The translations under genes were made by a program, and so were the position numbers. 64,000 nt of DNA from Bradyrhizobium sp. AZCC 1719 (GTDB lineage: Bacteria > Pseudomonadota > Alphaproteobacteria > Rhizobiales > Xanthobacteraceae), in NCBI RefSeq assembly GCF_036924525.1, contig NZ_JAZHRU010000001.1, forward strand, positions 5,795,001 through 5,859,000. Direction: 5' to 3'. The notes under the pieces are model-generated. The model saw nothing but the letters and a program-made list of their open reading frames with translations. It was not told where the DNA came from and did not search any database. This document shows positions 1 through 64,000 of the stretch, piece by piece (positions within the stretch are counted from its first letter, which is position 1; each line of letters begins with the position of its first letter).

Positions 1-1162
1 TGACGCTACCGCCGATCGCCACCGTGCCATCGTCGGGTTCGGCCGAGCCCGCCACCAGCTTCAGCAGCGTCGACTTGCCGGCGCCGTTGACGCCCATCAC
101 GCACCACCGCTCCTTGCGGCGGATCATGAAATCGAGGCCCTGATAGATGGTGCGGCTGCCATAGCCCTTGTGGACGCTCTTCAGGCTGACGACATCCTCG
201 CCCGAGCGCGGCGCCGGCAGGAACTCGAACGCCACCGTCTGCCGCCGCTTCGGCGGCTCGACGCGCTCGATCTTGTCGAGCTTTTTCACCCGGCTCTGCA
301 CCTGCGCCGCATGCGAAGCACGCGCCTTGAAGCGCTCGATGAACTTGATCTCCTTCGCCAGCATCGCCTGCTGGCGTTCGAATTGCGCCTGCTGCTGCTT
401 TTCGTTCAGCGCGCGCTGCTGCTCGTAGAATTCGTAATTGCCGGAATATGTCGTGAGCGTCCCGCCGTCGATCTCGACGACCTTGTTGATGATACGGTTG
501 ATGAACTCGCGGTCATGCGAGGTCATCAACAGCGCGCCCTCGTATCCCTTCAGGAACTGCTCGAGCCAGATCAGGCTCTCGAGGTCGAGATGGTTGCTGG
601 GCTCGTCCAGCAGCATCACGTCAGGCCGCATCAGCAGGATGCGCGCCAACGCGACCCGCATCTTCCAGCCGCCGGAAAGCGCACCGACGTCGCCCTCCAT
701 CATCTCCTGGCTGAAGCCCAAGCCCGACAACGCCTCGCGGGCGCGGCCGTCAAGCGCATAGCCGTCGAGCTCTTCGAAGCGGTGCTGCACCTCGCCGTAG
801 CGCGCGATGATATCTTCCATCTCGTTGGCGCGATCCGGATCGGCCATCGCGGCCTCGAGCTCCCTGAGCTCGTTTGCCACGACGCTGACAGGCCCGGCGC
901 CGTCCATCACCTCGGCCACGGCGCTGCGGCCCGACATCTCGCCGACGTCCTGGCTGAAATAGCCGATAGTAATCCCCCGATCGAGCGAGACCTGGCCCTC
1001 GTCGGGTAGTTCCTGGCCCGAGATCATCCGGAAAAGCGTGGTCTTGCCCGCGCCGTTCGGGCCGACGAGGCCGATCTTCTCGCCCTTCTGAAGGGCTGCG
1101 GAGGCTTCGATGAAGAGGATCTGGTGGCCGACTTGCTTGCTGACGTTATCGAGACGGATCAT
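1..1162 (-). CDS. ABC-F family ATP-binding protein (3' end outside window)
   Basis: The translated minus strand has two ABC ATPase cassettes and no membrane segments, the plan of soluble ABC-F proteins that act on the ribosome (EttA/Uup/YheS group). The first Walker A, GPNGAGKT, lies near residues 34-41; the signature is LSGGWKMR and Walker B is MLLDEPSNHLD, with the usual catalytic Glu. A charged Gln/Glu/Arg-rich linker separates the cassettes, and the second Walker A (GVNGAGKST) lies near residue 356, close to the window edge. The ATG at 1160-1162 gives the typical ABC-F N-terminus MIRLDNVSKQ. No strong Shine-Dalgarno is visible. Roughly 390 codons are present and the C-terminal half-cassette is missing because the window ends. 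Which ABC-F subgroup it belongs to cannot be decided from sequence inspection alone. Confidence 0.9.
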   Translation of the reverse strand, partial: MIRLDNVSKQVGHQILFIEASAALQKGEKIGLVGPNGAGKTTLFRMISGQELPDEGQVSLDRGITIGYFSQDVGEMSGRSAVAEVMDGAGPVSVVANELRELEAAMADPDRANEMEDIIARYGEVQHRFEELDGYALDGRAREALSGLGFSQEMMEGDVGALSGGWKMRVALARILLMRPDVMLLDEPSNHLDLESLIWLEQFLKGYEGALLMTSHDREFINRIINKVVEIDGGTLTTYSGNYEFYEQQRALNEKQQQAQFERQQAMLAKEIKFIERFKARASHAAQVQSRVKKLDKIERVEPPKRRQTVAFEFLPAPRSGEDVVSLKSVHKGYGSRTIYQGLDFMIRRKERWCVMGVNGAGKSTLLKLVAGSAEPDDGTVAIGGSV

Positions 1163-1422
1163 TGGGCCCTGAAGGGAGGAAATCGCTGTGGCCGCTGCTT
1201 AGGACATCTAGCGTGCTTGTGGAAGCGGTTCCGAAATATTCCCGCCCAGCGAGCCACGCTACCTGACAGTGTTTTGGATCGTTTCTGCAACTGTCTCCCG
1301 GGAGTCTTGTCCAGGTGGCCGAATGAGCTTGCCTTTGGGCAGTTAAACCTTCCAGCGCTGCGAACCGATCTGTACCAGCATCGTTAGCCCGTCATCTCCA
1401 ATTGAACCGACGGAGAGTTCCC

Positions 1423-1872
1423 ATGAGCGCAACAGGTCTCGAAGTATTCGACAGAACGCTCCAGATCACCAACACGTGGCTGGACGAAGTGATGACAAAC
1501 CTGCCGCGCGATCGCAAGCTGGCGTGGCATATTCTGGGATCGGTATTGCGAACCATCCGCGACCGGGTTCCGGTCAATCTTGCCGCACATCTCGGCGCGC
1601 AGCTTCCACTGCTGGTGCGCGGCACCTATTACGACCAATGGCGACCGAGTGAAACGCCGAAGGCGTGGCGATCGGCAGACGAGTTTCTCTCCATCGTCTC
1701 GGCAGAACTTAGTTCGCAGAAACCGGTCGATTCCAAAGATGCAGCGCAGGCGGTGTTCCGCGTTCTGAACCATCATGTCGATCCCAATCAGGTCGAGAAG
1801 GTGCGCCACGCGCTTCCGGAAGACGTTCAGGCGTTGTGGCCCCGTAACAACCGGGTTTCATCGGCGGCCTGA
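1423..1872 (+). CDS. DUF2267 domain protein
   Basis: A 149-residue soluble protein that matches the DUF2267 pattern: an alpha-helical repeat with a core resembling 'LRTIRDRVPVNLAAHLGAQLPLLVRG' (residues about 45-65), followed by YYDQWRPS. The family occurs widely in soil bacteria next to stress genes; its biochemical role is unknown. I chose the ATG at 1423 because GGAGAG lies 5-6 bases upstream; a TTG at 1402 would add seven residues and has no better ribosome site. It is followed about 100 bases later by the run of small hydrophilic protein genes and may belong to the same stress-related block (inference). Confidence 0.8.
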   Translation: MSATGLEVFDRTLQITNTWLDEVMTNLPRDRKLAWHILGSVLRTIRDRVPVNLAAHLGAQLPLLVRGTYYDQWRPSETPKAWRSADEFLSIVSAELSSQKPVDSKDAAQAVFRVLNHHVDPNQVEKVRHALPEDVQALWPRNNRVSSAA

Positions 1873-1905
1873 TGCGGCATCTGATCGCGGTTCCGAAGAT
1901 CGACA

Positions 1906-1930
1906 AGAACCCTGATGTTCGCTGGGCGTT
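1906..1930 (+). promoter_or_regulatory. Candidate EcfG (general stress sigma factor) promoter
   Basis: AGAAC at 1906-1910, 16 bases, then CGTT at 1927-1930. The EcfG/sigma-T consensus of rhizobia is GGAAC-N16/17-CGTT, so eight of nine positions match. The -10 ends 39 bases before the ATG of the small hydrophilic gene at 1970, a plausible distance for a short leader. Assignment is by pattern only. Confidence 0.5.
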
Positions 1931-1969
1931 GTCCTGCAGCTCAAAAACAATCAACAACGGGAGCGAGCA

Positions 1970-2152
1970 ATGACCAGACCTCCGCCCGTGCCGCAGGACA
2001 ATCAAAGCCACAAGGGTACCGGCGATCCGAAATCCGGCAACGCCCATGAAGTTCGGAAGGGCCGTGGCCACGTTGAAAATCCCCGTGAGCAGGGGCAACA
2101 GGGCAACACCGCTCAAAACACGACTCATCAGGGCTATCAGCAGGATCGCTGA
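1970..2152 (+). CDS. Small hydrophilic disordered protein (60 aa)
   Basis: A 60-residue protein made almost only of polar, Pro, Gly, Gln, Asn and charged residues (starts MTRPPPVPQDNQ, ends GYQQDR), with no hydrophobic core, signal peptide or cysteine. It is probably intrinsically disordered. GGGAGCGAG precedes the ATG at a good distance. It is the first of four consecutive genes of this composition and follows a candidate EcfG promoter. I recognise no named family; a role in desiccation or osmotic stress is inference from composition and promoter. Confidence 0.7.
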   Translation: MTRPPPVPQDNQSHKGTGDPKSGNAHEVRKGRGHVENPREQGQQGNTAQNTTHQGYQQDR

Positions 2153-2167
2153 TCAGGAGCGAGCACC

Positions 2168-2392
2168 ATGTCGACTTCAACGAAGACGCGCGCGAGCATT
2201 CGCCAGGGCGGCCCGGGCGCTTCCCATGAGAACGCCAAGGCGCCGCTTCACGTCGAAAAGCCGCCCGCCGATGATCCGCAGCGCCGGCATAGCAAGGTGT
2301 CCGGCGGCGGCGGCGAACATGACACCCACCACACTCACGAGCCAGAGCGAAAGGGCGGCGGCACCCACCCCGCATCGAAGGACGCGTCATGA
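2168..2392 (+). CDS. Small hydrophilic His/Gly-rich protein (74 aa)
   Basis: Second member of the small-protein run. The 74 residues are Lys, His, Gly and Pro rich (a GGGGEHDTHHTHEPERKGGG stretch near residues 46-65) and contain no hydrophobic segment. CAGGAGCGAGCACC precedes the ATG. Its stop overlaps the next start (ATGA at 2389-2392), so the two are probably translationally coupled. The His cluster could bind metal, but this is speculation. No family recognised. Confidence 0.7.
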   Translation: MSTSTKTRASIRQGGPGASHENAKAPLHVEKPPADDPQRRHSKVSGGGGEHDTHHTHEPERKGGGTHPASKDAS

Positions 2393-2886
2393 GCACCAAG
2401 CATGTGAAACTGAACCGACCGACTAACGTCGATCTTGTTCGCAATCCGCTGATCGGTGGCTCGAAGGGAACATCGATGGCGCAGGTAACGTCCGACGAGC
2501 TTGAGGAATTCGAGGGCGCCAATACCTTCGAGGGCGACATCGAGAATGATACGAATCCTCAGGGTGGTATCACTAAGGCAGAGGTTCGCAACCGCCGCCG
2601 CGGACCACCGCAAAACGACCGGGACAGCGGTCCGCGGAGAATGCCGCTGCAGGGAAAGAAGACGCACGAGCAGCAACTGCGCATCCTGGAAAGCAAGCCC
2701 GATGTGCCCGACGCGAGACAGATGGAGGAGATCGCGCAGACCCCGCACCCTGGCGGCGCCAAAACAGCGAAGCGCGAAGCACGCCAATCGGAATTTCCGG
2801 TAAGCCGCGGCGGACTCAACCAGGAAAGCCAGCACAACAAGCACAATCGTCCGGGCCAGTCCGGCCACAAGCCTCAAAAGCCATAG
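2389..2886 (+). CDS. Hydrophilic charged protein (165 aa), coupled to upstream gene
   Basis: Third gene of the run, starting inside the stop of the previous gene (ATGA). The 165-residue product is strongly charged, with an acidic middle (DELEEFEGANTFEGDIEND, residues about 36-54) and a basic Gln/Asn/His-rich tail ending in GHKPQKP. There are no cysteines or membrane segments. Composition suggests a disordered or loosely folded cytoplasmic protein. No known domain is recognised; the operon position implies co-expression with the neighbouring small proteins. Confidence 0.7.
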   Translation: MSTKHVKLNRPTNVDLVRNPLIGGSKGTSMAQVTSDELEEFEGANTFEGDIENDTNPQGGITKAEVRNRRRGPPQNDRDSGPRRMPLQGKKTHEQQLRILESKPDVPDARQMEEIAQTPHPGGAKTAKREARQSEFPVSRGGLNQESQHNKHNRPGQSGHKPQKP

Positions 2887-2897
2887 GGGATAGTACT

Positions 2898-3122
2898 ATG
2901 ACACGTGGAGCACACGGAGACGGCAAGCATCTCGGCCCTGGCGCGAAGGGCAAAGGCGCCGGGACGGGCGCCATGACTGACGTGCAGAACGATCTGATCG
3001 GCGACAACGCGGTGCTTTCCAACCGCGACAAGGCCGAGCATTCGCGCAATCGCGGCCAGGACAGCAAATGGTCCCAAACCGAGCAGCTGAAAGACCACGC
3101 CGCAAACAAGGGCCGCGGATAA
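2898..3122 (+). CDS. Small Gly/Lys-rich hydrophilic protein (74 aa)
   Basis: Fourth and last gene of the run, 11 bases after the previous stop. It begins MTRGAHGDGKHLGPGAKGKG, has a conserved-looking central segment (MTDVQNDLIGDNAVLSNRDKAEHSRNRGQDSKWSQ), and ends AANKGRG. The AGGGGATAG before the ATG serves as ribosome site. Like its neighbours it lacks hydrophobic core residues. It converges on the LuxR-type gene on the opposite strand. Function unknown. Confidence 0.7.
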   Translation: MTRGAHGDGKHLGPGAKGKGAGTGAMTDVQNDLIGDNAVLSNRDKAEHSRNRGQDSKWSQTEQLKDHAANKGRG

Positions 3123-3155
3123 GGCGCGAGATTGTCGGTCGACCACGCGCGGAGA

Positions 3156-3533
3156 TCACAGGTTGATCACGCCAAGTCGCGCGGCATGTGCCACAGCATC
3201 GGTGCGGCCGGTGGCATCAAGTTTGTCAAGCAGCGAAGCTACGTGGAATTTGGCGGTATGCACGGATATTCCGAGCTGGCGCGCAATGGTTTTGTTGGAT
3301 GCGCCTTCGGCCATCAGGACAAGCACGTCGCGCTCGCGTGGCGTGAGATCGACATCGGACGCGTCGACGGCCGTCGGCGCGTCGCGTGATATGAGCGTGA
3401 CCGTTGCTGCCTCTCCGGGCGCCGCCAGACGAAGCCCGGACACGACGCCGAGCAGAGATGCGAGCCGGTCCGCCAGCACCGGATCGGCGATCTCGATAGC
3501 TACCACAATGACCGGCGAGGCCGCTTCGCTCAC
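3156..3533 (-). CDS. Short LuxR/FixJ-type DNA-binding regulator
   Basis: A 125-residue protein whose C-terminal half is a clear LuxR-type helix-turn-helix: LTPRERDVLVLMAEGASNKTIARQLGISVHTAKFHVASLLDKL (residues about 63-105). The N-terminal 60 residues resemble the first half of a response-regulator receiver (VIVVAIEIADPVLADRLASLLG) but are far too short for a full 120-residue receiver and have no clear phospho-acceptor Asp, so activity is probably not controlled by ordinary phosphotransfer. Its ATG overlaps the stop of the upstream HtrA-like gene (ATGA), so the two proteins are made together and may act in one sensory pathway (inference). Confidence 0.8.
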   Translation of the reverse strand: MSEAASPVIVVAIEIADPVLADRLASLLGVVSGLRLAAPGEAATVTLISRDAPTAVDASDVDLTPRERDVLVLMAEGASNKTIARQLGISVHTAKFHVASLLDKLDATGRTDAVAHAARLGVINL

Positions 3534-4429
3534 GGCTCTGGCCTTTCACCGATCGTGAGCTTGACTTGCAGCGGTTGGCCGGCGCGGCGAATTGTAATGT
3601 CGACGACGGAGCCGATACTGTCGGGCCCAAGCGATCGTATCAGCGAGCGCGTGCCGGTCAGCTTCTCGTTATTCCAGCCGACGATCACGTCGCCTTGCAG
3701 GATACCAGCAGCGGCCGCGGGACCTGACTTGTCGACACTCATCACCATCGCTCCGACGCCATCGTCGAGCTTGATCGGCTGCAATCCAACCCCGAGATAG
3801 CCCCGCGCAATCCGGCCATGGGTTTCAAGCCTTCCCGCGATCCGGTCGATCGTTGCGCCGGGAATCACAAGAATGCGTCGCACCCCCTGGACTGCCATGC
3901 CAATCGCTTCGCCGGAACCATTGACGGCAAGTCCCCCCTCGTGATTGCTGCGCAGCCGAACGTCGAGCTCGATCCTGGCATCGATCTCACCGCCACGAAG
4001 GCTGCGCCAGCGACCCCCGACCAGCGAGACGACGCCGAGCGCCGCAGTGGGAACGCCATGCTCGGCAGCGACCACGACCATCAGCGAGCCCAGATCCGGA
4101 ACAACAGGCGAGAACGCGACGGAGGCAGTATTAGGGATGGTCTTACCGGCATCACTCTTGGTATCGAGCCGCAGCAGCGCGATGTCGGTGGTGTGATCGC
4201 GTCCTGCGATCTTGGCCGACTGCGTCGTTCCGTCGGCAAGTTTGACTGAGACTTCGCCTTCTTCGGCCAGCGCTTCATCCGCCGTCACGATCAGGCCTGG
4301 TTTCCAGATGAAGCCGGAGGCCCGCGAGCGGTGCGAATGCACCGAGACGATCGCGGACTTTGTCCGGGCGACGACATCGGCAAGGGAGGAGGACAACGAC
4401 GGAAGGATAGCTGCAGTCGGGTCGGGCAT
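3530..4429 (-). CDS. HtrA/S1C-like protein with PDZ domain, catalytic His and Ser missing
   Basis: A 299-residue protein with the HtrA plan: a trypsin-like domain (about 12-195) and a PDZ domain (about 208-294; GYLGVGLQPI, then GILQGDVIVGWNNEKL). The catalytic triad is not intact. At the His position, normally TNNHVV, the sequence is T49-A-D-E52-A-L; at the Ser position, normally GNSGGP, it is N162-H-E164-G-G-L. The Asp motif is kept (T81-D82-IALLRLD). The protein is therefore predicted to be proteolytically inactive and may work as a binding or sensor protein. No signal peptide is evident. CCAGGAG lies ahead of the ATG. It is translationally coupled to the short LuxR regulator. Confidence 0.85.
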   Translation of the reverse strand: MPDPTAAILPSLSSSLADVVARTKSAIVSVHSHRSRASGFIWKPGLIVTADEALAEEGEVSVKLADGTTQSAKIAGRDHTTDIALLRLDTKSDAGKTIPNTASVAFSPVVPDLGSLMVVVAAEHGVPTAALGVVSLVGGRWRSLRGGEIDARIELDVRLRSNHEGGLAVNGSGEAIGMAVQGVRRILVIPGATIDRIAGRLETHGRIARGYLGVGLQPIKLDDGVGAMVMSVDKSGPAAAAGILQGDVIVGWNNEKLTGTRSLIRSLGPDSIGSVVDITIRRAGQPLQVKLTIGERPEP

Positions 4430-4546
4430 GACAGAACTCCTGGATCGGTTGAATCCAATCTGGGAGTTCAGATTGCGTTCGGGAACTAGCCTGGTGGGCA
4501 GGCCGCGGGAGTTTTTCGCCTCGAACGCGGACGTTCCCGCTTCGCA

Positions 4547-4717
4547 CTATGCCGTGTGTCCGGGATCGATGTGCTTTGGCGTCTTCTTCTCCCGTTGAGG
4601 CGTCATCCTCGCAGGATCGGGGGCGCCAGGCACGCCGCGCGGTCCGAGTTGTTCTCGCTGAATATCGTCTTCCGACTTCTCGGGTTCGACGCCATTGGGC
4701 TCGCGATTTCGGGTCAT
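4547..4717 (-). CDS. Small hydrophilic protein (56 aa)
   Basis: A short gene on the minus strand encoding 56 charged residues (MTRNREPNGVEPEKSEDD... ending KHIDPGHTA). It has no hydrophobic core and resembles in style the small proteins at 1970-3122. AAGGAG lies upstream of the ATG with a rather long 13-base spacing. A near-consensus EcfG promoter lies 40 bases upstream. The good agreement of start, stop, composition and promoter supports a real gene, although no family is recognised. Confidence 0.6.
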   Translation of the reverse strand: MTRNREPNGVEPEKSEDDIQREQLGPRGVPGAPDPARMTPQREKKTPKHIDPGHTA

Positions 4718-4757
4718 GGCTGAACGGGTTCTCCTTCGAACATCAGCTCACGCTGTT

Positions 4758-4782
4758 AATGCCTCAGCAGAACACCTGTTCC
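4758..4782 (-). promoter_or_regulatory. Candidate EcfG promoter
   Basis: Read on the minus strand: GGAAC (4782-4778), 16 bases, CATT (4761-4758). This matches GGAAC-N16-CGTT at eight of nine positions, with a perfect -35. The -10 ends 40 bases before the start of the 56-residue gene, almost the same distance as for the promoter at 1906-1930. Confidence 0.55.
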
Positions 4783-4887
4783 TATTCCTGATCTGGCGCA
4801 CGCCGTGGAACCAGCATTGCAGCGTGTTCCCGTGTCACAGCTTCCGAGTGTTGATGCTGCATCAATCAATTTTTCGGGGAACAGGAG

Positions 4888-6114
4888 ATGATCGGCTACC
4901 AGTTCGAGCGCAATCTCTCCGACGACGTGACTTTCCGGCAGAATGCTCGCTTCGGCCATGTTGACGTGACGCTCTCGACGCTGTTCGGCCTCGGTTACGT
5001 CAACGGGGACCCGTCTACAGCTACGTTGGCGCGCGGCAACTTCCTCACACGCGGCATTGCCAATCAGGGCAATCTCGACAGCCAGCTTGAATACCGCTTC
5101 AACACCGGCATCCTCAGACATACCGCGTTGTTCGGCCTCGATCTCAAGCATTACCAGATCGATGATTGGCAAGGCTTTGGCGGCGCTAGACCGCTCAACC
5201 TTTTGAACCCGGTCTACACGCCAACCGCGCGCTTCAATGGCGCCCCCTACCAGGATGCGAGGTTGACCCAGAAGCAGCTCGGCTTCTATGCGCAGGATCA
5301 GATCAAGCTCGATCGCTTTACGCTGGTGCTGAGCGGCCGCAATTATTGGGTTGAAACGGACAACGCGAACCATATCGGCCCCAGCCAGAGCCGCGAGGAC
5401 AGCAAGTTCAGCGGCCGCGCCGGACTGATCTACAATTTCGATTTCGGCCTTGCGCCCTACGTTTCCTATGCGACCAGCTACAATCCGATCATTGGCCAAA
5501 ATGCCGGCCAGTTGCTGTTGCCGGAGACTGGTCAACAAACCGAGGTCGGCTTCAAATTCCAGCCGATCGGCTTCAATGGTCACTTCGGTTTCGCATGGTT
5601 CGACTTGAAGCGTCAGAACGCGCTGACGACCGATCCGACTAATGTATTCCTGCCGACCCAAAACGGCGAGGTCACCTCGCGCGGCTTCGAGCTCGAGGCC
5701 GTCGCCAATCCGCTTCCCGGACTCAAATTGGTCGGTGCGTTCACGACCTACGATCTTTTCATCAGTAAGGATCTGAATCCGGCTCTGATTGGAAAAGCTC
5801 CCACCGCCACGCCGCAGACACTGACCTCGGGCTGGATTGATTACACCTTCCAGAACGGTCCGTTGACCGGTTTCGGCCTCGGCGGCGGCGTGCGCTATAT
5901 CGGCGGCTCCTTTGCCGACAACATCAATACGATGCCGGTCCCCTCCGTCGTACTCGGCGACGTCACCGTTCACTACGAATGGCAGAACTGGCGCGCCGCG
6001 CTCAACGTTATCAACGTCGCCGACACAATTTACGTCGCGAATTGTTCGTCGGTGAACGCCTGCTTCTACGGCGATCGGCGCCGTGCGACGACGAGCCTAT
6101 CATACAAGTGGTAG
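4888..6114 (+). pseudogene. TonB-dependent siderophore receptor, 5'-truncated remnant
   Basis: The 408 residues match the C-terminal part of a FhuA/FoxA-type TonB-dependent outer-membrane receptor: alternating aromatic beta-barrel strands (DVTFRQNARFGHV, QLGFYAQDQIKL, FSGRAGLIYNFDFGLAPYVSYATSYNP, GFELEAVANPLPGLKL) and the typical final strand ATTSLSYKW ending in Trp. Full receptors are about 700-750 residues. The signal peptide, TonB box, plug domain and first barrel strands are absent. Receptor-like sequence in frame extends a few codons upstream (from about 4861, with a stop near 4852), so the 5' end was probably deleted. Without a plug it should not work in siderophore uptake. The intact neighbours downstream suggest a former iron-uptake operon. 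Confidence 0.75.
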
Positions 6115-6136
6115 GAGCGATCGAAGGGAGGCAGCC

Positions 6137-7270
6137 CTGAAAGCCAGAACGGTTCGTATCTGGTCGGTGGTCCATACCTGGAGCAGCCTGATATCGACGC
6201 TGTTCCTGCTGCTGCTGTGCGTCACCGGCCTGCCGCTGATCTTCCATCATGAGATCGACGAGCTGCTTGGCTACGATCCGAAGCCCGAGATCGCACAGCC
6301 GGGCGCGGTGAAACGGAGCATCGACGAGATCGCCCGCACGGCGCTCGCGAACGATCCCGGTCGCGTCCTGCAATATATCTTGTGGGACAAGGACGAACCG
6401 AACAACGTGATCGCCTTCACCAACAACAAGGTCGACGGCGATCCGGATGCCGCAACGCTCAGGGCGTATGATGCATACACCGCCAAGCCGCTCGGCTCGG
6501 TCGGTGGCGGCCCGATGCTGATCTTCCTGAAGCTGCACGTCGATATGTTTGCGGGCCAGCCCGGCAAGCTGTTCCTGGGCGCCATGGGATTCCTGTTCCT
6601 GGTCGCCATCGTCTCCGGCGTCGTGCTATACTGGCCGTTTACGCGCCGTCTGAGCTTCGGCACCCTCAGGGACAAGTCGCGCCGCATTGCCTGGTTCGAC
6701 TGGCACAACCTTCTGGGCGCGGTGACCATCGCATGGGCGCTGGTGGTCGGCGCCACCGGCGTCATCAACACGCTTGCGGAAGTGATGCTGAGCCAGTGGA
6801 AAGCCAACGAGCTCACTGATATGGTCAAACCCTATGCCGGCAAGCCGCCGCCGGTCCATCTCGCCTCGCTTGATGTAGCGCTTGAGAATGCGCGTAAGGC
6901 CGCGCCGGACATGAACGTCTCCTTCGTTGCCTTCCCCGGCACGCCGTTCACGAGCTCGCATCATTTCGCGGTGTTCATGCGCGGCGACACGCCGCTGACG
7001 TCGCGGCTGCTGAAGCCGGTGCTGCTGGATGGCGAAACCGGCGAAGTTTCCGACGCGCGCGATCTTCCGGTCTATCTCAAGGCGCTGCTCGTGTCGCAGC
7101 CGCTGCACTTCGGTGATTATGGCGGCATGCCGCTGAAAATCATCTGGGCGCTGCTCGACATCATGACCATCGTCGTCATCAGCAGCGGGCTCTTTCTGTG
7201 GGTCGTCAAACGCCGCAAGCACCGCAGCCACGCGATAGCGAGGCAGCCTTCCCTGCAGCCGTCGCGATGA
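6137..7270 (+). CDS. PepSY-associated membrane protein (ferric-reductase-like)
   Basis: About 377 residues with four predicted membrane helices and PepSY-type periplasmic parts. The helices are near residues 12-35, 140-165, 195-220 and 335-358. His-containing motifs typical of the family are visible (SVVHTWSS, FLKLHVDMF, WHNLLGA, QPLHFGDYGG). Family members next to TonB siderophore receptors are thought to reduce or release iron from siderophores. The start is unusual: no ATG, GTG or TTG lies near the conserved N-terminus, but a CTG at 6137 sits 5 bases after AAGGGAGG. A GTG at 6083 inside the receptor gene is the alternative and has no good ribosome site. It overlaps the next gene by ATGA. 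Confidence 0.8.
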   Translation: MKARTVRIWSVVHTWSSLISTLFLLLLCVTGLPLIFHHEIDELLGYDPKPEIAQPGAVKRSIDEIARTALANDPGRVLQYILWDKDEPNNVIAFTNNKVDGDPDAATLRAYDAYTAKPLGSVGGGPMLIFLKLHVDMFAGQPGKLFLGAMGFLFLVAIVSGVVLYWPFTRRLSFGTLRDKSRRIAWFDWHNLLGAVTIAWALVVGATGVINTLAEVMLSQWKANELTDMVKPYAGKPPPVHLASLDVALENARKAAPDMNVSFVAFPGTPFTSSHHFAVFMRGDTPLTSRLLKPVLLDGETGEVSDARDLPVYLKALLVSQPLHFGDYGGMPLKIIWALLDIMTIVVISSGLFLWVVKRRKHRSHAIARQPSLQPSR

Positions 7271-8259
7271 CCGCCGCCCGCAAATCGCGATCCAGCGGCA
7301 ATTGGTGGACCGTATACGGCGGCCCGCTGCTGATCGGCGTGCTGTCGGTCGCGGGGCTATTAAGCGCGCTATTGTCCGAGGGACCCGGCCGCTATTTTTC
7401 CTGGCTCGCGCTCGGCGCGCCCGTCGCGCTCACCGTGTGGTTTTTCGCCCGACGGAGACTAAGCGGGCCGCATCAGCTTGAGCGTGGCGGCGAGCCGCAG
7501 GCTGCGCTTCCCGGCCAGCGCAATGGCTTCGAGCTGTGCGCCGGCCTCGTCGCAGGTACCGGTAAAGCCGATGCCTACCTCATGGCCGCCGAACACAGGG
7601 TTTTCACCTTTCGCCGGCGTGTGCTCCTGGTTGAGGATCTCGCCCTTCCAGCGGCCGTCGGCCGAGGAGTAGGAGCCGAGGTAATAGAAAAAAGCGTCGC
7701 CGCCGAGGATGCGGCCGTCCAGCAGCAGCATGACGCCCGACAGACCCGCGTCGATACCGTCAAGCGCGCGAAGCTGGAGGGAATAGAGCCCGTTGACGAT
7801 ACCGCCCTGCCCGACGGACCCGACCGGTGGCAGCGCCTCGTCGTCGAGCCGCGTCAGGTCGGCCCAGAACAAGGCGCCCGGCCGCGGCGCGGCGCTGCCT
7901 TCAAAACGAATCTTATTGCCCATCAGCCTGCCGCGCACGCTGATGGCGGCAACATCGGTGTCCATCAGCGGCTTGTAGTGCGGGTCGTCATTATGGCGCT
8001 GGGTGATGACCTCGCCGATGATTTCCTCGCCGCTTTCTCGATAGGTGCCGAGATGGGCAAAGGCCGAATTGCCGCCCAACATCTTGCCATCATGCATGCA
8101 CATGATGCTGCGGCCGAACGCGTCGTTCACGCCGTACTCGACTTTGTAGAGTCCGTTCAGCAAGGAAGGTGTCCTGCACTATCGAATCGTCCGCCGGGCT
8201 TAGCACCGCCGCCGCGATGGAACCAGCGCGCGTTTTATCGCAGTTTCAATGCCGTTTGA
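7267..8259 (+). CDS. Small membrane protein with apparently lost stop codon
   Basis: The start codon overlaps the PepSY stop (ATGA). The first 65 residues look like a genuine small inner-membrane protein: basic N-terminus, WWTVYGGPLLIGVLSVAGLLSALL (helix 1), FSWLALGAPVALTVWFFARRR (helix 2). A protein of this kind would be expected to stop after the basic FFARRR at about 7461. Instead the frame stays open to 8259, and everything after codon 66 is antisense to the GrlR-like gene on the other strand and has no protein-like character. A TAA lies one frame off at this point (agacTAAgc), so a small indel may have removed the stop. The functional part is most likely 7267 to about 7465. Confidence 0.45.
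   Translation: MTAARKSRSSGNWWTVYGGPLLIGVLSVAGLLSALLSEGPGRYFSWLALGAPVALTVWFFARRRLSGPHQLERGGEPQAALPGQRNGFELCAGLVAGTGKADAYLMAAEHRVFTFRRRVLLVEDLALPAAVGRGVGAEVIEKSVAAEDAAVQQQHDARQTRVDTVKRAKLEGIEPVDDTALPDGPDRWQRLVVEPRQVGPEQGARPRRGAAFKTNLIAHQPAAHADGGNIGVHQRLVVRVVIMALGDDLADDFLAAFSIGAEMGKGRIAAQHLAIMHAHDAAAERVVHAVLDFVESVQQGRCPALSNRPPGLAPPPRWNQRAFYRSFNAV
7459..8163 (-). CDS. GrlR-like tandem-repeat protein, paralogue 1
   Basis: A 234-residue protein built from two copies of a GrlR-like beta-barrel unit. Repeat 1 begins LNGLYKVEYGVNDAFGRSIMCMHDGKMLGGNSAFAHLGTY; repeat 2 begins VNGLYSLQLRALDGIDAGLSGVMLLLDGRILGGDAFFYYLGSY. GrlR is the small lipocalin-like regulator that binds the GrlA activator of enteropathogenic type III secretion; here there is no type III system nearby. 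The start is TTG, directly before the first repeat. The tail HEVGIGFTGTCDEAGAQLEAIALAGKRSLR is shared with the two paralogues at 9673 and 15612. Function is unknown; a ligand-binding or polymer-binding role would fit the fold. Confidence 0.75.
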   Translation of the reverse strand: MLNGLYKVEYGVNDAFGRSIMCMHDGKMLGGNSAFAHLGTYRESGEEIIGEVITQRHNDDPHYKPLMDTDVAAISVRGRLMGNKIRFEGSAAPRPGALFWADLTRLDDEALPPVGSVGQGGIVNGLYSLQLRALDGIDAGLSGVMLLLDGRILGGDAFFYYLGSYSSADGRWKGEILNQEHTPAKGENPVFGGHEVGIGFTGTCDEAGAQLEAIALAGKRSLRLAATLKLMRPA

Positions 8260-8395
8260 AATACTGCACGGCGCGCTCGTGCTTTTCCGCCGCCGCACGC
8301 GATTTGAAGGTTCCGAGGTTACGGCGCTTGCCGGTTTTCGGATTGATTTTGCGGGAATAGAGCCGGTATTCGCCCGATTGCAGTTTTCGGATCAT
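8246..8395 (-). CDS. Small basic conserved protein (49 aa)
   Basis: A short gene encoding 49 residues: MIRKLQSGEYRLYSRK, then INPKTGKRRNLGTFKSRAAAEKHERAVQYFKRH. The pattern (beta-rich start with GEYRLYSRK, a KTGKRRNLGTF motif, and a helix AAAEKHERAVQYFK) looks like a compact conserved fold resembling the arm-type DNA-binding domain of phage integrases (GxYRL...GKRRxLGTFxTxxEAxxA), although much shorter than any integrase. Strongly basic, so nucleic-acid binding is plausible. A candidate EcfG promoter lies 36 bases upstream. A GTG six bases before... nine bases upstream in frame is an alternative start. Confidence 0.7.
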   Translation of the reverse strand: MIRKLQSGEYRLYSRKINPKTGKRRNLGTFKSRAAAEKHERAVQYFKRH

Positions 8396-8431
8396 GGCCA
8401 GCACCGCTTTCTTGCGCGCCCCGTCCGCAAT

Positions 8432-8457
8432 AATGACGCCACGGGTCCCCTTGTTCC
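8432..8457 (-). promoter_or_regulatory. Candidate EcfG promoter
   Basis: Minus strand: GGAAC (8457-8453), 17 bases, CATT (8435-8432). It matches GGAAC-N16/17-CGTT at eight of nine positions. The -10 ends 36 bases before the ATG of the 49-residue basic protein. It faces away from the transporter gene at 8533. Confidence 0.45.
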
Positions 8458-8532
8458 GCTCCGGCTATTCGCGTTGTCTGGCCTTGCAATGCCGGGATCG
8501 TTTGGCCGGCGTGGAATGAACGGGGGGATCAC

Positions 8533-8976
8533 GTGCAACATTTCTTCCTCTATTTTCTTGCGCTCGGCGCTGGCGTCAGCGTCGCGACCCAGCAGGTGCT
8601 CAATGGCAGTCTGCGCACGGCGCTGGGCTCGCCGGCCTGGGCGGGGCTGATCAGCTATGCGGGCGGCCTCATCACCATGATCGTCGCGGTGATCGCGCTC
8701 GGCGAACGCGTGCCGTCCTGGAAAGCAATGGTCGATGTGCCGTGGTATGCGTGGTCCGGCGGCGTGTTCGGCGCTGCCTTCATCCTGCTGGCGATCTTGC
8801 TGTTACCCTCGCTCGGCGCAGCGACGCTGTTTGCGCTGGTCATTGCCGGCCAGGTGCTCGCCGCAGTGACGCTCGACCATTTCGGCGCGTTTGGGCTGAC
8901 GCCGCATCCCGTCAGCGCCGCGCGGCTCGCAGGCGCAGTGCTGTTGATCGCCGGTGTCGTCTTGATCCGGGATTGA
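8533..8976 (+). CDS. DMT-superfamily YdcZ-like membrane protein
   Basis: A 147-residue very hydrophobic protein with about five membrane helices, the size and pattern of the YdcZ (DUF606) branch of the drug/metabolite transporter superfamily. Visible signatures are ATQQVLNGSLRTALGSPAWAGLISYAGGLI in the first half and GAATLFALVIAGQVLAAVTLDHFG in the second. The single-length (half-size) protein probably dimerises, as is known for small DMT members. The start is GTG at 8533. Substrate cannot be told from sequence. Its 3' end almost touches the convergent ModA-like gene. Confidence 0.8.
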   Translation: MQHFFLYFLALGAGVSVATQQVLNGSLRTALGSPAWAGLISYAGGLITMIVAVIALGERVPSWKAMVDVPWYAWSGGVFGAAFILLAILLLPSLGAATLFALVIAGQVLAAVTLDHFGAFGLTPHPVSAARLAGAVLLIAGVVLIRD

Positions 8977-8979
8977 AAT

Positions 8980-9666
8980 TCAGGGCTCGAGCCCGCTCTC
9001 GCGCAACGCCGGCGCGGCCGCAGGCGACGCAAGAAATCGCAGCAGCCGGTCCGCCTCATCCGGCTTGTTGCTCGCTACCATACGCCCGGCGGAAAACACC
9101 GCGGGCGTTTGCAAGTCGCGTGGAATGGCTCCAACCACCTCGATGCCGCCGACCTGCTTCAACTCGCTGATCTGCTGGACGGCGAGATCGGCCTCGCCTG
9201 TCACCAGCTTCTCAGCGGTAAAACCCTGCGGGATGATCTGCGCCCTCGCATTGACCTCGGAGGCAATGCCGAGTTGCTCGATCAGTTTTGCAAACAGAAT
9301 GCCGCTGGCGCCGAGCCGCGAATAGGCCACCGAGCGCGCGCCGAGTAACGCCGCGCGCAGCGCCGTCTCGGTCGCGATATCGGGATGGGCTGCCCCGGCC
9401 TTCACGGCGATGCCGACGAAGGAGCGGGCCAGGTCCACGCAAGTCTCCGTGACCACCCGCCCCTCGCGCACGACTTCGTCCAGCCCCTCGCGGGTCAGGA
9501 TGACGACGTCCGCGGCCTCGCCCGCGCGCAGCCGGTCCAACAGCGCCAGCGTGGGCGCGAAATCGGCATCGATGCGTGCGCCGCTGGCTGCCTGATACTG
9601 GCCGGCCAGGCTTTGCATGGCGCCCTTCAACGCCAGCGTCGAAAGCATCCGCATGGTATCAGCCAT
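8980..9666 (-). CDS. ModA-like substrate-binding domain protein without signal peptide
   Basis: A 228-residue protein with the periplasmic-binding-protein fold of the ModA/molybdate group: MRMLSTLALKGAMQSLAGQYQAASG at the N-terminus, LLDRLRAGEAADVVILT, SRLGASGILFAKLIEQLGI and LVTGEADLAVQQISEL. Exported ModA proteins carry a signal peptide; here the mature domain begins at once, so it is predicted to be cytoplasmic or to be an odd relative. No ABC permease or ATPase lies nearby. It starts 6 bases after the stop of the upstream GrlR-like gene, which implies co-transcription. Ligand unknown. Confidence 0.75.
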   Translation of the reverse strand: MADTMRMLSTLALKGAMQSLAGQYQAASGARIDADFAPTLALLDRLRAGEAADVVILTREGLDEVVREGRVVTETCVDLARSFVGIAVKAGAAHPDIATETALRAALLGARSVAYSRLGASGILFAKLIEQLGIASEVNARAQIIPQGFTAEKLVTGEADLAVQQISELKQVGGIEVVGAIPRDLQTPAVFSAGRMVASNKPDEADRLLRFLASPAAAPALRESGLEP

Positions 9667-9672
9667 CGGCTG

Positions 9673-10377
9673 CTATACCCGGCGCATCAGTCTGAGCACC
9701 GCGGTCATGCGAAGGCTGCGCTTGCCGGCGAGCGCGGTCGCCTCCAAGAGCGCGCCTTGCTCGTCGCAGGAGCCGGAAAAGCCGATACCGACTTCATGGC
9801 CGCCGAAGATGGGGTTCTCGCCCATGGCGGGCGTGTGCTCCTGATTGAGAATCTGGCCTTTCCAGCGGCCGTTCTCCGAGGTGTACGTGCCGAGATAGTA
9901 GAAGGATGCGTCGCCGCCGAGGATGCGCCCGTCATTGAGCAGCATTACGCCGGTCAGGCCGCCCTCGACGCCGTCGAGCAGGCGAACGTGGATGGAATAG
10001 AGGCCGTTGACGATGCCGCCCACGCCGACGCTGCCGGCGATCGGGATGGCCTCCTGCTCGATCGGCGTCATCACCGACTGGAACGCCACGCCGGGCAACT
10101 CCTTCAAGCCCCCTTCGAAGCGGTACAGATTGCCGTCTGCCCTGCCCTTCGCCAGCAAGGTGGCATCATCGGTGCCGGCCATCGCGCGGTAATTCGGGTC
10201 CGGGTTGTGGCGCACGGTCTGGATCACGATGTCGACGCCATCGTCCCGTTTTTCGTAACTGCCGATATGGGCAAAGGCCGAATTGCCGCCCAGCATCTTG
10301 CCGCCGCGCGCATACATCACGCTGCGGCCGACCGCCGCGCCAAGCTGAAACCTGACTTTGTAAAATCCCTCAAACAA
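9673..10377 (-). CDS. GrlR-like tandem-repeat protein, paralogue 2
   Basis: Two GrlR-like repeats as in the paralogue at 7459: LFEGFYKVRFQLGAAVGRSVMYARGGKMLGGNSAFAHIGSY and VNGLYSIHVRLLDGVEGGLTGVMLLNDGRILGGDASFYYLGTY, then the shared tail HEVGIGFSGSCDEQGALLEATALAGKRSLR. I place the start at the TTG at 10377, directly before the first repeat with GGGGTGA 7 bases upstream; this gives 234 residues, identical in length to paralogue 1. A GTG at 10425 and an ATG at 10422 would add about 15 residues with no counterpart. It is followed by the ModA-like gene after 6 bases. Confidence 0.75.
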   Translation of the reverse strand: MFEGFYKVRFQLGAAVGRSVMYARGGKMLGGNSAFAHIGSYEKRDDGVDIVIQTVRHNPDPNYRAMAGTDDATLLAKGRADGNLYRFEGGLKELPGVAFQSVMTPIEQEAIPIAGSVGVGGIVNGLYSIHVRLLDGVEGGLTGVMLLNDGRILGGDASFYYLGTYTSENGRWKGQILNQEHTPAMGENPIFGGHEVGIGFSGSCDEQGALLEATALAGKRSLRMTAVLRLMRRV

Positions 10378-10493
10378 TGCCGTCACCCCGGCAAACCCGG
10401 CTAATTGTCTAGCGCGGTTCATCACGCAGGGAAACGGCCTTGAACGGACGTATTTGAGTCAACCTTTCGAGGCGCGGTGTCATCAAAACGCAA

Positions 10494-10524
10494 TGATCCG
10501 CCAAGGCGATGCCCTGGCGGATCA
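10494..10524 (-). terminator. Probable rho-independent terminator of glnII
   Basis: A 14-base arm (TGATCCGCCAAGGC) and its near-perfect complement separated by a GAT loop lie 40 bases past the glnII stop. On the minus strand the hairpin is followed by a modestly T-rich ATTGCGTTTTG. One A-C mismatch interrupts the stem. Confidence 0.7.
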
Positions 10525-10563
10525 GCTTTGCAACCCGGAAAGCCGGATTGTATCGTCGGTCTC

Positions 10564-11601
10564 TTAAGCCGCGGCCGCCTTGGCGCCGGTCGGGACTTCC
10601 GCGATCGTCTTCAGGATCTGGGACGCGATCTGGTAGGGGTCGCCCTGCGAGTTCGGGCGGCGGTCTTCCAGATAGCCCTTGTAGCCATTGTTGACGAAGG
10701 AGTGCGGAACGCGGATCGAGGCGCCGCGGTCAGCCACGCCGTAGCTGAACTTGTTCCAGGGCGCGGTCTCGTGCTTGCCGGTCAGGCGCTTGTCGTTGTC
10801 CGGCCCGTAGACGGCAATGTGGTCCATGAGATTCTTCTCAAAGGCAGCCATCAGCTTCTCGAAGTATTCCTTGCCACCAACTTCGCGCATGTACTTGGTC
10901 GAGAAGTTGGCGTGCATGCCCGAGCCGTTCCAGTCGGTATCGCCGAGCGGCTTGCAGTGGAATTCGATGTCGATGCCGTAGCTCTCGGTCAGGCGCAGCA
11001 TCAGGTAGCGAGCCATCCACATCTGGTCGGCAGCGGTCTTGGAGCCCTTGCCGAAGATCTGGAATTCCCACTGGCCCTTCGCCACTTCGGCGTTGATGCC
11101 TTCGTGGTTGATGCCGGCGGCGAGGCAGAGGTTGAGATGCTCTTCCACGATCTTGCGGGCGACATCGCCAACGTTCTTGTAGCCAACGCCGGTGTAATAC
11201 GGGCCCTGCGGACCCGGATAACCGTCCGAGGGGAAGCCGAGCGGACGGCCGTCCTTGTAGAAGAAATATTCCTGCTCGAAGCCGAACCAGGCGCCTTCAT
11301 CGTCGAGGATGGTTGCGCGCTTGTTCGAGGGGTGCGGGGTCTTGCCATCGGGCATCATGACTTCGCACATCACCAGCGCGCCGTTTTCCCGCGCAGCATC
11401 CGGATAGACGGCGACCGGCTTCAGCACGCAATCGGAGCTGTGGCCTTCGGCCTGCATGGTGGACGAGCCGTCGAAACCCCACAGCGGAAGCTGTTCGAGC
11501 GTCGGGAACTTGTCGAATTCCTTGATCTGCGTTTTGCCGCGCAGATTCGGCGTCGGCGTATAGCCGTCGAGCCAAATATACTCGAGCTTGTACTTGGTCA
11601 T
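10564..11601 (-). CDS. glnII: Glutamine synthetase type II
   Basis: This 345-residue enzyme condenses ammonium and glutamate to glutamine with ATP. The sequence is the eukaryote-like GSII of rhizobia: KYKLEYIWLDGY at the start, WGFDGSSTMQAEG, the metal/ATP motif FGFEQEYFF, AGINHEGINAEVAKGQWEFQ, NGSGMHANFS, and RVPHSFVNNGYKGYLEDRRPNSQGDPYQ near the end. Length agrees with the family. Unlike GSI it lacks the adenylylation-site loop. In Bradyrhizobium glnII is known to be transcribed from a sigma-54 promoter under NtrC in nitrogen limitation; the matching promoter is visible at 11725-11739. A hairpin terminator follows. The leader of about 110 bases before ATG is longer than usual. Confidence 0.97.
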   Translation of the reverse strand: MTKYKLEYIWLDGYTPTPNLRGKTQIKEFDKFPTLEQLPLWGFDGSSTMQAEGHSSDCVLKPVAVYPDAARENGALVMCEVMMPDGKTPHPSNKRATILDDEGAWFGFEQEYFFYKDGRPLGFPSDGYPGPQGPYYTGVGYKNVGDVARKIVEEHLNLCLAAGINHEGINAEVAKGQWEFQIFGKGSKTAADQMWMARYLMLRLTESYGIDIEFHCKPLGDTDWNGSGMHANFSTKYMREVGGKEYFEKLMAAFEKNLMDHIAVYGPDNDKRLTGKHETAPWNKFSYGVADRGASIRVPHSFVNNGYKGYLEDRRPNSQGDPYQIASQILKTIAEVPTGAKAAAA

Positions 11602-11724
11602 TGAGCCTCTCTTGAGTTGCTATGAAATGCGGAAGACCGAAACCTTGAATTCTGGATTTTGACGCCCAGCCCCTGGAGGTCTCCGCATACGTGTACCCGG
11701 CCACGTCAGGCCACTTCTCACTAA

Positions 11725-11739
11725 GCACGTAACGTGCCA
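11725..11739 (-). promoter_or_regulatory. Sigma-54 (-24/-12) promoter of glnII
   Basis: Minus-strand TGGCACG (11739-11733), four bases, GTGC (11728-11725). The consensus is TGGCACG-N4-TTGC; only the first T of the -12 element differs, and the invariant GG and GC have the correct spacing. It lies about 125 bases before the glnII start. Confidence 0.8.
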
Positions 11740-12167
11740 ATCGCTGCAGTGCGGCATCGGCGTTGCACAGCTCGCGCCGGCGATGGCCTAAAATAGAAGC
11801 TGCGACATAGGAGCGCGGCAGGGCACCAGATCGGGCGGTCCGGCGATGGGCTTGCGAACTGAATCCAGCCTATTTTTCCGGCATTTTCCCTTCGCTGCCG
11901 CTAGGCGCTCAAAGGTGCGGCATCCTTTTGAGGTCCCCGCGTCGGACGCCAACTCACCCGAGCAACCATCCCGCCGGCCCACGCGTTGGTCATGCAAATG
12001 CTGCCTCGCAGAATGCACCGCCAAAACTGCCTACGAAATAGACAAAACCTGCCGATCTGTTGGTCACTTGCACCTGCCCAGGGCACCGACAATATCGCCT
12101 TATGTAACCAGTAGAGAACGAGTCGGGCGCACCATGGAGGCTCGCGCTTCGACAAAAGGAGACTGCA
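11740..12167. promoter_or_regulatory. Intergenic control region between glnII and the DUF2735-like gene, with possible NtrC site
   Basis: No convincing gene lies here. At 12069-12085 TGCACC, five bases, AGGGCA matches the NtrC site TGCACC-N5-GGTGCA at ten of twelve positions. It lies about 330 bases upstream of the glnII sigma-54 promoter and 83 bases before the DUF2735-like gene, so it could serve either. I saw no sigma-54 element for the rightward gene. Confidence 0.4.
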
Positions 12168-12371
12168 ATGATGAATCCGAGTTTGAATCACGGGTCAGCC
12201 ACGATCTACCAATTCCCAGCCGGGGGCCGGGCGGCTCTCGGGGGACGTCGCTATGGCGAGACCAAAGCCGTGACCGAGTTTGCGGCCCAGCCGGTCAACC
12301 TCGCGGATTGCTGCGATAGCTGGTACCACGCCGCGGCGATCGAGGACGCCAAGACCGAGCGGGATCACTGA
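12168..12371 (+). CDS. DUF2735-like small protein
   Basis: A 67-residue protein that begins MMNPSLNHGSATIYQFPAGGRAALGGRRYGE, the pattern I associate with DUF2735 (SAxIYQFPxGGRAxL). It is cytoplasmic and polar, with a CCDSWYHAAAIEDAK tail. AAAAGGAG lies 6 bases before the first of two ATGs. In rhizobia DUF2735 genes are often neighbours of glnII, and here it is divergent from glnII across a control region with an NtrC-like site, so a nitrogen-linked role is plausible. The biochemical function is unknown. Confidence 0.7.
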   Translation: MMNPSLNHGSATIYQFPAGGRAALGGRRYGETKAVTEFAAQPVNLADCCDSWYHAAAIEDAKTERDH

Positions 12372-12430
12372 TGCTTGGGAGGTGTTTGGCAGGGACGCGC
12401 CGGACAAACGAGGCGCGGACGGAGAACTAG

Positions 12431-12465
12431 AAAAGGGTCGGAACGAAATCGTTTCGGCCCTTTTT
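12431..12465. terminator. Bidirectional hairpin terminator
   Basis: AAAAGGG... CCCTTTTT: an 11-base stem (GGGTCGGAACG / CGTTTCGGCCC, with G-T pairs) with a short loop, flanked by A-run on one side and T-run on the other. It can end transcription of the DUF2735-like gene (plus) and of the lysozyme-inhibitor gene (minus), whose stop codon touches it. Confidence 0.8.
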
Positions 12466-12782
12466 CACGTCTGCTCGCACGTCGTGGTCCGCCGTCTGGC
12501 GTGCTTGAGTGTGGTGATGCCAGCTTTGGTGATCCGCAGGGTCACGCCCTTCCCCTGGTAACGCGCCCCTGACAAGACCCAACGCTTGGGCAGCGTCACC
12601 GCCTTGCCGTCGAGTTGTAGATGGGCACGCTTGTCGTATTGAAAAAATCCAACCGTGAATTGCGACCCGTCGGCGCAACGATAATTCTGGAAGCTGGACT
12701 GCGCCGATGCCTGTGACGGTATAGTTGCAACCGCGGCGAAGCCTAGCGCCGCGCCAAAAATCGTGATGTTCCGCCGATTCAT
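12465..12782 (-). CDS. MliC-family lysozyme inhibitor, secreted
   Basis: A 105-residue protein with a signal peptide (basic MNRRN, hydrophobic ITIFGAALGFAAVATI, cleavage near ASAQ, residues 25-28) and a C-type lysozyme-inhibitor (MliC) domain: YRCADGSQFTVGFF, AHLQLDGKAVTLP, a central GARYQGKGVTLRITKAGITTL and a final Cys that can pair with the first (C36 and C103 approx). MliC proteins sit in the periplasm or outer membrane and block c-type lysozymes of animal or plant hosts. There is no lipobox at the cleavage site, so it is predicted to be periplasmic. Single-gene unit with its own terminator. Confidence 0.75.
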   Translation of the reverse strand: MNRRNITIFGAALGFAAVATIPSQASAQSSFQNYRCADGSQFTVGFFQYDKRAHLQLDGKAVTLPKRWVLSGARYQGKGVTLRITKAGITTLKHARRRTTTCEQT

Positions 12783-12865
12783 GCTTCGCCCTCTTGCGAG
12801 TTCAGTATAGACGAGACGGGGCCGAACGACACCCGTCCCTTACTTTCCGTCCGAACCCTTGCTGC

Positions 12866-13615
12866 ATGATGTCAGATTCCCCTGCCCGCCATCTCAATCT
12901 TGCCGGCGCCAGCAATTTTCGCGATCTCGGCGGCTATCCCACAAGCGACGGCCGGACCGTACGCTGGCGGCAGATTTTTCGTTCCAACCATCTTGGCCAT
13001 CTCACCGAAGGCGATGTCTCCGTCCTGCGGGAGCTGGGCGTCCGCAGCGCGTTCGATTTTCGCGGCGCCGAGGAGCGCACCGCAGCGCTGTGCGGCATGC
13101 CGGAAATCACTGTTCATTCGCTGCCGGTCGAGCCGACAGTGGTCGCGGCGCTGCGCGCGATCGCCGCTGCTGGCACGCCACTATCGACGGACCACGCCGT
13201 CGAGGTGATGCGCGACTCCTATCGCAGCTATGTACAGAAGAACACGCAGCACTTCCGGAGCTTGTTTGCCCATCTCTTGGAAGACCGCGCGCCGCTGGTG
13301 ATCCATTGCACCGCCGGCAAGGACCGCACCGGCTTCGCGTGCGCGCTGATCCTGCATACGCTCGGCGTTTCCGAGGACACTATCTCGGAAGACTATCTGC
13401 TGACCAACCGCTTCTACCGCAGGGACCCCAACCACAGCAGCGACCTGCCCGAGGAGGTCAAACAGGTGCTGGGCTCGGTGCAGGCATCGTTCCTCGCCGC
13501 CGCCTTCGAGGCCATCGACGCCGACTATGGCGATCTCGAAACCTATCTCCGCGATGGTCTGGGTCTCGGCAAAGCCGAGCGCGCCCATCTCGAAGCACGC
13601 TATCTGCAGCGCTGA
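12866..13615 (+). CDS. Protein tyrosine phosphatase-like protein (Tyr_phosphatase3 family)
   Basis: About 249 residues. It begins with NLAGASNFRDLGGYPTSDGRTVRWRQIFRSNHLGHLTEGDV, the N-terminal signature of the bacterial tyrosine/serine phosphatase family related to LipA/MptpB, and has the P-loop HCTAGKDRTGFA (CX5R) near residue 150. The family removes phosphate from proteins or phosphoinositides. It has no signal peptide from this start; the double ATG at 12866/12869 is chosen because the conserved part begins a few residues later, while a GTG at 12794 would add a non-conserved tail. Followed directly by a dispersed hairpin repeat. Confidence 0.85.
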   Translation: MMSDSPARHLNLAGASNFRDLGGYPTSDGRTVRWRQIFRSNHLGHLTEGDVSVLRELGVRSAFDFRGAEERTAALCGMPEITVHSLPVEPTVVAALRAIAAAGTPLSTDHAVEVMRDSYRSYVQKNTQHFRSLFAHLLEDRAPLVIHCTAGKDRTGFACALILHTLGVSEDTISEDYLLTNRFYRRDPNHSSDLPEEVKQVLGSVQASFLAAAFEAIDADYGDLETYLRDGLGLGKAERAHLEARYLQR

Positions 13616-13616
13616 T

Positions 13617-13719
13617 TCAATAGCGTCTTCAAGCGACGTGGATTCCGGTTCGCGTGAAGAAAACGCGTCCAAACAAAAAATTAGGGCCCGGTTCTGATTC
13701 AATCAGAACCGGGCCCTAA
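13617..13719 (+). repeat. Dispersed intergenic repeat, copy A (with perfect terminal hairpin)
   Basis: The element reads roughly AGCG-TTTTC, a GTGGA..CCGGTTCGCGTGAAGAAAACGCGTC core, ACAAAAA, then a hairpin TTAGGGCCCGGTTCTGATT / AATCAGAACCGGGCCCTAA (13681-13699 and 13701-13719). Related copies occur at 27262-27363, 37971-38046 and, without the hairpin, 56145-56204. It lies between two convergent genes and could act as their terminator. Confidence 0.8.
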
Positions 13720-13726
13720 TCCGCCT

Positions 13727-14407
13727 TCACCTCACCCGCTGCATCGACACGACCTGCGCGGATAGCTTGCCGCCTCTCGCCCTGACGTTGACCTGCACCT
13801 TGTAGTCGTTGCTGGTTTCGCCCTTGGGCACATAGAGCATCGCGGTAAAGCGCACGCGACCGCGCGCATCGAGTGTCACCGGCAGATCCTCATGCACTCG
13901 GAAGGAATTACCCTGGCGATTTCGCGGCGGCAGCCTGGCCGTCATCACAGGTTCGACCAGCGCACGCAGATCGAGCTTGGTCGCCGTTGCACCATCAATC
14001 CGGTAATAGGCAAAGGAATCGCTTTCCCAGCGGCTGTTCGCGACCTCGATGACGGCCTGGCTGTCCGGTGACCAGGCCGCAATCAGTTCGTAGCGGTTCG
14101 CCCGCATCTCGCCTGTCTCCCAATGGGTGCCGCCGAGTGTCGCAAGCACCGCGCCATCGGTGACACGGATCAGGACGTTTTCGACGTCGTTGGGACTATC
14201 CTGGCCGGACGGCAGCCCCTGCGCGGTTCGCCAGGCGAACGCGTACCCCTTCGAGGGCGAGGTGGTGTCGGCGAAGACACGCATCGCAGCTTTCCCTTCG
14301 CCGCAAACGAGGCCGCCGTGTTGATCGGCGACGCAGCCTTGCGCATGCGCGGCGACCACCGACTGCAATGCGAAGAGAGCGAGTGGAAATGCGAGAGCGT
14401 AGCGCAT
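13727..14407 (-). CDS. Secreted protein of unknown function
   Basis: From the ATG at 14407 the 226-residue product starts MRYALAFPLALFALQSVVAAHAQG, a clear signal peptide with cleavage after AHA. The mature part has two early Cys (GCVADQHGGLVCGEG), WSPDSQAVIEV and a beta-rich pattern reminiscent of beta-propeller or TolB-like units, but no domain I can name. An upstream in-frame ATG at 14437 would place ten charged residues before the signal and is less likely. Convergent with the phosphatase gene across the repeat. Function unknown. Confidence 0.65.
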   Translation of the reverse strand: MRYALAFPLALFALQSVVAAHAQGCVADQHGGLVCGEGKAAMRVFADTTSPSKGYAFAWRTAQGLPSGQDSPNDVENVLIRVTDGAVLATLGGTHWETGEMRANRYELIAAWSPDSQAVIEVANSRWESDSFAYYRIDGATATKLDLRALVEPVMTARLPPRNRQGNSFRVHEDLPVTLDARGRVRFTAMLYVPKGETSNDYKVQVNVRARGGKLSAQVVSMQRVR

Positions 14408-14477
14408 GCGCGATCCTATCCGCCACGCGCAAATCATAAAGCAGACCGTGGCGGCTGGAAAGCCGCGCGCTATCGGC

Positions 14478-14678
14478 TCAGGCCGCCGCTTCCATTTCCA
14501 GTTCGGCGTCGAGATCGGCGATGACGTCCTCGAACGCCGAGATTGCCTGCTGGATCGCTGCGATCTGCATCAATTCCCAGCTCGAGACCGGACCGCTGCG
14601 ATTCTGCAGCGCTACAACCAGGTCGCGCCGCTGCTCCTTAAGCTGAACAAGCGGTAAACCATGATCCGGCAAACCCAT
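14478..14678 (-). CDS. Small helical protein (66 aa)
   Basis: A 66-residue protein, MGLPDHGLPLVQLKEQRRDLVVALQNRSGPVSSWELMQIAAIQQAISAFEDVIADLDAELEMEAAA. Two amphipathic helices with heptad-like spacing suggest a small coiled-coil hairpin. A GGGGG ribosome site lies 7 bases upstream of ATG. No signal peptide or known domain. Real-gene status is supported by codon pattern and start context; function unknown. Confidence 0.6.
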   Translation of the reverse strand: MGLPDHGLPLVQLKEQRRDLVVALQNRSGPVSSWELMQIAAIQQAISAFEDVIADLDAELEMEAAA

Positions 14679-14933
14679 GACAAATCCCCCTGCCTTCTTG
14701 TTGGAGCCCTGTTGTACCGAATGGATTCTGCAAACGGCTTACAGAACTCCGGCAAATTTTATCGATTTAGCCCGATCCCTTGGCCTCCGTTCTACGCAGT
14801 CCGTCACCTCCGGCCAGACGTGGGCCGCGACAATTTGGGCCGTCGAGACTAACGGTCATGCAGAAATTCGCCGCATTGGGATTGAAAATCTCCTGTTAAG
14901 GTGCGCTCCCTCATCCGCATGCGGAGGCCCTTC

Positions 14934-15615
14934 ATGGACGGAAAAGTCATTGTCGTGACGGGCGCGCTGGGTGCGCTCGGCCGGGTGGTCGTGGACGAAG
15001 CGCTGGCGCAGGGCGCCCGGATTGCAAGTGTCGATCACGCCCCGACGCAAGTCCCCGCCACGGCGGATCTGTTCGAAATCGGCGGCGTCGACCTCACCGA
15101 TGCCGCGGTAGCCAAAAAGGCCATCGACGCTGCCGCCGCGCATTTCGGCAAGCTTGATGCGCTGATCAACATCGCCGGCGGCTTTAGCCTTCGAGACGGT
15201 GGCGGAGGGCGATCCGAAGACCTGGCAACGGATGTATGCGCTCAACGTCATGACCGCGCTCAACGCCTCGCGCGCGGCGATCCCGCATCTCGCTGCATCG
15301 GGCGCGGGCCGCATCGTCAATATCGGCGCGATGGGCGCGCTACAGGCAGGCAGTGGCATGGGCGCCTACGCCGCCTCAAAAGCTGGCGTGCACCGCCTCA
15401 CCGAGGCGCTCGCCGCCGAGCTCAAGGGCAAGATCACGGTCAATGCCGTGCTGCCGTCGATCATCGACACCGCAGCCAACCGCGCCAGCATGCCGAAAGC
15501 CGATTTCACCAAATGGGTGACGCCGAAGGAACTGGCCGACGTGATCCTGTTCCTCGCCAGCGACGCCGCAAGCGCCGTCACTGGCGCGCTGCTGCCGGTG
15601 AATGGGCGGGTTTAG
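14934..15615 (+). pseudogene. Short-chain dehydrogenase (SDR) interrupted by a +1 frameshift
   Basis: The first frame gives a classical SDR Rossmann start, MDGKVIVVTGALGALGRVVVDEALAQGARIASVDH (TGxxxGxG-like motif) and DALINIAGGF, then runs into nonsense. The second frame resumes AEGDPKTWQRMYALNVMTALNASRAAIPHLAASGAGRIVNIGAMGALQ, the catalytic MGAYAASKAGVHRLTEALAAEL (YxxxK) and IIDTAANRASMPKADF. Removing one base, the A at 15186, joins them as GGFAFETVAEGDP without loss, total about 226 residues. GGAGG lies 7 bases before the ATG. Either a recent inactivating mutation or a sequencing error; all active-site residues are preserved, which favours a very recent event. The substrate is unknown. Confidence 0.85.
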
Positions 15616-16322
15616 TCCTCGACCTCCACCAGCTTTCGCAGCACCGCCTTGAAGCGAATGCTGCGCTTGCCGGCGAGCGCGGTGGCTTCGCCTTGCGCAC
15701 CGTCGCGGTCATACGTACCGGAAAAGCCGATGCCGACTTCGTGGCCGCCGAACACCGGCCGTTCGCCCTGGGCCGGGGTATGCTCGCGGTTAACGAGTTC
15801 GCCCTTCCATCTGCCGTTCGCCGACGTGTACGCACCGACATAGTCGAAGAACGCGTCGCCGCCCCTGATGCGGCCGTCCTGCAGCATCATGACACCGGTG
15901 TTGCCGGCATCGATCCCGTCGAGCATACGGATGTGGATGGAATACAATCCATTGCCGATCCCGTCAGGGCCGACCGCACCGGGCGGCGGCGCGTCGGTAT
16001 CATCGATCGGGCTCAGAACGGTCGTGAAATGGATGCCGGGCAAGGCCGCGCTGCTGCCCTCAAAATGAAACTCCTCGCCGCGGGGCACGCCCGTGAAGTT
16101 CATCACGGCATCTTCCACTTCGAACATCGGAACATATTTGGGATCGTGATAATGGCGCGACATCGTAACCTCGCAAGAGACGATGCCATCGGCTTCGGTG
16201 AAGTGACCGACAAAGGAAGAGCCGGAATCGCCGCCGTACAGCCTGCCGCCCGATGTCGCAAACATCACGCCACTGCCCGTGCCGCGCGCCGTGGTGAAGC
16301 GGAACTTGTATAGCCCTTGCAA
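15612..16322 (-). CDS. GrlR-like tandem-repeat protein, paralogue 3
   Basis: Third member: LQGLYKFRFTTARGTGSGVMFATSGGRLYGGDSGSSFVGHF and GNGLYSIHIRMLDGIDAGNTGVMMLQDGRIRGGDAFFDYVGAY, ending with HEVGIGFSGTYDRDGAQGEATALAGKRSIR. It is the most divergent of the three, especially in repeat 1. I place the start at the TTG at 16322, directly before the first repeat, which gives 236 residues; another TTG at 16349 would add nine. Its stop overlaps the convergent SDR by four bases. Function unknown, as for the paralogues. Confidence 0.75.
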   Translation of the reverse strand: MQGLYKFRFTTARGTGSGVMFATSGGRLYGGDSGSSFVGHFTEADGIVSCEVTMSRHYHDPKYVPMFEVEDAVMNFTGVPRGEEFHFEGSSAALPGIHFTTVLSPIDDTDAPPPGAVGPDGIGNGLYSIHIRMLDGIDAGNTGVMMLQDGRIRGGDAFFDYVGAYTSANGRWKGELVNREHTPAQGERPVFGGHEVGIGFSGTYDRDGAQGEATALAGKRSIRFKAVLRKLVEVED

Positions 16323-16517
16323 CGCGCCTACTCGCTGTGGGAGCGGCAAATGCCTGCTGGCCCGCGAACGATCGATTCGCAGGTTCCCTCAAATTGCCGC
16401 TGGCCTTGTCCCCGCTCCGACAATAGCCGCTCCGGGGCTATCCGATCAAACGCTTTGCCGGAATTGAGCTAGGCTCGGCGTGTTGAGTCGCGGCAGCCAG
16501 CGCCGCCGGAGCCTGCC

Positions 16518-17201
16518 TTGGAAACCGCACTTTATCTTCCCGTCAAACGCTTCCTCGAAAAGCTCGGCTTCACCGTCAAGGGCGAGGTCGGCGGCTGCGA
16601 TCTTGTGGCGCTGAGTGGCGACGATCCGCCGGTCGTGGTGATCGGCGAACTGAAGCTCTCCTTCAACCTGGAACTGATCCTGCAGGCGGTCGATCGCGCC
16701 GGCGCTGCCGACGAGGTCTGGCTTGCGGCTAAATTATCCGCCCGCGGCAAAGGCCGCGAGAGCGACGCGCGGTATCGCAACCTCTGCCGCCGGCTCGGCT
16801 TCGGCATGCTCGCTGTGACCAATACCGGCGATGTGGAAGTGCTCGTCAAGCCGCCGACATCAGCGCCCCGCCGCGATCCCAAAAAGCGCTCGCGGCTGAT
16901 CGCGGAGCACCAGAAGCGCAAGGGCGATCCCGTCATGGGTGGATCGACGCGCGCGCCGATCATGACGGCGTACCGTCAGCAGGCGCTGGCCTGTGCCTCC
17001 GCGCTGTCGGGCGGGCCGCGGCGCGTCAGGGATTTGCGGGCGGAGATTCCCGATGCCGGAAAAATCCTCTTGCATAACGTTTATGGCTGGTTCGATCGCG
17101 CCGAGCGCGGCATCTACGTGCTGACTGATGCCGGCCATGCTGCGCTGAAGCGCTGGCCGCAACCGCCGCTGGATCTTTCTGCCGGCAATCCTTCGCCATG
17201 A
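16518..17201 (+). CDS. DUF2161 protein with PD-(D/E)XK nuclease-like fold
   Basis: A 227-residue cytoplasmic protein. The N-terminal half carries a PD-(D/E)XK-like core: VGGCDLVAL (D28) and VVVIGELKLS (E44, K46), after an N-terminal helix that starts METALYLPVKRFLEKLGF. A winged-helix-like C-terminal part follows (ALACASALSGGPRRVRDLRAEIPDAGKILLHNVYGWFDRAERGIYVLTDAG). This agrees with DUF2161, predicted phosphodiesterases of unknown substrate. The start is TTG. It stands alone, so it gives no hint of a restriction or defence partner. Confidence 0.75.
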   Translation: METALYLPVKRFLEKLGFTVKGEVGGCDLVALSGDDPPVVVIGELKLSFNLELILQAVDRAGAADEVWLAAKLSARGKGRESDARYRNLCRRLGFGMLAVTNTGDVEVLVKPPTSAPRRDPKKRSRLIAEHQKRKGDPVMGGSTRAPIMTAYRQQALACASALSGGPRRVRDLRAEIPDAGKILLHNVYGWFDRAERGIYVLTDAGHAALKRWPQPPLDLSAGNPSP

Positions 17202-17344
17202 TGGCAAGCACGGTGACACCGAACCATACAGCGCTACCGGACTTGAAAGATTTTAGACGCATGGCTGTATTGCCGAGCGAAATTCATATTGCAATGCAAC
17301 ATTAGGGCACCTAGGTATCTCCGCAATCAAATGCGAGGCGCCTT

Positions 17345-17647
17345 ATGAGCGAAGACTGGAACACGAAATACGGCACACGACGCGTTAGGCGGGATCCGCC
17401 GACGCTGGAGGAGGCAATCTTCGCCGCGGTCGGGATCACCGATGATCAGCAGCAGCAGGCGGAAATCGCCGCCGCGCTGATGGGCCTGCCCTATGAGGAA
17501 GTGCTGGCTGAAGTGAAGAAAACCGGCCGTGCGATGGCGCGATCGGCCACCCGCGTCATCGCGGGCGAGCAAGGCGCACAGCGATCGGTTGTGGTCGAGC
17601 GCCGCGTCGTCAGGCGTTTTGGCAATGATAAGCGTACCGGCACCTGA
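17345..17647 (+). CDS. Small conserved-looking cytoplasmic protein (100 aa)
   Basis: MSEDWNTKYGTRRVRRDPPTLEEAIFAAVGITDDQQQQAEIAAALMGLPYEEVLAEVKKTGRAMARS... ending FGNDKRTGT. One amphipathic helical domain is followed by a basic tail. No membrane segment or known motif. GGCGCCTT precedes the ATG and gives only a weak ribosome site. The product is charged and soluble; a perfect inverted repeat follows the gene. Function unknown. Confidence 0.6.
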   Translation: MSEDWNTKYGTRRVRRDPPTLEEAIFAAVGITDDQQQQAEIAAALMGLPYEEVLAEVKKTGRAMARSATRVIAGEQGAQRSVVVERRVVRRFGNDKRTGT

Positions 17648-17673
17648 ACAGCCGCAATTAGCTGAACTGCACA

Positions 17674-17703
17674 GAGAATTGCCCAAGGCTTTGGGCAATT
17701 CTC
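17674..17703. terminator. Perfect 13-bp inverted repeat, possible terminator
   Basis: GAGAATTGCCCAA, four-base loop GGCT, TTGGGCAATTCTC. It lies between two convergent genes. There is no T-run on either side, so intrinsic termination is likely but not certain. Confidence 0.55.
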
Positions 17704-17725
17704 GAGATTGAACGTACGGATCGGC

Positions 17726-18358
17726 TTAGGACGCCCCCCACTCTGACGGGGCGGTCCCGGCCATGCGAAGCAGCATTCGCCGATAAGCGCGGTTGAAGGC
17801 TACGGCTGCCCGCGTCGCATTCAGCACGCTCTCGATCCAGGACGTCGCAAGTTCGGCCTGATCATACTTCGTCAGATCGATCGTGCCGGTGGATTCGCCG
17901 TGGCGGAATACAAGCTGCGCGCCGAACTTGCTGGCGAGCGCTCGCATCGCGTCGTTCTGCGCGCCGGTGGTGATCCGCAGGCTCTTATAGCCCTTGGCGC
18001 GTGCTTCCTTGATCAGCTTGCGGAACAGGATGCTGCCGACGCCGCGACGCCGCACGGAGGTCTCGACGCTGAAGGCGATTTCGGGAAGCGAATCCGGTGA
18101 CTGATCCGGCGGATGCAGCTCCGCCGCTCCGCGAACCACGCCGTTTTCAAAGAAGGCGATGATCGTCGTGCCGTCATTGGCGCATTTCTCGGCGTAGCGC
18201 TCGATGAAGCTGTCATCCATGAAGCCATGGAAGCGGTCACGGCGGCTGGTTCGGTCGAGCCGCAGCAGGTGATCGCGCAATAGCGGCAGTTCTTCCTGCT
18301 GGCTCAGCGTGCGCACGCTGCTATCGGCAAGCGCAGCCGCAATAACGGTGAGGTACAT
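17726..18358 (-). CDS. GNAT family N-acetyltransferase
   Basis: About 210 residues from the ATG at 18358, which has AGAGGAG 9 bases upstream. The GNAT acetyl-CoA-binding signature is seen as VETSVRRRGVGSILFRKLIKEARAKGYKSLRI (motif A, RRxGVG) preceded by AFFENGVVRGAAELHPPDQ and followed by NDAMRALASKFGAQLVFRHGESTG. The acceptor substrate is unknown; the pattern resembles small-molecule or protein lysine acetyltransferase relatives. Longer upstream starts exist but add non-conserved, Cys-rich sequence. It is divergent from the AraC gene across a region with a CtrA box. Confidence 0.85.
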   Translation of the reverse strand: MYLTVIAAALADSSVRTLSQQEELPLLRDHLLRLDRTSRRDRFHGFMDDSFIERYAEKCANDGTTIIAFFENGVVRGAAELHPPDQSPDSLPEIAFSVETSVRRRGVGSILFRKLIKEARAKGYKSLRITTGAQNDAMRALASKFGAQLVFRHGESTGTIDLTKYDQAELATSWIESVLNATRAAVAFNRAYRRMLLRMAGTAPSEWGAS

Positions 18359-18507
18359 AGTCCAAAACTCCTCTGAGAAACCCTCGAGGAGGCGTCGAAT
18401 CCCTAGACCACCCATATTGTGCGGCGCAGCATCAAATTCAAGACCGGATTGCACCGTATACTGACTTAAATAACAGCAATGTTTGCAGTGATTTAGCCAA
18501 CCCGCCA

Positions 18508-18522
18508 TTAACCAATTGTTAA
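18508..18522. promoter_or_regulatory. CtrA-type box TTAA-N7-TTAA
   Basis: TTAACCAATTGTTAA is an exact TTAA-N7-TTAA, the core of the CtrA binding site of alphaproteobacterial cell-cycle control. It lies 150 bases before the GNAT gene and 95 bases before the AraC gene. CtrA control of either gene is inference. Confidence 0.45.
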
Positions 18523-18616
18523 GGTTCGTGGCCCGGCGCAAAGTGGGCATGGAGCTTGCTTATTTTGGATAAGCCAAGCCCAAGCAACGCACCCGGATGG
18601 TTCGTGGAGACCCATT

Positions 18617-19567
18617 GTGGCTGTCGTGCTCGACACCAGATCTTGCCTTCCGGAGCGCCGGCTTGCGGTGTGGCAGGACATCGTGTGCGACACTTTCGTC
18701 GGGCTCGACTGCAAATCGGACCTGCGCGGCGCGTTTTGGGGCTCGGTGTCGCAATCCAGAATCGGACAAATCGCGCTCACGCAGGTCGATTCCACGGCAC
18801 AGCGGGTATTCCGCACGCCGTCGCGGATAGCCCGCGCCAGCGAAGATTTCGTGCTGATGGCGCTGGGCAACAACGGCGTGAACGGCGTGTTCCAGGATGG
18901 CCGCGAGGCTGTCGTCTCCGCCGGACAATTCGTCATTTACGACACCACCCGCCCCTACGAGTTGCGGTTCGACGACAGCTTTTCGCAGACCATCTTCCAG
19001 ATGCCGCGCAAACTGCTGCAACAGCGCGTCGGCTCGTTCGATAGTCTGACCGCGACGACGTTTTCAGGTGATCGTCCGCTCGAACGGCTGACATATGATT
19101 TCGCGCGCAATGTGAGCAAGACGATCGAGCTGGTTGATCCCGCCACCGCAACGCGCCTGCTCGACCAGGCGCTCGACCTGCTGGCGATGACGCTTGCCGA
19201 CCGGCTGCATGGCCGCTTGCCGGAGCAGTCGGCCCACCGGTCGGCGCTGCTCTATCGCCTCAAGAACCATATCCTGACGCATCTTTCCGATCCCGAACTG
19301 TCGCTGCCGCGCGCTGCAGCCGCAGTCGGAATCTCGCCGCGTTATGCCAGCGATCTGATGGCCGCCGAACAGTCCTCGTTCCGCAGCTACGTGCAGGCGC
19401 AACGGCTGGAGCGCTGCAAGCGTGATCTTGCCGATTCCGCCTACCAGGCGCGGCACATCGGCGAGATCGCCTTCGCCTGGGGCTTTAACGACCTCGCCCA
19501 TTTCAGCCGCATCTTCAAGCAGCGCTTCGGCATCTCGCCGCGCGAATGGCGCGAGCAGCCGGGCTAG
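18617..19567 (+). CDS. AraC-family transcriptional regulator of the aldoxime/nitrile cluster
   Basis: A 316-residue regulator. The N-terminal 200 residues fit the AraC-binding-like (cupin-type) sensor domain (PERRLAVWQDIVCDTFVGLDC, GQFVIYDTTRPYELRFDDSFSQTIFQMPRKLL). The C-terminal 100 residues contain two helix-turn-helices: LSLPRAAAAVGISPRYASDL and RHIGEIAFAWGFNDLAHFSRIFKQRFGISPREWRE. It directly precedes the nitrilase and aldoxime dehydratase genes in the same direction, as is common for the regulators of aldoxime pathways, so it probably responds to an aldoxime or nitrile (inference). The start is GTG at 18617. Confidence 0.9.
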   Translation: MAVVLDTRSCLPERRLAVWQDIVCDTFVGLDCKSDLRGAFWGSVSQSRIGQIALTQVDSTAQRVFRTPSRIARASEDFVLMALGNNGVNGVFQDGREAVVSAGQFVIYDTTRPYELRFDDSFSQTIFQMPRKLLQQRVGSFDSLTATTFSGDRPLERLTYDFARNVSKTIELVDPATATRLLDQALDLLAMTLADRLHGRLPEQSAHRSALLYRLKNHILTHLSDPELSLPRAAAAVGISPRYASDLMAAEQSSFRSYVQAQRLERCKRDLADSAYQARHIGEIAFAWGFNDLAHFSRIFKQRFGISPREWREQPG

Positions 19568-19735
19568 CAACGTCTTTCGACCGGCGCTCCTTTCGCGCCA
19601 CGGGAGTCCGACGTTCTCCCGACCATCTGCCGGTTTAGACAAGTTTTCGTTCCGCCGCGGACAAGCGGTGCGCAATGCCACGGCTGTAGGCTTGGCATCA
19701 GCGAATGTCAGTTGTCGATGCGGGAGGACGATGCG

Positions 19736-20749
19736 ATGGGTCTGGTTCATCAGAAATACAAGGTGGCGGTGGTTCAGGCGGCGCCGGTTTTTCTTGATCT
19801 CGATGCGACCGTCGACAAGACTATCAACCTGATCGAGGAAGCTTCCGCCAACGGCGCGAAACTGATCGCGTTTCCCGAAACCTTCATTCCCGGCTATCCG
19901 TGGCAGATCTGGCTCGGCGCGCCTGCTTGGGCGATCGGCCGCGGTTTTGTGCAGCGCTACTTCGATAACTCGCTCGCCTTCGACAGCCCGCAGGCGGAAA
20001 AGATTCGCAATGCGGTGAAGCGCGCGAAACTAACCGCCGTGCTCGGGCTGTCCGAACGCGACGGCGGCAGCCTCTATATCGCGCAATGGCTGATCGGCCC
20101 GGATGGCGAAACCATCGCCAAGCGGCGGAAACTTCGTCCGACCCATGCCGAACGCACCGTGTTCGGTGAAGGCGACGGCAGCGATCTCGCCGTCCACGAC
20201 CGCGCCGACGTCGGACGGCTCGGTGCCTTGTGCTGCTGGGAGCATCTGCAGCCGTTGTCGAAATACGCGATGTACGCCCAGAACGAACAGGTCCATGTCG
20301 GCGCCTGGCCGAGTTTTTCGCTGTACGATCCGTTCGCGCATGCGCTCGGCCATGAGGTCAACAATGCCGCCAGCAAGGTCTATGCGGTCGAAGGCTCGTG
20401 CTTCTTCCTCGGCCCCTGCGCGGTCGTCTCGCAGGCCATGATCGACGAGCTCTGCGACTCTCCCGAAAAACATGCCTTCCTGCATGCCGGCGGCGGCCAC
20501 GCCGTGATCTACGGGCCGGACGGCAGTTCGCTGGCCGAGAAACTCCCGCCGGACCAGGAAGGTATTCTGTACGCCGACATCGACCTCGGCATGATTGGGG
20601 TAGCGAAGAACGCTGCCGATCCGGCCGGGCATTATTCGCGGCCCGACGTCACGCGGCTGCTGCTCAACAATAAGCGCGCCAACCGCGTCGAGCATTTCTC
20701 GCTTCCCGTCGATGCCGAGGTCATGAGCGAAATCAGGCTGCAGGCCTGA
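19736..20749 (+). CDS. Nitrilase
   Basis: About 337 residues. It hydrolyses a nitrile to the carboxylic acid and ammonia. The carbon-nitrogen hydrolase triad is complete: Glu in LIAFPETFIPGYPWQ (E48 from this start), Lys in KRRKLRPTHAERTVFG (K132), Cys in GALCCWEHLQPL (C167). The CWEH and PTHAER motifs are typical of true nitrilases rather than amidases. I chose ATG 19736 with GGGAGG 8 bases upstream; a TTG 24 bases earlier is possible. Next comes the aldoxime dehydratase gene after 31 bases, which supplies the nitrile, so together they turn an aldoxime into an acid. Confidence 0.93.
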   Translation: MGLVHQKYKVAVVQAAPVFLDLDATVDKTINLIEEASANGAKLIAFPETFIPGYPWQIWLGAPAWAIGRGFVQRYFDNSLAFDSPQAEKIRNAVKRAKLTAVLGLSERDGGSLYIAQWLIGPDGETIAKRRKLRPTHAERTVFGEGDGSDLAVHDRADVGRLGALCCWEHLQPLSKYAMYAQNEQVHVGAWPSFSLYDPFAHALGHEVNNAASKVYAVEGSCFFLGPCAVVSQAMIDELCDSPEKHAFLHAGGGHAVIYGPDGSSLAEKLPPDQEGILYADIDLGMIGVAKNAADPAGHYSRPDVTRLLLNNKRANRVEHFSLPVDAEVMSEIRLQA

Positions 20750-20780
20750 CGCGCTTCTTTTTCCGAGAAGGAGCAGGCCC

Positions 20781-21830
20781 ATGGAATCCGCAATCCCTGC
20801 GCATCTGCAAACCGCGCGAACGCGCCACCGCCGCGTCGGCGACGATTATGCGCCGCCCTACCCGTCCTTCGTGGCGCGGCACAAGCCAAGCGTGACGCGG
20901 GTGGTGATGGCCTATTTCGGCATCCAATCCCGCGGCGCGCTCCCGGTAGTCACGGAGCAGGCGTTGGCCCGGCTCGCTGCGGATTTCGCAAGCACCGATG
21001 GCCCGTCCCATTGGGACCGCGCGAGCTATATCGACGAGGCCGGTTTCACCAATCTTGTAACCGTGGCCTATTGGGACGAGCGGCAGAAATTCGATCGCTG
21101 GTTTCCACCCGCGCGCGAGCGCTGGACCGGCGAGCAGCGGACCAATAACGGGTTCGGTACCTTCATCGAGGCGCTTTACCCGTCCGTCGAGGGCTATGAG
21201 ACGCTGTTCTCTTCGCTCGGAAGGCCCGAAGGCGTCGCCGTTCTCGCCGACGGCATGAGCGGCGAGGTGTTGGAGCACGCCTATTGGGGCGGCATGCGCG
21301 ATCGTATCCCGTTGTCCCAAACCAGCGAGATGGCGCCCTCAGGTTCCGCGCGAGCCATTCGCGACGGCGCGCGTATCCGGATCATCCCGCATGACAATGT
21401 CTGCCTGATCCGGTCGGGCCAGGATTGGGGCGATACCGAAGCCGCCGAGCGCAAGATGTACCTCGGCGATGTCGAGCCGGTGCTGCGCGAAGGCATGGAT
21501 TTCCTCCGTGACCAGGGACGTTCGATCGGCTGCTACGCCAACCGTTACATGACGGTTGTCGGCCCCGATGGCGCGACAACCGAAAAGTCCTACGGCATGA
21601 GCTGGTGGAAGAGCCTGTCGGCGCTGGAACGCTGGGCTGAATCGCATCCGACCCATGTCAGGATTTTCGGCGCTGCCATGAAGTACCTGTCGACCCTTGG
21701 ACCGGCCGCAAAACTGCGGCTGTACCACGAGGTCACTGTCGCCCGCGCCGACGAACAGCTTTTCGAATATGTGGATTGTCATCCGCAAACCGGAATGCTG
21801 AACGCCGTGCAAACGGTGGAGACGGCCTGA
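20781..21830 (+). CDS. oxd: Aldoxime dehydratase (phenylacetaldoxime dehydratase type)
   Basis: A 349-residue protein recognisable as Oxd, the haem enzyme that dehydrates aldoximes to nitriles in the cytoplasm. Family landmarks visible are the Arg-rich start ... PPYPSFVARHKPSVTRVVMAYFGIQ, GPSHWDRASYIDEAGFTNLVTVAYWD, AYWGGMRDRIP, MSWWKSLSALERWAESHPTH and KLRLYHEVTVARADEQLFEYVDCHPQTGML. His292 (in SHPTH) and His316 (in LYHEV) are the candidates for haem and catalytic histidines. Length agrees with OxdA/OxdB (about 350). GAGAAGGAG lies upstream of the ATG. The pair with nitrilase is the classic aldoxime-nitrile pathway; plant aldoximes such as indole- or phenyl-acetaldoxime are possible substrates (inference). 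Confidence 0.93.
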   Translation: MESAIPAHLQTARTRHRRVGDDYAPPYPSFVARHKPSVTRVVMAYFGIQSRGALPVVTEQALARLAADFASTDGPSHWDRASYIDEAGFTNLVTVAYWDERQKFDRWFPPARERWTGEQRTNNGFGTFIEALYPSVEGYETLFSSLGRPEGVAVLADGMSGEVLEHAYWGGMRDRIPLSQTSEMAPSGSARAIRDGARIRIIPHDNVCLIRSGQDWGDTEAAERKMYLGDVEPVLREGMDFLRDQGRSIGCYANRYMTVVGPDGATTEKSYGMSWWKSLSALERWAESHPTHVRIFGAAMKYLSTLGPAAKLRLYHEVTVARADEQLFEYVDCHPQTGMLNAVQTVETA

Positions 21831-21832
21831 CG

Positions 21833-22231
21833 CTACAGCACCATCTGGGTTTGCGTGACGACCGCAATCAGCCTGCCGTCCTCGGTCTCCAGCCGGGTCT
21901 GCCAGACCTGGGTGCGGCGCCCCCGATGCACCGGCGTTGCGGTGGCGATCACGGTCGAGCCTTCCTTGGCGCCGCCGATAAAATTGGTCTTGCTCTCGAT
22001 CGTGGTGGTGCCCTTGGCATCCTCAGGCAGATTGATGAAGGTCGCGGCAGCGCCGACTGAATCCGCAAGGGCCATGATCGCGCCGCCGTGAATCGTATTC
22101 CGCAGCGTGCAGAGGTCCGGCCGCACCAGCATCCTGGCGACCACACGATCCATTCCGGCTTCCGTGAAGGTTACCCCCTTCAGTTCCGCAAACGGCATCT
22201 TCATCGACTGGATCTTTTCGAGCGGCGTCAT
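21833..22231 (-). CDS. PaaI/4HBT hotdog-fold thioesterase
   Basis: A 132-residue protein from ATG 22231 (GGAGG 5 bases upstream). It carries the hotdog thioesterase pattern: MLVRPDLCTLRNTIHGGAIMALADSVGAAATFINL (HGGxxxALAD active-site helix) and SKTNFIGGAKEGSTVIATATPVHRGRRTQVWQTRLETEDGRLIAVVTQTQ. It hydrolyses some acyl- or aryl-CoA; the exact substrate is not readable. The stop is only 2 bases from that of the aldoxime dehydratase, convergent. Confidence 0.85.
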   Translation of the reverse strand: MTPLEKIQSMKMPFAELKGVTFTEAGMDRVVARMLVRPDLCTLRNTIHGGAIMALADSVGAAATFINLPEDAKGTTTIESKTNFIGGAKEGSTVIATATPVHRGRRTQVWQTRLETEDGRLIAVVTQTQMVL

Positions 22232-22355
22232 TCGTCCTCCGGCTTTTCTTTGAAGTAATTTCCTGGACAGAATGGAGGCCGCCGGTAAATCAGGCAATGA
22301 CCTCCGAGGTAATGGCTGCCGTGACATGGCGCGCGAAATTCGGCATACCGTCGGC

Positions 22356-23147
22356 ATGCGCCAGTTCCCGCCCCGCCGGATCGTCTGTCTGACCGAGGAG
22401 ACCGTGGAGACGCTGTACCTGCTCGGCGAGCAGGACCGCATCGTCGGCGTCTCCGGCTATGCGGTGCGGCCGCCGGGCGTCCGTCGCGAGAAGCCGCGGG
22501 TCTCGGCCTTCATATCGGCGGACATTCCAAAGATTCTGGCGCTTGAGCCCGACCTCGTGCTCGCCTTTTCCGATCTGCAGGCAAACATCGTTGCCGACCT
22601 CGTGCGCGCGGGCGTCGCCGTCCATGTCTTCAACCAGCGCGACATTGCGGGCATCCTCGCGATGATCCGCACGCTGGGCGCCATCGTCGGTGCGGCGGAG
22701 CGCGCGGATCAACTCGCGCGCGGCTTTGAAGAGCGTCTCGCGCGGGTCGCCGCGACGCCCCGGCCCGCACCGAAGTCCAAAGTCTATTTCGAGGAGTGGG
22801 ACGATCCGCTGATCTCCGGCATCGGCTGGGTTTCCGAACTCATCGAGATCGCCGGCGGCGAGGACGCGCTGCCGAAGCTGCGGTTTCAGCAGGCGGCCAA
22901 GGACCGGATCATTTCGCCTGATACGGTGCGTAACGCCGCGCCCGACGTGATCCTCGCGTCCTGGTGCGGCAAGAAGGTCGTGCCTGAGCGTATCCGGCAA
23001 CGTCCGGGCTGGGGCGAGATTCCTGCCGTGCGCAACAACCGCATTGTCGAGATCAAGTCGACGATCATCCTGCAGCCGGGACCGGCGGCGCTGACGGATG
23101 GGCTCGATGCAATCGTGAAGGCGTTGTGGGATTGGCCGAATTTGTAG
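22356..23147 (+). CDS. BtuF/FepB-like cobalamin- or iron-chelate-binding protein without signal peptide
   Basis: About 263 residues with the class III periplasmic-binding-protein pattern: PRRIVCLTEETVETLYLLGEQDRIVGVSGYAVRPP, IPKILALEPDLVLAFSDLQANIVADLVRAGVAVHVFN, and WVSELIEIAGGEDALPKL ... NNRIVEIKSTIILQPGPAALTDGLDAI. These are the marks of cobalamin-binding proteins. It has no signal peptide from any start, and no ABC permease or ATPase is adjacent, so its cellular location is uncertain. Starts at 22272 and 22326 would give extra non-conserved residues; none has a strong ribosome site. A REP-like palindrome follows the stop immediately. Confidence 0.75.
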   Translation: MRQFPPRRIVCLTEETVETLYLLGEQDRIVGVSGYAVRPPGVRREKPRVSAFISADIPKILALEPDLVLAFSDLQANIVADLVRAGVAVHVFNQRDIAGILAMIRTLGAIVGAAERADQLARGFEERLARVAATPRPAPKSKVYFEEWDDPLISGIGWVSELIEIAGGEDALPKLRFQQAAKDRIISPDTVRNAAPDVILASWCGKKVVPERIRQRPGWGEIPAVRNNRIVEIKSTIILQPGPAALTDGLDAIVKALWDWPNL

Positions 23148-23232
23148 GGTGGGCAAAGGCGCATAGCGCCGTGCCCACCATTCTAGCGCCGGGAAAAGTG
23201 ATGGTGGGCACGCTTCGCTTTGCCCACCCTAC
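23144..23232. repeat. REP-like palindromic element
   Basis: GTAGGGTGGGCAAAG... GTGCCCACCAT and, in inverse orientation, ATGGTGGGCAC ... CTTTGCCCACCCTAC. Each arm is itself palindromic (GGTGGGCA / TGCCCACC), so the 89 bases can fold into a large cruciform. It lies between two convergent genes, overlapping the end of the first. Similar elements are a familiar dispersed repeat of Bradyrhizobium genomes (from memory). Confidence 0.75.
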
Positions 23233-23252
23233 GGCAGCTCGCGTTGAGGAGA

Positions 23253-24530
23253 TCACACCTTCTCCACCCCACACCATTCCGCAATGAACAGCGCCGTCGC
23301 TTTCGTCGACTTCCGCAGCGAGTCCAGCTCGACATATTCGTTGAAGCCGTGCATCGCGGCGCCCTTCGCGCCGAAGCAGAGGCTCGGGATGTTGTAATTC
23401 AACCCATAGAACCGCGTATCGGTCAGCGCGGTGAACGCGCGGTCCGGCACCACGCCGCCATAGACGGCGTCGAACGCTTTTGCGAAGGCGGCTTCCGGCT
23501 CGGCCGAGTTCGTCAGTTCATAACCCTCCGACAAAAAGCCCGACCACTCGACCTGCGGCGGGTTGTTGGAGAGGAAACGATGATCCCGCGCCGCCGCCGA
23601 CACGCAGGCCAAAATCTCCTTCTGGCATTCGGCGATCGACCAGCCCGGCAGAACCGCGATGCGACAATCGACGTCGCACCAGGCCGGCACGCTGGAGGCC
23701 CAGTCGCCGCCCTTGATGATGCCGGGGTTGAAGTTGAGCGGATGCGCGACCGCCTTGAAGTGGCGGTCCGCCTTGGCGCGCTCGTTCCAGTCGGCCTCAA
23801 GCTTCTGCAGCGCGTGGATCAGATGATACGCCGCCATGATCGCGTTGGCGCCGGCGCCGGCCTCGAACACGTGCACCGGGAAGCCGCGCACCTTCAGGCG
23901 AAACCAGATCACGCCGACCTGTGAGCGCACCATGGCCTCGCCCGTCGGCTCCGGGATGAAGCAGGCGTCCGCGCGATAACCGCGCTGCAAGGTCGAGAGC
24001 GCGCCGACGCCGGTCGACTCCTCCTCGATCACGGATTGAAAATGGATGCGCGCCGTCGGCTTCAGCCCTGCGGCCTTGATCGCATCCAACGCATACAGCG
24101 CGCTGATGGTGCCGGATTTCATGTCGCAAGCGCCGCGGCCGTACATCTTGCCGTCCTTGATGGCAGGCGAGAACGGCGGCGTCTCCCACATGTCGAGGGG
24201 TCCTGCCGGCACCACGTCGCAATGGCCCTGCAGGATCAGCGATTTGCCGGCGTTGTTGGAGGGCCTATAGGTGCCGACCACCGTGCGCGCCTTGGAAAAA
24301 TCATGCTCGATCGGGCCGAAGCCGCGCAGATCCTTCAAATCCTCGACGTCGATACGCCAATCGTCGACCTCGTAGCCACGTTGGCGCAGGAGATCGCCGA
24401 TCATGTCCTGGCACGGTCCTTCGGCGCCGCGGGTCGAGGGAATCGCAACGAAATCCTTCGTCGTCGCCAGTTGCGCATCAAAGCCGGCGTCGACGGCGTC
24501 GAGGATTCTTTGTTGCGTATCGGTCGTCAT
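23253..24530 (-). CDS. M20-family metallopeptidase (ArgE/DapE type)
   Basis: A 425-residue cytoplasmic deacylase/peptidase. The zinc motifs are present: LILQGHCDVVPAGPLDMWETPPF (His, Asp), YGRGACDMKSGTISALYAL (bridging Asp), FQSVIEEESTGVGALSTL (catalytic Glu-Glu), FIPEPTGEAMVRSQVG, and a final His in GAKGAAMHGFNEYVEL. The dimerisation domain lies between about 190 and 300. ATG 24530 has GGAG 8 bases upstream; an earlier in-frame start adds 15 residues. Acetylornithine deacetylase or a related N-acyl-amino-acid hydrolase is likely; the family does not allow a precise substrate. Confidence 0.88.
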   Translation of the reverse strand: MTTDTQQRILDAVDAGFDAQLATTKDFVAIPSTRGAEGPCQDMIGDLLRQRGYEVDDWRIDVEDLKDLRGFGPIEHDFSKARTVVGTYRPSNNAGKSLILQGHCDVVPAGPLDMWETPPFSPAIKDGKMYGRGACDMKSGTISALYALDAIKAAGLKPTARIHFQSVIEEESTGVGALSTLQRGYRADACFIPEPTGEAMVRSQVGVIWFRLKVRGFPVHVFEAGAGANAIMAAYHLIHALQKLEADWNERAKADRHFKAVAHPLNFNPGIIKGGDWASSVPAWCDVDCRIAVLPGWSIAECQKEILACVSAAARDHRFLSNNPPQVEWSGFLSEGYELTNSAEPEAAFAKAFDAVYGGVVPDRAFTALTDTRFYGLNYNIPSLCFGAKGAAMHGFNEYVELDSLRKSTKATALFIAEWCGVEKV

Positions 24531-24587
24531 GCGGCAGCTCCAGTAAAGGAATTCCAGGAAGGCGGGAGTGCGCACCCTACCCCGATC

Positions 24588-25313
24588 TCAGCCGCCGGCG
24601 TAATGCGCAAAATGCGCATCCCGCAATGCATCTTCGAGCAGGCGGCCTTCAGAATAGCCGCTCAGCGAGGCCGGTCGCTCGACGCCGTCGAGAAGCCGCG
24701 GACAGGGTTCCGGCCGGCCCAGCACCGTGCGCACCGGAATACGCTCGGCATAAACAGGCAGTTCGTAGTCCTCATCGTCGTCGGCGACCCCCTTCGACCT
24801 GATCTTGGCGGACGCCTGCTCGATTTCCATTGCGACGACCGACGTCGCCCTGATCTCCTGCGCCGTGCTTTGCCTTAACGTCGCAGTCCGATCGGGAAAG
24901 AACCGGTCGACCATGGCGACGAGCGCGCGCTCCTTCTCCACCGGATCGGTGACGAGATAGGCGGTGCCGAATGCCATCACGGCGCGGTAATCCGCCGAAT
25001 GGTTGAAGCCGCAGCGGGCCAGCACCAGGCTGTCGAGATGCGCAACCGTGAGGCAGACCCTCTCGCCCTCGGACTGGTTTCGCAGCATGCGGCTGGCGCT
25101 GCTGCCATGCCAGTACAGCCTGCTTCCCTCCCGCCAGAAGAACGTCGGCGTGCAATAGGGCTGGCCGTCGATCACATAGGAGACGTGGCACAGCATCGAG
25201 GCGTCGAGCAGGCCGTGCACCGTGGCGTGGTCGTAGAAGCCGCGATCATGACGGCGCTTCACCTGATTGCGCGGCGATAGCGGATACACATCGGCGGTCA
25301 CGGCTTCGGTCAC
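24588..25313 (-). CDS. Pyridoxamine-5'-phosphate-oxidase-like flavin-binding protein
   Basis: A 241-residue protein of the split-barrel flavin-binding group (Pyridox_ox_2): RHDRGFYDHATVHGLLDASMLCHVSYVIDGQPYCTPTFFWREGSRLYWHGSSASRML, then VCLTVAHLDSLVLARCGFNHSADYRAVMAFGTAYLV. These match the nitroimidazole-resistance/FMN-binding relatives. The start is GTG with GAGGAG 6 bases upstream. It is divergent from the MocR regulator, a frequent arrangement in which the regulator controls the oxidase-like gene. The reaction is unknown. Confidence 0.85.
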   Translation of the reverse strand: MTEAVTADVYPLSPRNQVKRRHDRGFYDHATVHGLLDASMLCHVSYVIDGQPYCTPTFFWREGSRLYWHGSSASRMLRNQSEGERVCLTVAHLDSLVLARCGFNHSADYRAVMAFGTAYLVTDPVEKERALVAMVDRFFPDRTATLRQSTAQEIRATSVVAMEIEQASAKIRSKGVADDDEDYELPVYAERIPVRTVLGRPEPCPRLLDGVERPASLSGYSEGRLLEDALRDAHFAHYAGG

Positions 25314-25388
25314 GGCAGCTCCTCATGGGATCGGGTGCAATCGTTGAGAGTTGTATCGGCGAATTTGGTCTGCGATAGTGCCAATTGC

Positions 25389-26894
25389 ATGCGAAAAATT
25401 CCGACCAATTCCCCGCCGGCGCGACGCAAGGCCGAGCTCGCGCTCGATCTCTCCGGCCCTCACGTGACGCCGGGCGCCTCGGCCCCGCACCGGCTCTATC
25501 AGGCGCTGTGCCACGCCATCACGGGCGGAATTGCAAAGCCCGGCGAGCCGCTGCCGCCATCACGCACGCTGGCCAAGCAGACCGGTTTCCGCCGTAACGC
25601 CGTCACCTCGGCCTATGAGCGGCTGATCGCGGACGGATTTGCGGTAGCCACCGTCGGTTCCGGCACTTTCGTCGCCGCGCGCATTCCCGCCCGCGTCCAT
25701 GACGCTCGCAGGACGAAGATCGCGATCGAGCCGCCGCAGCAAGGCCCGCTCGCGCTCGGCTGCACGCACATCGACGAACGGGCGCTGCAGCGCTTCCGGG
25801 CGTTTGCCGGCCGGCGCATGCGCGCCTTCGGCACCGAACACCTGCAGTACGGCGACCCCAGGGGCAGCCGCGAACTCCGCGCCGCGATCGCCGATCATTT
25901 GCTGTCGGCGCGTGGGCTGCGCTGCGATCCCGACCAGATCATGCTGACGTCGGGAACGCAGCATAGCTTACGGATCGTGCTGGGCGCGATCCTCGAGCCC
26001 GGCGATCAGATCTGGTGCGAAGACCCCGGCTATCCCGCCGCACGAAGGGCGATCGAGCATTGCGGCCTGCGCCCCATCTCTGTGCCGGTCGACGCTTCAG
26101 GCCTGATCGTGACCAGGGGCCGGGCCCTCGCTCCTTCGGCTGGCGCGGCCTATGTGACACCGTCGCACCAATTTCCCCTCGGCGTGCAGATGTCGATGCC
26201 GCGGCGGCTCGAATTGCTCGACTGGGCCAGGGATGCGGATGCTTTCGTCATCGAGGACGACTACGACAGCGAATTCCGATACGACGGCGCGCCGCTGCTG
26301 TCGCTCGCCGGCATCGATCATCTCTCGCGCGTCATCTACATGGGCACGTTTGCAAAGACGTTGTTCCCCGGGTTGCGCATCGGCTACTGCGCGCTACCCG
26401 AGCGGCTCGTCGGGCCGGTGACGACAGCCCGCGCCGCGCTCGACCGCTTTCCCGGCACGCTGCTCGAAGGTGCGGTCGCAGACATGCTGAATTCCGGCGC
26501 GTTCGCGGCCAACCTGCGCCGGGTGCGCGGGATCTATCGCGAAGCGCGCGACGTGCTGGCTTCGACCCTCTCGGCGGCATCGCAGGGAAAGCTCTCGGTG
26601 CCGGTGCCCTCGCAGGGCCTGCATCTGGTCGCGCGGTTCGATCCATCGGCCGATCCCCGTATCGCCGCGCAGGCCAAGGCCGAGGCCGGCGTCGCAGGTT
26701 GGCTACTGGCGGAGACTTATTTCCGCGCACGCCCGCTTCCAGGCTTCGTCCTCGGCTTTGCCGGCCACAAGCTGCCACAACTGATCGCGTCGGCCGAGCG
26801 ACTCGCGAAATCATCGCTGGCCGCCTTGCAGGCAAACGGCAAGCCGAACAAGGCTGGAACTGGCAAGGTCAAACGGCTGAAGGCCGTGACGTGA
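25389..26894 (+). CDS. MocR/GntR-type regulator with aminotransferase-like domain (PdxR-like)
   Basis: 501 residues from ATG 25389. The N-terminal GntR winged helix spans about residues 30-100 (LYQALCHAITGGIAKPGEPLPPSRTLAKQTGFRRNAVTSAYERLIADGFAVATVGSGTFVA). It is followed by a fold-type I aminotransferase domain with QYGDPRGSRELRAAIADHLLSARG, SGTQHSL, the PLP-anchoring Asp region VIEDDYDSEFRYDG, and the Lys of MGTFAKTLFPGLRIGY (K323). These regulators use PLP as an effector, often controlling vitamin B6 genes. Divergent position from a pyridoxamine-oxidase-like gene fits that role. The C-terminus has a Lys-rich tail. Confidence 0.9.
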   Translation: MRKIPTNSPPARRKAELALDLSGPHVTPGASAPHRLYQALCHAITGGIAKPGEPLPPSRTLAKQTGFRRNAVTSAYERLIADGFAVATVGSGTFVAARIPARVHDARRTKIAIEPPQQGPLALGCTHIDERALQRFRAFAGRRMRAFGTEHLQYGDPRGSRELRAAIADHLLSARGLRCDPDQIMLTSGTQHSLRIVLGAILEPGDQIWCEDPGYPAARRAIEHCGLRPISVPVDASGLIVTRGRALAPSAGAAYVTPSHQFPLGVQMSMPRRLELLDWARDADAFVIEDDYDSEFRYDGAPLLSLAGIDHLSRVIYMGTFAKTLFPGLRIGYCALPERLVGPVTTARAALDRFPGTLLEGAVADMLNSGAFAANLRRVRGIYREARDVLASTLSAASQGKLSVPVPSQGLHLVARFDPSADPRIAAQAKAEAGVAGWLLAETYFRARPLPGFVLGFAGHKLPQLIASAERLAKSSLAALQANGKPNKAGTGKVKRLKAVT

Positions 26895-26981
26895 CCACTA
26901 ACGCCGGCCGGCACCCTATCAGAATCGCGGCCGCGTCACTAAGCTCGATGCTCAAATCAACTTCACGAGCCGAAATACCCG

Positions 26982-27242
26982 ATGCCCGGCAATCGCAACG
27001 TCTCGTACCTCGTCATCGGTGCATTGATCGCAGGCGTGCTCGGCTATGCAACGACGGCCCTCGCTCAGACGGTCTCGCGCGAGCAGGACATTATCGACCT
27101 GCGGCTCGGCCAGCGCGTCCTCGTCGACGACGGATCGTGTCCGACGGGACAAATCAAGGAAGTCCAGGGCTCGCAAATGACGACGTCAGGCGTACTCCGC
27201 ACGCGCAAGTGCATTCCGCGGCTGGGGACCAAAAAGCGCTAG
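26982..27242 (+). CDS. Small secreted protein (86 aa)
   Basis: MPGNRNVSYLVIGALIAGVLGYATTALAQTVSREQDIIDLRLGQRVLVDDGSCPTGQIKEVQGSQM ... ending RLGTKKR. It has a signal peptide with cleavage near ALAQ (residue 28) and a mature part of about 57 residues containing two Cys (in GSCPTGQIKEV and RKCIP) that could form a disulphide. The DDGSCPxGQIKEV motif suggests the group I remember as DUF6719, but this is uncertain. Probably periplasmic; function unknown. Confidence 0.65.
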   Translation: MPGNRNVSYLVIGALIAGVLGYATTALAQTVSREQDIIDLRLGQRVLVDDGSCPTGQIKEVQGSQMTTSGVLRTRKCIPRLGTKKR

Positions 27243-27261
27243 CGGCGATCGCGCCGGCCTA

Positions 27262-27363
27262 GGGCCTTTTCGGTTCTGATTGAATCAGAACCGGGCTCTA
27301 GGTTTTTGTTTTGACGCGTTTTCTTGACGCGAACCGGTGTCCACTTCGCTGGAAAACGCTCTA
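27262..27363 (-). repeat. Dispersed intergenic repeat, copy B
   Basis: Inverse orientation of copy A: reading minus, AGCGTTTTCCAGCGAAGTGGACACCGGTTCGCG..., AAGAAAACGCGTCAAAACAAAAACC, TAGAGCCCGGTTCTGATTCAATCAGAACCG. The hairpin (GGTTCTGATT / AATCAGAACC) is at 27270-27292. Its distal end touches the stop codon of the SnoaL-like gene, so it lies at a gene 3' end like copies A and C. Confidence 0.8.
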
Positions 27364-27810
27364 GAACATGCCGTTGGTGTTGGCGGCCTTCTCGGGAATT
27401 TCCTGCACGACATCCCAGTGCTCGACGATCTTGCCGTTCTCCAGCCTGAAAATGTCGACGATGGCGCGGCCGCGCGTGCCTTTCTCGCGCACGCTGTGGA
27501 CGTGGACGATCACGTAGTCGCCATCGGCAAAAGCGCGCTTGATCTCGCTGCGGGAGTCCGGAAATTTCTCGCGTAGGAAACCGAGGAAGGCCTTGAAGCC
27601 CTCGATGCCATCCGGCGCCGTCGGATTGTGCTGAATATAATGCGGCCCGAAAAACTTCGCCGCGGCATCAAAGTCCTTCCGGTTGAGAGCCGCATCGTAG
27701 AATTCGAGCACGGCCTTCTTGTTGGCTTCCTGTGTCGCAGCGTCGGCGGCGACCGCCGGAGATATGGCCAGCGACAATAGGCCGATCAGGCCGACAAAAA
27801 GAGATTTCAT
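27361..27810 (-). CDS. SnoaL-like secreted protein (NTF2 fold)
   Basis: 149 residues from ATG 27810 (AAAGGAG 6 bases upstream). A signal peptide is present (MKSLFVGLIGLLSLAISPAVAADA). The mature protein is a SnoaL/NTF2-like alpha+beta cone: NKKAVLEFYDAALNRKDFDAAAKFFGPHYIQHNPTAPDGIEGFKAFLGFLREKFPD, then HVHSVREKGTRGRAIVDIFRLENGKIVEHWDVVQEIPE. The HNP...W-D-V-Q-E pattern is typical of the SnoaL-like polyketide-cyclase relatives. Periplasmic location is predicted; substrate unknown. Confidence 0.85.
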   Translation of the reverse strand: MKSLFVGLIGLLSLAISPAVAADAATQEANKKAVLEFYDAALNRKDFDAAAKFFGPHYIQHNPTAPDGIEGFKAFLGFLREKFPDSRSEIKRAFADGDYVIVHVHSVREKGTRGRAIVDIFRLENGKIVEHWDVVQEIPEKAANTNGMF

Positions 27811-27951
27811 GACGGCTCCTTTGCGCAATCGGTCTCGATACGGAGCCCAACCTACCAGCTTCCGTATCGGTCGACGACCCCGCGCCACAGCGCATCGCGT
27901 TCGCGCGGTAGGATTAAGGGGCGCTGCGGAGAATATTTTGAGGAGCCGCGC

Positions 27952-28350
27952 TTACTGGTTCGTCGCCGGTTCGAACATGCATTGCAGCGTCGGCTTGGCG
28001 ATCTTGGTGAAGGTCGGGCCGATCAGGGATTGCTTTGATGCCGGCACCCATGCGGTCTCGATCGTCGGCACGCCGGTCTCGCTGATGCCGCGCAGCAGCG
28101 CTTCGCGCAGGTCGGCATCTTCCACAGTCGCGGCGGCGTAGTCGTGCAGGCAGCCGCAAACGCTCTCGGGATGCGCCCAGCGTCCGACCATATGGGGCGC
28201 GCAGAGCCGCACGAACTCGCCGCGCGGATCGGGCACTTTGAACAGGGAACGGAACGAGGTCTGCGGCGGCTGAAACTGGACTTGAGCCTGCGCCGCGCCG
28301 CTGAGAAGAAGAGACACAAAGATTACAGCAGAACAGATGCGTACGAACAT
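27952..28350 (-). CDS. Secreted protein of unknown function (132 aa)
   Basis: MFVRICSAVIFVSLLLSGAAQAQV is a signal peptide (cleavage after AQA, residue 22). The mature part, about 110 residues, holds three or four Cys (LCAPHM, SVCGCLHDY, QCMF) and ends MFEPATNQ. The pattern resembles small periplasmic cysteine proteins of rhizobia but no family is recognised. It follows the 53-residue gene at 28395 by 44 bases on the same strand and is probably in its operon. Confidence 0.6.
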   Translation of the reverse strand: MFVRICSAVIFVSLLLSGAAQAQVQFQPPQTSFRSLFKVPDPRGEFVRLCAPHMVGRWAHPESVCGCLHDYAAATVEDADLREALLRGISETGVPTIETAWVPASKQSLIGPTFTKIAKPTLQCMFEPATNQ

Positions 28351-28394
28351 ACCGAGCCTTTATCGGCGATCTCTTTGCAAAGGATCCGCTACGC

Positions 28395-28556
28395 TCAGTT
28401 TGCGGCCACGACCATCGGTAGCGGCGCCGGGGCCGCAACCGGCGATCCATTATAGGCGAAGGTGCCGACCCCCGGCAGGCCCTGATCCGAAGAACCAGCC
28501 ATCGAGGGACCAACCAGAATGACGGCCAAGGCGAGGATGAAGCTGATGGTCCGCAT
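28395..28556 (-). CDS. Small secreted protein (53 aa)
   Basis: A short gene for 53 residues, MRTISFILALAVILVGPSMAGSSDQG then LPGVGTFAYNGSPVAAPAPLPMVVAAN. The first 20 residues form a signal peptide. The mature peptide of about 33 residues is Pro/Ala/Gly-rich and ends in VVAAN. CCGGAGA lies 8 bases before the ATG. Its promoter region contains the three-half-site operator at 28649-28707. Exported peptide of unknown role. Confidence 0.6.
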   Translation of the reverse strand: MRTISFILALAVILVGPSMAGSSDQGLPGVGTFAYNGSPVAAPAPLPMVVAAN

Positions 28557-28648
28557 CTGACTGTCTCCGGTTATCAGTGGCCGGCGGTGCCTGCCGTCTC
28601 GTTGGCCACCTGATAACTATCGGCTGTTTCCAGACATCTGCGCCCAAA

Positions 28649-28707
28649 ACGAAAAATGGTTTCGTCGCGCAGGAGAATTGTTTCGTCGGCCCTGTCGGAC
28701 GAAACAA
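28649..28707. promoter_or_regulatory. Operator-like array of GTTTCGTC half-sites in a 380-base intergenic region
   Basis: TGGTTTCGTC (28657-28666) and TTGTTTCGTC (28678-28687) are 21 bases apart in the same orientation; GACGAAACAA (28698-28707) is the exact inverse of the second, spaced by 10 bases. In addition ACGAAA-N5-TTTCGT (28649-28665) is a tight palindrome. Two-helical-turn spacing and inversion suggest binding of a dimeric regulator. The region 28557-28939 otherwise contains no gene that I can support; it also holds the promoter candidate at 28885. Regulator unknown. Confidence 0.5.
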
Positions 28708-28884
28708 TAGCGGGAAAAATCCAATGAATTCAGCCGGGACGCTGGTACTTGAGATGCTCAGGCTGAACTCCGCAAGCTCGCCATTGCGGCCACTTTGGCC
28801 CTCGTCCAATGGACGAGAACCGCCTCGCTCGCTGACAGATCGGATGAACCGAAGCTTCGGTCCGGCCGACTCAGCGAATGCCAC

Positions 28885-28909
28885 GCAACCTTCCGCGTGC
28901 CTGTGCGTT
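28885..28909 (+). promoter_or_regulatory. Candidate EcfG promoter
   Basis: GCAAC (28885-28889), 16 bases, CGTT (28906-28909): eight of nine matches to GGAAC-N16-CGTT, with one -35 mismatch. It ends 30 bases before the GTG of a small hydrophilic gene. Confidence 0.35.
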
Positions 28910-28939
28910 GTGACCCTTCCTCAACAAAGGACAGCAGTC

Positions 28940-29233
28940 GTGGGCAATGGCAACAGTGCAACCCCGACCCGCAAACCCGGCCAGCCGGTGGGTGAAAATT
29001 TGTCTGGAAGTAGCGGCTCCGAACAGCGGATCGATCCTTCCCTGAAGACAGAGCGCCACGGAAAAGCCTCAGAGCATCCGGTGAGCCTTTGTGGTGCGAT
29101 GTCGCAACAAGGCGGCGAATTTCGCGGCAATGTCTCTGCGCCGCAGAAATTCGTGCATCTGGTCGGCTGCCGCGACCGCAAGGTCGCGCCGGGCCAGGAG
29201 GCCCGCCAATATTCCAATCCGCTCAAGCGGTAA
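28940..29233 (+). CDS. Small hydrophilic protein (97 aa), tentative
   Basis: From GTG 28940 (AAGGA 9 bases upstream) the 97 residues begin MGNGNSATPTRKPGQPVGENLSGSSGSEQRID and are rich in Gly, Ser, Arg, Gln and Pro with little hydrophobic sequence; the end is GQEARQYSNPLKR. In style it is like the small proteins at 1970-3122. The frame is open far upstream but that part looks non-coding. A candidate EcfG promoter supports the start. No family recognised. Confidence 0.45.
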   Translation: MGNGNSATPTRKPGQPVGENLSGSSGSEQRIDPSLKTERHGKASEHPVSLCGAMSQQGGEFRGNVSAPQKFVHLVGCRDRKVAPGQEARQYSNPLKR

Positions 29234-29284
29234 GCTTGATGCCCTCATCCGGGATACGATCTCGGATCCCGACCGGTATCGGAC

Positions 29285-29833
29285 TTACTGGAAGAATTCA
29301 CCGCATTTCTGAACGGCTGCTTCAGTGGCGCCCCAAGGCATGATCGGCACTGAGGAGGTGGAGTTTTTGGGTGAACCTTCGATCAGTTTGTCCGAATAGA
29401 CCATGTAGACCAGCACATTGCGTTTGGCGTCGCAGCCGCGAACGATCTGCATCTTCTTGAAGAACAGCGAGCGGCGCTGGCGGAACATGTCGTCGCCCTG
29501 GTCCATCTTGTGCTTGAACTTGACCGGGCCGATCTGACGGCACGCCAGCGAGATATCCGAGACTTCCTCGGCAAGGCCGAGCCAGCCCTTGAAGCCGCCC
29601 TTTTCCGGCACCGTGAAGTGACAGGCCACCCCCTCGACCTCGGGGTCATCGACTGCGTAGGTCGCGAGCTTGTCGTTGGGGCTAAGCCATTTGAAGACCG
29701 TCGAGCGGCGGAAGATCAGATCGGGCTCGTCCGCGGCCGACGCCGGTGCCGCCTGCCACAATGTCAGCGCCAACATCACCAAGGCCAGAATTTCCCACTT
29801 CTTGTCACGCTTAACGATGGCCTTGGATGTCAT
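29285..29833 (-). CDS. creA: CreA family protein
   Basis: 182 residues. A signal sequence precedes the mature part (WEILALVMLALTLWQAAPASAADEP). The body aligns with E. coli CreA: STVFKWLSPNDKLATYAVDDPEVEGVACHFT, GGFKGWLGLAEEVSDISLACRQIGPV, FRQRRSLFFKKMQIVRGCDAKRNVLVYMVYSDKLIEGSPKNSTSSVPIMPW. CreA is a conserved periplasmic protein of unknown biochemical function. Key conserved motifs GLAE, GSPKN and MPW are all present. Divergent from the L,D-transpeptidase gene, with a large inverted repeat between them. Confidence 0.9.
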   Translation of the reverse strand: MTSKAIVKRDKKWEILALVMLALTLWQAAPASAADEPDLIFRRSTVFKWLSPNDKLATYAVDDPEVEGVACHFTVPEKGGFKGWLGLAEEVSDISLACRQIGPVKFKHKMDQGDDMFRQRRSLFFKKMQIVRGCDAKRNVLVYMVYSDKLIEGSPKNSTSSVPIMPWGATEAAVQKCGEFFQ

Positions 29834-29990
29834 TGATATCTCCGAGGAAGGGCTCGCCGCCTATGTAGTGCCGGAAAGCCGGACAGGAAGGCCGCTAGCG
29901 GACTTGGAGGCCTCAGTACCGCCTTATGGATGGCGTCAGATTGAGCGGGACAGCGTTTAACGGAATGTGAGGCTTTTTTGCTACGATCGG

Positions 29991-30040
29991 GGCGAAAAGC
30001 GCTGAAATTATAAGGCCTACGCTGGTGAACGCTTTTCGCC
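29991..30040. promoter_or_regulatory. 11-bp inverted repeat with 28-bp spacer upstream of the L,D-transpeptidase gene
   Basis: GGCGAAAAGCG at 29991-30001 and its perfect complement CGCTTTTCGCC at 30030-30040. The spacer is AT-richer than its surroundings (GAAATTATAAGG). It could be a pair of regulator sites or a structured 5' leader; there is no coding sequence here. Confidence 0.45.
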
Positions 30041-30097
30041 TCTGCGACAACAAACGGATTGGCAAGACGGTAGATTCGAGTATCTGGATTTAGGATC

Positions 30098-31630
30098 ATG
30101 CGCGTGAGCGGGCATCGGTTTTTCAGCGCGAGTACTGCGGGCGCGACTATTTCGATGCAGCGATTTTGGCAGATTGCGATGTTGACCGCGGCCGGCTCCG
30201 TTGCCGCCGTTTCCCAGGCGGATGCCGCCACGATGTTTTACTGGCAGGATTCCGACCCCGGCTATTATCGGCCGATGCCGATGGTGCAGCCGCGAAAACC
30301 GAAGGTACGGCGGCCGTCAGCCAAGACCGAGGCGGCCATCAAGGAAACCAACGCCAAACCGCAGGGGCCGCTGATCATCGCGGTCTCGATCGATCAGCAG
30401 AAGGTCCGCGTCTACGACGCCAATGGATTGTTCGCCGAAAGCCCGGTGTCGACGGGCGTGAAGGGGCATCCGACCCCGATGGGCGTATTCAGCATCATCC
30501 AGAAACACAAGATGCACCGCTCCAATATCTATAGCGGCGCGCCGATGCCTTACATGCAGCGCATCACCTGGTCGGGGATTGCCCTGCATGCCGGCGTGCT
30601 GCCGGGCTATCCGGCGTCGCATGGCTGCATTCGCATGCCAACGGCCTTTGCCATGAAGATGTGGAACTGGACCCGGATGGGCGCGCGCGTCATCATCACG
30701 CCTGGCCAGATCACGCCTGCCAGTTTCTCGCACCCGTTGCTGGTGACGCAGAAAGTGGCCCCGCAACCGCTCATCGCCGACGATCCCACGACCGATGCGC
30801 CCGCGGTAAAGGGCGACAAGGGCGCGGACGCAGGCGATGCGGAGCCAAGCCTCGAGCTCCGATCGACCGTCGGCCACGCGGCGCCGCTGCGCGAACAGAC
30901 CCACACGGCGGATGCCGGCAGCACTCGGCCGACGAGCGCCGTCGTGACCATGTCCGACGCAACGCCTGTCAGTGATACATCGAGCGCGGAGGCAAAGGCG
31001 GACGCGCCGAAATCAGAGCCAGCTATCTCGGCAGCCGATGAGACCACGAAGGCGATCGTTGATACACCGGCTGCGTCGGTTGTTGCGCCTGAGGTCAAGA
31101 AGGATACCGCGCGTCTGCCCGGCGCGGACAAGGGTCCCAGGGCCGAACCGCCCAGGCGTCCCGGCCTGATCGCGGTGTTCGTCAGCCGCAAGGATTCCAA
31201 GCTGTACGTCCGCGAGAGCTTCAAGCCGCAGTTCGATTTGCCGGTGACGATTGCGCCGAGCGACCGGCCGCTTGGCACCCATGTGTTCACCGTCGCGGCT
31301 GACAAGAACGATCCCAACCTGTTGCGCTGGTCGGTGGTCTCGCTGCCGGTCATGGCGCGCAACGCTGCGCGGATCGATAACACCGAGCCTGCTGCGCGGC
31401 GCGGCAGGATGCCCGGCGCAGCGCTTGCCGAGGTAAAACTGCTGCCAGCGGCGAACAGTCCGGCCGAGGCGCTGGACCGCATCGCCGTCGCTCCCGAGGC
31501 GATTGCGCGGATCGCCGAGATGCTGACCACCGGCAGTTCGATCGTGGTGTCCGATCACGGCATCAACACGGGCGGCGAAACCGGCGAAGGCACCGACTTC
31601 ATCGTCCCGCTGCGCATGGTCCAGCCATAA
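30098..31630 (+). CDS. L,D-transpeptidase (YkuD domain) with long repeat-like C-terminus
   Basis: 510 residues with an N-terminal export sequence (MQRFWQIAMLTAAGSVAAVSQADAA; the ATG at 30155 inside this region is an alternative start). The catalytic YkuD domain covers about 90-205: SIDQQKVRVYDANGLFAESPVSTGVKGHPTPMGVFSI and the motif HAGVLPGYPASHGCIRMP, with H175, C177 and R179. It cross-links or anchors peptidoglycan via L,D bonds. A low-complexity Ala/Pro/Thr/Lys linker (about 220-350) leads to a second beta-rich module (IAVFVSRKDSKLYVRESFKPQFDLPVTI...) that resembles a degenerate second YkuD-like domain without the Cys motif. Acts in the periplasm. Confidence 0.88.
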   Translation: MRVSGHRFFSASTAGATISMQRFWQIAMLTAAGSVAAVSQADAATMFYWQDSDPGYYRPMPMVQPRKPKVRRPSAKTEAAIKETNAKPQGPLIIAVSIDQQKVRVYDANGLFAESPVSTGVKGHPTPMGVFSIIQKHKMHRSNIYSGAPMPYMQRITWSGIALHAGVLPGYPASHGCIRMPTAFAMKMWNWTRMGARVIITPGQITPASFSHPLLVTQKVAPQPLIADDPTTDAPAVKGDKGADAGDAEPSLELRSTVGHAAPLREQTHTADAGSTRPTSAVVTMSDATPVSDTSSAEAKADAPKSEPAISAADETTKAIVDTPAASVVAPEVKKDTARLPGADKGPRAEPPRRPGLIAVFVSRKDSKLYVRESFKPQFDLPVTIAPSDRPLGTHVFTVAADKNDPNLLRWSVVSLPVMARNAARIDNTEPAARRGRMPGAALAEVKLLPAANSPAEALDRIAVAPEAIARIAEMLTTGSSIVVSDHGINTGGETGEGTDFIVPLRMVQP

Positions 31631-31702
31631 CGGCTTGTTGAGGCGCGAGGGCCCGCGCATTGCGCTATGCTTCGGTCGCTAAACCGCAGCCCGAGGCTTT
31701 TC

Positions 31703-32275
31703 ATGATGGACCGCAGGAGCGTGATATCAGCGGTGATGGCCGCGATCGCAGGCATGGCCTCGAGCAGGCAATCCCTGGCGCAGGCCGCCATGAGTCGAAT
31801 CACGGCTTACGCGTTTTCGTTTCCGGGACTGGCCGGCGGCGACATCAGGCTCTCCGAATTTGCCGGCCGGCCGATCCTGATCGTCAACACCGCTTCGCTC
31901 TGCGGCTTCACCCCGCAATATGGCGGCCTGCAGGAATTGTGGACCGAGTTCGGTGGCCGCGGCCTGATGATCGTCGGCGTTCCCTCCAATGATTTCGGCG
32001 GCCAGGAGCCGGGCGGCGCGACCGAAATCACCGCGACGGCGCAGAACCACCACGTCACCTTCCCGATCGCCGCGAAAGCAGTCGTTAGGGGACCGAACGC
32101 GCATCCGTTCTACAAATGGGCGGCAGAGGCGCGACCGAAGGAAGTTCCACGCTGGAACTTCCACAAATACCTGATCGGCCGCGACGGCTATATCGCCGAC
32201 GTCTTCCCGGAATCCATCGAACCCGTAGATACACGGGTCAAAACCGCGGTCGCGCGGGCATTGGCTGCTTCCTGA
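31703..32275 (+). CDS. Glutathione peroxidase-like protein, exported
   Basis: 190 residues from ATG 31703. The N-terminus MMDRRSVISAVMAAIAGMASSRQSLAQA looks like an export signal with a DRRSVI motif, possibly Tat. The peroxidase domain has the catalytic Cys in NTASLCGFTPQYGGLQEL (C67 from this start), the tetrad Gln in the same motif, VPSNDFGGQEPG, and Trp-Asn in WNFHKYLIG. It reduces peroxides with glutathione or thioredoxin; periplasmic location is unusual for glutathione, so thioredoxin-like partners may be used (inference). Confidence 0.87.
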   Translation: MMDRRSVISAVMAAIAGMASSRQSLAQAAMSRITAYAFSFPGLAGGDIRLSEFAGRPILIVNTASLCGFTPQYGGLQELWTEFGGRGLMIVGVPSNDFGGQEPGGATEITATAQNHHVTFPIAAKAVVRGPNAHPFYKWAAEARPKEVPRWNFHKYLIGRDGYIADVFPESIEPVDTRVKTAVARALAAS

Positions 32276-32433
32276 ATTAACCGCCTCGGGGACAAAACCC
32301 GTTGCGTGTGATGGCAACGGTTGCAATGGCGCGCCTGCTCCAACTAGGCTACTGTGCGTCGGGGGAATGGAGGCAGACCGGACGATGGCGACGCCACCGA
32401 CCGGGTGCGGGATTCGAACTTGGGGAAAGCAAG

Positions 32434-33381
32434 ATGCGTATTGGGGCGGGGGTGATCTTTGCCGGCGCGGTTTCGCTGTTGGCATCAAGCGCGGCGTGGT
32501 CGCAGGTTCCACCAGCCAAGGGCGTGACCGCGCCTCAGGCAGCAGCGGCACCAGTTCCCGCTCCGCCGCCAGCGCCCGTCTCGACCCGTCCGCCCTGCAA
32601 CAATCCGAACGCGCTCGGCATCGGCCGCACCGTCGAGATCGACACGACCGGCGGTCCCGGCTTCGGCTTCGAGCATTTCAAGGAGCTCGACTTCCTTCGC
32701 GACAAGGAGGTGGTGCTGACCTTTGACGACGGCCCGTGGCCGGTGAATACGCCTGCGGTCCTGAAGACGCTCGCGGAGGAATGCACCACCGGCATCTTCT
32801 TCCCGATCGGCAAGCACGCCACCTACTATCCCGAGATCCTCAGGCAGGTGATGGCGGCCGGCCATTCGATCGGATCGCACACCTGGTCGCATGCCGCGCT
32901 CGTCAACAAGAAGCTGAACGAGCAGCAGCGCAAGGACGAAATCGAAAAAGGCTTCAGCGCCGTGAAATGGGCACTCGGCGGCAAGGCGCCGGCGCCGTTC
33001 TTCCGCTTCCCCGCGCTGCAGCACCCGCCGGAGATGGTGACCTATCTCGGCGACCGCAACATCGGGATTTTCTCCTGCGACCTCGATTCCTTCGACTTCA
33101 AGGCGAGCAAGGCGCAGACGATCATCGACACCGTGATGCGCAAGGTCGAGAAGAACGGCAAAGGCATCATCCTGATGCACGACTTCCAGAAGCACACCGC
33201 CGAAGCCCTGCCCGAGCTTCTGAAGAAGCTGAAGGCCGGCGGCTACAAGGTGGTGGCGATGCGCGCCAAGACGCCGGTGCAGACCATCGCCCAGTATGAC
33301 GAGGACATCGTCAAGGATCTGAAGCTGCCGACCGTGAGCTCGCGCCCGGTTTCCAGCGTCGTCCAGACGATCTCGGAATAG
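32434..33381 (+). CDS. Polysaccharide deacetylase (NodB homology domain), exported
   Basis: 315 residues with signal peptide (MRIGAGVIFAGAVSLLASSAAWSQV) and a Pro/Ala-rich linker to about residue 55. The NodB domain has motif 1 VVLTFDDGP (D98, D99), motif 2 SHTWSHA (H149, H153), motif 3 RFPA and motif 5 LMHDF. The metal-binding Asp-His-His triad is intact, so it should be an active deacetylase of N-acetylated glycans such as peptidoglycan. ATG 32434 is used because it gives the signal peptide; an upstream ATG/GTG would add 44 unrelated residues. Confidence 0.9.
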   Translation: MRIGAGVIFAGAVSLLASSAAWSQVPPAKGVTAPQAAAAPVPAPPPAPVSTRPPCNNPNALGIGRTVEIDTTGGPGFGFEHFKELDFLRDKEVVLTFDDGPWPVNTPAVLKTLAEECTTGIFFPIGKHATYYPEILRQVMAAGHSIGSHTWSHAALVNKKLNEQQRKDEIEKGFSAVKWALGGKAPAPFFRFPALQHPPEMVTYLGDRNIGIFSCDLDSFDFKASKAQTIIDTVMRKVEKNGKGIILMHDFQKHTAEALPELLKKLKAGGYKVVAMRAKTPVQTIAQYDEDIVKDLKLPTVSSRPVSSVVQTISE

Positions 33382-33401
33382 TAGCGGCGCGACGCAGGCC
33401 C

Positions 33402-33959
33402 GTGCCGGCGCTACGCATCGAAGGCTACGTCATCGTCTCCGCGGATGGCATGCTGGCGGATGCCCGCAACGTCATGCCGGACGAATTGAAGTTCGAGGGC
33501 GACAAGGCGTTTTTCACCGCCGCCCTCGACCGCGCCGACCTGATCCTGCACGGCCGCAATTCCTATGAGGATCAGCCGAATTCGCCGCGGCGCAAGCGGG
33601 TCATCCTGACGCGAAAGGTCGAAGCGATTGCTCCCGACCCGTCCAATCCGAAAGCTACGCTGTGGAATCCTGCGGGCGCTTCGTTCGAAGCCGCCTGCCG
33701 TCATGCAGGCGTGGATACCGGCACCGTCGCCGTGATCGGCGGCCCCAGCGTGTTCGGCATGTTCATGGACCGCTACGACGTGTTCTGGCTCTCGCAAGCG
33801 CCGCATGTCCGGCTACCTGGCGGCGAACCCTGCTTCCCCGGAGTCCCCGCCCGTTCGCCGCAGGAAATCCTCGCCGCGCACGGACTGCGCGCCGGTGAGC
33901 CGCAGACGCTTGATGCAGCGCATGAGGTGACCGTCACGCCGTGGCGACGCGGCGCGTAG
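33402..33959 (+). CDS. DHFR/RibD-C-like reductase family protein
   Basis: 185 residues: RIEGYVIVSADGMLADARNVMPDELKFEGDKAFFTAALDRADLILHGRNSYEDQP... and TVAVIGGPSVFGMFMDRYDVFWLSQAPHVRLPGGEPCFPGVPA. The IxSxDG and GGPxxF motifs are those of the DHFR/RibD C-terminal reductase superfamily. The usual NADPH loop is partly kept (GRNS). The start is GTG. Reaction unknown; it could act on a pteridine or pyrimidine. It follows the deacetylase by 20 bases, so co-transcription is possible. Confidence 0.75.
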   Translation: MPALRIEGYVIVSADGMLADARNVMPDELKFEGDKAFFTAALDRADLILHGRNSYEDQPNSPRRKRVILTRKVEAIAPDPSNPKATLWNPAGASFEAACRHAGVDTGTVAVIGGPSVFGMFMDRYDVFWLSQAPHVRLPGGEPCFPGVPARSPQEILAAHGLRAGEPQTLDAAHEVTVTPWRRGA

Positions 33960-34090
33960 GCGTCATCCTTTCGTCCAATCAATCCCGCCGTAAGCCAACC
34001 CGTGGCCAGAGATCGCTTGACAGCGCGCGGGCGCGGTTCCAACCTGAAAAGAAAAAGAAAAACAAACGTCATCATCGGGAGGACCACGAC

Positions 34091-35212
34091 ATGTTGAGGC
34101 GCGCTTCAACTATGCTTGCAGCGGTGACTCTTGGGTTCGTCACTGCTTTGACCGGGCCGGTTCAGGCCCAAACCACCGAAAAGCCGTTAGTGCTGAAGGG
34201 TCAATCGACCCACCCCGCATCCTCGAACTTCCATCTCATCTTCAAGCTTTGGGCCGAGACCGTCGAAAAGATGACGGCCGGACGCCTCAAGATCGAGACG
34301 CTGCCGGCGGGAGCGATCGTGCCCCCGTTCGAGGTATTCGACGCCACTTCCAAGAACGTTCTCGATGTCGGCATGGGGCCGTTCGGCTACATCCTCGGCC
34401 GCAACACCGCGACGATACCGATGTCGCATGGTCCGCTGTACGGCATGGACGGCTCGGACTACTGGGCCTGGTACTATGACGGCGGCGGCATGAAGCTGCT
34501 CGACGAATTTTATCGCGACGTCCTCAAGCTCAACGTCGTCGGCTTCCCGATCCCGACCGATTACCCGCAGGGAATGGGCTGGTTCAAGAAGGAGATCAAC
34601 AGCCTCAGCGATCTCAAGGGCCTGAAGTACCGGATTTACGGCATCGGCGCGGAGACCTACGGCAGGCTCGGCGTATCGGTCGTCACGATTCCCGGCGGCG
34701 AAATCGTGCCCGCGATGGAGCGTGGCGTGATCGAGGGCGCTGAATGGATCAACTGCGAGGAAGACAAGAAGCTCGGCCTGCATCAGGTGGCCAAGCACTA
34801 CTACACGCCGGGCATGCACGAGCCCGTCACCGGTGGCCAGTTGATGATCAACGGTGACGTCTGGAAGAAGCTCACACCTGATCTGCAGGAGATCATCAAG
34901 GTGGCGAGCGTCTATGCCACGACGCAACGTAACTTCGCGTTTAATCGCGAGACGGCGCATGCTTGCCAGGACCTGATCAAGGCGGGCGTTCAGATGCATC
35001 GTACGCCCGACGAGATCCTGAGGAACTTCCTCGACGAGTGGGAGAAGATCCAGACCGAGCACGCGGCAAAGAACCCCTTCTACAAGAAGGTGATCGACAG
35101 CCAGAAGGCCTATGCCGAACAGATCGTGCCGTTCAAGCTCTCCTGGTTCCCGCCGTACAATTTCGCCGGCGAGTACTACTGGAAGAACAAGATCTACCTG
35201 ACCAAGAAGTGA
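34091..35212 (+). CDS. dctP: TRAP transporter solute-binding protein (DctP-type), system 1
   Basis: 373 residues from ATG 34091 with GGGAGG 8 bases upstream. The signal peptide is MLRRASTMLAAVTLGFVTALTGPVQAQ. The mature protein shows TRAP DctP motifs: LWAETVEKMTAGRLKIETLPAGAIVPPFEVFDATSKNVLDVG, DLKGLKYRIYGIGAETYGRLGVSVVTIPGGEIVPAMERGVIEGAEW (with the conserved Arg that holds the carboxylate). It resembles the mannitol/chloroaromatic branch of TRAP binding proteins. TTGACA at 34017-34022 could be its -35, without a clear -10. A hairpin lies between this gene and the permease genes. Confidence 0.93.
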   Translation: MLRRASTMLAAVTLGFVTALTGPVQAQTTEKPLVLKGQSTHPASSNFHLIFKLWAETVEKMTAGRLKIETLPAGAIVPPFEVFDATSKNVLDVGMGPFGYILGRNTATIPMSHGPLYGMDGSDYWAWYYDGGGMKLLDEFYRDVLKLNVVGFPIPTDYPQGMGWFKKEINSLSDLKGLKYRIYGIGAETYGRLGVSVVTIPGGEIVPAMERGVIEGAEWINCEEDKKLGLHQVAKHYYTPGMHEPVTGGQLMINGDVWKKLTPDLQEIIKVASVYATTQRNFAFNRETAHACQDLIKAGVQMHRTPDEILRNFLDEWEKIQTEHAAKNPFYKKVIDSQKAYAEQIVPFKLSWFPPYNFAGEYYWKNKIYLTKK

Positions 35213-35236
35213 TCTCTCTTCGCATCTAGCGGAGCT

Positions 35237-35264
35237 GCTGGCGTCCACACTATCGGACGCCAGC
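35237..35264 (+). promoter_or_regulatory. Intercistronic hairpin between DctP and DctQ, system 1
   Basis: GCTGGCGTCC, 8-base loop, GGACGCCAGC: a perfect 10-bp stem with no T-run after it. It may stabilise the binding-protein part of the transcript or reduce reading into the permeases, as is common in binding-protein operons. The second TRAP operon has one in the same place. Confidence 0.6.
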
Positions 35265-35285
35265 ACGGTCTCAAGAGGAGCGATC

Positions 35286-35879
35286 ATGTCATCGGACACC
35301 GGCAGCACTTCGGTCCCGGGCAATCAGGGCAGCGAATTCCCGCGCGCGTTCTACACGATCATTCGCGTGATCGACGGCTTTACGGATGCGACCGGCAAAC
35401 TCATCGCCCTGACGATGCTGTTCCTCGTGGTGACGATCTCCTACGAGGTCGTGATGCGCTACGGGTTCGGGGCGCCGACCGTTTGGGTCTATGAATCAAG
35501 CTTCATGGCCAATGGCGCGGCCTTCATGCTCGGCACCGGCTATGCGCTGCTGAAAGGCGCGCACGTCCGCACCGACATCTATTGGGAGAACTACTCGGAG
35601 CGGAAAAAGGGCGTCGTCGACCTGATCTCCTACCTCGTGTTTTTCTATCCGGCCATGATCACCTTCATGCTGATCAGCATCGACGATACCTGGCACTCCT
35701 ATGAGACCGGCGAACGATCGCAGGAAAGCGTGTGGCGCGCGATCATGTGGCCGTTCCGCGCCACGATTCCGCTGGCCGCCCTTCTTCTCATGATCCAGGG
35801 CATCTCCGAAGTACTGAAGTGCTGGTACCAGGTCCAGTTCGGTCGCGAGTTCGAACACAAGGAAAAAATCGAAGTATGA
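35286..35879 (+). CDS. dctQ: TRAP transporter small permease (DctQ-type), system 1
   Basis: 197 residues with four predicted membrane helices (LIALTMLFLVVTISYEVVMRYGFG, MANGAAFMLGTGYALL, LISYLVFFYPAMITFMLI, TIPLAALLLMIQGISEVL). The order and the GAHVRTDIYWENYS motif are those of DctQ. AAGAGGAGCGATC precedes ATG. It ends with the ATGA overlap into the large permease gene. It pairs with the DctM protein below to form the transporter core in the inner membrane. Confidence 0.93.
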   Translation: MSSDTGSTSVPGNQGSEFPRAFYTIIRVIDGFTDATGKLIALTMLFLVVTISYEVVMRYGFGAPTVWVYESSFMANGAAFMLGTGYALLKGAHVRTDIYWENYSERKKGVVDLISYLVFFYPAMITFMLISIDDTWHSYETGERSQESVWRAIMWPFRATIPLAALLLMIQGISEVLKCWYQVQFGREFEHKEKIEV

Positions 35880-37294
35880 CCGGACTAGAGATCCTCGGAC
35901 TTGTCATGCTCCTGGTAATGCTGGGGGCGATCTTCATCGGCCTGCCGATCAGCTTCACGCTGCTGTTCCTGGCGCTGTCGTTCGGCTACGTCGGCATGGG
36001 CGAGCGCGTGTTCAATCTCGCCTACCTGCAGACCATAGGCCTGATGAAGCAGGACGAACTGGTCGCGGTGCCGATGTTCATCCTGATGGGGTTCGTCTGC
36101 GACCAGGCCGGACTGATGGAACGGCTGTTCAAGGCGTTCCGCGACCTGTTTGCGCCGATCAATGGCGCGCTCTACGTGGTCGTCATCCTCACGGCGACGC
36201 TGTTCGGGATCGCCGCGGGCACCGTCGGCGCAACCGTCGCGCTGCTCGGCATCATGGCGGGGCCGATGATGATTCGTGCAGGCTACGACGTGCGGATGTC
36301 GGCCGGCGCCATTGCCGCCGGCGGCACGCTCGGCATCTTGATCCCGCCGTCGGTGATGCTGGTTGTGATGGCGCCCGTACTCGACATCTCGATCATCGAT
36401 CTCTATGCGGCGGCGTTCGGTCCGGGCTTCCTGCTGTCCGCGATGTTCATCGCCTATACCTTGATCCGTTGTTACTTCAATCCGAAGCTCGGCCCGCCGG
36501 TGCCGGTCGAGGACCGGCCCGATTCGGTGCGGATCGTGCTGTGGGAGTGCCTGGTCGGCCTGGTGCCGGTGACCGTCCTGACGATCCTGACCCTCGGCGC
36601 CATCCTCGCCGGTATCACGACCGCCGCGGAAGCAGCGGCGTTCGGCGCACTGGGGTCGATCCTCCTCGTCATTGCCTACGGCCGGTTCACATGGCGCGGG
36701 CTGCTGGATGCTTGCTATGCCACACTGGCAACGACCAGCATGGTGCTGTTGCTTGCCGTCGCCTCCAACGTATTCGGCGCCGTCTTCTCATGGCTCGGTA
36801 CCGCGACCTGGATGACCAAGGCCTTGCTGGCCTCGCCGTTGCCGCCCTGGGGCACGATGTCTCTGCTCCTGACCCTGATATTCCTGCTTGGCTGGCCGTT
36901 CGAATGGCCCGCCATCGTCTTCATCTTCCTGCCGATGCTGGCGCCAGTGGCGAAGGGCCTCGGCTACGACATGGTCTGGTTTGGCTGCATCGTCGCGGTC
37001 GTGTTGCAGACGGCGTTCCTCTCTCCGCCCGTTGCCATGTCTGCCTACTATCTCAAGCAGGTCGTCAAGGAATGGAACCTGCGGCTGATCTACCGCGGCA
37101 TGGCCGACTTCATGGTGCTGCAGGTCGCTTGCGTGGCCCTGGTGCTGATCTTCCCGGCGATCGCGATGTGGTTCCCGCAATGGCTGCAGGCGCGCAGGCT
37201 AGCAGCGCGCACCGCGCAGATCGAACACGTCGCGCCGCCGCAGAATGCGGCCGCAGCGCTCGATGGTCCGCGCTTTGCGATCCGGAATTTCTGA
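35876..37294 (+). CDS. dctM: TRAP transporter large permease (DctM-type), system 1
   Basis: 472 residues, about 12 membrane helices. It carries DctM marks: FIGLPISFTLLFLALSFGYVGMG, MKQDELVAVPMFILMGFVCDQAGLMERLF, AAGTVGATVALLGIMAGPMMIRAGYDVRMSAGAIAAGGTLGILIPPSVMLVVMAPVL, and LGWPFEWPAIVFIFLPMLAPVAKGLGYDMVWFG. It imports a carboxylate or polyol with a sodium gradient, using the binding protein upstream. The start overlaps the DctQ stop by four bases. It is a close relative of the protein at 60864. Confidence 0.94.
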   Translation: MTGLEILGLVMLLVMLGAIFIGLPISFTLLFLALSFGYVGMGERVFNLAYLQTIGLMKQDELVAVPMFILMGFVCDQAGLMERLFKAFRDLFAPINGALYVVVILTATLFGIAAGTVGATVALLGIMAGPMMIRAGYDVRMSAGAIAAGGTLGILIPPSVMLVVMAPVLDISIIDLYAAAFGPGFLLSAMFIAYTLIRCYFNPKLGPPVPVEDRPDSVRIVLWECLVGLVPVTVLTILTLGAILAGITTAAEAAAFGALGSILLVIAYGRFTWRGLLDACYATLATTSMVLLLAVASNVFGAVFSWLGTATWMTKALLASPLPPWGTMSLLLTLIFLLGWPFEWPAIVFIFLPMLAPVAKGLGYDMVWFGCIVAVVLQTAFLSPPVAMSAYYLKQVVKEWNLRLIYRGMADFMVLQVACVALVLIFPAIAMWFPQWLQARRLAARTAQIEHVAPPQNAAAALDGPRFAIRNF

Positions 37295-37300
37295 CCGGGT

Positions 37301-37753
37301 TTAGATGTCCCCGTAGGCCGGCTCGTTCGGCCGCGGACCCTTGCCGTAGCCCGCGATCATGAACAGGGCACCGATGATCGACAGGTTTTTAAGGGCCTCG
37401 ATCAGCGTCTTGGCATTTTCGGGCGCCGGCTGATTCCAGAAATCGTGGAAGTAGAAGGTCGTGGCGAGCACGAAGAAGATCAGGAGGATTGCGAAGAAGC
37501 GCGCGGCGAAATTGACCGCGATCATCAGGCCGGCGAGGATCTCAAAGCCGCCGACGCCGACCGCCAGCAATTGCGGCATCGGCATTCCCGCCATGGTTTC
37601 GAGCTGCGAGGTATAGGGCGCAAGCAGCGCCGGAATCGTCACCTTGGATGCGATGAAGTCTGCCGTCTGCTGTATCGCGAAAAGCTTGGTCGCTCCCGTG
37701 TACATGAAGAGCACGGCGAACAGGACTCGCCCGAAGGTAACTAACGCTGGCAT
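37301..37753 (-). CDS. DoxX family membrane protein
   Basis: 150 residues, four membrane helices, DoxX pattern: ALVTFGRVLFAVLFMYTGATKLFA, then AVGVGGFEILAGLMIAVNFAARFFAILLIFFVLATTFYFHDFWN, NLSIIGALFMIAGYG. I chose ATG 37753, which has GTGAGG 7 bases upstream; an ATG at 37777 adds eight residues. DoxX proteins are often linked to redox or thiosulphate metabolism, but the function of this type is not established. Convergent with the TRAP operon. Confidence 0.85.
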   Translation of the reverse strand: MPALVTFGRVLFAVLFMYTGATKLFAIQQTADFIASKVTIPALLAPYTSQLETMAGMPMPQLLAVGVGGFEILAGLMIAVNFAARFFAILLIFFVLATTFYFHDFWNQPAPENAKTLIEALKNLSIIGALFMIAGYGKGPRPNEPAYGDI

Positions 37754-37970
37754 GGGATCGGCCTCACTGAATGGCATGCAAAGGTTGCAGGCGGCGCGAA
37801 ACGATTATGGGCGTTTCGTCTCCGCTTTTCAAACGCTCAAATCGAAACCACCCGCGCAGGAGCCTGCGCGTGCCCTCAACCAGACATTCCTATAGAAGCA
37901 GAACCAAGGCGCTTTCTTGATCATCGTGGCTTTGCGCAAAAGCCGGCCCCCGGACTTGGTCCAGAGCCGG

Positions 37971-38046
37971 CTTCGGTTCACACGAAGAAAGCGCGTCAGA
38001 ACAAAAGGCTAAATCCCGATTTTGATTCAATCTGAACCGGGCTCTA
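37971..38046 (+). repeat. Dispersed intergenic repeat, copy C
   Basis: Contains CGGTTCACACGAAGAAAGCGCGTCAGAACAAAA, then the degenerate hairpin CCCGATTTTGATTCAATCTGAACCGGG. Its end overlaps the stop codon of maeB. It is a diverged copy of the elements at 13617 and 27262; the hairpin is imperfect. Confidence 0.7.
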
Positions 38047-40353
38047 CCCGAACAAGGTTGGCTGCTGGCGGCCGGCGCGCTCCTGGGCTTCGACGGCGGC
38101 GACCGCCGTCATGTTGAGGACGCCGCGCGCCGTCACCCCCGGGGTGAGGATGTGCGCCGGGCGCGCCGGGCCGATCAGGATCGGACCAACGGGAAGCGCA
38201 TCCGCCAGCGTCTTGATCATCTGGTAGGCGACGTTGGCGGTGTCGAGGTTCGGCATGATCAGGATGTTGGCATCGCCTTCCAGGTTGGAATGCGGCAGCA
38301 CGAGCTTTCGCGCGGCAGCCGAGAGCGCGGTATCGCCCTGCATCTCGCCGTCGGCCTCGAGCTCCGGATGCTTTTCCTTCAACAGCGTGGTGGCACGGCG
38401 CATCTTGCGCGAGGATTCCGTATCATAACTGCCGAAGTCGGAATGTGACACGAAGGCGACGCGTGGCTTCATGTTGAACCGCTGGACGTGGGTTGCCGCC
38501 AGCGACGCCACCTCCGCCAGCTCCTCGGCGCTCGGATTCGGACGCACCTGGGTGTCGGCAATGAAATAGGAACCCTTGGTGGTGATCATCATCGCCAGCG
38601 CCGCGAAATCGCTGACGCCGGGCAGGAAGCCGATGATCTCGCGAACATGGCGCAGATGGCTCATATAGCGGCCTTCGACGCCGCAGATCATGGCGTCAGC
38701 CTCGCCGCGCACCACTGCGAGCGCGGCGATTACGGTGTTGTTGGTGCGAACCACGGTGCGCGCAGCCTCGGGCGTGACGCCGCGCCTTCCAGCCACGTCG
38801 ATATAGGTCTGCACGTAGGAGCGGTAGCGCGGATCGTCTTCCGGGTTGACGAGGTCAAAATCCTGCCCGGCCTTGATCGAGAGACCGAACCGCTTGATCC
38901 TGGCTTCGACCACGGAGGGCCGCCCGACCAGGATCGGCCGCGCCAGCTTCTCTTCCAGCACGACCTGCGTCGCGCGCAGCACGCGCTGGTCCTCGCCCTC
39001 GGCATAGATCACGCGGACCGGCTGGGTCTTGGCCTTGGCGAACACCGGCTTCATGACGAGACCGGAGCGGAAGGCGAAGCGTTCCAGGAGCGCGGTATAT
39101 TCCTCGAAATTCGTGATCGGGCGCGTCGCCACGCCGGATTCCATCGCGGCTCGCGCCACTGCCGGCGCGATGCGCAGGATCAGCCGCGGATCGAACGGGC
39201 TCGGGATCAACGAGCCCGGGCCAAAACCTTGCGTCTCGCCGCTGTCAAAGCCCTGCGCCACCGCATCCGACGGCGGATCGCGCGCGAGCTGCGCGATGGC
39301 GTCGACGGCGGCATGTTTCATTTCCTCGTTGATCCCGGTGGCGCCGACGTCGAGCGCGCCGCGGAAGATGAACGGAAAGCACAGGACGTTGTTCACCTGG
39401 TTCGGGAAGTCGGAACGCCCGGTGCAGATCATCGCGTCGGGGCGCGCCTTCCGGGCTTCGTCCGGCATGATCTCCGGGACTGGATTGGCCAACGCCATCA
39501 CCAGCGGCTGGTCCGCCATCGACTTTACCATGTCAGGCGTCAGCACATTGGGCGCGGACAGCCCTAAGAAAATATCCGCGCCGCCGATCACGTCCGCCAG
39601 CACGCGCGCACTGGTTTTTTGCGCATAGACCGCCTTCCAGCGGTCCATCAGCGTGTTGCGCCCCTCATGCACGACGCCGTCGATGTCGCAGACCCAGATG
39701 TTCTTGCGCTGTGCGCCCATCGACACCAGCAGATTGAGGCACGCGATCGCCGCAGCACCGGCGCCGGAGCAGACGATCTTCACATCGGGCAATTTCTTGC
39801 CGTTCAACAACAGCCCGTTGACGATGGCGGCTCCCACAATGATGGCTGTGCCATGCTGGTCGTCGTGGAACACCGGGATCTTCATGCGCTCCTTGAGCTG
39901 CGCCTCGATCTCAAAACATTCCGGTCCCTTGATGTCCTCGAGATTGATGCCGCCGAAGGTCGGCTCCAGCGCCGCCACCGTTTCGACCACGCGCTCGATG
40001 GTGTCGGCGGCGATCTCGATGTCGAACACGTCGATCCCGGCGAATTTCTTGAACAGGACCGCCTTGCCTTCCATCACGGGCTTGGAGGCCAGGGGACCGA
40101 TGTTGCCGAGCCCTAATACCGCGGTACCGTTGGAGACCACGGCGACCAGATTGGCGCGGGAGGTCAGCGACGCCGCTTCGGCCGGATTGTTGGCGATCTC
40201 GGTGCAGGCCGCCGCCACGCCCGGCGAATAGGCCAGCGCGAGGTCGCGCTGGTTGGCGAGCGGCTTGGTCGCCTGTATTTCGAGTTTACCGGGCCGCGGC
40301 AGCCGATGATACGCCAGCGCCGCAGAACGCAGATCTTCAGAATAGGACGACAT
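38044..40353 (-). CDS. maeB: NADP-dependent malic enzyme with phosphotransacetylase-like domain
   Basis: 769 residues. It decarboxylates malate to pyruvate with NADP, supplying pyruvate and NADPH when C4-dicarboxylates are used. The malic domain (about 15-430) shows [68 protein letters not shown] and [20 protein letters not shown] NAD(P) motifs. The C-terminal 330 residues form the phosphate acetyltransferase-like domain ([40 protein letters not shown]), which in rhizobial malic enzymes is regulatory. ATG 40353 matches the usual family start; an earlier start would add 39 unrelated residues. Confidence 0.96.
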
Positions 40354-40411
40354 GTAGGCTCCCGCGTTTCCGGTCCCGAACTCTTGTCTTATTGATACTT
40401 CCAGATCAGGG

Positions 40412-40528
40412 TCAGTTTTCCGGCAAAATGAGGGGGATGTGAAGCACGGGCGACCACTTGGATGCAACATCCGAGAACGCCGCCGTCAACAGGGGCTCAT
40501 CGACGAAGCGCGGCAAATCCGGTAGCAT
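40412..40528 (-). CDS. Possible small protein or leader peptide upstream of maeB (38 aa)
   Basis: MLPDLPRFVDEPLLTAAF then SDVASKWSPVLHIPLILPEN, with a good GGGAG ribosome site 6 bases before ATG. It ends 58 bases upstream of the maeB start on the same strand. No known family. Its position suggests either a leader peptide or a small independent protein; it may also be chance. Confidence 0.3.
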   Translation of the reverse strand: MLPDLPRFVDEPLLTAAFSDVASKWSPVLHIPLILPEN

Positions 40529-40608
40529 ATTCGTCTCCCTACCCCATCCCCTTGGCCGACAATGTGGCAAATTTGCCCCCTGCAACGTCGGCGACCGGAG
40601 CACAACTA

Positions 40609-42588
40609 ATGGTAAAGATACTGCTGGGTCTGGTCGCCGCGGTCGTGATCGCGGTGGGCGGCTTCTTCGGCTTCGAGTACTACACCCAGCATCGAATCAA
40701 GGGCGAGGTCGAGGCCGCGTTCGAGCAGATCAGAGCCAGCGGCGGCAAGGCCAGCCACGGCAAGGTGTCGTTCGACCTGAAGAGCCGCACGCTCAGGATT
40801 GACGATATCGCGACTGAATCGGCAACGCAGCCGCCGGTGCGCGTGAAGATTGCCAGCGTCACAGCCTCTGGGCTCGGCCAGCCGGACGCGGGCCGCTTCT
40901 CGGCCGACACCCTCGAAGCGTCGGATATGGAAATCAGCGGCGGCATCTCCGGTCCGACGGACGGGAAAGTCACATATAAAATGCCACGCTTCGTTATGAA
41001 GGACTATTCCGGCCCCGCGAACATCCAGCTCCCATCAGCCTCGGCATCCATCATCGACGCCTATCGATCCAGCTTGCAGCAATTTGCCGCGATGTCGGCG
41101 ACGTCCATCTCGGCGCCGAGCATGACAGGGACGATCAACGTCGGCACCAAAATGTCGGGAGAGTTCGCCTATTCAGGCATGACGTTCAAGGACATCAAGG
41201 CCGGCAAGATCGCCGCGATGGACGTCGAGCGGGCAGGCTTCACCGTCAACACGCAACAGGCGGGCAAGCCCGACAAGATGACCGGCGAAATCACAAACCT
41301 CGCTGCGCGCGACTTCGACGCCGGCGCGATCGCCGCCATCCTGGATCCGCAAAAGAACAGTGAAGATCGCTATATCCGAGCCTACGGCAAGATGACGGCC
41401 GGTCCCTACACCATTACGTCAGCGCAAGGGGTTCGCATGCGCATCGACGCGATGATGGTCGACGAAGTCGCTGTACGCCCGTCGCGGCTGCAACTTCCGA
41501 CTATGCTTGCGACCATACAGGCGGCCGGAACCGCTCAACCTTCGCCCACGCAAGCACGCGAACTGATCGAGCGAGCGGCCGCGATCTACGAGGGCATGCG
41601 TATTGGAACGACCGAGATGCGCGGCCTTTCGGCCGAAACACCGCAAGGCCCGTTCAAGCTCTCGGCGATCAGGTTCAATCTGGAAGACGGCAAGGTCGGC
41701 GAATTTGCGGTCGAAGGGCTTGATATGAACACGCCGAAAGGCCCCTTCAAGCTAGGACGCTTCGCGCTCAAGTCGCTCGATGTCGCGAACTTCATGCGGG
41801 TCTCGGCGCAGTTTGCAAATCCAGCGCAGGCACCTTCACCCGAATTGATCGCGGGGCTGTTTCCCCTCATCCAGGGCGTTGAGGTCAAGAGCGTCACAGC
41901 ACCGTTCAAGAACACCGGCAGGTTCGTCAACCTCGACAGTTTCGATGTGAACTGGGGACAATTTGTCGGCCCGATTCCGAGCAAGGTGCGCGTGACCGCG
42001 AAGATGACGACGCCCATCGACGCGAGCGATCCGTCCATGCGGCAGCTTGTGGCGACTGGTCTGGATGCGCTTTCGGCCGATGGCGATATCGGCGCGGAAT
42101 GGACCGGGGCATCCCGCAGCTTCGTCGTGGACGCCCCGAAATTGGAAATCGGCGGAATGATGAAAGCATCCGCGCGGATTACGCTCGCCAATGTGCCGCG
42201 GGAGGTATTTTCGGTCAACCCGGCTCAGGCCATGGGCGCGGCGGCGCAGATCGAGGCCGGCGCGATCGAATTCACGCTGCATGACCTCGGCAGCGTCGAT
42301 CGCGGGATGGCCCAATATGCCCGCGCCCTGAATGTCAATCGCGAGACCGCTCGCCGCAGCTTCGCCGACGAAATCAGGGCCGCCGGCAAAGAAACTGCGG
42401 CGGCCAATCCCGACGCTGTAGCCGCAGCGGAGGCGCTGGCCCGCTTTATCGAGAGCCCGGGGCAAACGCTGATCATCAAGCTCACGCCGATCGGCAAGGT
42501 GCCGGCGATGCAGCTGTTCCAGATGTTGAAGACCGATCCGCTGATCGCGCTGGCGCAATTTCGGATCGAGGCTTCGACGGGACTGTGA
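40609..42588 (+). CDS. Membrane-anchored periplasmic protein of unknown function (AsmA-like style)
   Basis: 659 residues. The N-terminus has one membrane anchor (MVKILLGLVAAVVIAVGGFFGFEYYTQHRI). The rest is beta-rich, with repeated segments such as VSFDLKSRTLRIDDI, GRFSADTLEASDMEI, GKFALKSLDVANFM-type pieces (FKLGRFALKSLDVANFM) and TLANVPREVFSVNP. This layout resembles AsmA-like or DUF-type rod proteins of the periplasm, yet I cannot assign it. ATG 40609 with GGAG 9 bases upstream gives the anchor at the very start. It is divergent from maeB and convergent with aspS. Confidence 0.75.
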   Translation: MVKILLGLVAAVVIAVGGFFGFEYYTQHRIKGEVEAAFEQIRASGGKASHGKVSFDLKSRTLRIDDIATESATQPPVRVKIASVTASGLGQPDAGRFSADTLEASDMEISGGISGPTDGKVTYKMPRFVMKDYSGPANIQLPSASASIIDAYRSSLQQFAAMSATSISAPSMTGTINVGTKMSGEFAYSGMTFKDIKAGKIAAMDVERAGFTVNTQQAGKPDKMTGEITNLAARDFDAGAIAAILDPQKNSEDRYIRAYGKMTAGPYTITSAQGVRMRIDAMMVDEVAVRPSRLQLPTMLATIQAAGTAQPSPTQARELIERAAAIYEGMRIGTTEMRGLSAETPQGPFKLSAIRFNLEDGKVGEFAVEGLDMNTPKGPFKLGRFALKSLDVANFMRVSAQFANPAQAPSPELIAGLFPLIQGVEVKSVTAPFKNTGRFVNLDSFDVNWGQFVGPIPSKVRVTAKMTTPIDASDPSMRQLVATGLDALSADGDIGAEWTGASRSFVVDAPKLEIGGMMKASARITLANVPREVFSVNPAQAMGAAAQIEAGAIEFTLHDLGSVDRGMAQYARALNVNRETARRSFADEIRAAGKETAAANPDAVAAAEALARFIESPGQTLIIKLTPIGKVPAMQLFQMLKTDPLIALAQFRIEASTGL

Positions 42589-42595
42589 GCGAGCC

Positions 42596-44371
42596 CTACC
42601 CCTTATCCGGCAGGTTAAGCCGGATGTGGAGCTCGCGGAGCTGCTTGGTCGTGACCTCCGATGGCGCACCCATCAGGAGGTCCACGGCCTGCTGGTTCAT
42701 CGGGAACAGCGAGATTTCGCGCAGGTTCGTGGTGCCGCACAGCAGCATTACGATGCGGTCGACGCCGGCCGCCATGCCGCCATGCGGCGGGGCGCCGTAC
42801 TGGAATGCGCGATACATGCCGCCGAAACGCTCGACGACGTCCTTCTCGCCATAGCCCGCGATCTCGAACGCCTTCACCATGGCTTCCGGCTTGTGGTTGC
42901 GGATGCCGCCCGAGGCGATCTCGTAGCCGTTGCAGGTGATGTCGTACTGGAACGCCTTGATGGTCAGCGGGTCCTGCCCGTTGAGCGCGTCCAGTCCACC
43001 TTGCGGCATCGAGAACGGGTTGTGCGAGAAGTCGACCTTCTTGTCTTCCTCGTTGTACTCGTACATCGGGAAGTCGACGATCCAGGCGAGTTCGAACTTG
43101 TCCTTGTCGATCAGGTTCAATTCCTCGGCCACCTTGGTGCGGGCGAGGCCTGAGAACTTCCAGAATTTTTCCGGATCGCCAGCGACGAAGAAGGCGGCAT
43201 CGCCCTCCTTCAGGCCGAGCTGGTCGCGGATTGCCGCCGTCCGTTCCGCGCCGATGTTGTTGGCGAGCGGACCCGCGCCCTCGCCGCCCTCGCGCCACAT
43301 GATGTAGCCGAGGCCGGGCTGGCCTTCGCCCTGCGCCCACGAGTTCATGCGGTCGCAGAACGCGCGACTTCCGCCGGTGGGCCCGGGGATCGCCCAGACC
43401 TGGTTCTTGGGATCTTCCAGCATCCGCGCGAACACCTTGAAGCCGGAGCCGCGGAAGTGTTCGGAGACGTCCTGCATCTGAATCGGGTTGCGCAGGTCCG
43501 GCTTGTCGGTGCCGTATTTGCGCAGGGCTTCCGCAAACGGAATCCGCGGCCACCCCTTGGTCACCGGCTTGCCCTTGGCAAACTCCTCGAACACACCGGT
43601 GACAACCGGCTCCATCGCCGCAAACACGTCCTCCTGCGTGACGAAGCTCATCTCGACATCGAGCTGATAGAACTCGCCCGGCAGGCGGTCGGCGCGTGGG
43701 TCCTCGTCGCGGAAGCACGGCGCGATCTGGAAGTAGCGGTCGAAGCCCGACATCATCAGGAGCTGCTTGTACTGCTGCGGCGCCTGCGGCAGCGCATAGA
43801 ACTTGCCGGGATGGATGCGCGACGGCACCAGGAAGTCGCGCGCGCCCTCCGGGGATGACGCCGTCAGGATCGGGGTCTGGAACTCGAAGAACCCCTGTTC
43901 CTTCATACGCCGGCGCATCGAATCCACGATCGCGCCGCGCGTCATGATGTTCTGGTGCAGCTTCTCGCGACGGAGGTCGAGGAAGCGGTATTTGAGCCTG
44001 ATGTCCTCAGGATATTCCTGCTCGCCGAATACCGGCAGCGGCAGCTCGCCGGCAGGTCCCAGCACCTCGATCTCGCTGACGTAAACTTCGACCTTGCCGG
44101 TCGGCAGTTCCGGGTTGTCGGTCCCCTCGGGACGGCGGCGCACCTTGCCGTCGATCCGCACCACCCATTCCGAGCGGAACTTTTCCACTTCCTTGAACGC
44201 CGGCGAGTCCGGGTCGGCGACGCATTGGGTGATGCCATAATGGTCGCGCAAATCGATGAACAGCACGCCGCCATGGTCGCGGATGCGATGGCACCAGCCG
44301 GAAAGACGAGCGATCTGCCCGATGTCGCTCTCACGGAGCGCGCCGCATGTATGTGACCGGTAGCGATGCAT
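42596..44371 (-). CDS. aspS: Aspartyl-tRNA synthetase (bacterial type)
   Basis: 591 residues, typical of bacterial AspRS. It joins Asp to tRNA(Asp). The OB-fold anticodon domain begins [51 protein letters not shown]. Class II motifs follow: motif 1 near RSEW..., motif 2 [24 protein letters not shown], the GAD insertion (about 290-420), and motif 3 [32 protein letters not shown] 44371 gives the conserved N-terminus. Whether it also makes Asp-tRNA(Asn) cannot be settled here. Confidence 0.96.
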
Positions 44372-44563
44372 GGAAGTCCCAAAAAACAGATGTCGGAGGT
44401 TGAGAATCGGGGGCCAAAGCCAGTCCGAAGTTGCGGAGGGTTTACCCGACGCAGCCGGGGGCGGCAACCAATGGCGGGGCTGTTTTCGGCTCAAAAGCGG
44501 CCATTTCGGCAGGCCGGCATCCGGGCCGTTTGCCTATTCCGGGGCTGCGCCTATCTTTAGGTC

Positions 44564-46036
44564 ATGACTATTCATTTCCCGTTCCAGAACACCTATTCGG
44601 CCCTGCCGGCGAACTTTTTCGCGCGCGTGGCGCCGACGCCGGTGGCCGCCCCCCGACTGGTCAAGCTGAACCGGGCCTTGGCCGTCCAGCTCGGGCTTGA
44701 TCCCGACATGCTGGAGAGCCCGGAAGGCGCCGAAATCCTTGCCGGAAAGCGCGTGCCTGAGGGCGCCGATCCGATCGCCATGGCCTATGCCGGCCACCAG
44801 TTCGGCCAGTTCGTGCCCCAGCTCGGCGACGGCCGCGCCATCCTGCTCGGCGAGGTCATCGACAAGGACGGCGTCCGCCGCGACATCCAGCTCAAGGGCA
44901 GCGGGCCTACGCCATTTTCGCGCCGGGGTGACGGCCGCGCCGCGCTCGGGCCGGTCTTGCGCGAATACATCGTCAGCGAGGCGATGTATGCCCTCGGCAT
45001 CCCCACCACCCGCTCGCTCGCCGCCGTGACGTCAGGTGAGGGTGTGATGCGCGAGACCATGCTGCCCGGCGCGGTTCTCACGCGTGTCGCCGCAAGCCAT
45101 GTCCGCGTCGGCACCTTCCAGTTCTTCGCCGCGCGCGGCGATACCGACGCCGTGCGGGCGCTCGCCGACCACGTCATCGCGCGGCACTATCCCGATGTCG
45201 CGAAGGCCGAGCGTCCCTATCACGCGTTGCTCGAAGGCGTCGTCGCCCGGCAGGCCGATCTCATCGCGCGCTGGCTTCTGGTCGGCTTCATCCACGGCGT
45301 GATGAACACCGACAACACCTCGATCTCCGGCGAGACCATCGACTACGGCCCCTGCGCCTTCATGGACGAATACAACCCCGCGCAGGTGTTCTCGTCGATC
45401 GACGAGATGGGTCGCTACGCCTATGCCAACCAGCCGCGCATCGCGCTGTGGAATCTGACGCGGCTCGCCGAATGCCTGCTGCGGTTGTTTTCCGACGACC
45501 AGGACAAGGCGATCGAACAGGCGCAAATGATCTTGGGCGAGTTCGCCGAGAAATTCACGGCCGCCTATCAAGCCGGATTGCGCAAGAAGATCGGCCTGTT
45601 CACCGAACGCGACGGCGACGAAGCCTTGATCCAGGATCTGCTTGACACCATGGCGAAGAACACCGCCGACTTCACCCTCACCTTCCGCCGTCTTTCCGAC
45701 GCCGCCGGCGATGGCGCCGACGACAAGGTCAGGGATCAGTTCACCGACCCCGCCGCGTACGACGAGTGGGCCGCGCGCTGGCGCCAGCGCCTCGCCGACG
45801 AGCCGCAATCCGCCGCCGAGTGCCAGGCCGCGATGCGCGCGGTCAATCCGGCCTTCATCCCGCGCAACCACCGCGTTGAAGCTGTGATCGCGGCGGCCGT
45901 GAACAACGACTACACACCGTTCGAAGAATTGCTGAAGGTGCTGTCGAAGCCGTACGAGGATCAGCCGGATTTCGCGGCCTATGCCGATCCGCCGCTGCCG
46001 GATCAGCGCGTGCTGCGGACGTTCTGCGGGACGTGA
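44564..46036 (+). CDS. selO: SelO-type protein adenylyltransferase (YdiU family)
   Basis: 490 residues of the pseudokinase family that transfers AMP from ATP to protein Ser/Thr/Tyr. Visible motifs are [69 protein letters not shown], and [30 protein letters not shown] with D250/N251 and the metal-binding D260. The C-terminus ends RTFCGT, keeping the conserved Cys. Length agrees with bacterial SelO. It links to oxidative-stress response through glutathionylation in E. coli. Confidence 0.95.
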
Positions 46037-46122
46037 AGGCAGCGACGCTCCTGCGCACTGACAAACTGCGAAACCTCTGCTATTGTTGGATAAGGGCGAC
46101 CCAAGCTGGGTCCGAGAGTGTC

Positions 46123-46344
46123 ATGAACCACGAGCGCATCGAATCGAACCCGAAGATCATGGACGGCAAGCCGGTTATTCGGGGCACGCGCATCCCGGTA
46201 GAACTGGTTTTACGCAAGCTCGGCGCCGGAATGGCTGTTGAGGCAATCCTTGCAGATCACCCACGGCTGACTGATGCAGATATCCGAGCGGCACAGGCGT
46301 TTGCGGCCGATTATCTTGCCGACGAAGACATCGTCTACGGCTGA
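46123..46344 (+). CDS. DUF433 antitoxin-like protein
   Basis: 73 residues from ATG 46123: MNHERIESNPKIMDGKPVIRGTRIPVELVLRKLGAGMAVEAILADHPRLTDADIRAAQAFAADYLADEDIVYG. The GKPVIRGTRIPVELVLRKLGxG motif is the signature of DUF433, a winged-helix-type domain frequently found as partner of PIN-like DUF5615 proteins. It is 2 bases from the next gene. The function as antitoxin and repressor is predicted by the family context. Confidence 0.85.
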   Translation: MNHERIESNPKIMDGKPVIRGTRIPVELVLRKLGAGMAVEAILADHPRLTDADIRAAQAFAADYLADEDIVYG

Positions 46345-46346
46345 AA

Positions 46347-46697
46347 GTGCGCTGGCTCGCAGACGAATGCGTCGCGGCAGCCTTGGTCGCTTTTCTGCGC
46401 GCATCCGGGCACGACGTGCTTTATGTTGCCGAAGCCGCCGCAGGCTTGAGCGATACTGATGTCATGGCGCTTGCGCGGCACGAGAAGCGCATCCTACTCA
46501 CAGAGGACAAGGATTTCGGCGATCTTGTCTTCCGACGCCAACAGGCAGTCCCCGGTGTCGTCTTGATGCGGATCGACTTTGAAGAGCCGGAACTGAAGAA
46601 GACAAGATTGATCTCCGCAATCGAACGATACGGCGAGGGGCTTTTTGGCCGCTACGTGGTGGTCGAAGATCGTCGCCTTCGGTCTCGACCACTGTGA
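46347..46697 (+). CDS. DUF5615 PIN-like toxin candidate
   Basis: 116 residues with GTG start 2 bases after DUF433. The PIN-like acidic positions are visible: WLADECV (D6, E7), LSDTDVMALARHEKRILLTEDKDFGDLVF (E53, D54, D56). The SGHDV, LLTEDKDFG and PGVVLMRID pattern defines DUF5615. The pair with DUF433 is a predicted type II toxin-antitoxin-like module, with RNase activity of the PIN fold expected but not shown. Confidence 0.85.
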   Translation: MRWLADECVAAALVAFLRASGHDVLYVAEAAAGLSDTDVMALARHEKRILLTEDKDFGDLVFRRQQAVPGVVLMRIDFEEPELKKTRLISAIERYGEGLFGRYVVVEDRRLRSRPL

Positions 46698-46834
46698 CGC
46701 AGGCTCGCTGCCGTTAACCCAACTATTTAAGTACCCATCCACCATCAGCTCACATACATCTCTCCCGGTTCCATGAATTAAGAAATGGTCAACGGGCTCC
46801 CCGCAACTCTATTGGTTTATTAGGGAGAATTGCC

Positions 46835-46945
46835 GTGGACGCCTTTGCATTCGCATTCATGGGAATGGTGTTGATTGCGCTGTGTCTCGCCGTGCTCTCG
46901 ATCCCGTCGGGCCGTCGGCGGTCGCGGCAGGTCCGCTACGAATAG
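46835..46945 (+). CDS. Tiny membrane protein (36 aa), tentative
   Basis: GTG at 46835 with GGGAG 8 bases upstream encodes MDAFAFAFMGMVLIALCLAV then LSIPSGRRRSRQVRYE. It has one membrane helix followed by a basic tail, the layout of small single-span bacterial membrane proteins. Nothing else in sequence supports it. Confidence 0.4.
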   Translation: MDAFAFAFMGMVLIALCLAVLSIPSGRRRSRQVRYE

Positions 46946-47041
46946 CGTTCCCAACAGTGCGATCACCGGCGTGATAGCCTGACGGCCCTGCGCGATATGC
47001 ATTATGCGTATAATCGCGAACTCAACCAGGGATTGATCATC

Positions 47042-47203
47042 ATGATCAAGACGACTTCCCTGTCGACTACACAACATGATTGGGCCCAGACCGCCGCCAA
47101 GCGCACCCATCGAACAGCCGAGGCAACGTCCGTGGTCATCGAGGCGGTGGAGCGCGCTGAAATGGACCCCGAATCCGTTACGCTCGACGAACTGCTGAAG
47201 TGA
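47042..47203 (+). CDS. Small helical protein (53 aa), tentative
   Basis: From ATG 47042: [53 protein letters not shown]. It is short and soluble, with a helical middle and an acidic end, similar in style to small antitoxin-like proteins, though no partner toxin is next to it. A TATAAT-like -10 sequence (GCGTATAATCG) lies about 30 bases upstream. No family assigned. Confidence 0.4.
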
Positions 47204-47429
47204 AACGACCGCGTGGCGCTGCCCGATCCAAAAGCATTTTGGTCTCATGAGGCAGGAGTGGCCGCACCCCAGCACTGGCGCCCCGAATCACGAACTGCAC
47301 CATTCTGCCCGCCAAAACGACGCAAAAAAGCCGTGCTCAGGCTCAAATGCAGGGCTCAAATCCTCCGCGACACCCTTGACATATCAGCGTTTTCGGCAGA
47401 ACGCCTGTCCGACGCGTCATGGATTGTTC

Positions 47430-48578
47430 ATGGATCTGATTACCACCACTTCCGACCTCGCCGCCGCCTGCTCCCGGCTCGCCCAACACAAGGTCATCAC
47501 GGTCGACACCGAGTTCCTGCGGGAGACGACCTACTACCCCCTGCTCTGCGTCGTGCAGATGGCAAGCGCGGACGAAGCCGTCGTGATCGACACGCTGGCG
47601 CCCGGCATCGACCTCAAGCCGTTCTTTGACCTGATGGGTAACGAGGCGGTGCTGAAGGTATTTCACGCTGCCCGCCAGGACATCGAGATCGTCTGGCACC
47701 AATCCGGCACCATTCCGCACCCGATCTTCGACACGCAGGTCGCGGCGATGGTGCTGGGCTATGGCGACAGCATCGCCTATGACCAGCTCGTCGAGCGCGT
47801 CACGGGCCACCGGCCAGACAAGACCCACCGTTTCACCGACTGGTCGCGCCGGCCGCTGACGCCGGAGCAGATGCATTACGCGATCTCCGACGTCACCCAT
47901 TTGCGCGACGTCTTTGCCGCCCTCGACGCCGATTTGAAGAAGCGCGGCCGCAGCGACTGGGTCAGCGAGGAGATGGAAGTCCTTACCTCGCCAAGGACCT
48001 ACGATTTCCACCCGGAGCGCGCCTGGGAGCGGCTGAAGACGCGGGTGCGCAAGCCGAAGGAGCTTGCCGTGCTGATGGAAGTCGCGGCCTGGCGCGAGCA
48101 GGAAGCGCAAAGCCGCGACGTGCCGCGCTCACGCGTGCTGAAGGACGATGCAGTCGGCGACATCGCCACCCACGCCCCGACCTCGCTCGAGCGCCTTGCC
48201 GGCCTGCGCTCGTTGCCGAAAGGCTTTGACCGCTCCAAATGGGGCAGCGACATCATCGCCGCCGTGCAGCGCGGCCTCGCCCGCGATCACGCCACCTTGC
48301 CGAAGATCGAAAAACCGCGCGGCGGTTCGAATGGCGCCGCGACCGTCGAGCTCCTGAAGGTGCTGCTGCGGATGACGTCGGAGCGCCACGCCGTCGCCAG
48401 CAAGGTGATCGCGACCGTCGACGATCTCGATCAGATCGCCGCCGACGATCACGCCGACGTCGCTGCCCTGCACGGCTGGCGCCGCGAATTGTTCGGCGAA
48501 GCGGCGCTGGCGCTGAAGCACGGCAGGTTGGCGCTCGCGATCGAAAAAGGCAGGGTCGTCCGGGTCGATCGGACGTAA
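47430..48578 (+). CDS. rnd: Ribonuclease D
   Basis: 382 residues. The 3'-5' exonuclease DEDD residues are seen: [24 protein letters not shown] (ExoI, D-E), [13 protein letters not shown] (ExoII), and [14 protein letters not shown] (ExoIII, Y...D). Two HRDC domains follow (about 205-290 and 300-375). RNase D trims tRNA precursors. The ATG at 47430 gives the usual N-terminus [14 protein letters not shown]. The gene lies 3 kb from aspS but on the other strand, with selO and the DUF433/DUF5615 pair between. Confidence 0.95.
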
Positions 48579-48746
48579 GTAACAACTTCCGAGAACGTTC
48601 CCCGGATTCTGCTCAAGTAAGCCGCCAGGTGGGCGCTTCCCGATCCGAAGCGTCAACCGGCGGCACGATCGGCATCGAGATTCCGAGACCGCACTTCTGC
48701 GGCTGTGCACCGCGCCATCCTTCGATCGAGTCGCGGCACGCCTGCC

Positions 48747-49778
48747 TCATGCACTGGCCTGCGACAGCCCCTTGCTCTGCCGCCATGTGCCGGGAGGCGC
48801 GCCGACGAGGCGGCTGAAGGCGCGGTTAAAGGCGGCTTCGGATTCATAGCCGACACGGGAAGCGATCTCGGCAAGGCTGAGGCTGCTATCACGAAGCAGT
48901 CGCCTGGCGAGGTGCATCCGCCATCCGGCCAGATAGGTCATCGGTGCCTCGCCGACCAGCTCGACGAAGCGTTTGCCCAGCGCAGCGCGCGAGATCGCCG
49001 CGCAGTCTGCCAGTTCCTCGACGGTCCAGGGCCGCGCCGGCTCGGCGTGAAGCAGCTTCAGCGCCCGGCCGACATGGGGATCGTTGAGGCCCGCCAGCCA
49101 GCCGCGACGCCCCTCGGCGACATGGATCAGCTGCCAGCGCACGACCCCCATGAAGAGCAGTTCGGACAAGCGCGCGAGCATGGCGCGGTTTCCGGGACCT
49201 GGCTGCATCGCTTCGGCGATGAGCTGACCGGTCGCAGCCTGCCACCAGCCGGCCTCCTGATCGAGCGTGACCGGCTCCGCATAGCGCGCGGTATCGGAGA
49301 ATGCGTCGAGGATGACCTTGTCGTAGCGCAGGCGGACGCAAATGAATGCCGGCATCGCATCGAGCAGCGGCCCGAACCGTTGGTCGGAATGCAGGTAGCC
49401 GCACACAAAGCGCGTCTCCTCCCCGCCCCCGCCATGCTTCACCCAGGTGATCTGCTCGGCCGACGCCCTGGGGAAGATGCTGGCGATCGAGACGGGAGAA
49501 AGCCCCGGGTCGCTGGTCATGACGTGCTGATCGCCGCGCGGAAACACCAGAACGTCGCCGGCCTCAACCCTGATCGGTTCGAGCTTGCCGCATGTGATCC
49601 AGCAGCCGGCGTTCATTGCCAGATGAAACAGCGTGATCGCTTCCGCGCCCGGCATCAACCGCGAAGCCAGCAAGTCCGGTGGGGAGGTCACGACCGACCA
49701 TGGCCGCGTAAACTCGGCATTGAAATGAATGGCGCCCGACACACGGATGACGCGCAGAACCTCGGACAAGACGTCCAT
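48747..49778 (-). CDS. AraC-family regulator with cupin domain
   Basis: 343 residues. The N-terminal cupin (AraC_binding / Cupin_6) includes WSVVTSPPDLL, MNAGCWITCGKLEPIRVEAGDVLVFPRGDQHVM and VCGYLHSDQRFGPLLDAMP. The C-terminal AraC DNA-binding domain has HTH 1 WTVEELADCAAISRAALGKRFVELVGEAPMTYLAGWRMHLARRLL and HTH 2 SLAEIASRVGYESEAAFNRAFSRLVGAPPGTWR. It is divergent from the carboxymuconolactone-decarboxylase-like gene 236 bases away and likely controls it. Confidence 0.92.
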   Translation of the reverse strand: MDVLSEVLRVIRVSGAIHFNAEFTRPWSVVTSPPDLLASRLMPGAEAITLFHLAMNAGCWITCGKLEPIRVEAGDVLVFPRGDQHVMTSDPGLSPVSIASIFPRASAEQITWVKHGGGGEETRFVCGYLHSDQRFGPLLDAMPAFICVRLRYDKVILDAFSDTARYAEPVTLDQEAGWWQAATGQLIAEAMQPGPGNRAMLARLSELLFMGVVRWQLIHVAEGRRGWLAGLNDPHVGRALKLLHAEPARPWTVEELADCAAISRAALGKRFVELVGEAPMTYLAGWRMHLARRLLRDSSLSLAEIASRVGYESEAAFNRAFSRLVGAPPGTWRQSKGLSQASA

Positions 49779-50014
49779 TTGGCCTCCAGGGCTGGATCAC
49801 TAAACGGCGCGTAGCGTCTCGGCAAAGAAACTGAGCGCCCCAATCATTGTGTCAACTCCGGCCCGGCCTTAGTTCACCGTCCGGTTCGGTTGAAGCGAGC
49901 TTTCCCGGCCCGCCCGATGCGGTCGATCGGGCCATAGCCGGTCCGTCGCGGCAGAACCGGCCGAATTTTATGCGGCACTGGCCGCGGAAATTGTTTCACG
50001 AACGGAGATTTTGG

Positions 50015-50599
50015 ATGTTTCTCAAGACGGTTGACGAAACTGAGGCGACAGGCCGCATCGCCGAGCTCTACGCAGCGCAGAAAGCCCAGAGCGGCTTCGT
50101 AATGTCCGCGACGCGCTGCTGGTCCGCGCGGCCGGATCTTCTGCCGATCTACCAGGAGTTCGCCGACAAGATCCGCACCGGCTTCTCGCTAAGTCCGCGC
50201 GACTGGCGGCTGATCACATTCGTCGCCGCAAAGCAGGTGCCGTCCACCTACTGCTCGCACGTCTACGGCAAGCAGCTTCTCGCTGACCTCGGCTCGAAGG
50301 AAGCGGTTATGGCCGTGCGACGCAACTTCGCCTCGGCACGACTAAGCGAACGGGACGTCGAAATGCTGCGCTATGCCGAGACGGTCGCAAGCGACGCGTC
50401 CCGCGTGACGGTGAAAGACATCGAGCGGCTGCGGGCGGTGGGCTTCACCGACGTCCAGATCTGCGACATCGCGCTCTGCGCCGCGTTCCGCTGTTTCGTC
50501 GCGCGGTTCTTCGATGCGGTCGGCGCCGGCCCGGAGCCGGCCTTCATCGACGCAGACGCCGATTTTCGCAAGGCGATGACGGTCGGCCGAGCGATCTGA
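50015..50599 (+). CDS. Carboxymuconolactone decarboxylase/AhpD-like protein
   Basis: 194 residues. The alpha-helical CMD/AhpD fold shows AELYAAQKAQSGFVMSATRCWSARPDLLPIYQEFADKI and WRLITFVAAKQVPSTYCSHVYGKQLLADLG; the Cys and His of the YCSHVYG motif correspond to the redox site of alkylhydroperoxidase-like proteins, although the classical CxxC is not present. Family members detoxify peroxides or decarboxylate lactones. ATG 50015 with GGAG 8 bases upstream. The stop overlaps an ATG (TGATG at 50597) at the beginning of the next gene's possible long form. Confidence 0.85.
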   Translation: MFLKTVDETEATGRIAELYAAQKAQSGFVMSATRCWSARPDLLPIYQEFADKIRTGFSLSPRDWRLITFVAAKQVPSTYCSHVYGKQLLADLGSKEAVMAVRRNFASARLSERDVEMLRYAETVASDASRVTVKDIERLRAVGFTDVQICDIALCAAFRCFVARFFDAVGAGPEPAFIDADADFRKAMTVGRAI

Positions 50600-50649
50600 T
50601 GAAGAGATTTTTTCAACCCAGGACTTTCAACCGAGAAGAGGAGTCGATT

Positions 50650-51045
50650 ATGACCACCAGCGTCAAACAGTTGATGGAAGCCGCCAACGCAGCGGTGCCG
50701 CGCATCACGCCCGCGCAGGCCAAGGAAATGATTGCGGAAGGAAGCACCCTCGTCGTCGACGTGCGTGACGCGCCGGAAGTGGAGAAGAGCGGCAAGGTCC
50801 CGGGAGCCATCCATGTCTCCCGCGGCATGCTGGAGTTCCGCGCCGATCCCGAGACGCCCTACCACGACAAGAATTTTGCCAAGGACAAGACGGTCATCCT
50901 CTATTGCGCGTCCGGTGGACGATCCGCGCTTGGCGGCAAGGTGCTCAAGGATATGGGGTACCCCAATGTCTACAATCTCGGCGCCTTCAAGGACTGGGCC
51001 GAGAGCGGCGGGGCGATCGATAAGCCGATAGAGCCTGACATGTGA
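50650..51045 (+). CDS. Rhodanese domain protein
   Basis: 131 residues from ATG 50650, with GAGGAG 6-7 bases upstream. An ATG at 50599 overlapping the previous stop would add 17 residues. The single rhodanese domain has VVDVRDAPEVEKSGKVPGAIHVSRGMLEFRAD and the active-site loop ILYCASGGRSALGG with the persulphide-forming Cys. It moves sulphur, for example to thiols or cyanide. Co-transcription with the CMD-like gene suggests a role in thiol or peroxide stress (inference). Confidence 0.9.
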   Translation: MTTSVKQLMEAANAAVPRITPAQAKEMIAEGSTLVVDVRDAPEVEKSGKVPGAIHVSRGMLEFRADPETPYHDKNFAKDKTVILYCASGGRSALGGKVLKDMGYPNVYNLGAFKDWAESGGAIDKPIEPDM

Positions 51046-51149
51046 CAATCGTAATCGTCATCACTTGAACGAGCACAAAATATCCGGGCCGCCGCCAGAG
51101 TGGCGGGCCCGGCCATGCATGGCGCGGTGGGCCGAACTCGTACAGTTCG

Positions 51150-52304
51150 CTACCACTTCAACTCAAGCCCCACCGTGCCCTGATGCGACTGCATCGCGGC
51201 GCGGAGCTTGGTGTCGTAATTGACGTAGAGCCGTGCGGTATTGGTCAGGCTCAGCGAGGCCGAGGCGCCGGCGTCGGCGCCATACCGGCTCTCGCCGATG
51301 CCCTGCAGCGTGAGGCTTTGGGCGCCAAGGGTGACAGTGATGTCGGAGAAATTCTGCACGGCATTGTCGACGAACTTGCCGTAACCCGACAGGTCGAAAA
51401 TCTTGCCGTCGAAGATCCAGTAATGGCCGATCTCCGCGCCGATCAGCAGCCGCGCGCGCTCCACGGTGGCCCCCGTTGCCGCCACGGGATCGAGGCCGCC
51501 GATCTCCTGCAGCGATCCGGTCCGGGCGCGGACATATTCGAACGCGGCCTTGGGCACGACGCGGCCCTGGTCCTTGGACCAGTAATAGCTGATCTCGCTC
51601 AACACGCCGTCGAGCCGCGCATTGTATCCGGCGGTCGCAATCCCGAGCCCCGTGTCTCGGCGCGAATTGATGTTGCCAAAGCCGTGCACGACTGCGCTGG
51701 CCCAGGTCCATGGCCCGCTGTCGACGGAGGCCGTGAAACCGAGCTGAGTCAGGTCGATGGTGGCCGATTGCAGCGCCAGCGGAATATCGATCGCGGAGCG
51801 GCTCTGGTCGACCGAGAAGCCGATATTGACGCCCGGCATCACCCGCGCCCCAATGCCGGCCACGCCGCCCCAGGTCTTTCTGCTGTCGCCGACGAAATCG
51901 CCGACCGCGCCGTTCTTGGTCCAGTTGCCGTAGCCTTCGAACCAGGTCCGGTAGCGCGGCGCTTCCATGCTCTCGGAGGCGCCTCCCCCGCCCGGATTGG
52001 TCCGCTGCAGGCGGTTGAAGCCATTGCTCGACTGATTGCCCAGCCGTTCCAGGAAATTGCTGCCGAGATTGGTCAGTGTCGTGCCCGATGAGACCGTCGA
52101 ATTGATCATGGTCGGGGTCGGGCTAGGCGTCGGCGAAGGCGTGGGCGTCGGGGTGGGTGTAGGCGTGGGCGTAGGCGATTGCGCGTGGGCGGCGGACATG
52201 ACGGTGATGAGCGCGAAGGCAATCGCGGCCAGACATGCAAGCGCGTGCCCGGTTCCGATTTTCCATGCTCGCGAAGGCCGCCGTGAGCCGCGCATGCAGT
52301 CCAT
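51150..52304 (-). CDS. Autotransporter-type outer-membrane beta-barrel protein with Pro/Thr linker
   Basis: 384 residues. A signal peptide ends near MSAAHAQS (residue 42). Then comes a low-complexity Pro-Thr/Pro-Ser stretch (residues 43-65), a short linker, and from about 105 a barrel of about 280 residues of autotransporter type: RTWFEGYGNW, GGVAGIGARVMPGVNIGFSVDQSRS, FVDNAVQNF, LSLTNTARLYVNYDTKLRAAMQSHQGTVGLELKW, ending with the Trp that is usual for barrel insertion. There is practically no passenger domain. It may expose only the PT-rich strand on the cell surface or act as a porin-like protein. Confidence 0.82.
   Translation of the reverse strand: MDCMRGSRRPSRAWKIGTGHALACLAAIAFALITVMSAAHAQSPTPTPTPTPTPTPSPTPSPTPTMINSTVSSGTTLTNLGSNFLERLGNQSSNGFNRLQRTNPGGGGASESMEAPRYRTWFEGYGNWTKNGAVGDFVGDSRKTWGGVAGIGARVMPGVNIGFSVDQSRSAIDIPLALQSATIDLTQLGFTASVDSGPWTWASAVVHGFGNINSRRDTGLGIATAGYNARLDGVLSEISYYWSKDQGRVVPKAAFEYVRARTGSLQEIGGLDPVAATGATVERARLLIGAEIGHYWIFDGKIFDLSGYGKFVDNAVQNFSDITVTLGAQSLTLQGIGESRYGADAGASASLSLTNTARLYVNYDTKLRAAMQSHQGTVGLELKW
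52109..52181 (-). repeat. Pro-Thr codon repeat in the autotransporter gene
   Basis: Degenerate hexanucleotide repeat (GGCGTC/GGCGTG/GGCGTA on the plus strand) that encodes about eleven Pro-Thr or Pro-Ser units. The period keeps the reading frame, so changes in copy number would alter linker length but not switch the gene off. Confidence 0.8.
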
Positions 52305-52649
52305 TCCAGAGGGCGAAAGCGCCAGCCCGAAAAATGCGCAAATGCCGATAAACCGTAACGATTTGCCCCTAGTTCACTCAAACGGTCAATCGGCGCGCTG
52401 CCGAATACGCGCCATTGTGGTTCGGCTGCCACAGCCCGCGACACCAGGACGGTTTGCGGGGAGCGCGCCAGAACCTTGCGAACGCCCAAATTTCGTGTTG
52501 CAATCCCAAGCGCAATCGGATTCAGGCCGTTCGACTGTGCGTTTCGCGAGCAGGAAATCTAGCAGCTACCGGGAAGCCCGTTTGTGGCGTGGCACGTGGA
52601 AAACGTGGCCGCGTCTTTTTTATATCTAGACCAAACTTGGAGACAGGCG
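52305..52649. other. 345-base intergenic region before the cold-shock gene
   Basis: No gene supported here. A TATATCT sequence near 52620 could be a -10 for the cold-shock gene, giving a short leader of about 20 bases; a longer cold-shock leader is possible. The rest holds the divergent promoter of the autotransporter gene, without a recognisable motif. Confidence 0.4.
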
Positions 52650-52859
52650 ATGGCGATGCACAAGGGCAACGTCAAGTGGTTCAACCCCACCAAGGGGTAT
52701 GGGTTCATCAAGCCGGCGGTCGGCGAGAAGGACGTGTTCGTCCACATCTCGGCCGTCGAGCGTGCGGGACTCACCACTCTCAACGAGAACCAGCACGTCG
52801 AGTACGACCTTGTCGAAAACCGCGGCAAGACGTCCGCGGAAAACCTCAAGGTCACGTAG
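52650..52859 (+). CDS. Cold-shock domain protein (CspA family)
   Basis: 69 residues from ATG 52650, with GGAG 7 bases upstream. It has the RNA-binding motifs KGNVKWFNPTKGYGFIKP (RNP1) and DVFVHISAVERAGL (RNP2). It binds single-stranded RNA/DNA as a chaperone in cold or stress and is a single OB-fold. Length is typical. A strong terminator follows. An in-frame upstream ATG at 52584 would add 22 residues unrelated to the family and is rejected. Confidence 0.96.
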   Translation: MAMHKGNVKWFNPTKGYGFIKPAVGEKDVFVHISAVERAGLTTLNENQHVEYDLVENRGKTSAENLKVT

Positions 52860-52878
52860 ACTTCGTCCACGCAAATTG

Positions 52879-52906
52879 CCCCCGGCCCCGCCGGGGGATT
52901 TTGTTT
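52879..52906 (+). terminator. Rho-independent terminator after the cold-shock gene
   Basis: CCCCCGGC, CCC loop, GCCGGGGG, then ATTTTGTTT. Eight GC-rich base pairs with a T-rich tail. Confidence 0.88.
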
Positions 52907-52923
52907 GCGCCCTGCCCTGGAAT

Positions 52924-53655
52924 TCAGGCCGCCGCCTCGCAGCCGGCGATCTCGCTGAGCTCCGGATAAAATCGCGCGGTCATCCGGCCGACATAGCGCC
53001 GCAGGTTGGCATGGCTTGCGGCCGCCCGCTGCAAATCCGACTCGAACAGCGGACAAATCGCACTGACCGCGAAGGCGAATATCGTGGCGTCGATGCCGGC
53101 GGGCTCCCTGCCCATGAAAAACGGCTTGTCGCCGAGATAGGCCGCCATCGCATCGATCGAGCGGATCCCGATCGCGGTGATCTCGTCTTTGGAATGACGG
53201 CCGATTCCCTGGCCGTGCAACGTCTTGCGCAGGCGGCGGCGGATCATCGCAGCGACGACCGGCCGGACCGGCGCCGGCACGCCCTTGAAGAAATTGATGG
53301 GACCTTTGCGAAAATTATCATCGATCATCCAACGGAAGTAGACGCTGGCCCAGTAGAGATTGTCCTCCGCCATCTTCTCGAAGGCCCAGGCGATGGCGAG
53401 CTGCTCGGCGCTGAGTCCCTGGTCGAAATCGATGCCGTATTTCTTTTCGAGATGCCAGCGGATCAGCGTGGAATCGCCGAGCAACTGGCCGTCGTCCTCG
53501 ATGTAGGGAATCTTGCCCTTGGGCGCCTTCGAAAAGCTCATCGGCGCTTTTCTGAACGGCAGTTTCGACATCCGTAGCAAGGTCTCGGCCTTGGTCACGA
53601 ACGGGCTTGCGTCGGGAAGGCCGAAATTGGGCCCGGAGCCATAGAGCGTGATCAT
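52924..53655 (-). CDS. Glutathione S-transferase family protein (Fax/metaxin-like)
   Basis: 243 residues from ATG 53655 (GAGG 6 bases upstream). The N-terminal thioredoxin-like half is LYGSGPNFGLPDASPFVTKAETLLRMSKLPFRKAPMSFSKAPKGKIPYIEDDGQLLGDSTLIRWHLEKKYG; the helical half contains WASVYFRWMIDDNFRKGP and FFMGREPAGIDATIFAFAVSAI. The P-D-x-S-P-F motif and the long K-P-type linker match the Fax-like branch of GSTs. Substrates are unknown. Confidence 0.87.
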   Translation of the reverse strand: MITLYGSGPNFGLPDASPFVTKAETLLRMSKLPFRKAPMSFSKAPKGKIPYIEDDGQLLGDSTLIRWHLEKKYGIDFDQGLSAEQLAIAWAFEKMAEDNLYWASVYFRWMIDDNFRKGPINFFKGVPAPVRPVVAAMIRRRLRKTLHGQGIGRHSKDEITAIGIRSIDAMAAYLGDKPFFMGREPAGIDATIFAFAVSAICPLFESDLQRAAASHANLRRYVGRMTARFYPELSEIAGCEAAA

Positions 53656-53723
53656 GGAAACCTCGATGGATTTAGCGGAGCGCGGTCGCCGCGCTCGTTC
53701 GCGCACACACCTTGCGGATTATA

Positions 53724-54377
53724 TCAGATCGTCCGCGGCGAAATCAGGGTGCCATCGCGGTCGGCCCCGTCGGCGACCTTGCAGATGTCGCCTTCGAGGC
53801 GAAGCTTTCCGCTCGCAAGCAAACGCAGCGCCTCGGGGTAGATGCGATGCTCGATGCCGAGAATACGCTGCGACAACGTCTCTGACGTATCGTCGTCGGC
53901 CACCGTCACCGCACCCTGCATCACGATCGGGCCGGCGTCGGTTTCGGGAATCACGAAATGCACGGTCGCGCCGGAGATCTTGACCCCGGCCGCAAGCGCC
54001 TGCCCGTGCGGATCGAGACCCGGAAAGGATGGCAGCAGCGCGGGATGGATGTTGAGCATTTTTCCGTACCAGCGCTGCACGAATTCGGCGGTGAACAGCC
54101 GCATGAATCCGCCGAGGCAGATCAGTTCGACCTGCTTTTCATCCAGCGCCCGCTGCAGAACGGCCTCAAAGCCCGCGCGGTCCTTGCCGAACGGCTTGCT
54201 CTCGACGACCAGTGTCGGGATGCCGCTCGCGGCTGCCTTCTCCAGCCCAGCCGCATCGGCCCGGTTGGAAATGACGGCGACGATTTCGGCCGGAAAATCC
54301 GCAGCCTTCGCTGCATCGATCAGCGCGGCCATGTTCGACCCGCGCCCCGAGATCAGAATGGCGACCCGGCGCTTCAT
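53724..54377 (-). CDS. purN: Phosphoribosylglycinamide formyltransferase
   Basis: 217 residues. It catalyses the third step of purine synthesis, transferring formyl from 10-formyl-THF to GAR. The sequence has [84 protein letters not shown]106 and H108 ([10 protein letters not shown]) and D144 (the Asp in ETDAGP is near 148) are the catalytic set. It overlaps purM by ATGA, so purM and purN are translationally coupled. Confidence 0.97.
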
Positions 54378-55447
54378 TGCGCGAGATCGAGATGGCCGTT
54401 GTAGGCCACGCGATGTTCGGTCGCAGCCGGGATCACTTCGCCGAGCACGGCGACGGTCTCGCCGCTTTCAGTCAGGATCTCCGTCACCTTCTCGGCCGCA
54501 TCCGGCTTGACGATGGCGACCATGCCGATGCCGCAGTTGAAGGTGCGCAGCATTTCGAGTTCGGCGATGCCGCCCTGCTCCGCCAGCCATTTGAACACCG
54601 GCAGCACCGGCAGCCGCGCCAGATCGATGCCGACGCCGAGGTGCTTTGGCAGCACACGTGGGATGTTGTCGGTGAAGCCGCCGCCGGTGATATGGGCAAG
54701 CCCCTTGATCGCGCCGGTTTCGCGGATCGCGCGCAGGCAGGATTTCACATAGAGCCGCGTCGGCGTCAGCAGCGCGCCGCCCAGCGTCATGACCGGCGAG
54801 AACGGCGCCGGGGCATCGAAGGAGACCCTCGATTGCGCGACGATCTTGCGGACCAGCGAAAAGCCGTTGGAGTGAACGCCGGATGAGGCCAATCCGATCA
54901 CGGCGTCGCCCACGGCAATGTCCGCGGTCGGCAACAGCGTGCCGCGCTCGGCAGCCCCGACCGCAAAGCCTGCGAGGTCATAATCGCCGTCCTTGTAGAG
55001 GCCCGGCATCTCTGCGGTCTCGCCGCCGATCAGGGCGCAGCCGGACTCCCGGCAGCCCTCGGCGACGCCGGCCACGATGGCCGCCGCGGCGTCGGGGTCC
55101 AACTTGCCGCAGGCGAAATAGTCGAGGAAGAACAACGGTTCCGCGCCCTGCACGACAAGGTCATTGACCGACATCGCCACCAGGTCGATGCCGATACCGC
55201 CATGCAGGCCGGTCTCGATCGCGATCTTGACCTTGGTGCCCACGCCGTCAGTCGCCGCCACCAGCACCGGGTCCTTGAAACCCGCCGCCTTGAGGTCGAA
55301 CAAGCCGCCAAAACCGCCGATTTCGGCATCGGCGCCGGCCCGGGCGGTGGCGCGCACCATCGGCTTGATGAGATCGACCAGGCGGTTGCCCGCATCGATA
55401 TCGACGCCTGAATCCGCGTAAGTCAGCCCGTTTTTGCGGTCGTTCAT
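54374..55447 (-). CDS. purM: Phosphoribosylformylglycinamidine cyclo-ligase (AIR synthetase)
   Basis: 357 residues. It closes the imidazole ring to form aminoimidazole ribotide with ATP. Motifs: [109 protein letters not shown] and [21 protein letters not shown] 55447 fits the conserved N-terminus; longer starts add unrelated sequence. First gene of the coupled purM-purN unit, divergent from the pgsA-like gene. Confidence 0.97.
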
Positions 55448-55596
55448 GCCCAAATTCCAGTATGATGACGGCTGGTTACGAGGAATTCCGCGATCCTGCA
55501 ATGGCTCGCAAGCGCCAGGCCGATATACTATGTAGATAAGAGCCGGCTGTACCCGCCAGGGGCCGGATTTAGGCCGGGAGCCGGGAAGCGACCGAG

Positions 55597-56139
55597 TTGA
55601 GCATTCCAAATATCATTACGCTGGGGCGCATCATTCTTGTGCCGGTCATCGTCTGGGCGATCGTTTCCAGCCAGATGGAAATCGCGTTTGCGATTTTCGT
55701 CATTGCCGGGGTCAGCGACGCCGTCGATGGCTTTCTCGCCAAGCGCTTCAACATGTCGAGTGAACTGGGCGCCCTGCTCGACCCGCTTGCCGACAAGGCA
55801 CTTCTGGTGTCCATCTTCGTGGCGCTCGGCATCTGGGGCGCGGTGCCGCGCTGGCTCGTCATCCTCGTGGTGTCGCGCGACATCATGATTGTCACGGCCG
55901 TGATCGTGTCATGGCTGTTCGACAAGCCGATCCCGATGAAGCCCCTGATGGTGTCGAAGCTCAACACGGTGGCGCAGGTGGCGTTCGCGGCGCTGGTGCT
56001 GGCGTCGCTCGGTTTCAACTTCAAGCCGGCGCCTTATGACGTGATCCTGATGGGTTTTGTTACGGTTTTTACTTTGGTTTCCGTCTCGCTCTATCTTGTC
56101 GAGTGGGTGCGGCACATGAGCACGATCGAAGCGCGCTAG
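55597..56139 (+). CDS. pgsA: CDP-alcohol phosphatidyltransferase (PgsA-like)
   Basis: 180 residues, about six membrane helices. The CDP-alcohol transferase motif is [29 protein letters not shown] (DG-x2-A[K]-x8-G-x3-D-x3-D), with Lys in place of the usual Arg. The start [19 protein letters not shown] is typical of phosphatidylglycerophosphate synthase, which makes phosphatidylglycerol phosphate from CDP-diacylglycerol in the inner membrane; a cardiolipin- or choline-type relative is not excluded. The start codon is TTG with weak ribosome site. Starts a run to hdaA, ppk and ppx. Confidence 0.88.
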
Positions 56140-56144
56140 CTTGT

Positions 56145-56204
56145 TCGTTGCTTCGACGCATTTTCTTCACACGAACCGGTGGCGATTTAGCTTGAAGGCG
56201 CTAT
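56145..56204 (-). repeat. Dispersed intergenic repeat, copy D (partial)
   Basis: Minus strand: TAGCGCCTTCAAGCTAAATCGCCACCGGTTCGTGTGAAGAAAATGCGTCGAAGCAA. It corresponds to the core of copies A-C but lacks the hairpin and the ACAAAAA spacer. Like the others, it lies just past a gene 3' end (pgsA-like). Confidence 0.65.
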
Positions 56205-56236
56205 GAAGGCCGCGATATCCCGGCCTGGAGATTTGC

Positions 56237-56914
56237 GTGGTAGTTCGCGTTCAACCCCGTCAGCTAGCCTTTGCGCTGCCGCATGCGGAGAGCCTGACGC
56301 GCGACAATTTCCTCGAGGGTCCGGCCAATGAAGCCGCGCTCGCGCTGGTCGAAAGCTGGCCGGACTGGCCGAACCGCATCATGCTGCTGGCGGGGCCGGA
56401 GGGCTCCGGCAAGAGCCATCTCGCCGCGATCTGGGCCGAACAGGCGGGCGCGCGCTCGATCTCGGCGCACGCGCTTGACGCTGCTGCCGTCCCCGGCGCG
56501 CTCGCCACCGGAGCACTGGTGGTCGAGGATCTGAGGCCGGCCGACTTCGACGAACGCGCCTTGTTTCACCTCCTGAACCTGGCGCGCGAGGACGGGGCCT
56601 TCGTCCTGATCACGGGACGCGTTCCACCGGCGGCGTTCGAGATCGAACTGCGCGATCTCCGGTCGCGGCTGCGCGCCGCCCCCCTCGTGTCGCTGTTGCC
56701 GCCGGATGACCTGCTGTTTCGTGGCCTGATCGTCAAATTCTGCGCGGACCGCCAATTGAGCATCGACGAGACGGTGGTGAGCTACCTCGCCACCCGAATC
56801 GAGCGCTCCTATGCCGCCGCCCGCCAGGCGGTCGAGCTCCTGGATACCGAGGCGCTGCGGCTCGGCCGGCCGGTCACCCGGGCACTGGCCGCGGAACTCT
56901 TGCGCAGCGCCTGA
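56237..56914 (+). CDS. hdaA: HdaA, DnaA-like regulator of replication initiation
   Basis: 225 residues. It has an AAA+ domain with Walker [10 protein letters not shown] (residues about 53-61), [25 protein letters not shown] (Walker B-like) and [56 protein letters not shown]. It lacks the DnaA DNA-binding domain. The N-terminal QLAFALP (residues 8-14) is a typical beta-clamp-binding motif. With the clamp, HdaA stimulates ATP hydrolysis by DnaA. The start is GTG. Neighbours ppk and ppx are a conserved alphaproteobacterial arrangement. Confidence 0.92.
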
Positions 56915-57045
56915 TCGGGCAGCTCCTGCTGCGTCCTGCCGCCTTGACGCCGGCTCTGCGCGGAACGTCAATGTCATTGAAACGTCATCGGCGTATCACA
57001 TGCTGGCGGCCGCATTCCCTTAAAGTCGGCCCTGCCTCGCTCGCG

Positions 57046-59259
57046 ATGGATCAAAGCCTTATGGAATTGGTACAAGCCGTTGAAATAAAAGAAAAAGAGC
57101 CGATTGCCGAGGCTCTGCCCACGATCGTCACGAGCCCGGAGCGATTCATCAATCGGGAACTATCCTGGCTGCATTTCAACCGCCGGGTGCTCGAGGAATC
57201 GGTCAATCCGGGCCATCCATTGCTGGAACGGGTGCGATTCCTGTCGATTTCAGCCAATAACCTTGATGAATTCTTCATGGTTCGCGTCGCCGGCATCAAG
57301 GCGCAGGTCCGCGAAGGCATCGCTGAACGCAGCCCCGATGGCCTGACGCCGTCCGAGCAGCTCACTCTCATCAACAGGACGGTTTCGGAACTCGCTTCCG
57401 ACCAGCAGGCTATCTGGCGCGATCTGCGGACCGCCCTGTCGGATGCCGGCATCAAGCTCGTCGATGGTCACGACTTCACCAAGGCGGAGCGCGGCTGGCT
57501 CGAGGATCACTTCCTCCACAACATTTTCCCGCTGCTGACGCCGCTGGCGATCGATCCCGCGCACCCGTTCCCGTTCATCCCGAGCCTCGGCTTCACCATC
57601 GCGCTGCAATTGTTGCGAACGTCCGATGGCAAGGCGATGAACGCGCTGATCCGCATGCCCGGCAAGATCGACCGCTTCATCCGGATGCCGGCGACCAAGG
57701 ACGGCGCGGTGCACCTGATCCCGCTGGAGCAAGCCACGGGCATGTTCATCGGCCGGCTGTTCCCCGGCTACACCGTCAAGGGCCAGGGCGCTTTCCGCAT
57801 TATCAGGGACTCCGAACTCGAAATCGAAGAAGAGGCCGAAGATCTGGTCCGCCTGTTCGAGACCGCGCTGAAGCGGCGGCGGCGCGGTTCGGTGATCCGC
57901 CTCGAGATGGAAGACAAAATGCCGGAAGCGCTGCGCACCTTCGTGCAGCAGGCGCTTTCCGCCGCCGACGACGAGGTGTTTCTGGTCGATGGCGTGCTGG
58001 CGATGAACGAGCTCTCGCAGCTCACGCGGCTCGACCGGCCCGACCTCGAATTCATGCCCTATGTGCCGCGCCATCCCGAGCGGGTGCGCGACCATGGCGG
58101 CGACATCTTCGCCGCGATCCGGCAAAAGGACCTGGTCGTCCATCACCCCTACGAATCCTTCGACGTCGTCGTGCAATTCCTGCAGCAAGCCCTCCGCGAC
58201 CCCGACGTCGTTGCCATCAAGCAGACGCTCTACCGCACCTCGAGCAATTCGCCGATTGTGCGGGCGCTCGCCGAGGCCGCGGAAGCCGGCAAGTCGGTGA
58301 CCGCGCTGATCGAGCTGAAAGCGCGGTTCGACGAGGAAGCCAACATCCGCTGGGCGCGCGACCTCGAACGCGCCGGCGTGCAGGTCGTATACGGCTTTCT
58401 CGAACTGAAGACGCACGCCAAGCTGTCGATGGTGGTGCGGCGCGAGGGCGGCAGCCTGACGACCTATGTGCATACCGGCACCGGCAATTATCATCCGGTC
58501 ACCGCGCGCATCTATACCGACCTTTCCTATTTCACGTCGGACCCGATCATCGGCCGCGACGCGGCGCGGGTATTCAACTACATCACCGGCTATGCGGAGC
58601 CGAGCGACATCGAGCGGATGGCGGTGTCGCCGTTGACACTACGCAAGCGCATCATCGAACACATCAAGGGCGAGACCAATCACGTAAGGCACGGCAAGCC
58701 GGGCGCGATCTGGATGAAGATGAATTCGCTAGTCGACCCCGACATCATCGACGCGCTCTACGAGGCCTCACAGGCCGGCGTGTCGATCGAACTGGTGGTG
58801 CGCGGCATCTGCTGCCTGCGGCCTGGCGTACCCGGGCTATCGGACAATATCCGCGTCAAATCGGTGATCGGCCGCTTCCTGGAGCACGGCCGAATCTATT
58901 GCTTTGGTATGGGGCAAGGGCTGCCCGGCCCGAAGGCGGCTGTGTATATCTCGTCCGCCGACATGATGCCGCGAAACCTCGACCGCCGCGTCGAAGTCCT
59001 CTGTCCATTGCAAAATCCCACGGTACATCAGCAGGTTCTCGAACAGATCATGGTCGCGAATCTGAAGGATACTGAGCAGAGCTGGCAATTGTTGCCGGAT
59101 GGGTCTTCAACGCGTATGAAGGCCGCGAAAGGCGAAGAGCCGTTCAACCTGCATAACTATTTCATGACGAATCCGAGCCTGTCTGGACGTGGAAAGTCTC
59201 TCAAGGAATCTTCGCCGCGCCGCCTCACGCGTCGTACCGAGCGTCAGCAATCGTCATAA
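57046..59259 (+). CDS. ppk: Polyphosphate kinase 1
   Basis: 737 residues. It builds polyphosphate from ATP. The domain order is complete: N domain [20 protein letters not shown] (about 33-52) with [16 protein letters not shown]; middle domain to about 340; C1 domain with the catalytic histidine in [18 protein letters not shown] (H457) and [25 protein letters not shown] (476-500); C2 domain to the end. ATG 57046 is chosen because the conserved part begins about 30 residues later; an earlier start exists at 56944. ppx begins 12 bases after the stop, forming a polyphosphate operon. Confidence 0.97.
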
Positions 59260-59271
59260 GGGAGCGCCGCT

Positions 59272-60774
59272 GTGAAGCGGCCGCGCAAGCGCGCTTCCAG
59301 CGTCGCCGTCATCGACATCGGTTCGAACTCGGTTCGTCTCGTCGTCTATGAGACGATGGCGCGCAGCCTCGTCACCATCTTCAACGAGAAGGCGCTGTGC
59401 GGGCTCGGCCGCGAGGTGCAGAGCACCGGCCTGTTGGCCGAGGATGCGGTCACCAAGGCGCTGACGGCGCTACGGCGATTTCGCGCGCTGTGTCGTATCC
59501 AGCAGGTGGAGCGCGTCTTCGCCATCGCCACGGCCGCCTGCCGCGACGCCAAGAACGGTCCCGACTTCATTGCCAAAGCGGAGCGCATCTGCGGCGCGCC
59601 GATTCAGATCCTGTCCGGTCCGCGCGAGGCAAAACTGTCCGCACTCGGCGTCATCTCGGGCATCCACAATCCCGATGGCATCGTCGGCGATCTCGGCGGC
59701 GGTTCGCTTGAACTGATCGATGTGGAGAAAAACCGGGTCCACAGCGGCGTCACGCTGCCGCTAGGAAGCCTGGCGCTACAGGATCTCTCGGAGAAATCCT
59801 TGAAGCGTGCCGAGCGCATCGTTCGCGACGATCTGTCCGGCGTCGCCCAGCTCAAGGCCGGCCATGGCCGCACCTTCTATGCGGTCGGCGGCACCTGGCG
59901 CGCGCTCGCACGTATTCACATCGTCCAGAGCGGCTATCCGCTACGCGTGATGCATGGCTATTCATTACCTGCCGCCGACGCGCTCGATTTCGCCCGCCGC
60001 CTGCGTCGGCTGGCGGCCGCCAACATGCTCGCGGACATCGAAGTGGTTGCGGACGCCCGGCGTCCGCTCCTGACTTATGCGGCGCTGGTGCTCGAATACA
60101 TCATCCGCGTCGGCCGGCCGAAGACGATCGTGTTTTCCACCTTTGGCGTCCGCGAAGGCCTGCTCTACGAGATGCTGCCGCCGCAGGAGCGCGCCAAGGA
60201 CGGCTTCATCTGCGCAGCCCAAACCCTGAACGGACTGTTGTCGCGCTCCTCACGCCACGCCGAGGAACTGGTCGCATGGACCGATCGGCTGGTGCGGGTC
60301 GTGAAGCTCCGCGAGACCGAGGAGGACCGCCGGCTCCGCCACGCCGCCTGCCTGCTTTCCGATATCGGATGGCGCGTGCACCCCGACCACCGCGGCGAGG
60401 AAACGCTGAGCCTGATCACCAACGGCAATTTCGGCTCGATCAGCCATCAAGGCCGCGCCTTTGTCGCACTGTCGGTGTTCTACCGCTATGCGGGCTTGAG
60501 CGAAGAGAACGAGCCGCCGGAGCGCGTCCGCGGGCTGGTGCCGCCGGCGCTGGATGAGCGTGCGCGCATTCTCGGCGCGGCGTTCCGCGTCGCGCATCTG
60601 ATAACGGCGGCACGCACCGGCGTGTTACCCGCAACGCATTTCCGCACCAACGGCCGCAAGCTGATGCTGGTGTTTGAGCATCGCATGGTCGATCTCGTCG
60701 CCGACCGCGTCGGCAGCCGCTTCAAGCAACTGGCACGGCTCGTCGGGCGCGCCGGCTCGATCGTGCGAAAGTAA
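59272..60774 (+). CDS. ppx: Exopolyphosphatase (Ppx/GppA family)
   Basis: 500 residues. It degrades polyphosphate from the ends, the opposite of ppk. Ppx/GppA nucleotide-binding signatures: VAVIDIGSNSVRLVVYE (phosphate 1), ERVFAIATAACRDAKNGPDF, LSGPREAKLSALGVISG, GIVGDLGGGSLELIDVEKN (phosphate 2). A C-terminal HD-like region follows with HAACLLSDIGWRVHPDHRGEE. GTG start with AGGGAG upstream at a good distance. It could also hydrolyse pppGpp (GppA side), as in many alphaproteobacteria with a single Ppx/GppA. Confidence 0.95.
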   Translation: MKRPRKRASSVAVIDIGSNSVRLVVYETMARSLVTIFNEKALCGLGREVQSTGLLAEDAVTKALTALRRFRALCRIQQVERVFAIATAACRDAKNGPDFIAKAERICGAPIQILSGPREAKLSALGVISGIHNPDGIVGDLGGGSLELIDVEKNRVHSGVTLPLGSLALQDLSEKSLKRAERIVRDDLSGVAQLKAGHGRTFYAVGGTWRALARIHIVQSGYPLRVMHGYSLPAADALDFARRLRRLAAANMLADIEVVADARRPLLTYAALVLEYIIRVGRPKTIVFSTFGVREGLLYEMLPPQERAKDGFICAAQTLNGLLSRSSRHAEELVAWTDRLVRVVKLRETEEDRRLRHAACLLSDIGWRVHPDHRGEETLSLITNGNFGSISHQGRAFVALSVFYRYAGLSEENEPPERVRGLVPPALDERARILGAAFRVAHLITAARTGVLPATHFRTNGRKLMLVFEHRMVDLVADRVGSRFKQLARLVGRAGSIVRK

Positions 60775-60775
60775 G

Positions 60776-60811
60776 ACGGAAAGGCAGCGTTCACAACGCG
60801 CCTTCCGTTTG
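60776..60811. terminator. Hairpin terminator between ppx and TRAP system 2
   Basis: ACGGAAAGGCAGCG and CGCGCCTTCCGT form an imperfect stem of about 10 pairs with one bulge, followed by TTGT. It lies between convergent operons and can end either. Confidence 0.65.
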
Positions 60812-60863
60812 TCGCCCTTTCCGCCACAGCCTGCTTTTTGGAGCCGGCACGCACAACACCCGG

Positions 60864-62288
60864 CTACTTCTTTTTTGGTGTCGACCAGTCTTCGTCTTCC
60901 AGGGACGGTGCCCGCCTCTGCTGCTCCAGGATTTTCTTGTACTCCTCGGGAATCACCTGACTGCGCGACGCCTCGTGCAGCGTGTGCGGGAACCAGGTCG
61001 CAATGCCGGGGAAGGCAATCATCAGCCCAACGCAGATCACCTGCAGGATCATGAACTGGAACATGCCGGCGTAAATCGTCGCGAGGCTCCAGCCCTTGAC
61101 CACCTGCTTGAGATAGTACGCTGACATAGCGACCGGCGGCGACAGAAAGGCGGTCTGCAGCACCACCGCGACCAGCGCGCCGAACCATATGAGATCGATG
61201 CCCATGCCCTTCACGACGGGATAGAAGATCGGCAGGAACACCAGGATGATGGCTGGCCATTCGAACGGCCAACCCAGCAGGAAAATGAGCACGAGCACGA
61301 CGATCAGCATGAGGCTGGGCGGCAACTGGAGGCCGAGCATCGTCTCGGTGATCCAGTTCGCCGAGCCGAGGCGAGCGAACACCGCACCGAAAATATTCGA
61401 CGTGACCGCGAGCAGCAGCACCATGCTCGACGTCGCCATCGTCGAGATCAGCGCGCGCTGCAGTCCGCCGAGCGAGAACCTGCCATAGGCGATGGACAGG
61501 ATCAGGGCGCCGACGCTGCCGATCCCGGCAGCCTCCGTCGGTGTCGCAAGCCCCCCGATGATCGAGCCGAGCGTCGCCGTGATGAGCCCGAGCAGGGGCA
61601 GCGTGCCGATGATCACCTCGCGCGCAATGTACCACGCAGAATAGATCCGCTCGTCCATTGGCACCGGCGGCCCGAGTTTGGGGTTCAAGAAGGCGCGGAC
61701 CATCAAATAGGTGATGTAGAGACTGGCCAGCAGGAAGCCCGGCCCGAAGGCTGCCGCATAGAGATCGGCGACCGAGACCCCGAGCACCGGCCCCATCACG
61801 ATCAGCATCACCGACGGGGGAATGAGAATGCCGAGCGTGCCGCCCGCGGTGATGGTGCCCGCCGAAAGCTTGGGGTCATAGCCCGCCTTGTTCATGATCG
61901 GCGAGGCCATGATGCCAAGGACGGTGACGGCTGCGCCGACGATGCCCGTCGCCATCGCGAACACGGTCGAGGTCAGGATCACGACGAGGAAGAGCGCGCC
62001 GCGCACCGGCGCAAGCAGCATGCGGAACGCCGTAAAAAGGCGCTCCATGAGGCCCGCCTGCTCGGTGATGAAGCCCATGAAGATGAACAGCGGCACGGCG
62101 GCCAGCAGCTCCTCCTTCATCATGCCGATGGTCTGGAAGTAGCCTAGTTCGAAGACCGTCCCGCCCATGCCCCAGTAGCCGAACGAAAAGGCGAGAAACA
62201 GCAATGTGAACGAGATCGGCACGCCGATGAAGATCGCTCCAAGCAGGACCAGAAGCATGATGAGGCCGATGAGCGCTTCTGCGGTCAT
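60864..62288 (-). CDS. dctM: TRAP transporter large permease (DctM-type), system 2
   Basis: 474 residues, about 12 membrane helices, the same plan as the protein at 35876: IGVPISFTLLFLAFSFGYWGMGG, LAAVPLFIFMGFITEQAGLMERLFTAF, GIVGAAVTVLGIMASPIMNKAGYDPKLSAGTITAGGTLGILIPPSVMLIVMGPVL, and LGWPFEWPAIILVFLPIFYPVVKGMGIDLIWFGALVAV. Its ATG overlaps the DctQ stop by four bases. The C-terminus has a charged tail ending TPKKK. It transports an organic acid or related molecule that the upstream binding protein captures. Confidence 0.95.
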   Translation of the reverse strand: MTAEALIGLIMLLVLLGAIFIGVPISFTLLFLAFSFGYWGMGGTVFELGYFQTIGMMKEELLAAVPLFIFMGFITEQAGLMERLFTAFRMLLAPVRGALFLVVILTSTVFAMATGIVGAAVTVLGIMASPIMNKAGYDPKLSAGTITAGGTLGILIPPSVMLIVMGPVLGVSVADLYAAAFGPGFLLASLYITYLMVRAFLNPKLGPPVPMDERIYSAWYIAREVIIGTLPLLGLITATLGSIIGGLATPTEAAGIGSVGALILSIAYGRFSLGGLQRALISTMATSSMVLLLAVTSNIFGAVFARLGSANWITETMLGLQLPPSLMLIVVLVLIFLLGWPFEWPAIILVFLPIFYPVVKGMGIDLIWFGALVAVVLQTAFLSPPVAMSAYYLKQVVKGWSLATIYAGMFQFMILQVICVGLMIAFPGIATWFPHTLHEASRSQVIPEEYKKILEQQRRAPSLEDEDWSTPKKK

Positions 62289-62848
62289 ATCTCGACCTTC
62301 TCCTTGTGCTCAAGTTCGACACCGGTGCGCATCATGTAGATGCTCTTGATCAACTCGGACACGCCCTGGATGAGCAGCAGGAAGCAGGCGAGCGGCACGA
62401 CGAACTTGAACGGCCACAGCACGGGTCGCCATGGTGTCTGGTCCGAGGTCTCGTTGATCTGAAAGGCGTAGTGAAATTCGTTCCAGCTAATCAGCAACAG
62501 CATGATCAGGCTCGGGAAGAAGAAGACGATATAGGAGATCGTATCGATCCAGCCCTTCCTGCGGACGGAGAACTTCTCCCAGAAGAAGTCGGTGCGTATA
62601 TGAGCGCCCTTGTGCAGCGCGTAAGCAGCGCCGAGCATGAACAGCGAGCCGTAGAGCATGTAGGTTGCGTCGTAGGCCCAAATGGTCGGCGCGTTGAACA
62701 AATAGCGCGCTGTAACCTCGTAGGCGACGGCCAGAACAAGCGGCACCGACAGCCACGAGATGACCGTGCCGGTCCGGTCGGTGAAGCCATCGATGACCCG
62801 GATTGCTGCCAGCAGCGCCGGCGACTGTCTGTCAGTTATCTCAGCCAT
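62285..62848 (-). CDS. dctQ: TRAP transporter small permease (DctQ-type), system 2
   Basis: 187 residues, four membrane helices. It shares with the protein at 35286 the motifs IRVIDGFTDRTG, YEVTARYLFNAPTIWAYDATYML, GAHIRTDFFWEKFSVRRKGW and VPLACFLLLIQGVSELIKSIY ... EHKEKVEI. The ATG at 62848 is preceded by GGGGAGGG at a very short distance; frames open far upstream but only as antisense of the binding-protein gene. Partner of the DctM protein. Confidence 0.94.
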   Translation of the reverse strand: MAEITDRQSPALLAAIRVIDGFTDRTGTVISWLSVPLVLAVAYEVTARYLFNAPTIWAYDATYMLYGSLFMLGAAYALHKGAHIRTDFFWEKFSVRRKGWIDTISYIVFFFPSLIMLLLISWNEFHYAFQINETSDQTPWRPVLWPFKFVVPLACFLLLIQGVSELIKSIYMMRTGVELEHKEKVEI

Positions 62849-62916
62849 CCCTCCCCTTCCCGCCGACGTCGGTGCGGCGCGCCTTGCGGCGCGACGCGGG
62901 CCGGCTGCGCGTGAAT

Positions 62917-62942
62917 GGGGGCGGCCGAAACCGGCCGCCCCC
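62917..62942 (-). promoter_or_regulatory. Intercistronic hairpin between DctP and DctQ, system 2
   Basis: An 11-bp perfect GC stem (GGGGGCGGCCG with CGGCCGCCCCC) and a 4-base loop. It lies 10 bases past the binding-protein stop. No T-run follows, so it may stabilise the upstream message or give partial termination. Confidence 0.65.
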
Positions 62943-62952
62943 GGACGAAGCC

Positions 62953-64000
62953 CTATTTCTCGACGGGGAAGTAGTAGTTCGCCATGAAGGAGTATGGCGG
63001 GAAATAGGACCGCTTGTACGGCACCACGGCGCTGGCATAGGCCTTCTGCGAATCGTGCACCTTCTTGAAGAACGGGTTCTTGGCGCTCTCGGCCGCCGCG
63101 ATCTCGTCCCACTTCTTGATGAAGGTCAGCAGGATCTCGGTCGGCGTGCGCAGGATCTGTACGCCGTGCTTCTCCTGCATCTCTTTCAGCGCATCGGCGT
63201 TCTGGCGCTGCCATTTGGTCCACCAGACGAGGAATGTTTCGTTCGCCGCCGACTTGATGATCTCCTGCTGCTGAGCGCTGAGCTCCTTCCACACATCGCC
63301 GTTGATCACGATTTCGCCGACCGTCACGTTCTCATGCAGGCCAGGCGAATAGTGGTACTTCCAGACGTTGTGGAAGCCGAGCTGCATGTCCTCGATGCCG
63401 CCGACCCATTCCGCGCAATCGATCACGCCGCGCTGAGCGGACGGAATGATCTCGCCGCCCGGCATGTTGACCACCGTGAAGCCGAGCGCCTGCCACACTT
63501 CGCCGGCCATGCCGGTCTGGCGGCACTTCATGCCCTTCATGTCCTCGACCGTCTGGATCGGCTTCTTGAACCAGCCGAACGCCTGCGGTCCTGCAGGCAG
63601 GATGGGGAACACGACGACGTTGAGCTTGAGCTCCTTCTGATAGAACTCGTTGTACAGATCGAGGCCACCGCCGTGATAGAACCAGCCCATCACGTCCATG
63701 TAGTCCATGCCGAACGTGCCGCCGGGACCGCCGGTGAAAAGGATTGCGGTCTTGTTCTTGCCGGTCCAGTAGCCGGCCCACGCATGCGCTCCGTCGAGCA
63801 CCTTCTTGTTGGTCGCGTCCAGTACTTCGAACGCCGGCACGACCTGGCCGGCGGGCATCGCCTCGATCTTCAGCGCGCCGGCCGATAGTTTGTTCACCCG
63901 CTCGGCGAAGTAGGTGAAGTTGTCATAGAGCGTAAGCGACGCCGGCCATGTGGCCTGCATCTTCAGCACCTTCGTCTGCGCCATGACTGTAGTGGTGGAT
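62953..64000 (-). CDS. dctP: TRAP transporter solute-binding protein (DctP-type), system 2 (5' end outside window)
   Basis: 349 codons are present. The mature protein begins at MAQTKVLKMQATWPASLTLYDNFTYFAERVN, and the five codons upstream (STTTV) stay in frame to the window end, so a signal peptide probably lies beyond it. Motifs: LSAGALKIEAMPAGQVVPAFEVLDATNKKVLDGAHAWAGYWTG, DMKGMKCRQTGMAGEVWQALGFTVVNMPGGEIIPSAQRGVIDCAEWVGG and TPTEILLTFIKKWDEIAAAESAKNPFFKKVHDSQKAYASAVVPYKRSYFPPYSF. It is homologous to the binding protein at 34091 along its whole length but clearly divergent, so a different ligand is likely. Confidence 0.93.
   Translation of the reverse strand, partial: STTTVMAQTKVLKMQATWPASLTLYDNFTYFAERVNKLSAGALKIEAMPAGQVVPAFEVLDATNKKVLDGAHAWAGYWTGKNKTAILFTGGPGGTFGMDYMDVMGWFYHGGGLDLYNEFYQKELKLNVVVFPILPAGPQAFGWFKKPIQTVEDMKGMKCRQTGMAGEVWQALGFTVVNMPGGEIIPSAQRGVIDCAEWVGGIEDMQLGFHNVWKYHYSPGLHENVTVGEIVINGDVWKELSAQQQEIIKSAANETFLVWWTKWQRQNADALKEMQEKHGVQILRTPTEILLTFIKKWDEIAAAESAKNPFFKKVHDSQKAYASAVVPYKRSYFPPYSFMANYYFPVEK

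Follow-up and report, generated by a model that had tools for sequence, protein, structure and literature searches.

The window analyzed here, a 64,000-nucleotide stretch of Bradyrhizobium type, carries genes for a regulator, a nitrilase and an aldoxime dehydratase as three intact open reading frames, all on the + strand (Table 1). All three match their protein families in profile searches, in agreement with the sequence-only reading, which had proposed this trio at 18617..21830. The two enzyme genes are indeed separated by the 31 bases that it gave (20750-20780), and a ribosome-binding-type AAGGAG lies directly 5′ of oxd. With an AraC regulator, nit and oxd adjacent, and nit and oxd on one strand, the cluster is a new member of the already published NitR–nit–oxd type and not a new system; what is new here are the details of its control and evolution. 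An Rfam search gave no match within the window.

Table 1. Features of the regulator–nit–oxd locus, in window coordinates
Feature	Position	Strand	Description	Support
AraC/XylS-family regulator (NitR-like)	18617..19567	+	GTG start, 316 aa	PF14525, HTH_18
Putative NitR operator	19638..19665	+	direct repeat GACAAG-N16-GACAAG	conserved upstream of nit in relatives
Possible −10 element	19685..19692	+	TGTAGGCT	many loci of the window's clade; weak
Nitrilase (nit)	19736..20749	+	337 aa	PF00795, 6zby
Heme aldoxime dehydratase (oxd)	20781..21830	+	349 aa	PF13816, 3w08/3a15

Protein families and active-site residues

In profile searches the regulator matched PF14525 (85.5 bits) and HTH_18 (70.6 bits), both over cut-off. 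Its best NCBIfam model was FeaR (NF007243), at 155.3 bits against a cut-off of 199, which does not place it in the FeaR family, and its solved relatives were weak, the best scoring 49.8 bits. An AraC relative adjoins nit in 79 of the 80 named relatives, and the orientation of the regulator gene is flipped in the clade of the window.

The nitrilase matched PF00795 at 174.9 bits, and its closest solved structure is NitA (6zby, 420.6 bits). Nitrilases use a Glu-Lys-Cys catalytic triad. In this protein E48, K132 and C167, together with E139 (numbered from the ATG at 19736), are presumably the catalytic residues, and all four are unvaried across 104 aligned rows, in which the window was entered twice. 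The CN_hydrolase domain, the triad and the nearest structure place the protein among the nitrilases; its best NCBIfam match, the Nit6803 model (TIGR04048), reached 228.3 bits, under its cut-off of 502.6. Translation probably starts at the ATG at 19736 instead of the TTG at 19712, since the codon at this position is ATG in 79 of the 80 named relatives and TCG in the remaining one.

The aldoxime dehydratase (Oxd) belongs to PF13816, which it matched at 274.6 bits (cut-off 25) over profile positions 1-310 of 310. Its nearest solved relatives, 3w08 (333 bits) and 3a15 (331 bits), are OxdA and OxdRE; a more distant one is phenylacetaldoxime dehydratase 7f2y (180 bits), which we take to be OxdB, the type found in Bacillus sp. 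OxB-1. Residue H292 aligns with OxdA H299, a position that we assume to hold the heme ligand. H316, R175 and S212 align with OxdA H320, R178 and S219, the roles of which are described in PMC5391958; the His/Arg/Ser set of OxdA is complete. These four Oxd residues are unvaried across 88 aligned rows, which include the window twice and three split-gene pieces, the stop-bearing row of L132 having been dropped. Thus, as the sequence-only reading had stated, the catalytic residues are present in both enzymes. The only NCBIfam match to Oxd was the aliphatic OxdA model NF050090, and since its score of 407 bits lies under the equivalog cut-off of 600, we rejected the label OxdA for this protein.

The control region upstream of nit

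The direct repeat GACAAG-N16-GACAAG spans 28 bp, with half-sites at 22-bp spacing, and lies 70 bp 5′ of the nit ATG. It occurs once in the window and not at all in 100 shuffles, and it is the single exact match in the whole 7.2-Mb genome. An operator-like repeat is kept 5′ of nit among relatives, and the 28-bp repeat is likely the NitR site. A search for a regulon beyond nit–oxd in this genome gave nothing above background: the remaining operator matches carry 2-3 mismatches, and the overall count does not exceed that of a reversed-pattern control (11 vs 17). The consensus of the regulator's DNA-binding domain differs between the half-site groups. A scan for sigma-70 promoters found no consensus promoter; in the other clade, a word like the possible −10 element sits about 4 bp further on.

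Distribution and evolution in the genus

Among 117 sampled same-genus genomes, a close nit was found in 93, none of them with an internal stop. Beside nit, oxd was full-length in 75 of these genomes, split in 3, absent in 14 and truncated at the contig edge in one (G331), the exclusion of which leaves 92 assessable nit holders. Only the three genes split between frames (G249, G315 and G321) were counted as broken; the oxd stops flagged in G248, G212, G250 and G333 proved to be the ends of slightly shorter proteins, and these genes were counted as full-length. No full-length oxd (at least 70% identity) occurred without nit among the 117 genomes, and nit adjoins oxd in each of the 80 named loci that were retained from 151 confirmed ones. 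A plasmid search with Oxd returned 34 records, all below 60% identity, with no sign of recent plasmid transfer.

On the nit tree, 13 changes are needed to account for the absence of oxd, of which the starred branches force only 3. The state of 70 of the 100 inner branches stays open, and 81 of 500 label shuffles required no more changes than observed; in this tree the oxd of G331 (L128) was coded as absent and that of L132 (G248) as broken. The tree has no power to separate gain from loss. We prefer loss over gain because oxd occupies one and the same position in the two clades, and also in some further genera of this family, and oxd was likely lost several times. Within clades, omega was 0.04-0.06 for nit and 0.13 for oxd, a constraint two to three times stronger on nit, whereas between clades the values were nearly equal (0.16 and 0.18); these counts leave out G331 (L128) and L132 (G248). 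Given a nit free of internal stops in 93 of 93 genomes, the loci with oxd absent or split and the stronger within-clade constraint on nit, the regulator and nitrilase look like the stable core of the cluster and oxd like the part more often missing.

These patterns bear on the possibility that the cluster serves first to hydrolyze plant nitriles of the mandelonitrile/phenylacetonitrile type under NitR, with oxd as an add-on broadening the range of substrates. Beyond the contrast between a stop-free nit and an oxd that 14 of the 92 assessable genomes lack and 3 carry in split form, 12 of the 14 oxd-less loci retain a NitR (52-60%) beside nit together with the operator repeat; at one of these, L118, NitR is split into two pieces in different frames. 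However, oxd itself evolves under purifying selection, at an omega of about 0.13, and adjoins nit in most genomes, and is therefore useful where kept. The stronger within-clade constraint on nit may merely reflect its fold, and the difference nearly disappears between clades. We consider this a serious alternative, though one that is probably not correct. Similarly tentative is a broader evolutionary proposal, namely that Bradyrhizobium conserves a NitR-run nitrilase with a single-target operator, that oxd is optional and repeatedly lost, and that the two half-sites changed together from GTCGAG/GTCGAG to GACAAG/GACAAG in the clade with the flipped regulator. If true, the module would detect and destroy plant nitriles first, and aldoximes in some lineages only.

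Proposed pathway and comparison with known systems

Aldoximes and nitriles are plant defense compounds and hormone precursors. We favor, at a probability of roughly 85%, a regulated two-step aldoxime–nitrile pathway predicted to act on arylacetaldoxime- and nitrile-type substrates and to serve nutrition or detoxification rather than auxin production. NitR would sense an aldoxime, a nitrile or a related compound, bind the 28-bp repeat 5′ of nit and switch on a single nit–oxd transcript, as the 31-bp gap and shared strand suggest. Homology and catalytic residues predict that Oxd, a heme enzyme, would convert the aldoxime to the nitrile, and that the nitrilase would convert the nitrile to the acid and ammonia. 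For the characterized Alcaligenes NitR, epsilon-caprolactam was the sole active effector among those tested, as described in an excerpt of PMC6265244.

The substrates are most likely plant-derived arylacetaldoximes and nitriles of the phenylacetaldoxime, phenylacetonitrile and mandelonitrile type, and paaA is present in this genome, so that phenylacetate could be used further. For one Bradyrhizobium nitrilase (reference 34), the relevant passage of the 2022 review PMC8955678 names mandelonitrile and phenylacetonitrile as the best substrates; this conflicts with the account of the same paper in a passage of PMC4070871, which describes an aliphatic enzyme preferring hydrocinnamonitrile. That Oxd and nitrilase act chiefly on aliphatic aldoximes and nitriles of the isovaleraldoxime type would fit the nearest solved structures, OxdA and OxdRE, the aliphatic OxdA model as sole NCBIfam match and the preference of OxdK for isovaleraldoxime (PMC8955678, in part). 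We judge it unlikely, however, since the OxdA model match is under cut-off, the review passages liken OxdBr1 of Bradyrhizobium to OxdB and OxdRG in specificity, and mandelonitrile hydrolases are among the Bradyrhizobium nitrilases described in excerpts of PMC8955678 and PMC3599355.

The aldoxime-to-acid pathway of the sequence-only reading has good support and agrees with the published clusters described in parts of PMC8955678 and PMC4342420; its auxin route, in which the main role would be to convert plant indole-3-acetaldoxime to indole-3-acetic acid, is unproven, and a similar proposal had already been made in 2014 for the B. japonicum CPAC 15 oxd–nit pair (PMC4070871, in part). According to the review (PMC8955678), three bacterial Oxds act on indole-3-acetaldoxime, OxdBr1 is listed among the active enzymes, and the activity of OxdRG is termed good (Vmax 0.281 vs 0.392 U/mg for the best substrate). 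However, the relative activities tabulated there (Table 2) are low, at 1-18% of the best substrate, the homologues described for the LTSPM299 nitrilase are reported to be mandelonitrile or phenylacetonitrile enzymes, and one Bradyrhizobium nitrilase is reported to be weak on indole-acetonitrile (PMC4070871). NodA matches occur in 72 of the 117 genomes, 64 of them strong, and, uncorrected for kinship, both oxd (50/64 vs 25/53 of the other genomes, p 0.0009) and nit (p 0.0002) are commoner in NodA-bearing genomes, but among nit holders oxd shows no association with NodA (p 0.40). This genome has no NodA match, and the earlier description of the bacterium as plant-associated therefore holds by genus and not by nodulation genes. 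Auxin formation from indole-3-acetaldoxime is thus possible, lacks specific support and is quite improbable as the main role. Use as a nitrogen or carbon source, or detoxification, is no less likely, and the benefit of the favored pathway is probably such supply together with detoxification. The passages of the 2022 review on bradyrhizobial handling of aldoximes and nitriles describe the required studies as largely lacking; the cluster is widely distributed across the genus, and its operator repeat, together with strains that naturally lack oxd, offers a direct handle on the aldoxime, nitrile and auxin question.

NitR–nit–oxd clusters of Bradyrhizobium are covered in the same review (PMC8955678, in part). 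As in the window, AraC-type regulator and nitrilase genes lie 5′ of oxd in Bradyrhizobium sp. LTSPM299, the OxdBr1 of which (Radisch et al. 2018, as cited there) shares ∼47% identity with OxdRG and OxdK, enzymes closely related to the OxdRE and OxdA that best match the window's Oxd. The window's Oxd shares 76% and 73% identity with those of the like-named strains LTSP885 and LTSP849, respectively; in both of these the regulator gene is oriented divergently from nit, whereas here it runs in the same direction. The Bacillus sp. OxB-1 oxd–nit cluster, with its AraC-like regulator, combines the same three functions with the more distant Oxd type, and its expression is induced by Z-phenylacetaldoxime, according to the excerpt of PMC4342420. 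The Rhodococcus and Pseudomonas aldoxime–nitrile clusters (OxdRE and OxdA) share the Oxd family and active site with the window but, in the review's description (PMC8955678), employ nitrile hydratase and amidase where the window has a nitrilase. The mandelonitrile hydrolases bll6402 of USDA 110 and those of BTAi1 and ORS278 are nitrilases of the same genus, described in PMC3599355.

Genes and active sites of the cluster

The cluster of regulator, nitrilase and aldoxime dehydratase genes proposed in the sequence-only reading is real and was read correctly, with all three genes on one strand of the window (5,795,001–5,859,000 of the 7.2-Mb genome, one contig) and with family and structure matches of their products far above chance. 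The gene coordinates bear out the 31 bases between the two enzyme genes, and 79 of 80 named relatives have an ATG at the 19736 position of nit. The nearest named relatives of the dehydratase (Oxd) are from Bradyrhizobium, at 94% in B. murdochi and others (best 80 of 151 confirmed).

Features of the cluster, in window coordinates
Feature	Position	Strand	Basis or remark
AraC/XylS-type regulator (NitR)	18617–19567	+	family matches
Direct repeat GACAAG-N16-GACAAG, 22-bp spacing	19638–19665	+	ends 70 bp ahead of nit ATG; kept in relatives
Possible −10 word TGTAGGCT	19685–19692	+	recurrent in the window's clade
Nitrilase (nit)	ATG 19736 (or TTG 19712) to 20749	+	family and structure matches
Aldoxime dehydratase (oxd)	20781–21830	+	family and structure matches

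Alignment to the characterized enzyme OxdA pairs Oxd H292 with OxdA H299, which we take to be the heme ligand. The same alignment pairs H316, R175 and S212 with OxdA H320, R178 and S219, proposed to be the acid-base catalyst, its proton donor-acceptor and the substrate-fixing residue, respectively (PMC5391958). The claim that both enzymes retain their catalytic residues holds: these four are invariant in 88 of 88 Oxd rows, as are nitrilase E48, K132, C167 and E139 in 104 of 104 nitrilase rows, the window being present twice and one Oxd row (L132) being left out for a stop sign. By homology and these residues, Oxd would convert an aldoxime to the nitrile, from which the nitrilase would produce the acid and ammonia.

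Genome searches found neither a second Oxd (the one match is the window's own) nor a second match to the nitrilase. A second nitrile route, apart from the cluster, is nitrile hydratase, with a single alpha subunit in the genome (G000, 5475416–5475961; 303 bits) ~0.3 Mb away. The genome also encodes the phenylacetyl-CoA oxygenase PaaA (557.9 bits), and thus phenylacetate from the pathway could be used. NodA gave no match in this genome, whereas 72 of 117 genus genomes match. Elsewhere in the window, 24588–26894 holds a pyridoxamine-oxidase-like gene and, in back-to-back arrangement, a regulator of the MocR/PdxR type that scores above the PdxR cut-off, likely a vitamin B6-type regulatory pair. 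ARAGORN called a tRNA-Phe at 23726–23805 (+), inside an M20/ArgE deacylase gene of the opposite strand; this is probably a false call, as Rfam at the gathering threshold had no match anywhere in the window.

A putative NitR operator

Adjacency and a conserved site suggest that NitR would switch on the nit–oxd pair. The direct repeat upstream of nit, taken here as the putative NitR operator, is the only match to its pattern in the window (0 in 100 shuffles) and the sole exact match in the genome. The block recurs with at most two mismatches in 115 of 120 nit-bearing loci (100 with at most one), a set that includes the window and counts some species twice; at two mismatches it is absent from L029, L096, L098, L126 and L127. 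Among 110 loci (five re-fetched loci left out), the half-sites are GACAAG twice in 21, GTCGAG twice in 55, GTCGAA twice in 14 and unlike in 20, and the window's own clade has GACAAG in both halves at 21 of its 23 loci. Identical halves occur in 31 of 48 distinct blocks, compared with a mean of 14 and a maximum of 25 in 10,000 shuffles, with relatedness still in the data. The promoter scan detected no sigma-70 consensus promoter. No NitR binding site was found in the available portions of the literature on aldoxime dehydratase with nitrilase and AraC, or with NitR.

Regulator orientation and retention of nit

In the best 80 of 151 confirmed named loci, nit always adjoins oxd, and the regulator is co-directional with nit in 19, divergent in 60 and missing in one (L015). 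All 19 co-directional loci come from close relatives of the window and have the same flanking GNAT, thioesterase and binding-protein genes, which occur in none of the 60 divergent loci within the stretch compared. Among 17 genome loci with nit (L082–L098), 5 are co-directional (one being the window), 11 are divergent and one has no AraC in the stretch; the divergent ones include all four AraC-bearing loci of other genera. Together, orientation and flanking genes indicate that divergence is probably ancestral and that in the window's clade the regulator has probably been flipped and the neighborhood differs. Compared with the 60 divergent loci, the window's regulator is 38–63% identical (median 59), its oxd 71–76% (median 73) and its nit 79–84% (median 81). 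A Bradyrhizobium-type cluster (oxd 73%) lies on a contig titled "Frankia sp. RB7" (L039; G204 contig 109), which looks misnamed, G204 being assigned to the same genus as the window. An Oxd 47.7% identical to the window's is encoded in plasmid records named Escherichia coli and Klebsiella pneumoniae (H4 and H5); enterobacterial plasmids thus do carry aldoxime dehydratases.

At an identity of at least 74%, nit is present in 93 of 117 genus genomes, with no internal stop in any. Next to nit, 75 of these genomes have a full-length oxd and 3 have one that is split between frames; 14 have none, and in 1 a contig end truncates it. Full-length oxd (at least 70% identity) without nit was found in none of the 117; two genomes with no close nit (G283 and G316) have just a 29% relative. 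In 12 of the 14 oxd-less loci the regulator still adjoins nit (52–60% identity) and the operator repeat is kept, although one of the 12, L118, has its regulator in two pieces; in L126 and L127 the repeat is missing and the AraC is a more distant one. Median omega within clades is 0.04–0.06 for nit, 0.13 for oxd and 0.14–0.15 for the regulator; between clades, where synonymous change is high, it is 0.16, 0.18 and 0.34, respectively (20 and 62 loci; 190, 200 and 300 pairs). Collectively, this retention without oxd and the omega values make the constant unit look like regulator plus nitrilase. The absence of oxd maps onto the nit tree as 13 changes, just 3 of them forced, and because that tree is weak the number of losses is uncertain.

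Split or partial genes occur in several loci. NitR matched as two pieces in L066 and L118 (3922–4822, in different frames), with nit intact. The three split oxd genes (L129, L130 and L131, from three genomes) adjoin an intact nit; those of L130 and L131 break near the same codon (about 150), perhaps a single inherited event. In G342, which has no nit match, only the last ~40 codons of an oxd are present (L136, 3127–3249; 76%), either left over from a cluster since lost or a stray fragment.

The auxin question and known clusters

The sequence-only reading also raised an auxin route. Such a route is possible. Some Oxds act on indole-3-acetaldoxime: relative activities are 18% for OxdB, 1% for OxdK and 11% for OxdRG (PMC8955678, Table 2), and the same review terms the OxdRG activity good, counts OxdBr1 as active and gives this aldoxime as the best substrate of a fungal Oxd. 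Nitrilases homologous to that of Bradyrhizobium have been described as mandelonitrile or phenylacetonitrile enzymes, whereas a contrary citation makes one such nitrilase aliphatic and weak on indole-acetonitrile (PMC4070871). Nothing in the locus favors auxin in particular.

The aldoxime–nitrile–acid pathway has been described (PMC8955678, 2022), in a review that counts 248 Bradyrhizobium Oxds, states that in Bacillus and Bradyrhizobium oxd is probably preceded by genes for a nitrilase and an AraC-type NitR, and discusses auxin, nutrition and defense breaking as roles. An oxd–nit pair in B. japonicum CPAC 15 had been noted and linked to indole-3-acetic acid (PMC4070871, 2014), and Bacillus OxB-1 has an AraC-like gene and induction by Z-phenylacetaldoxime (PMC4342420). 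The NitR–nit–oxd cluster type is therefore already known, and the small additions here are the putative operator, the probable regulator flip and the retention of nit over oxd.
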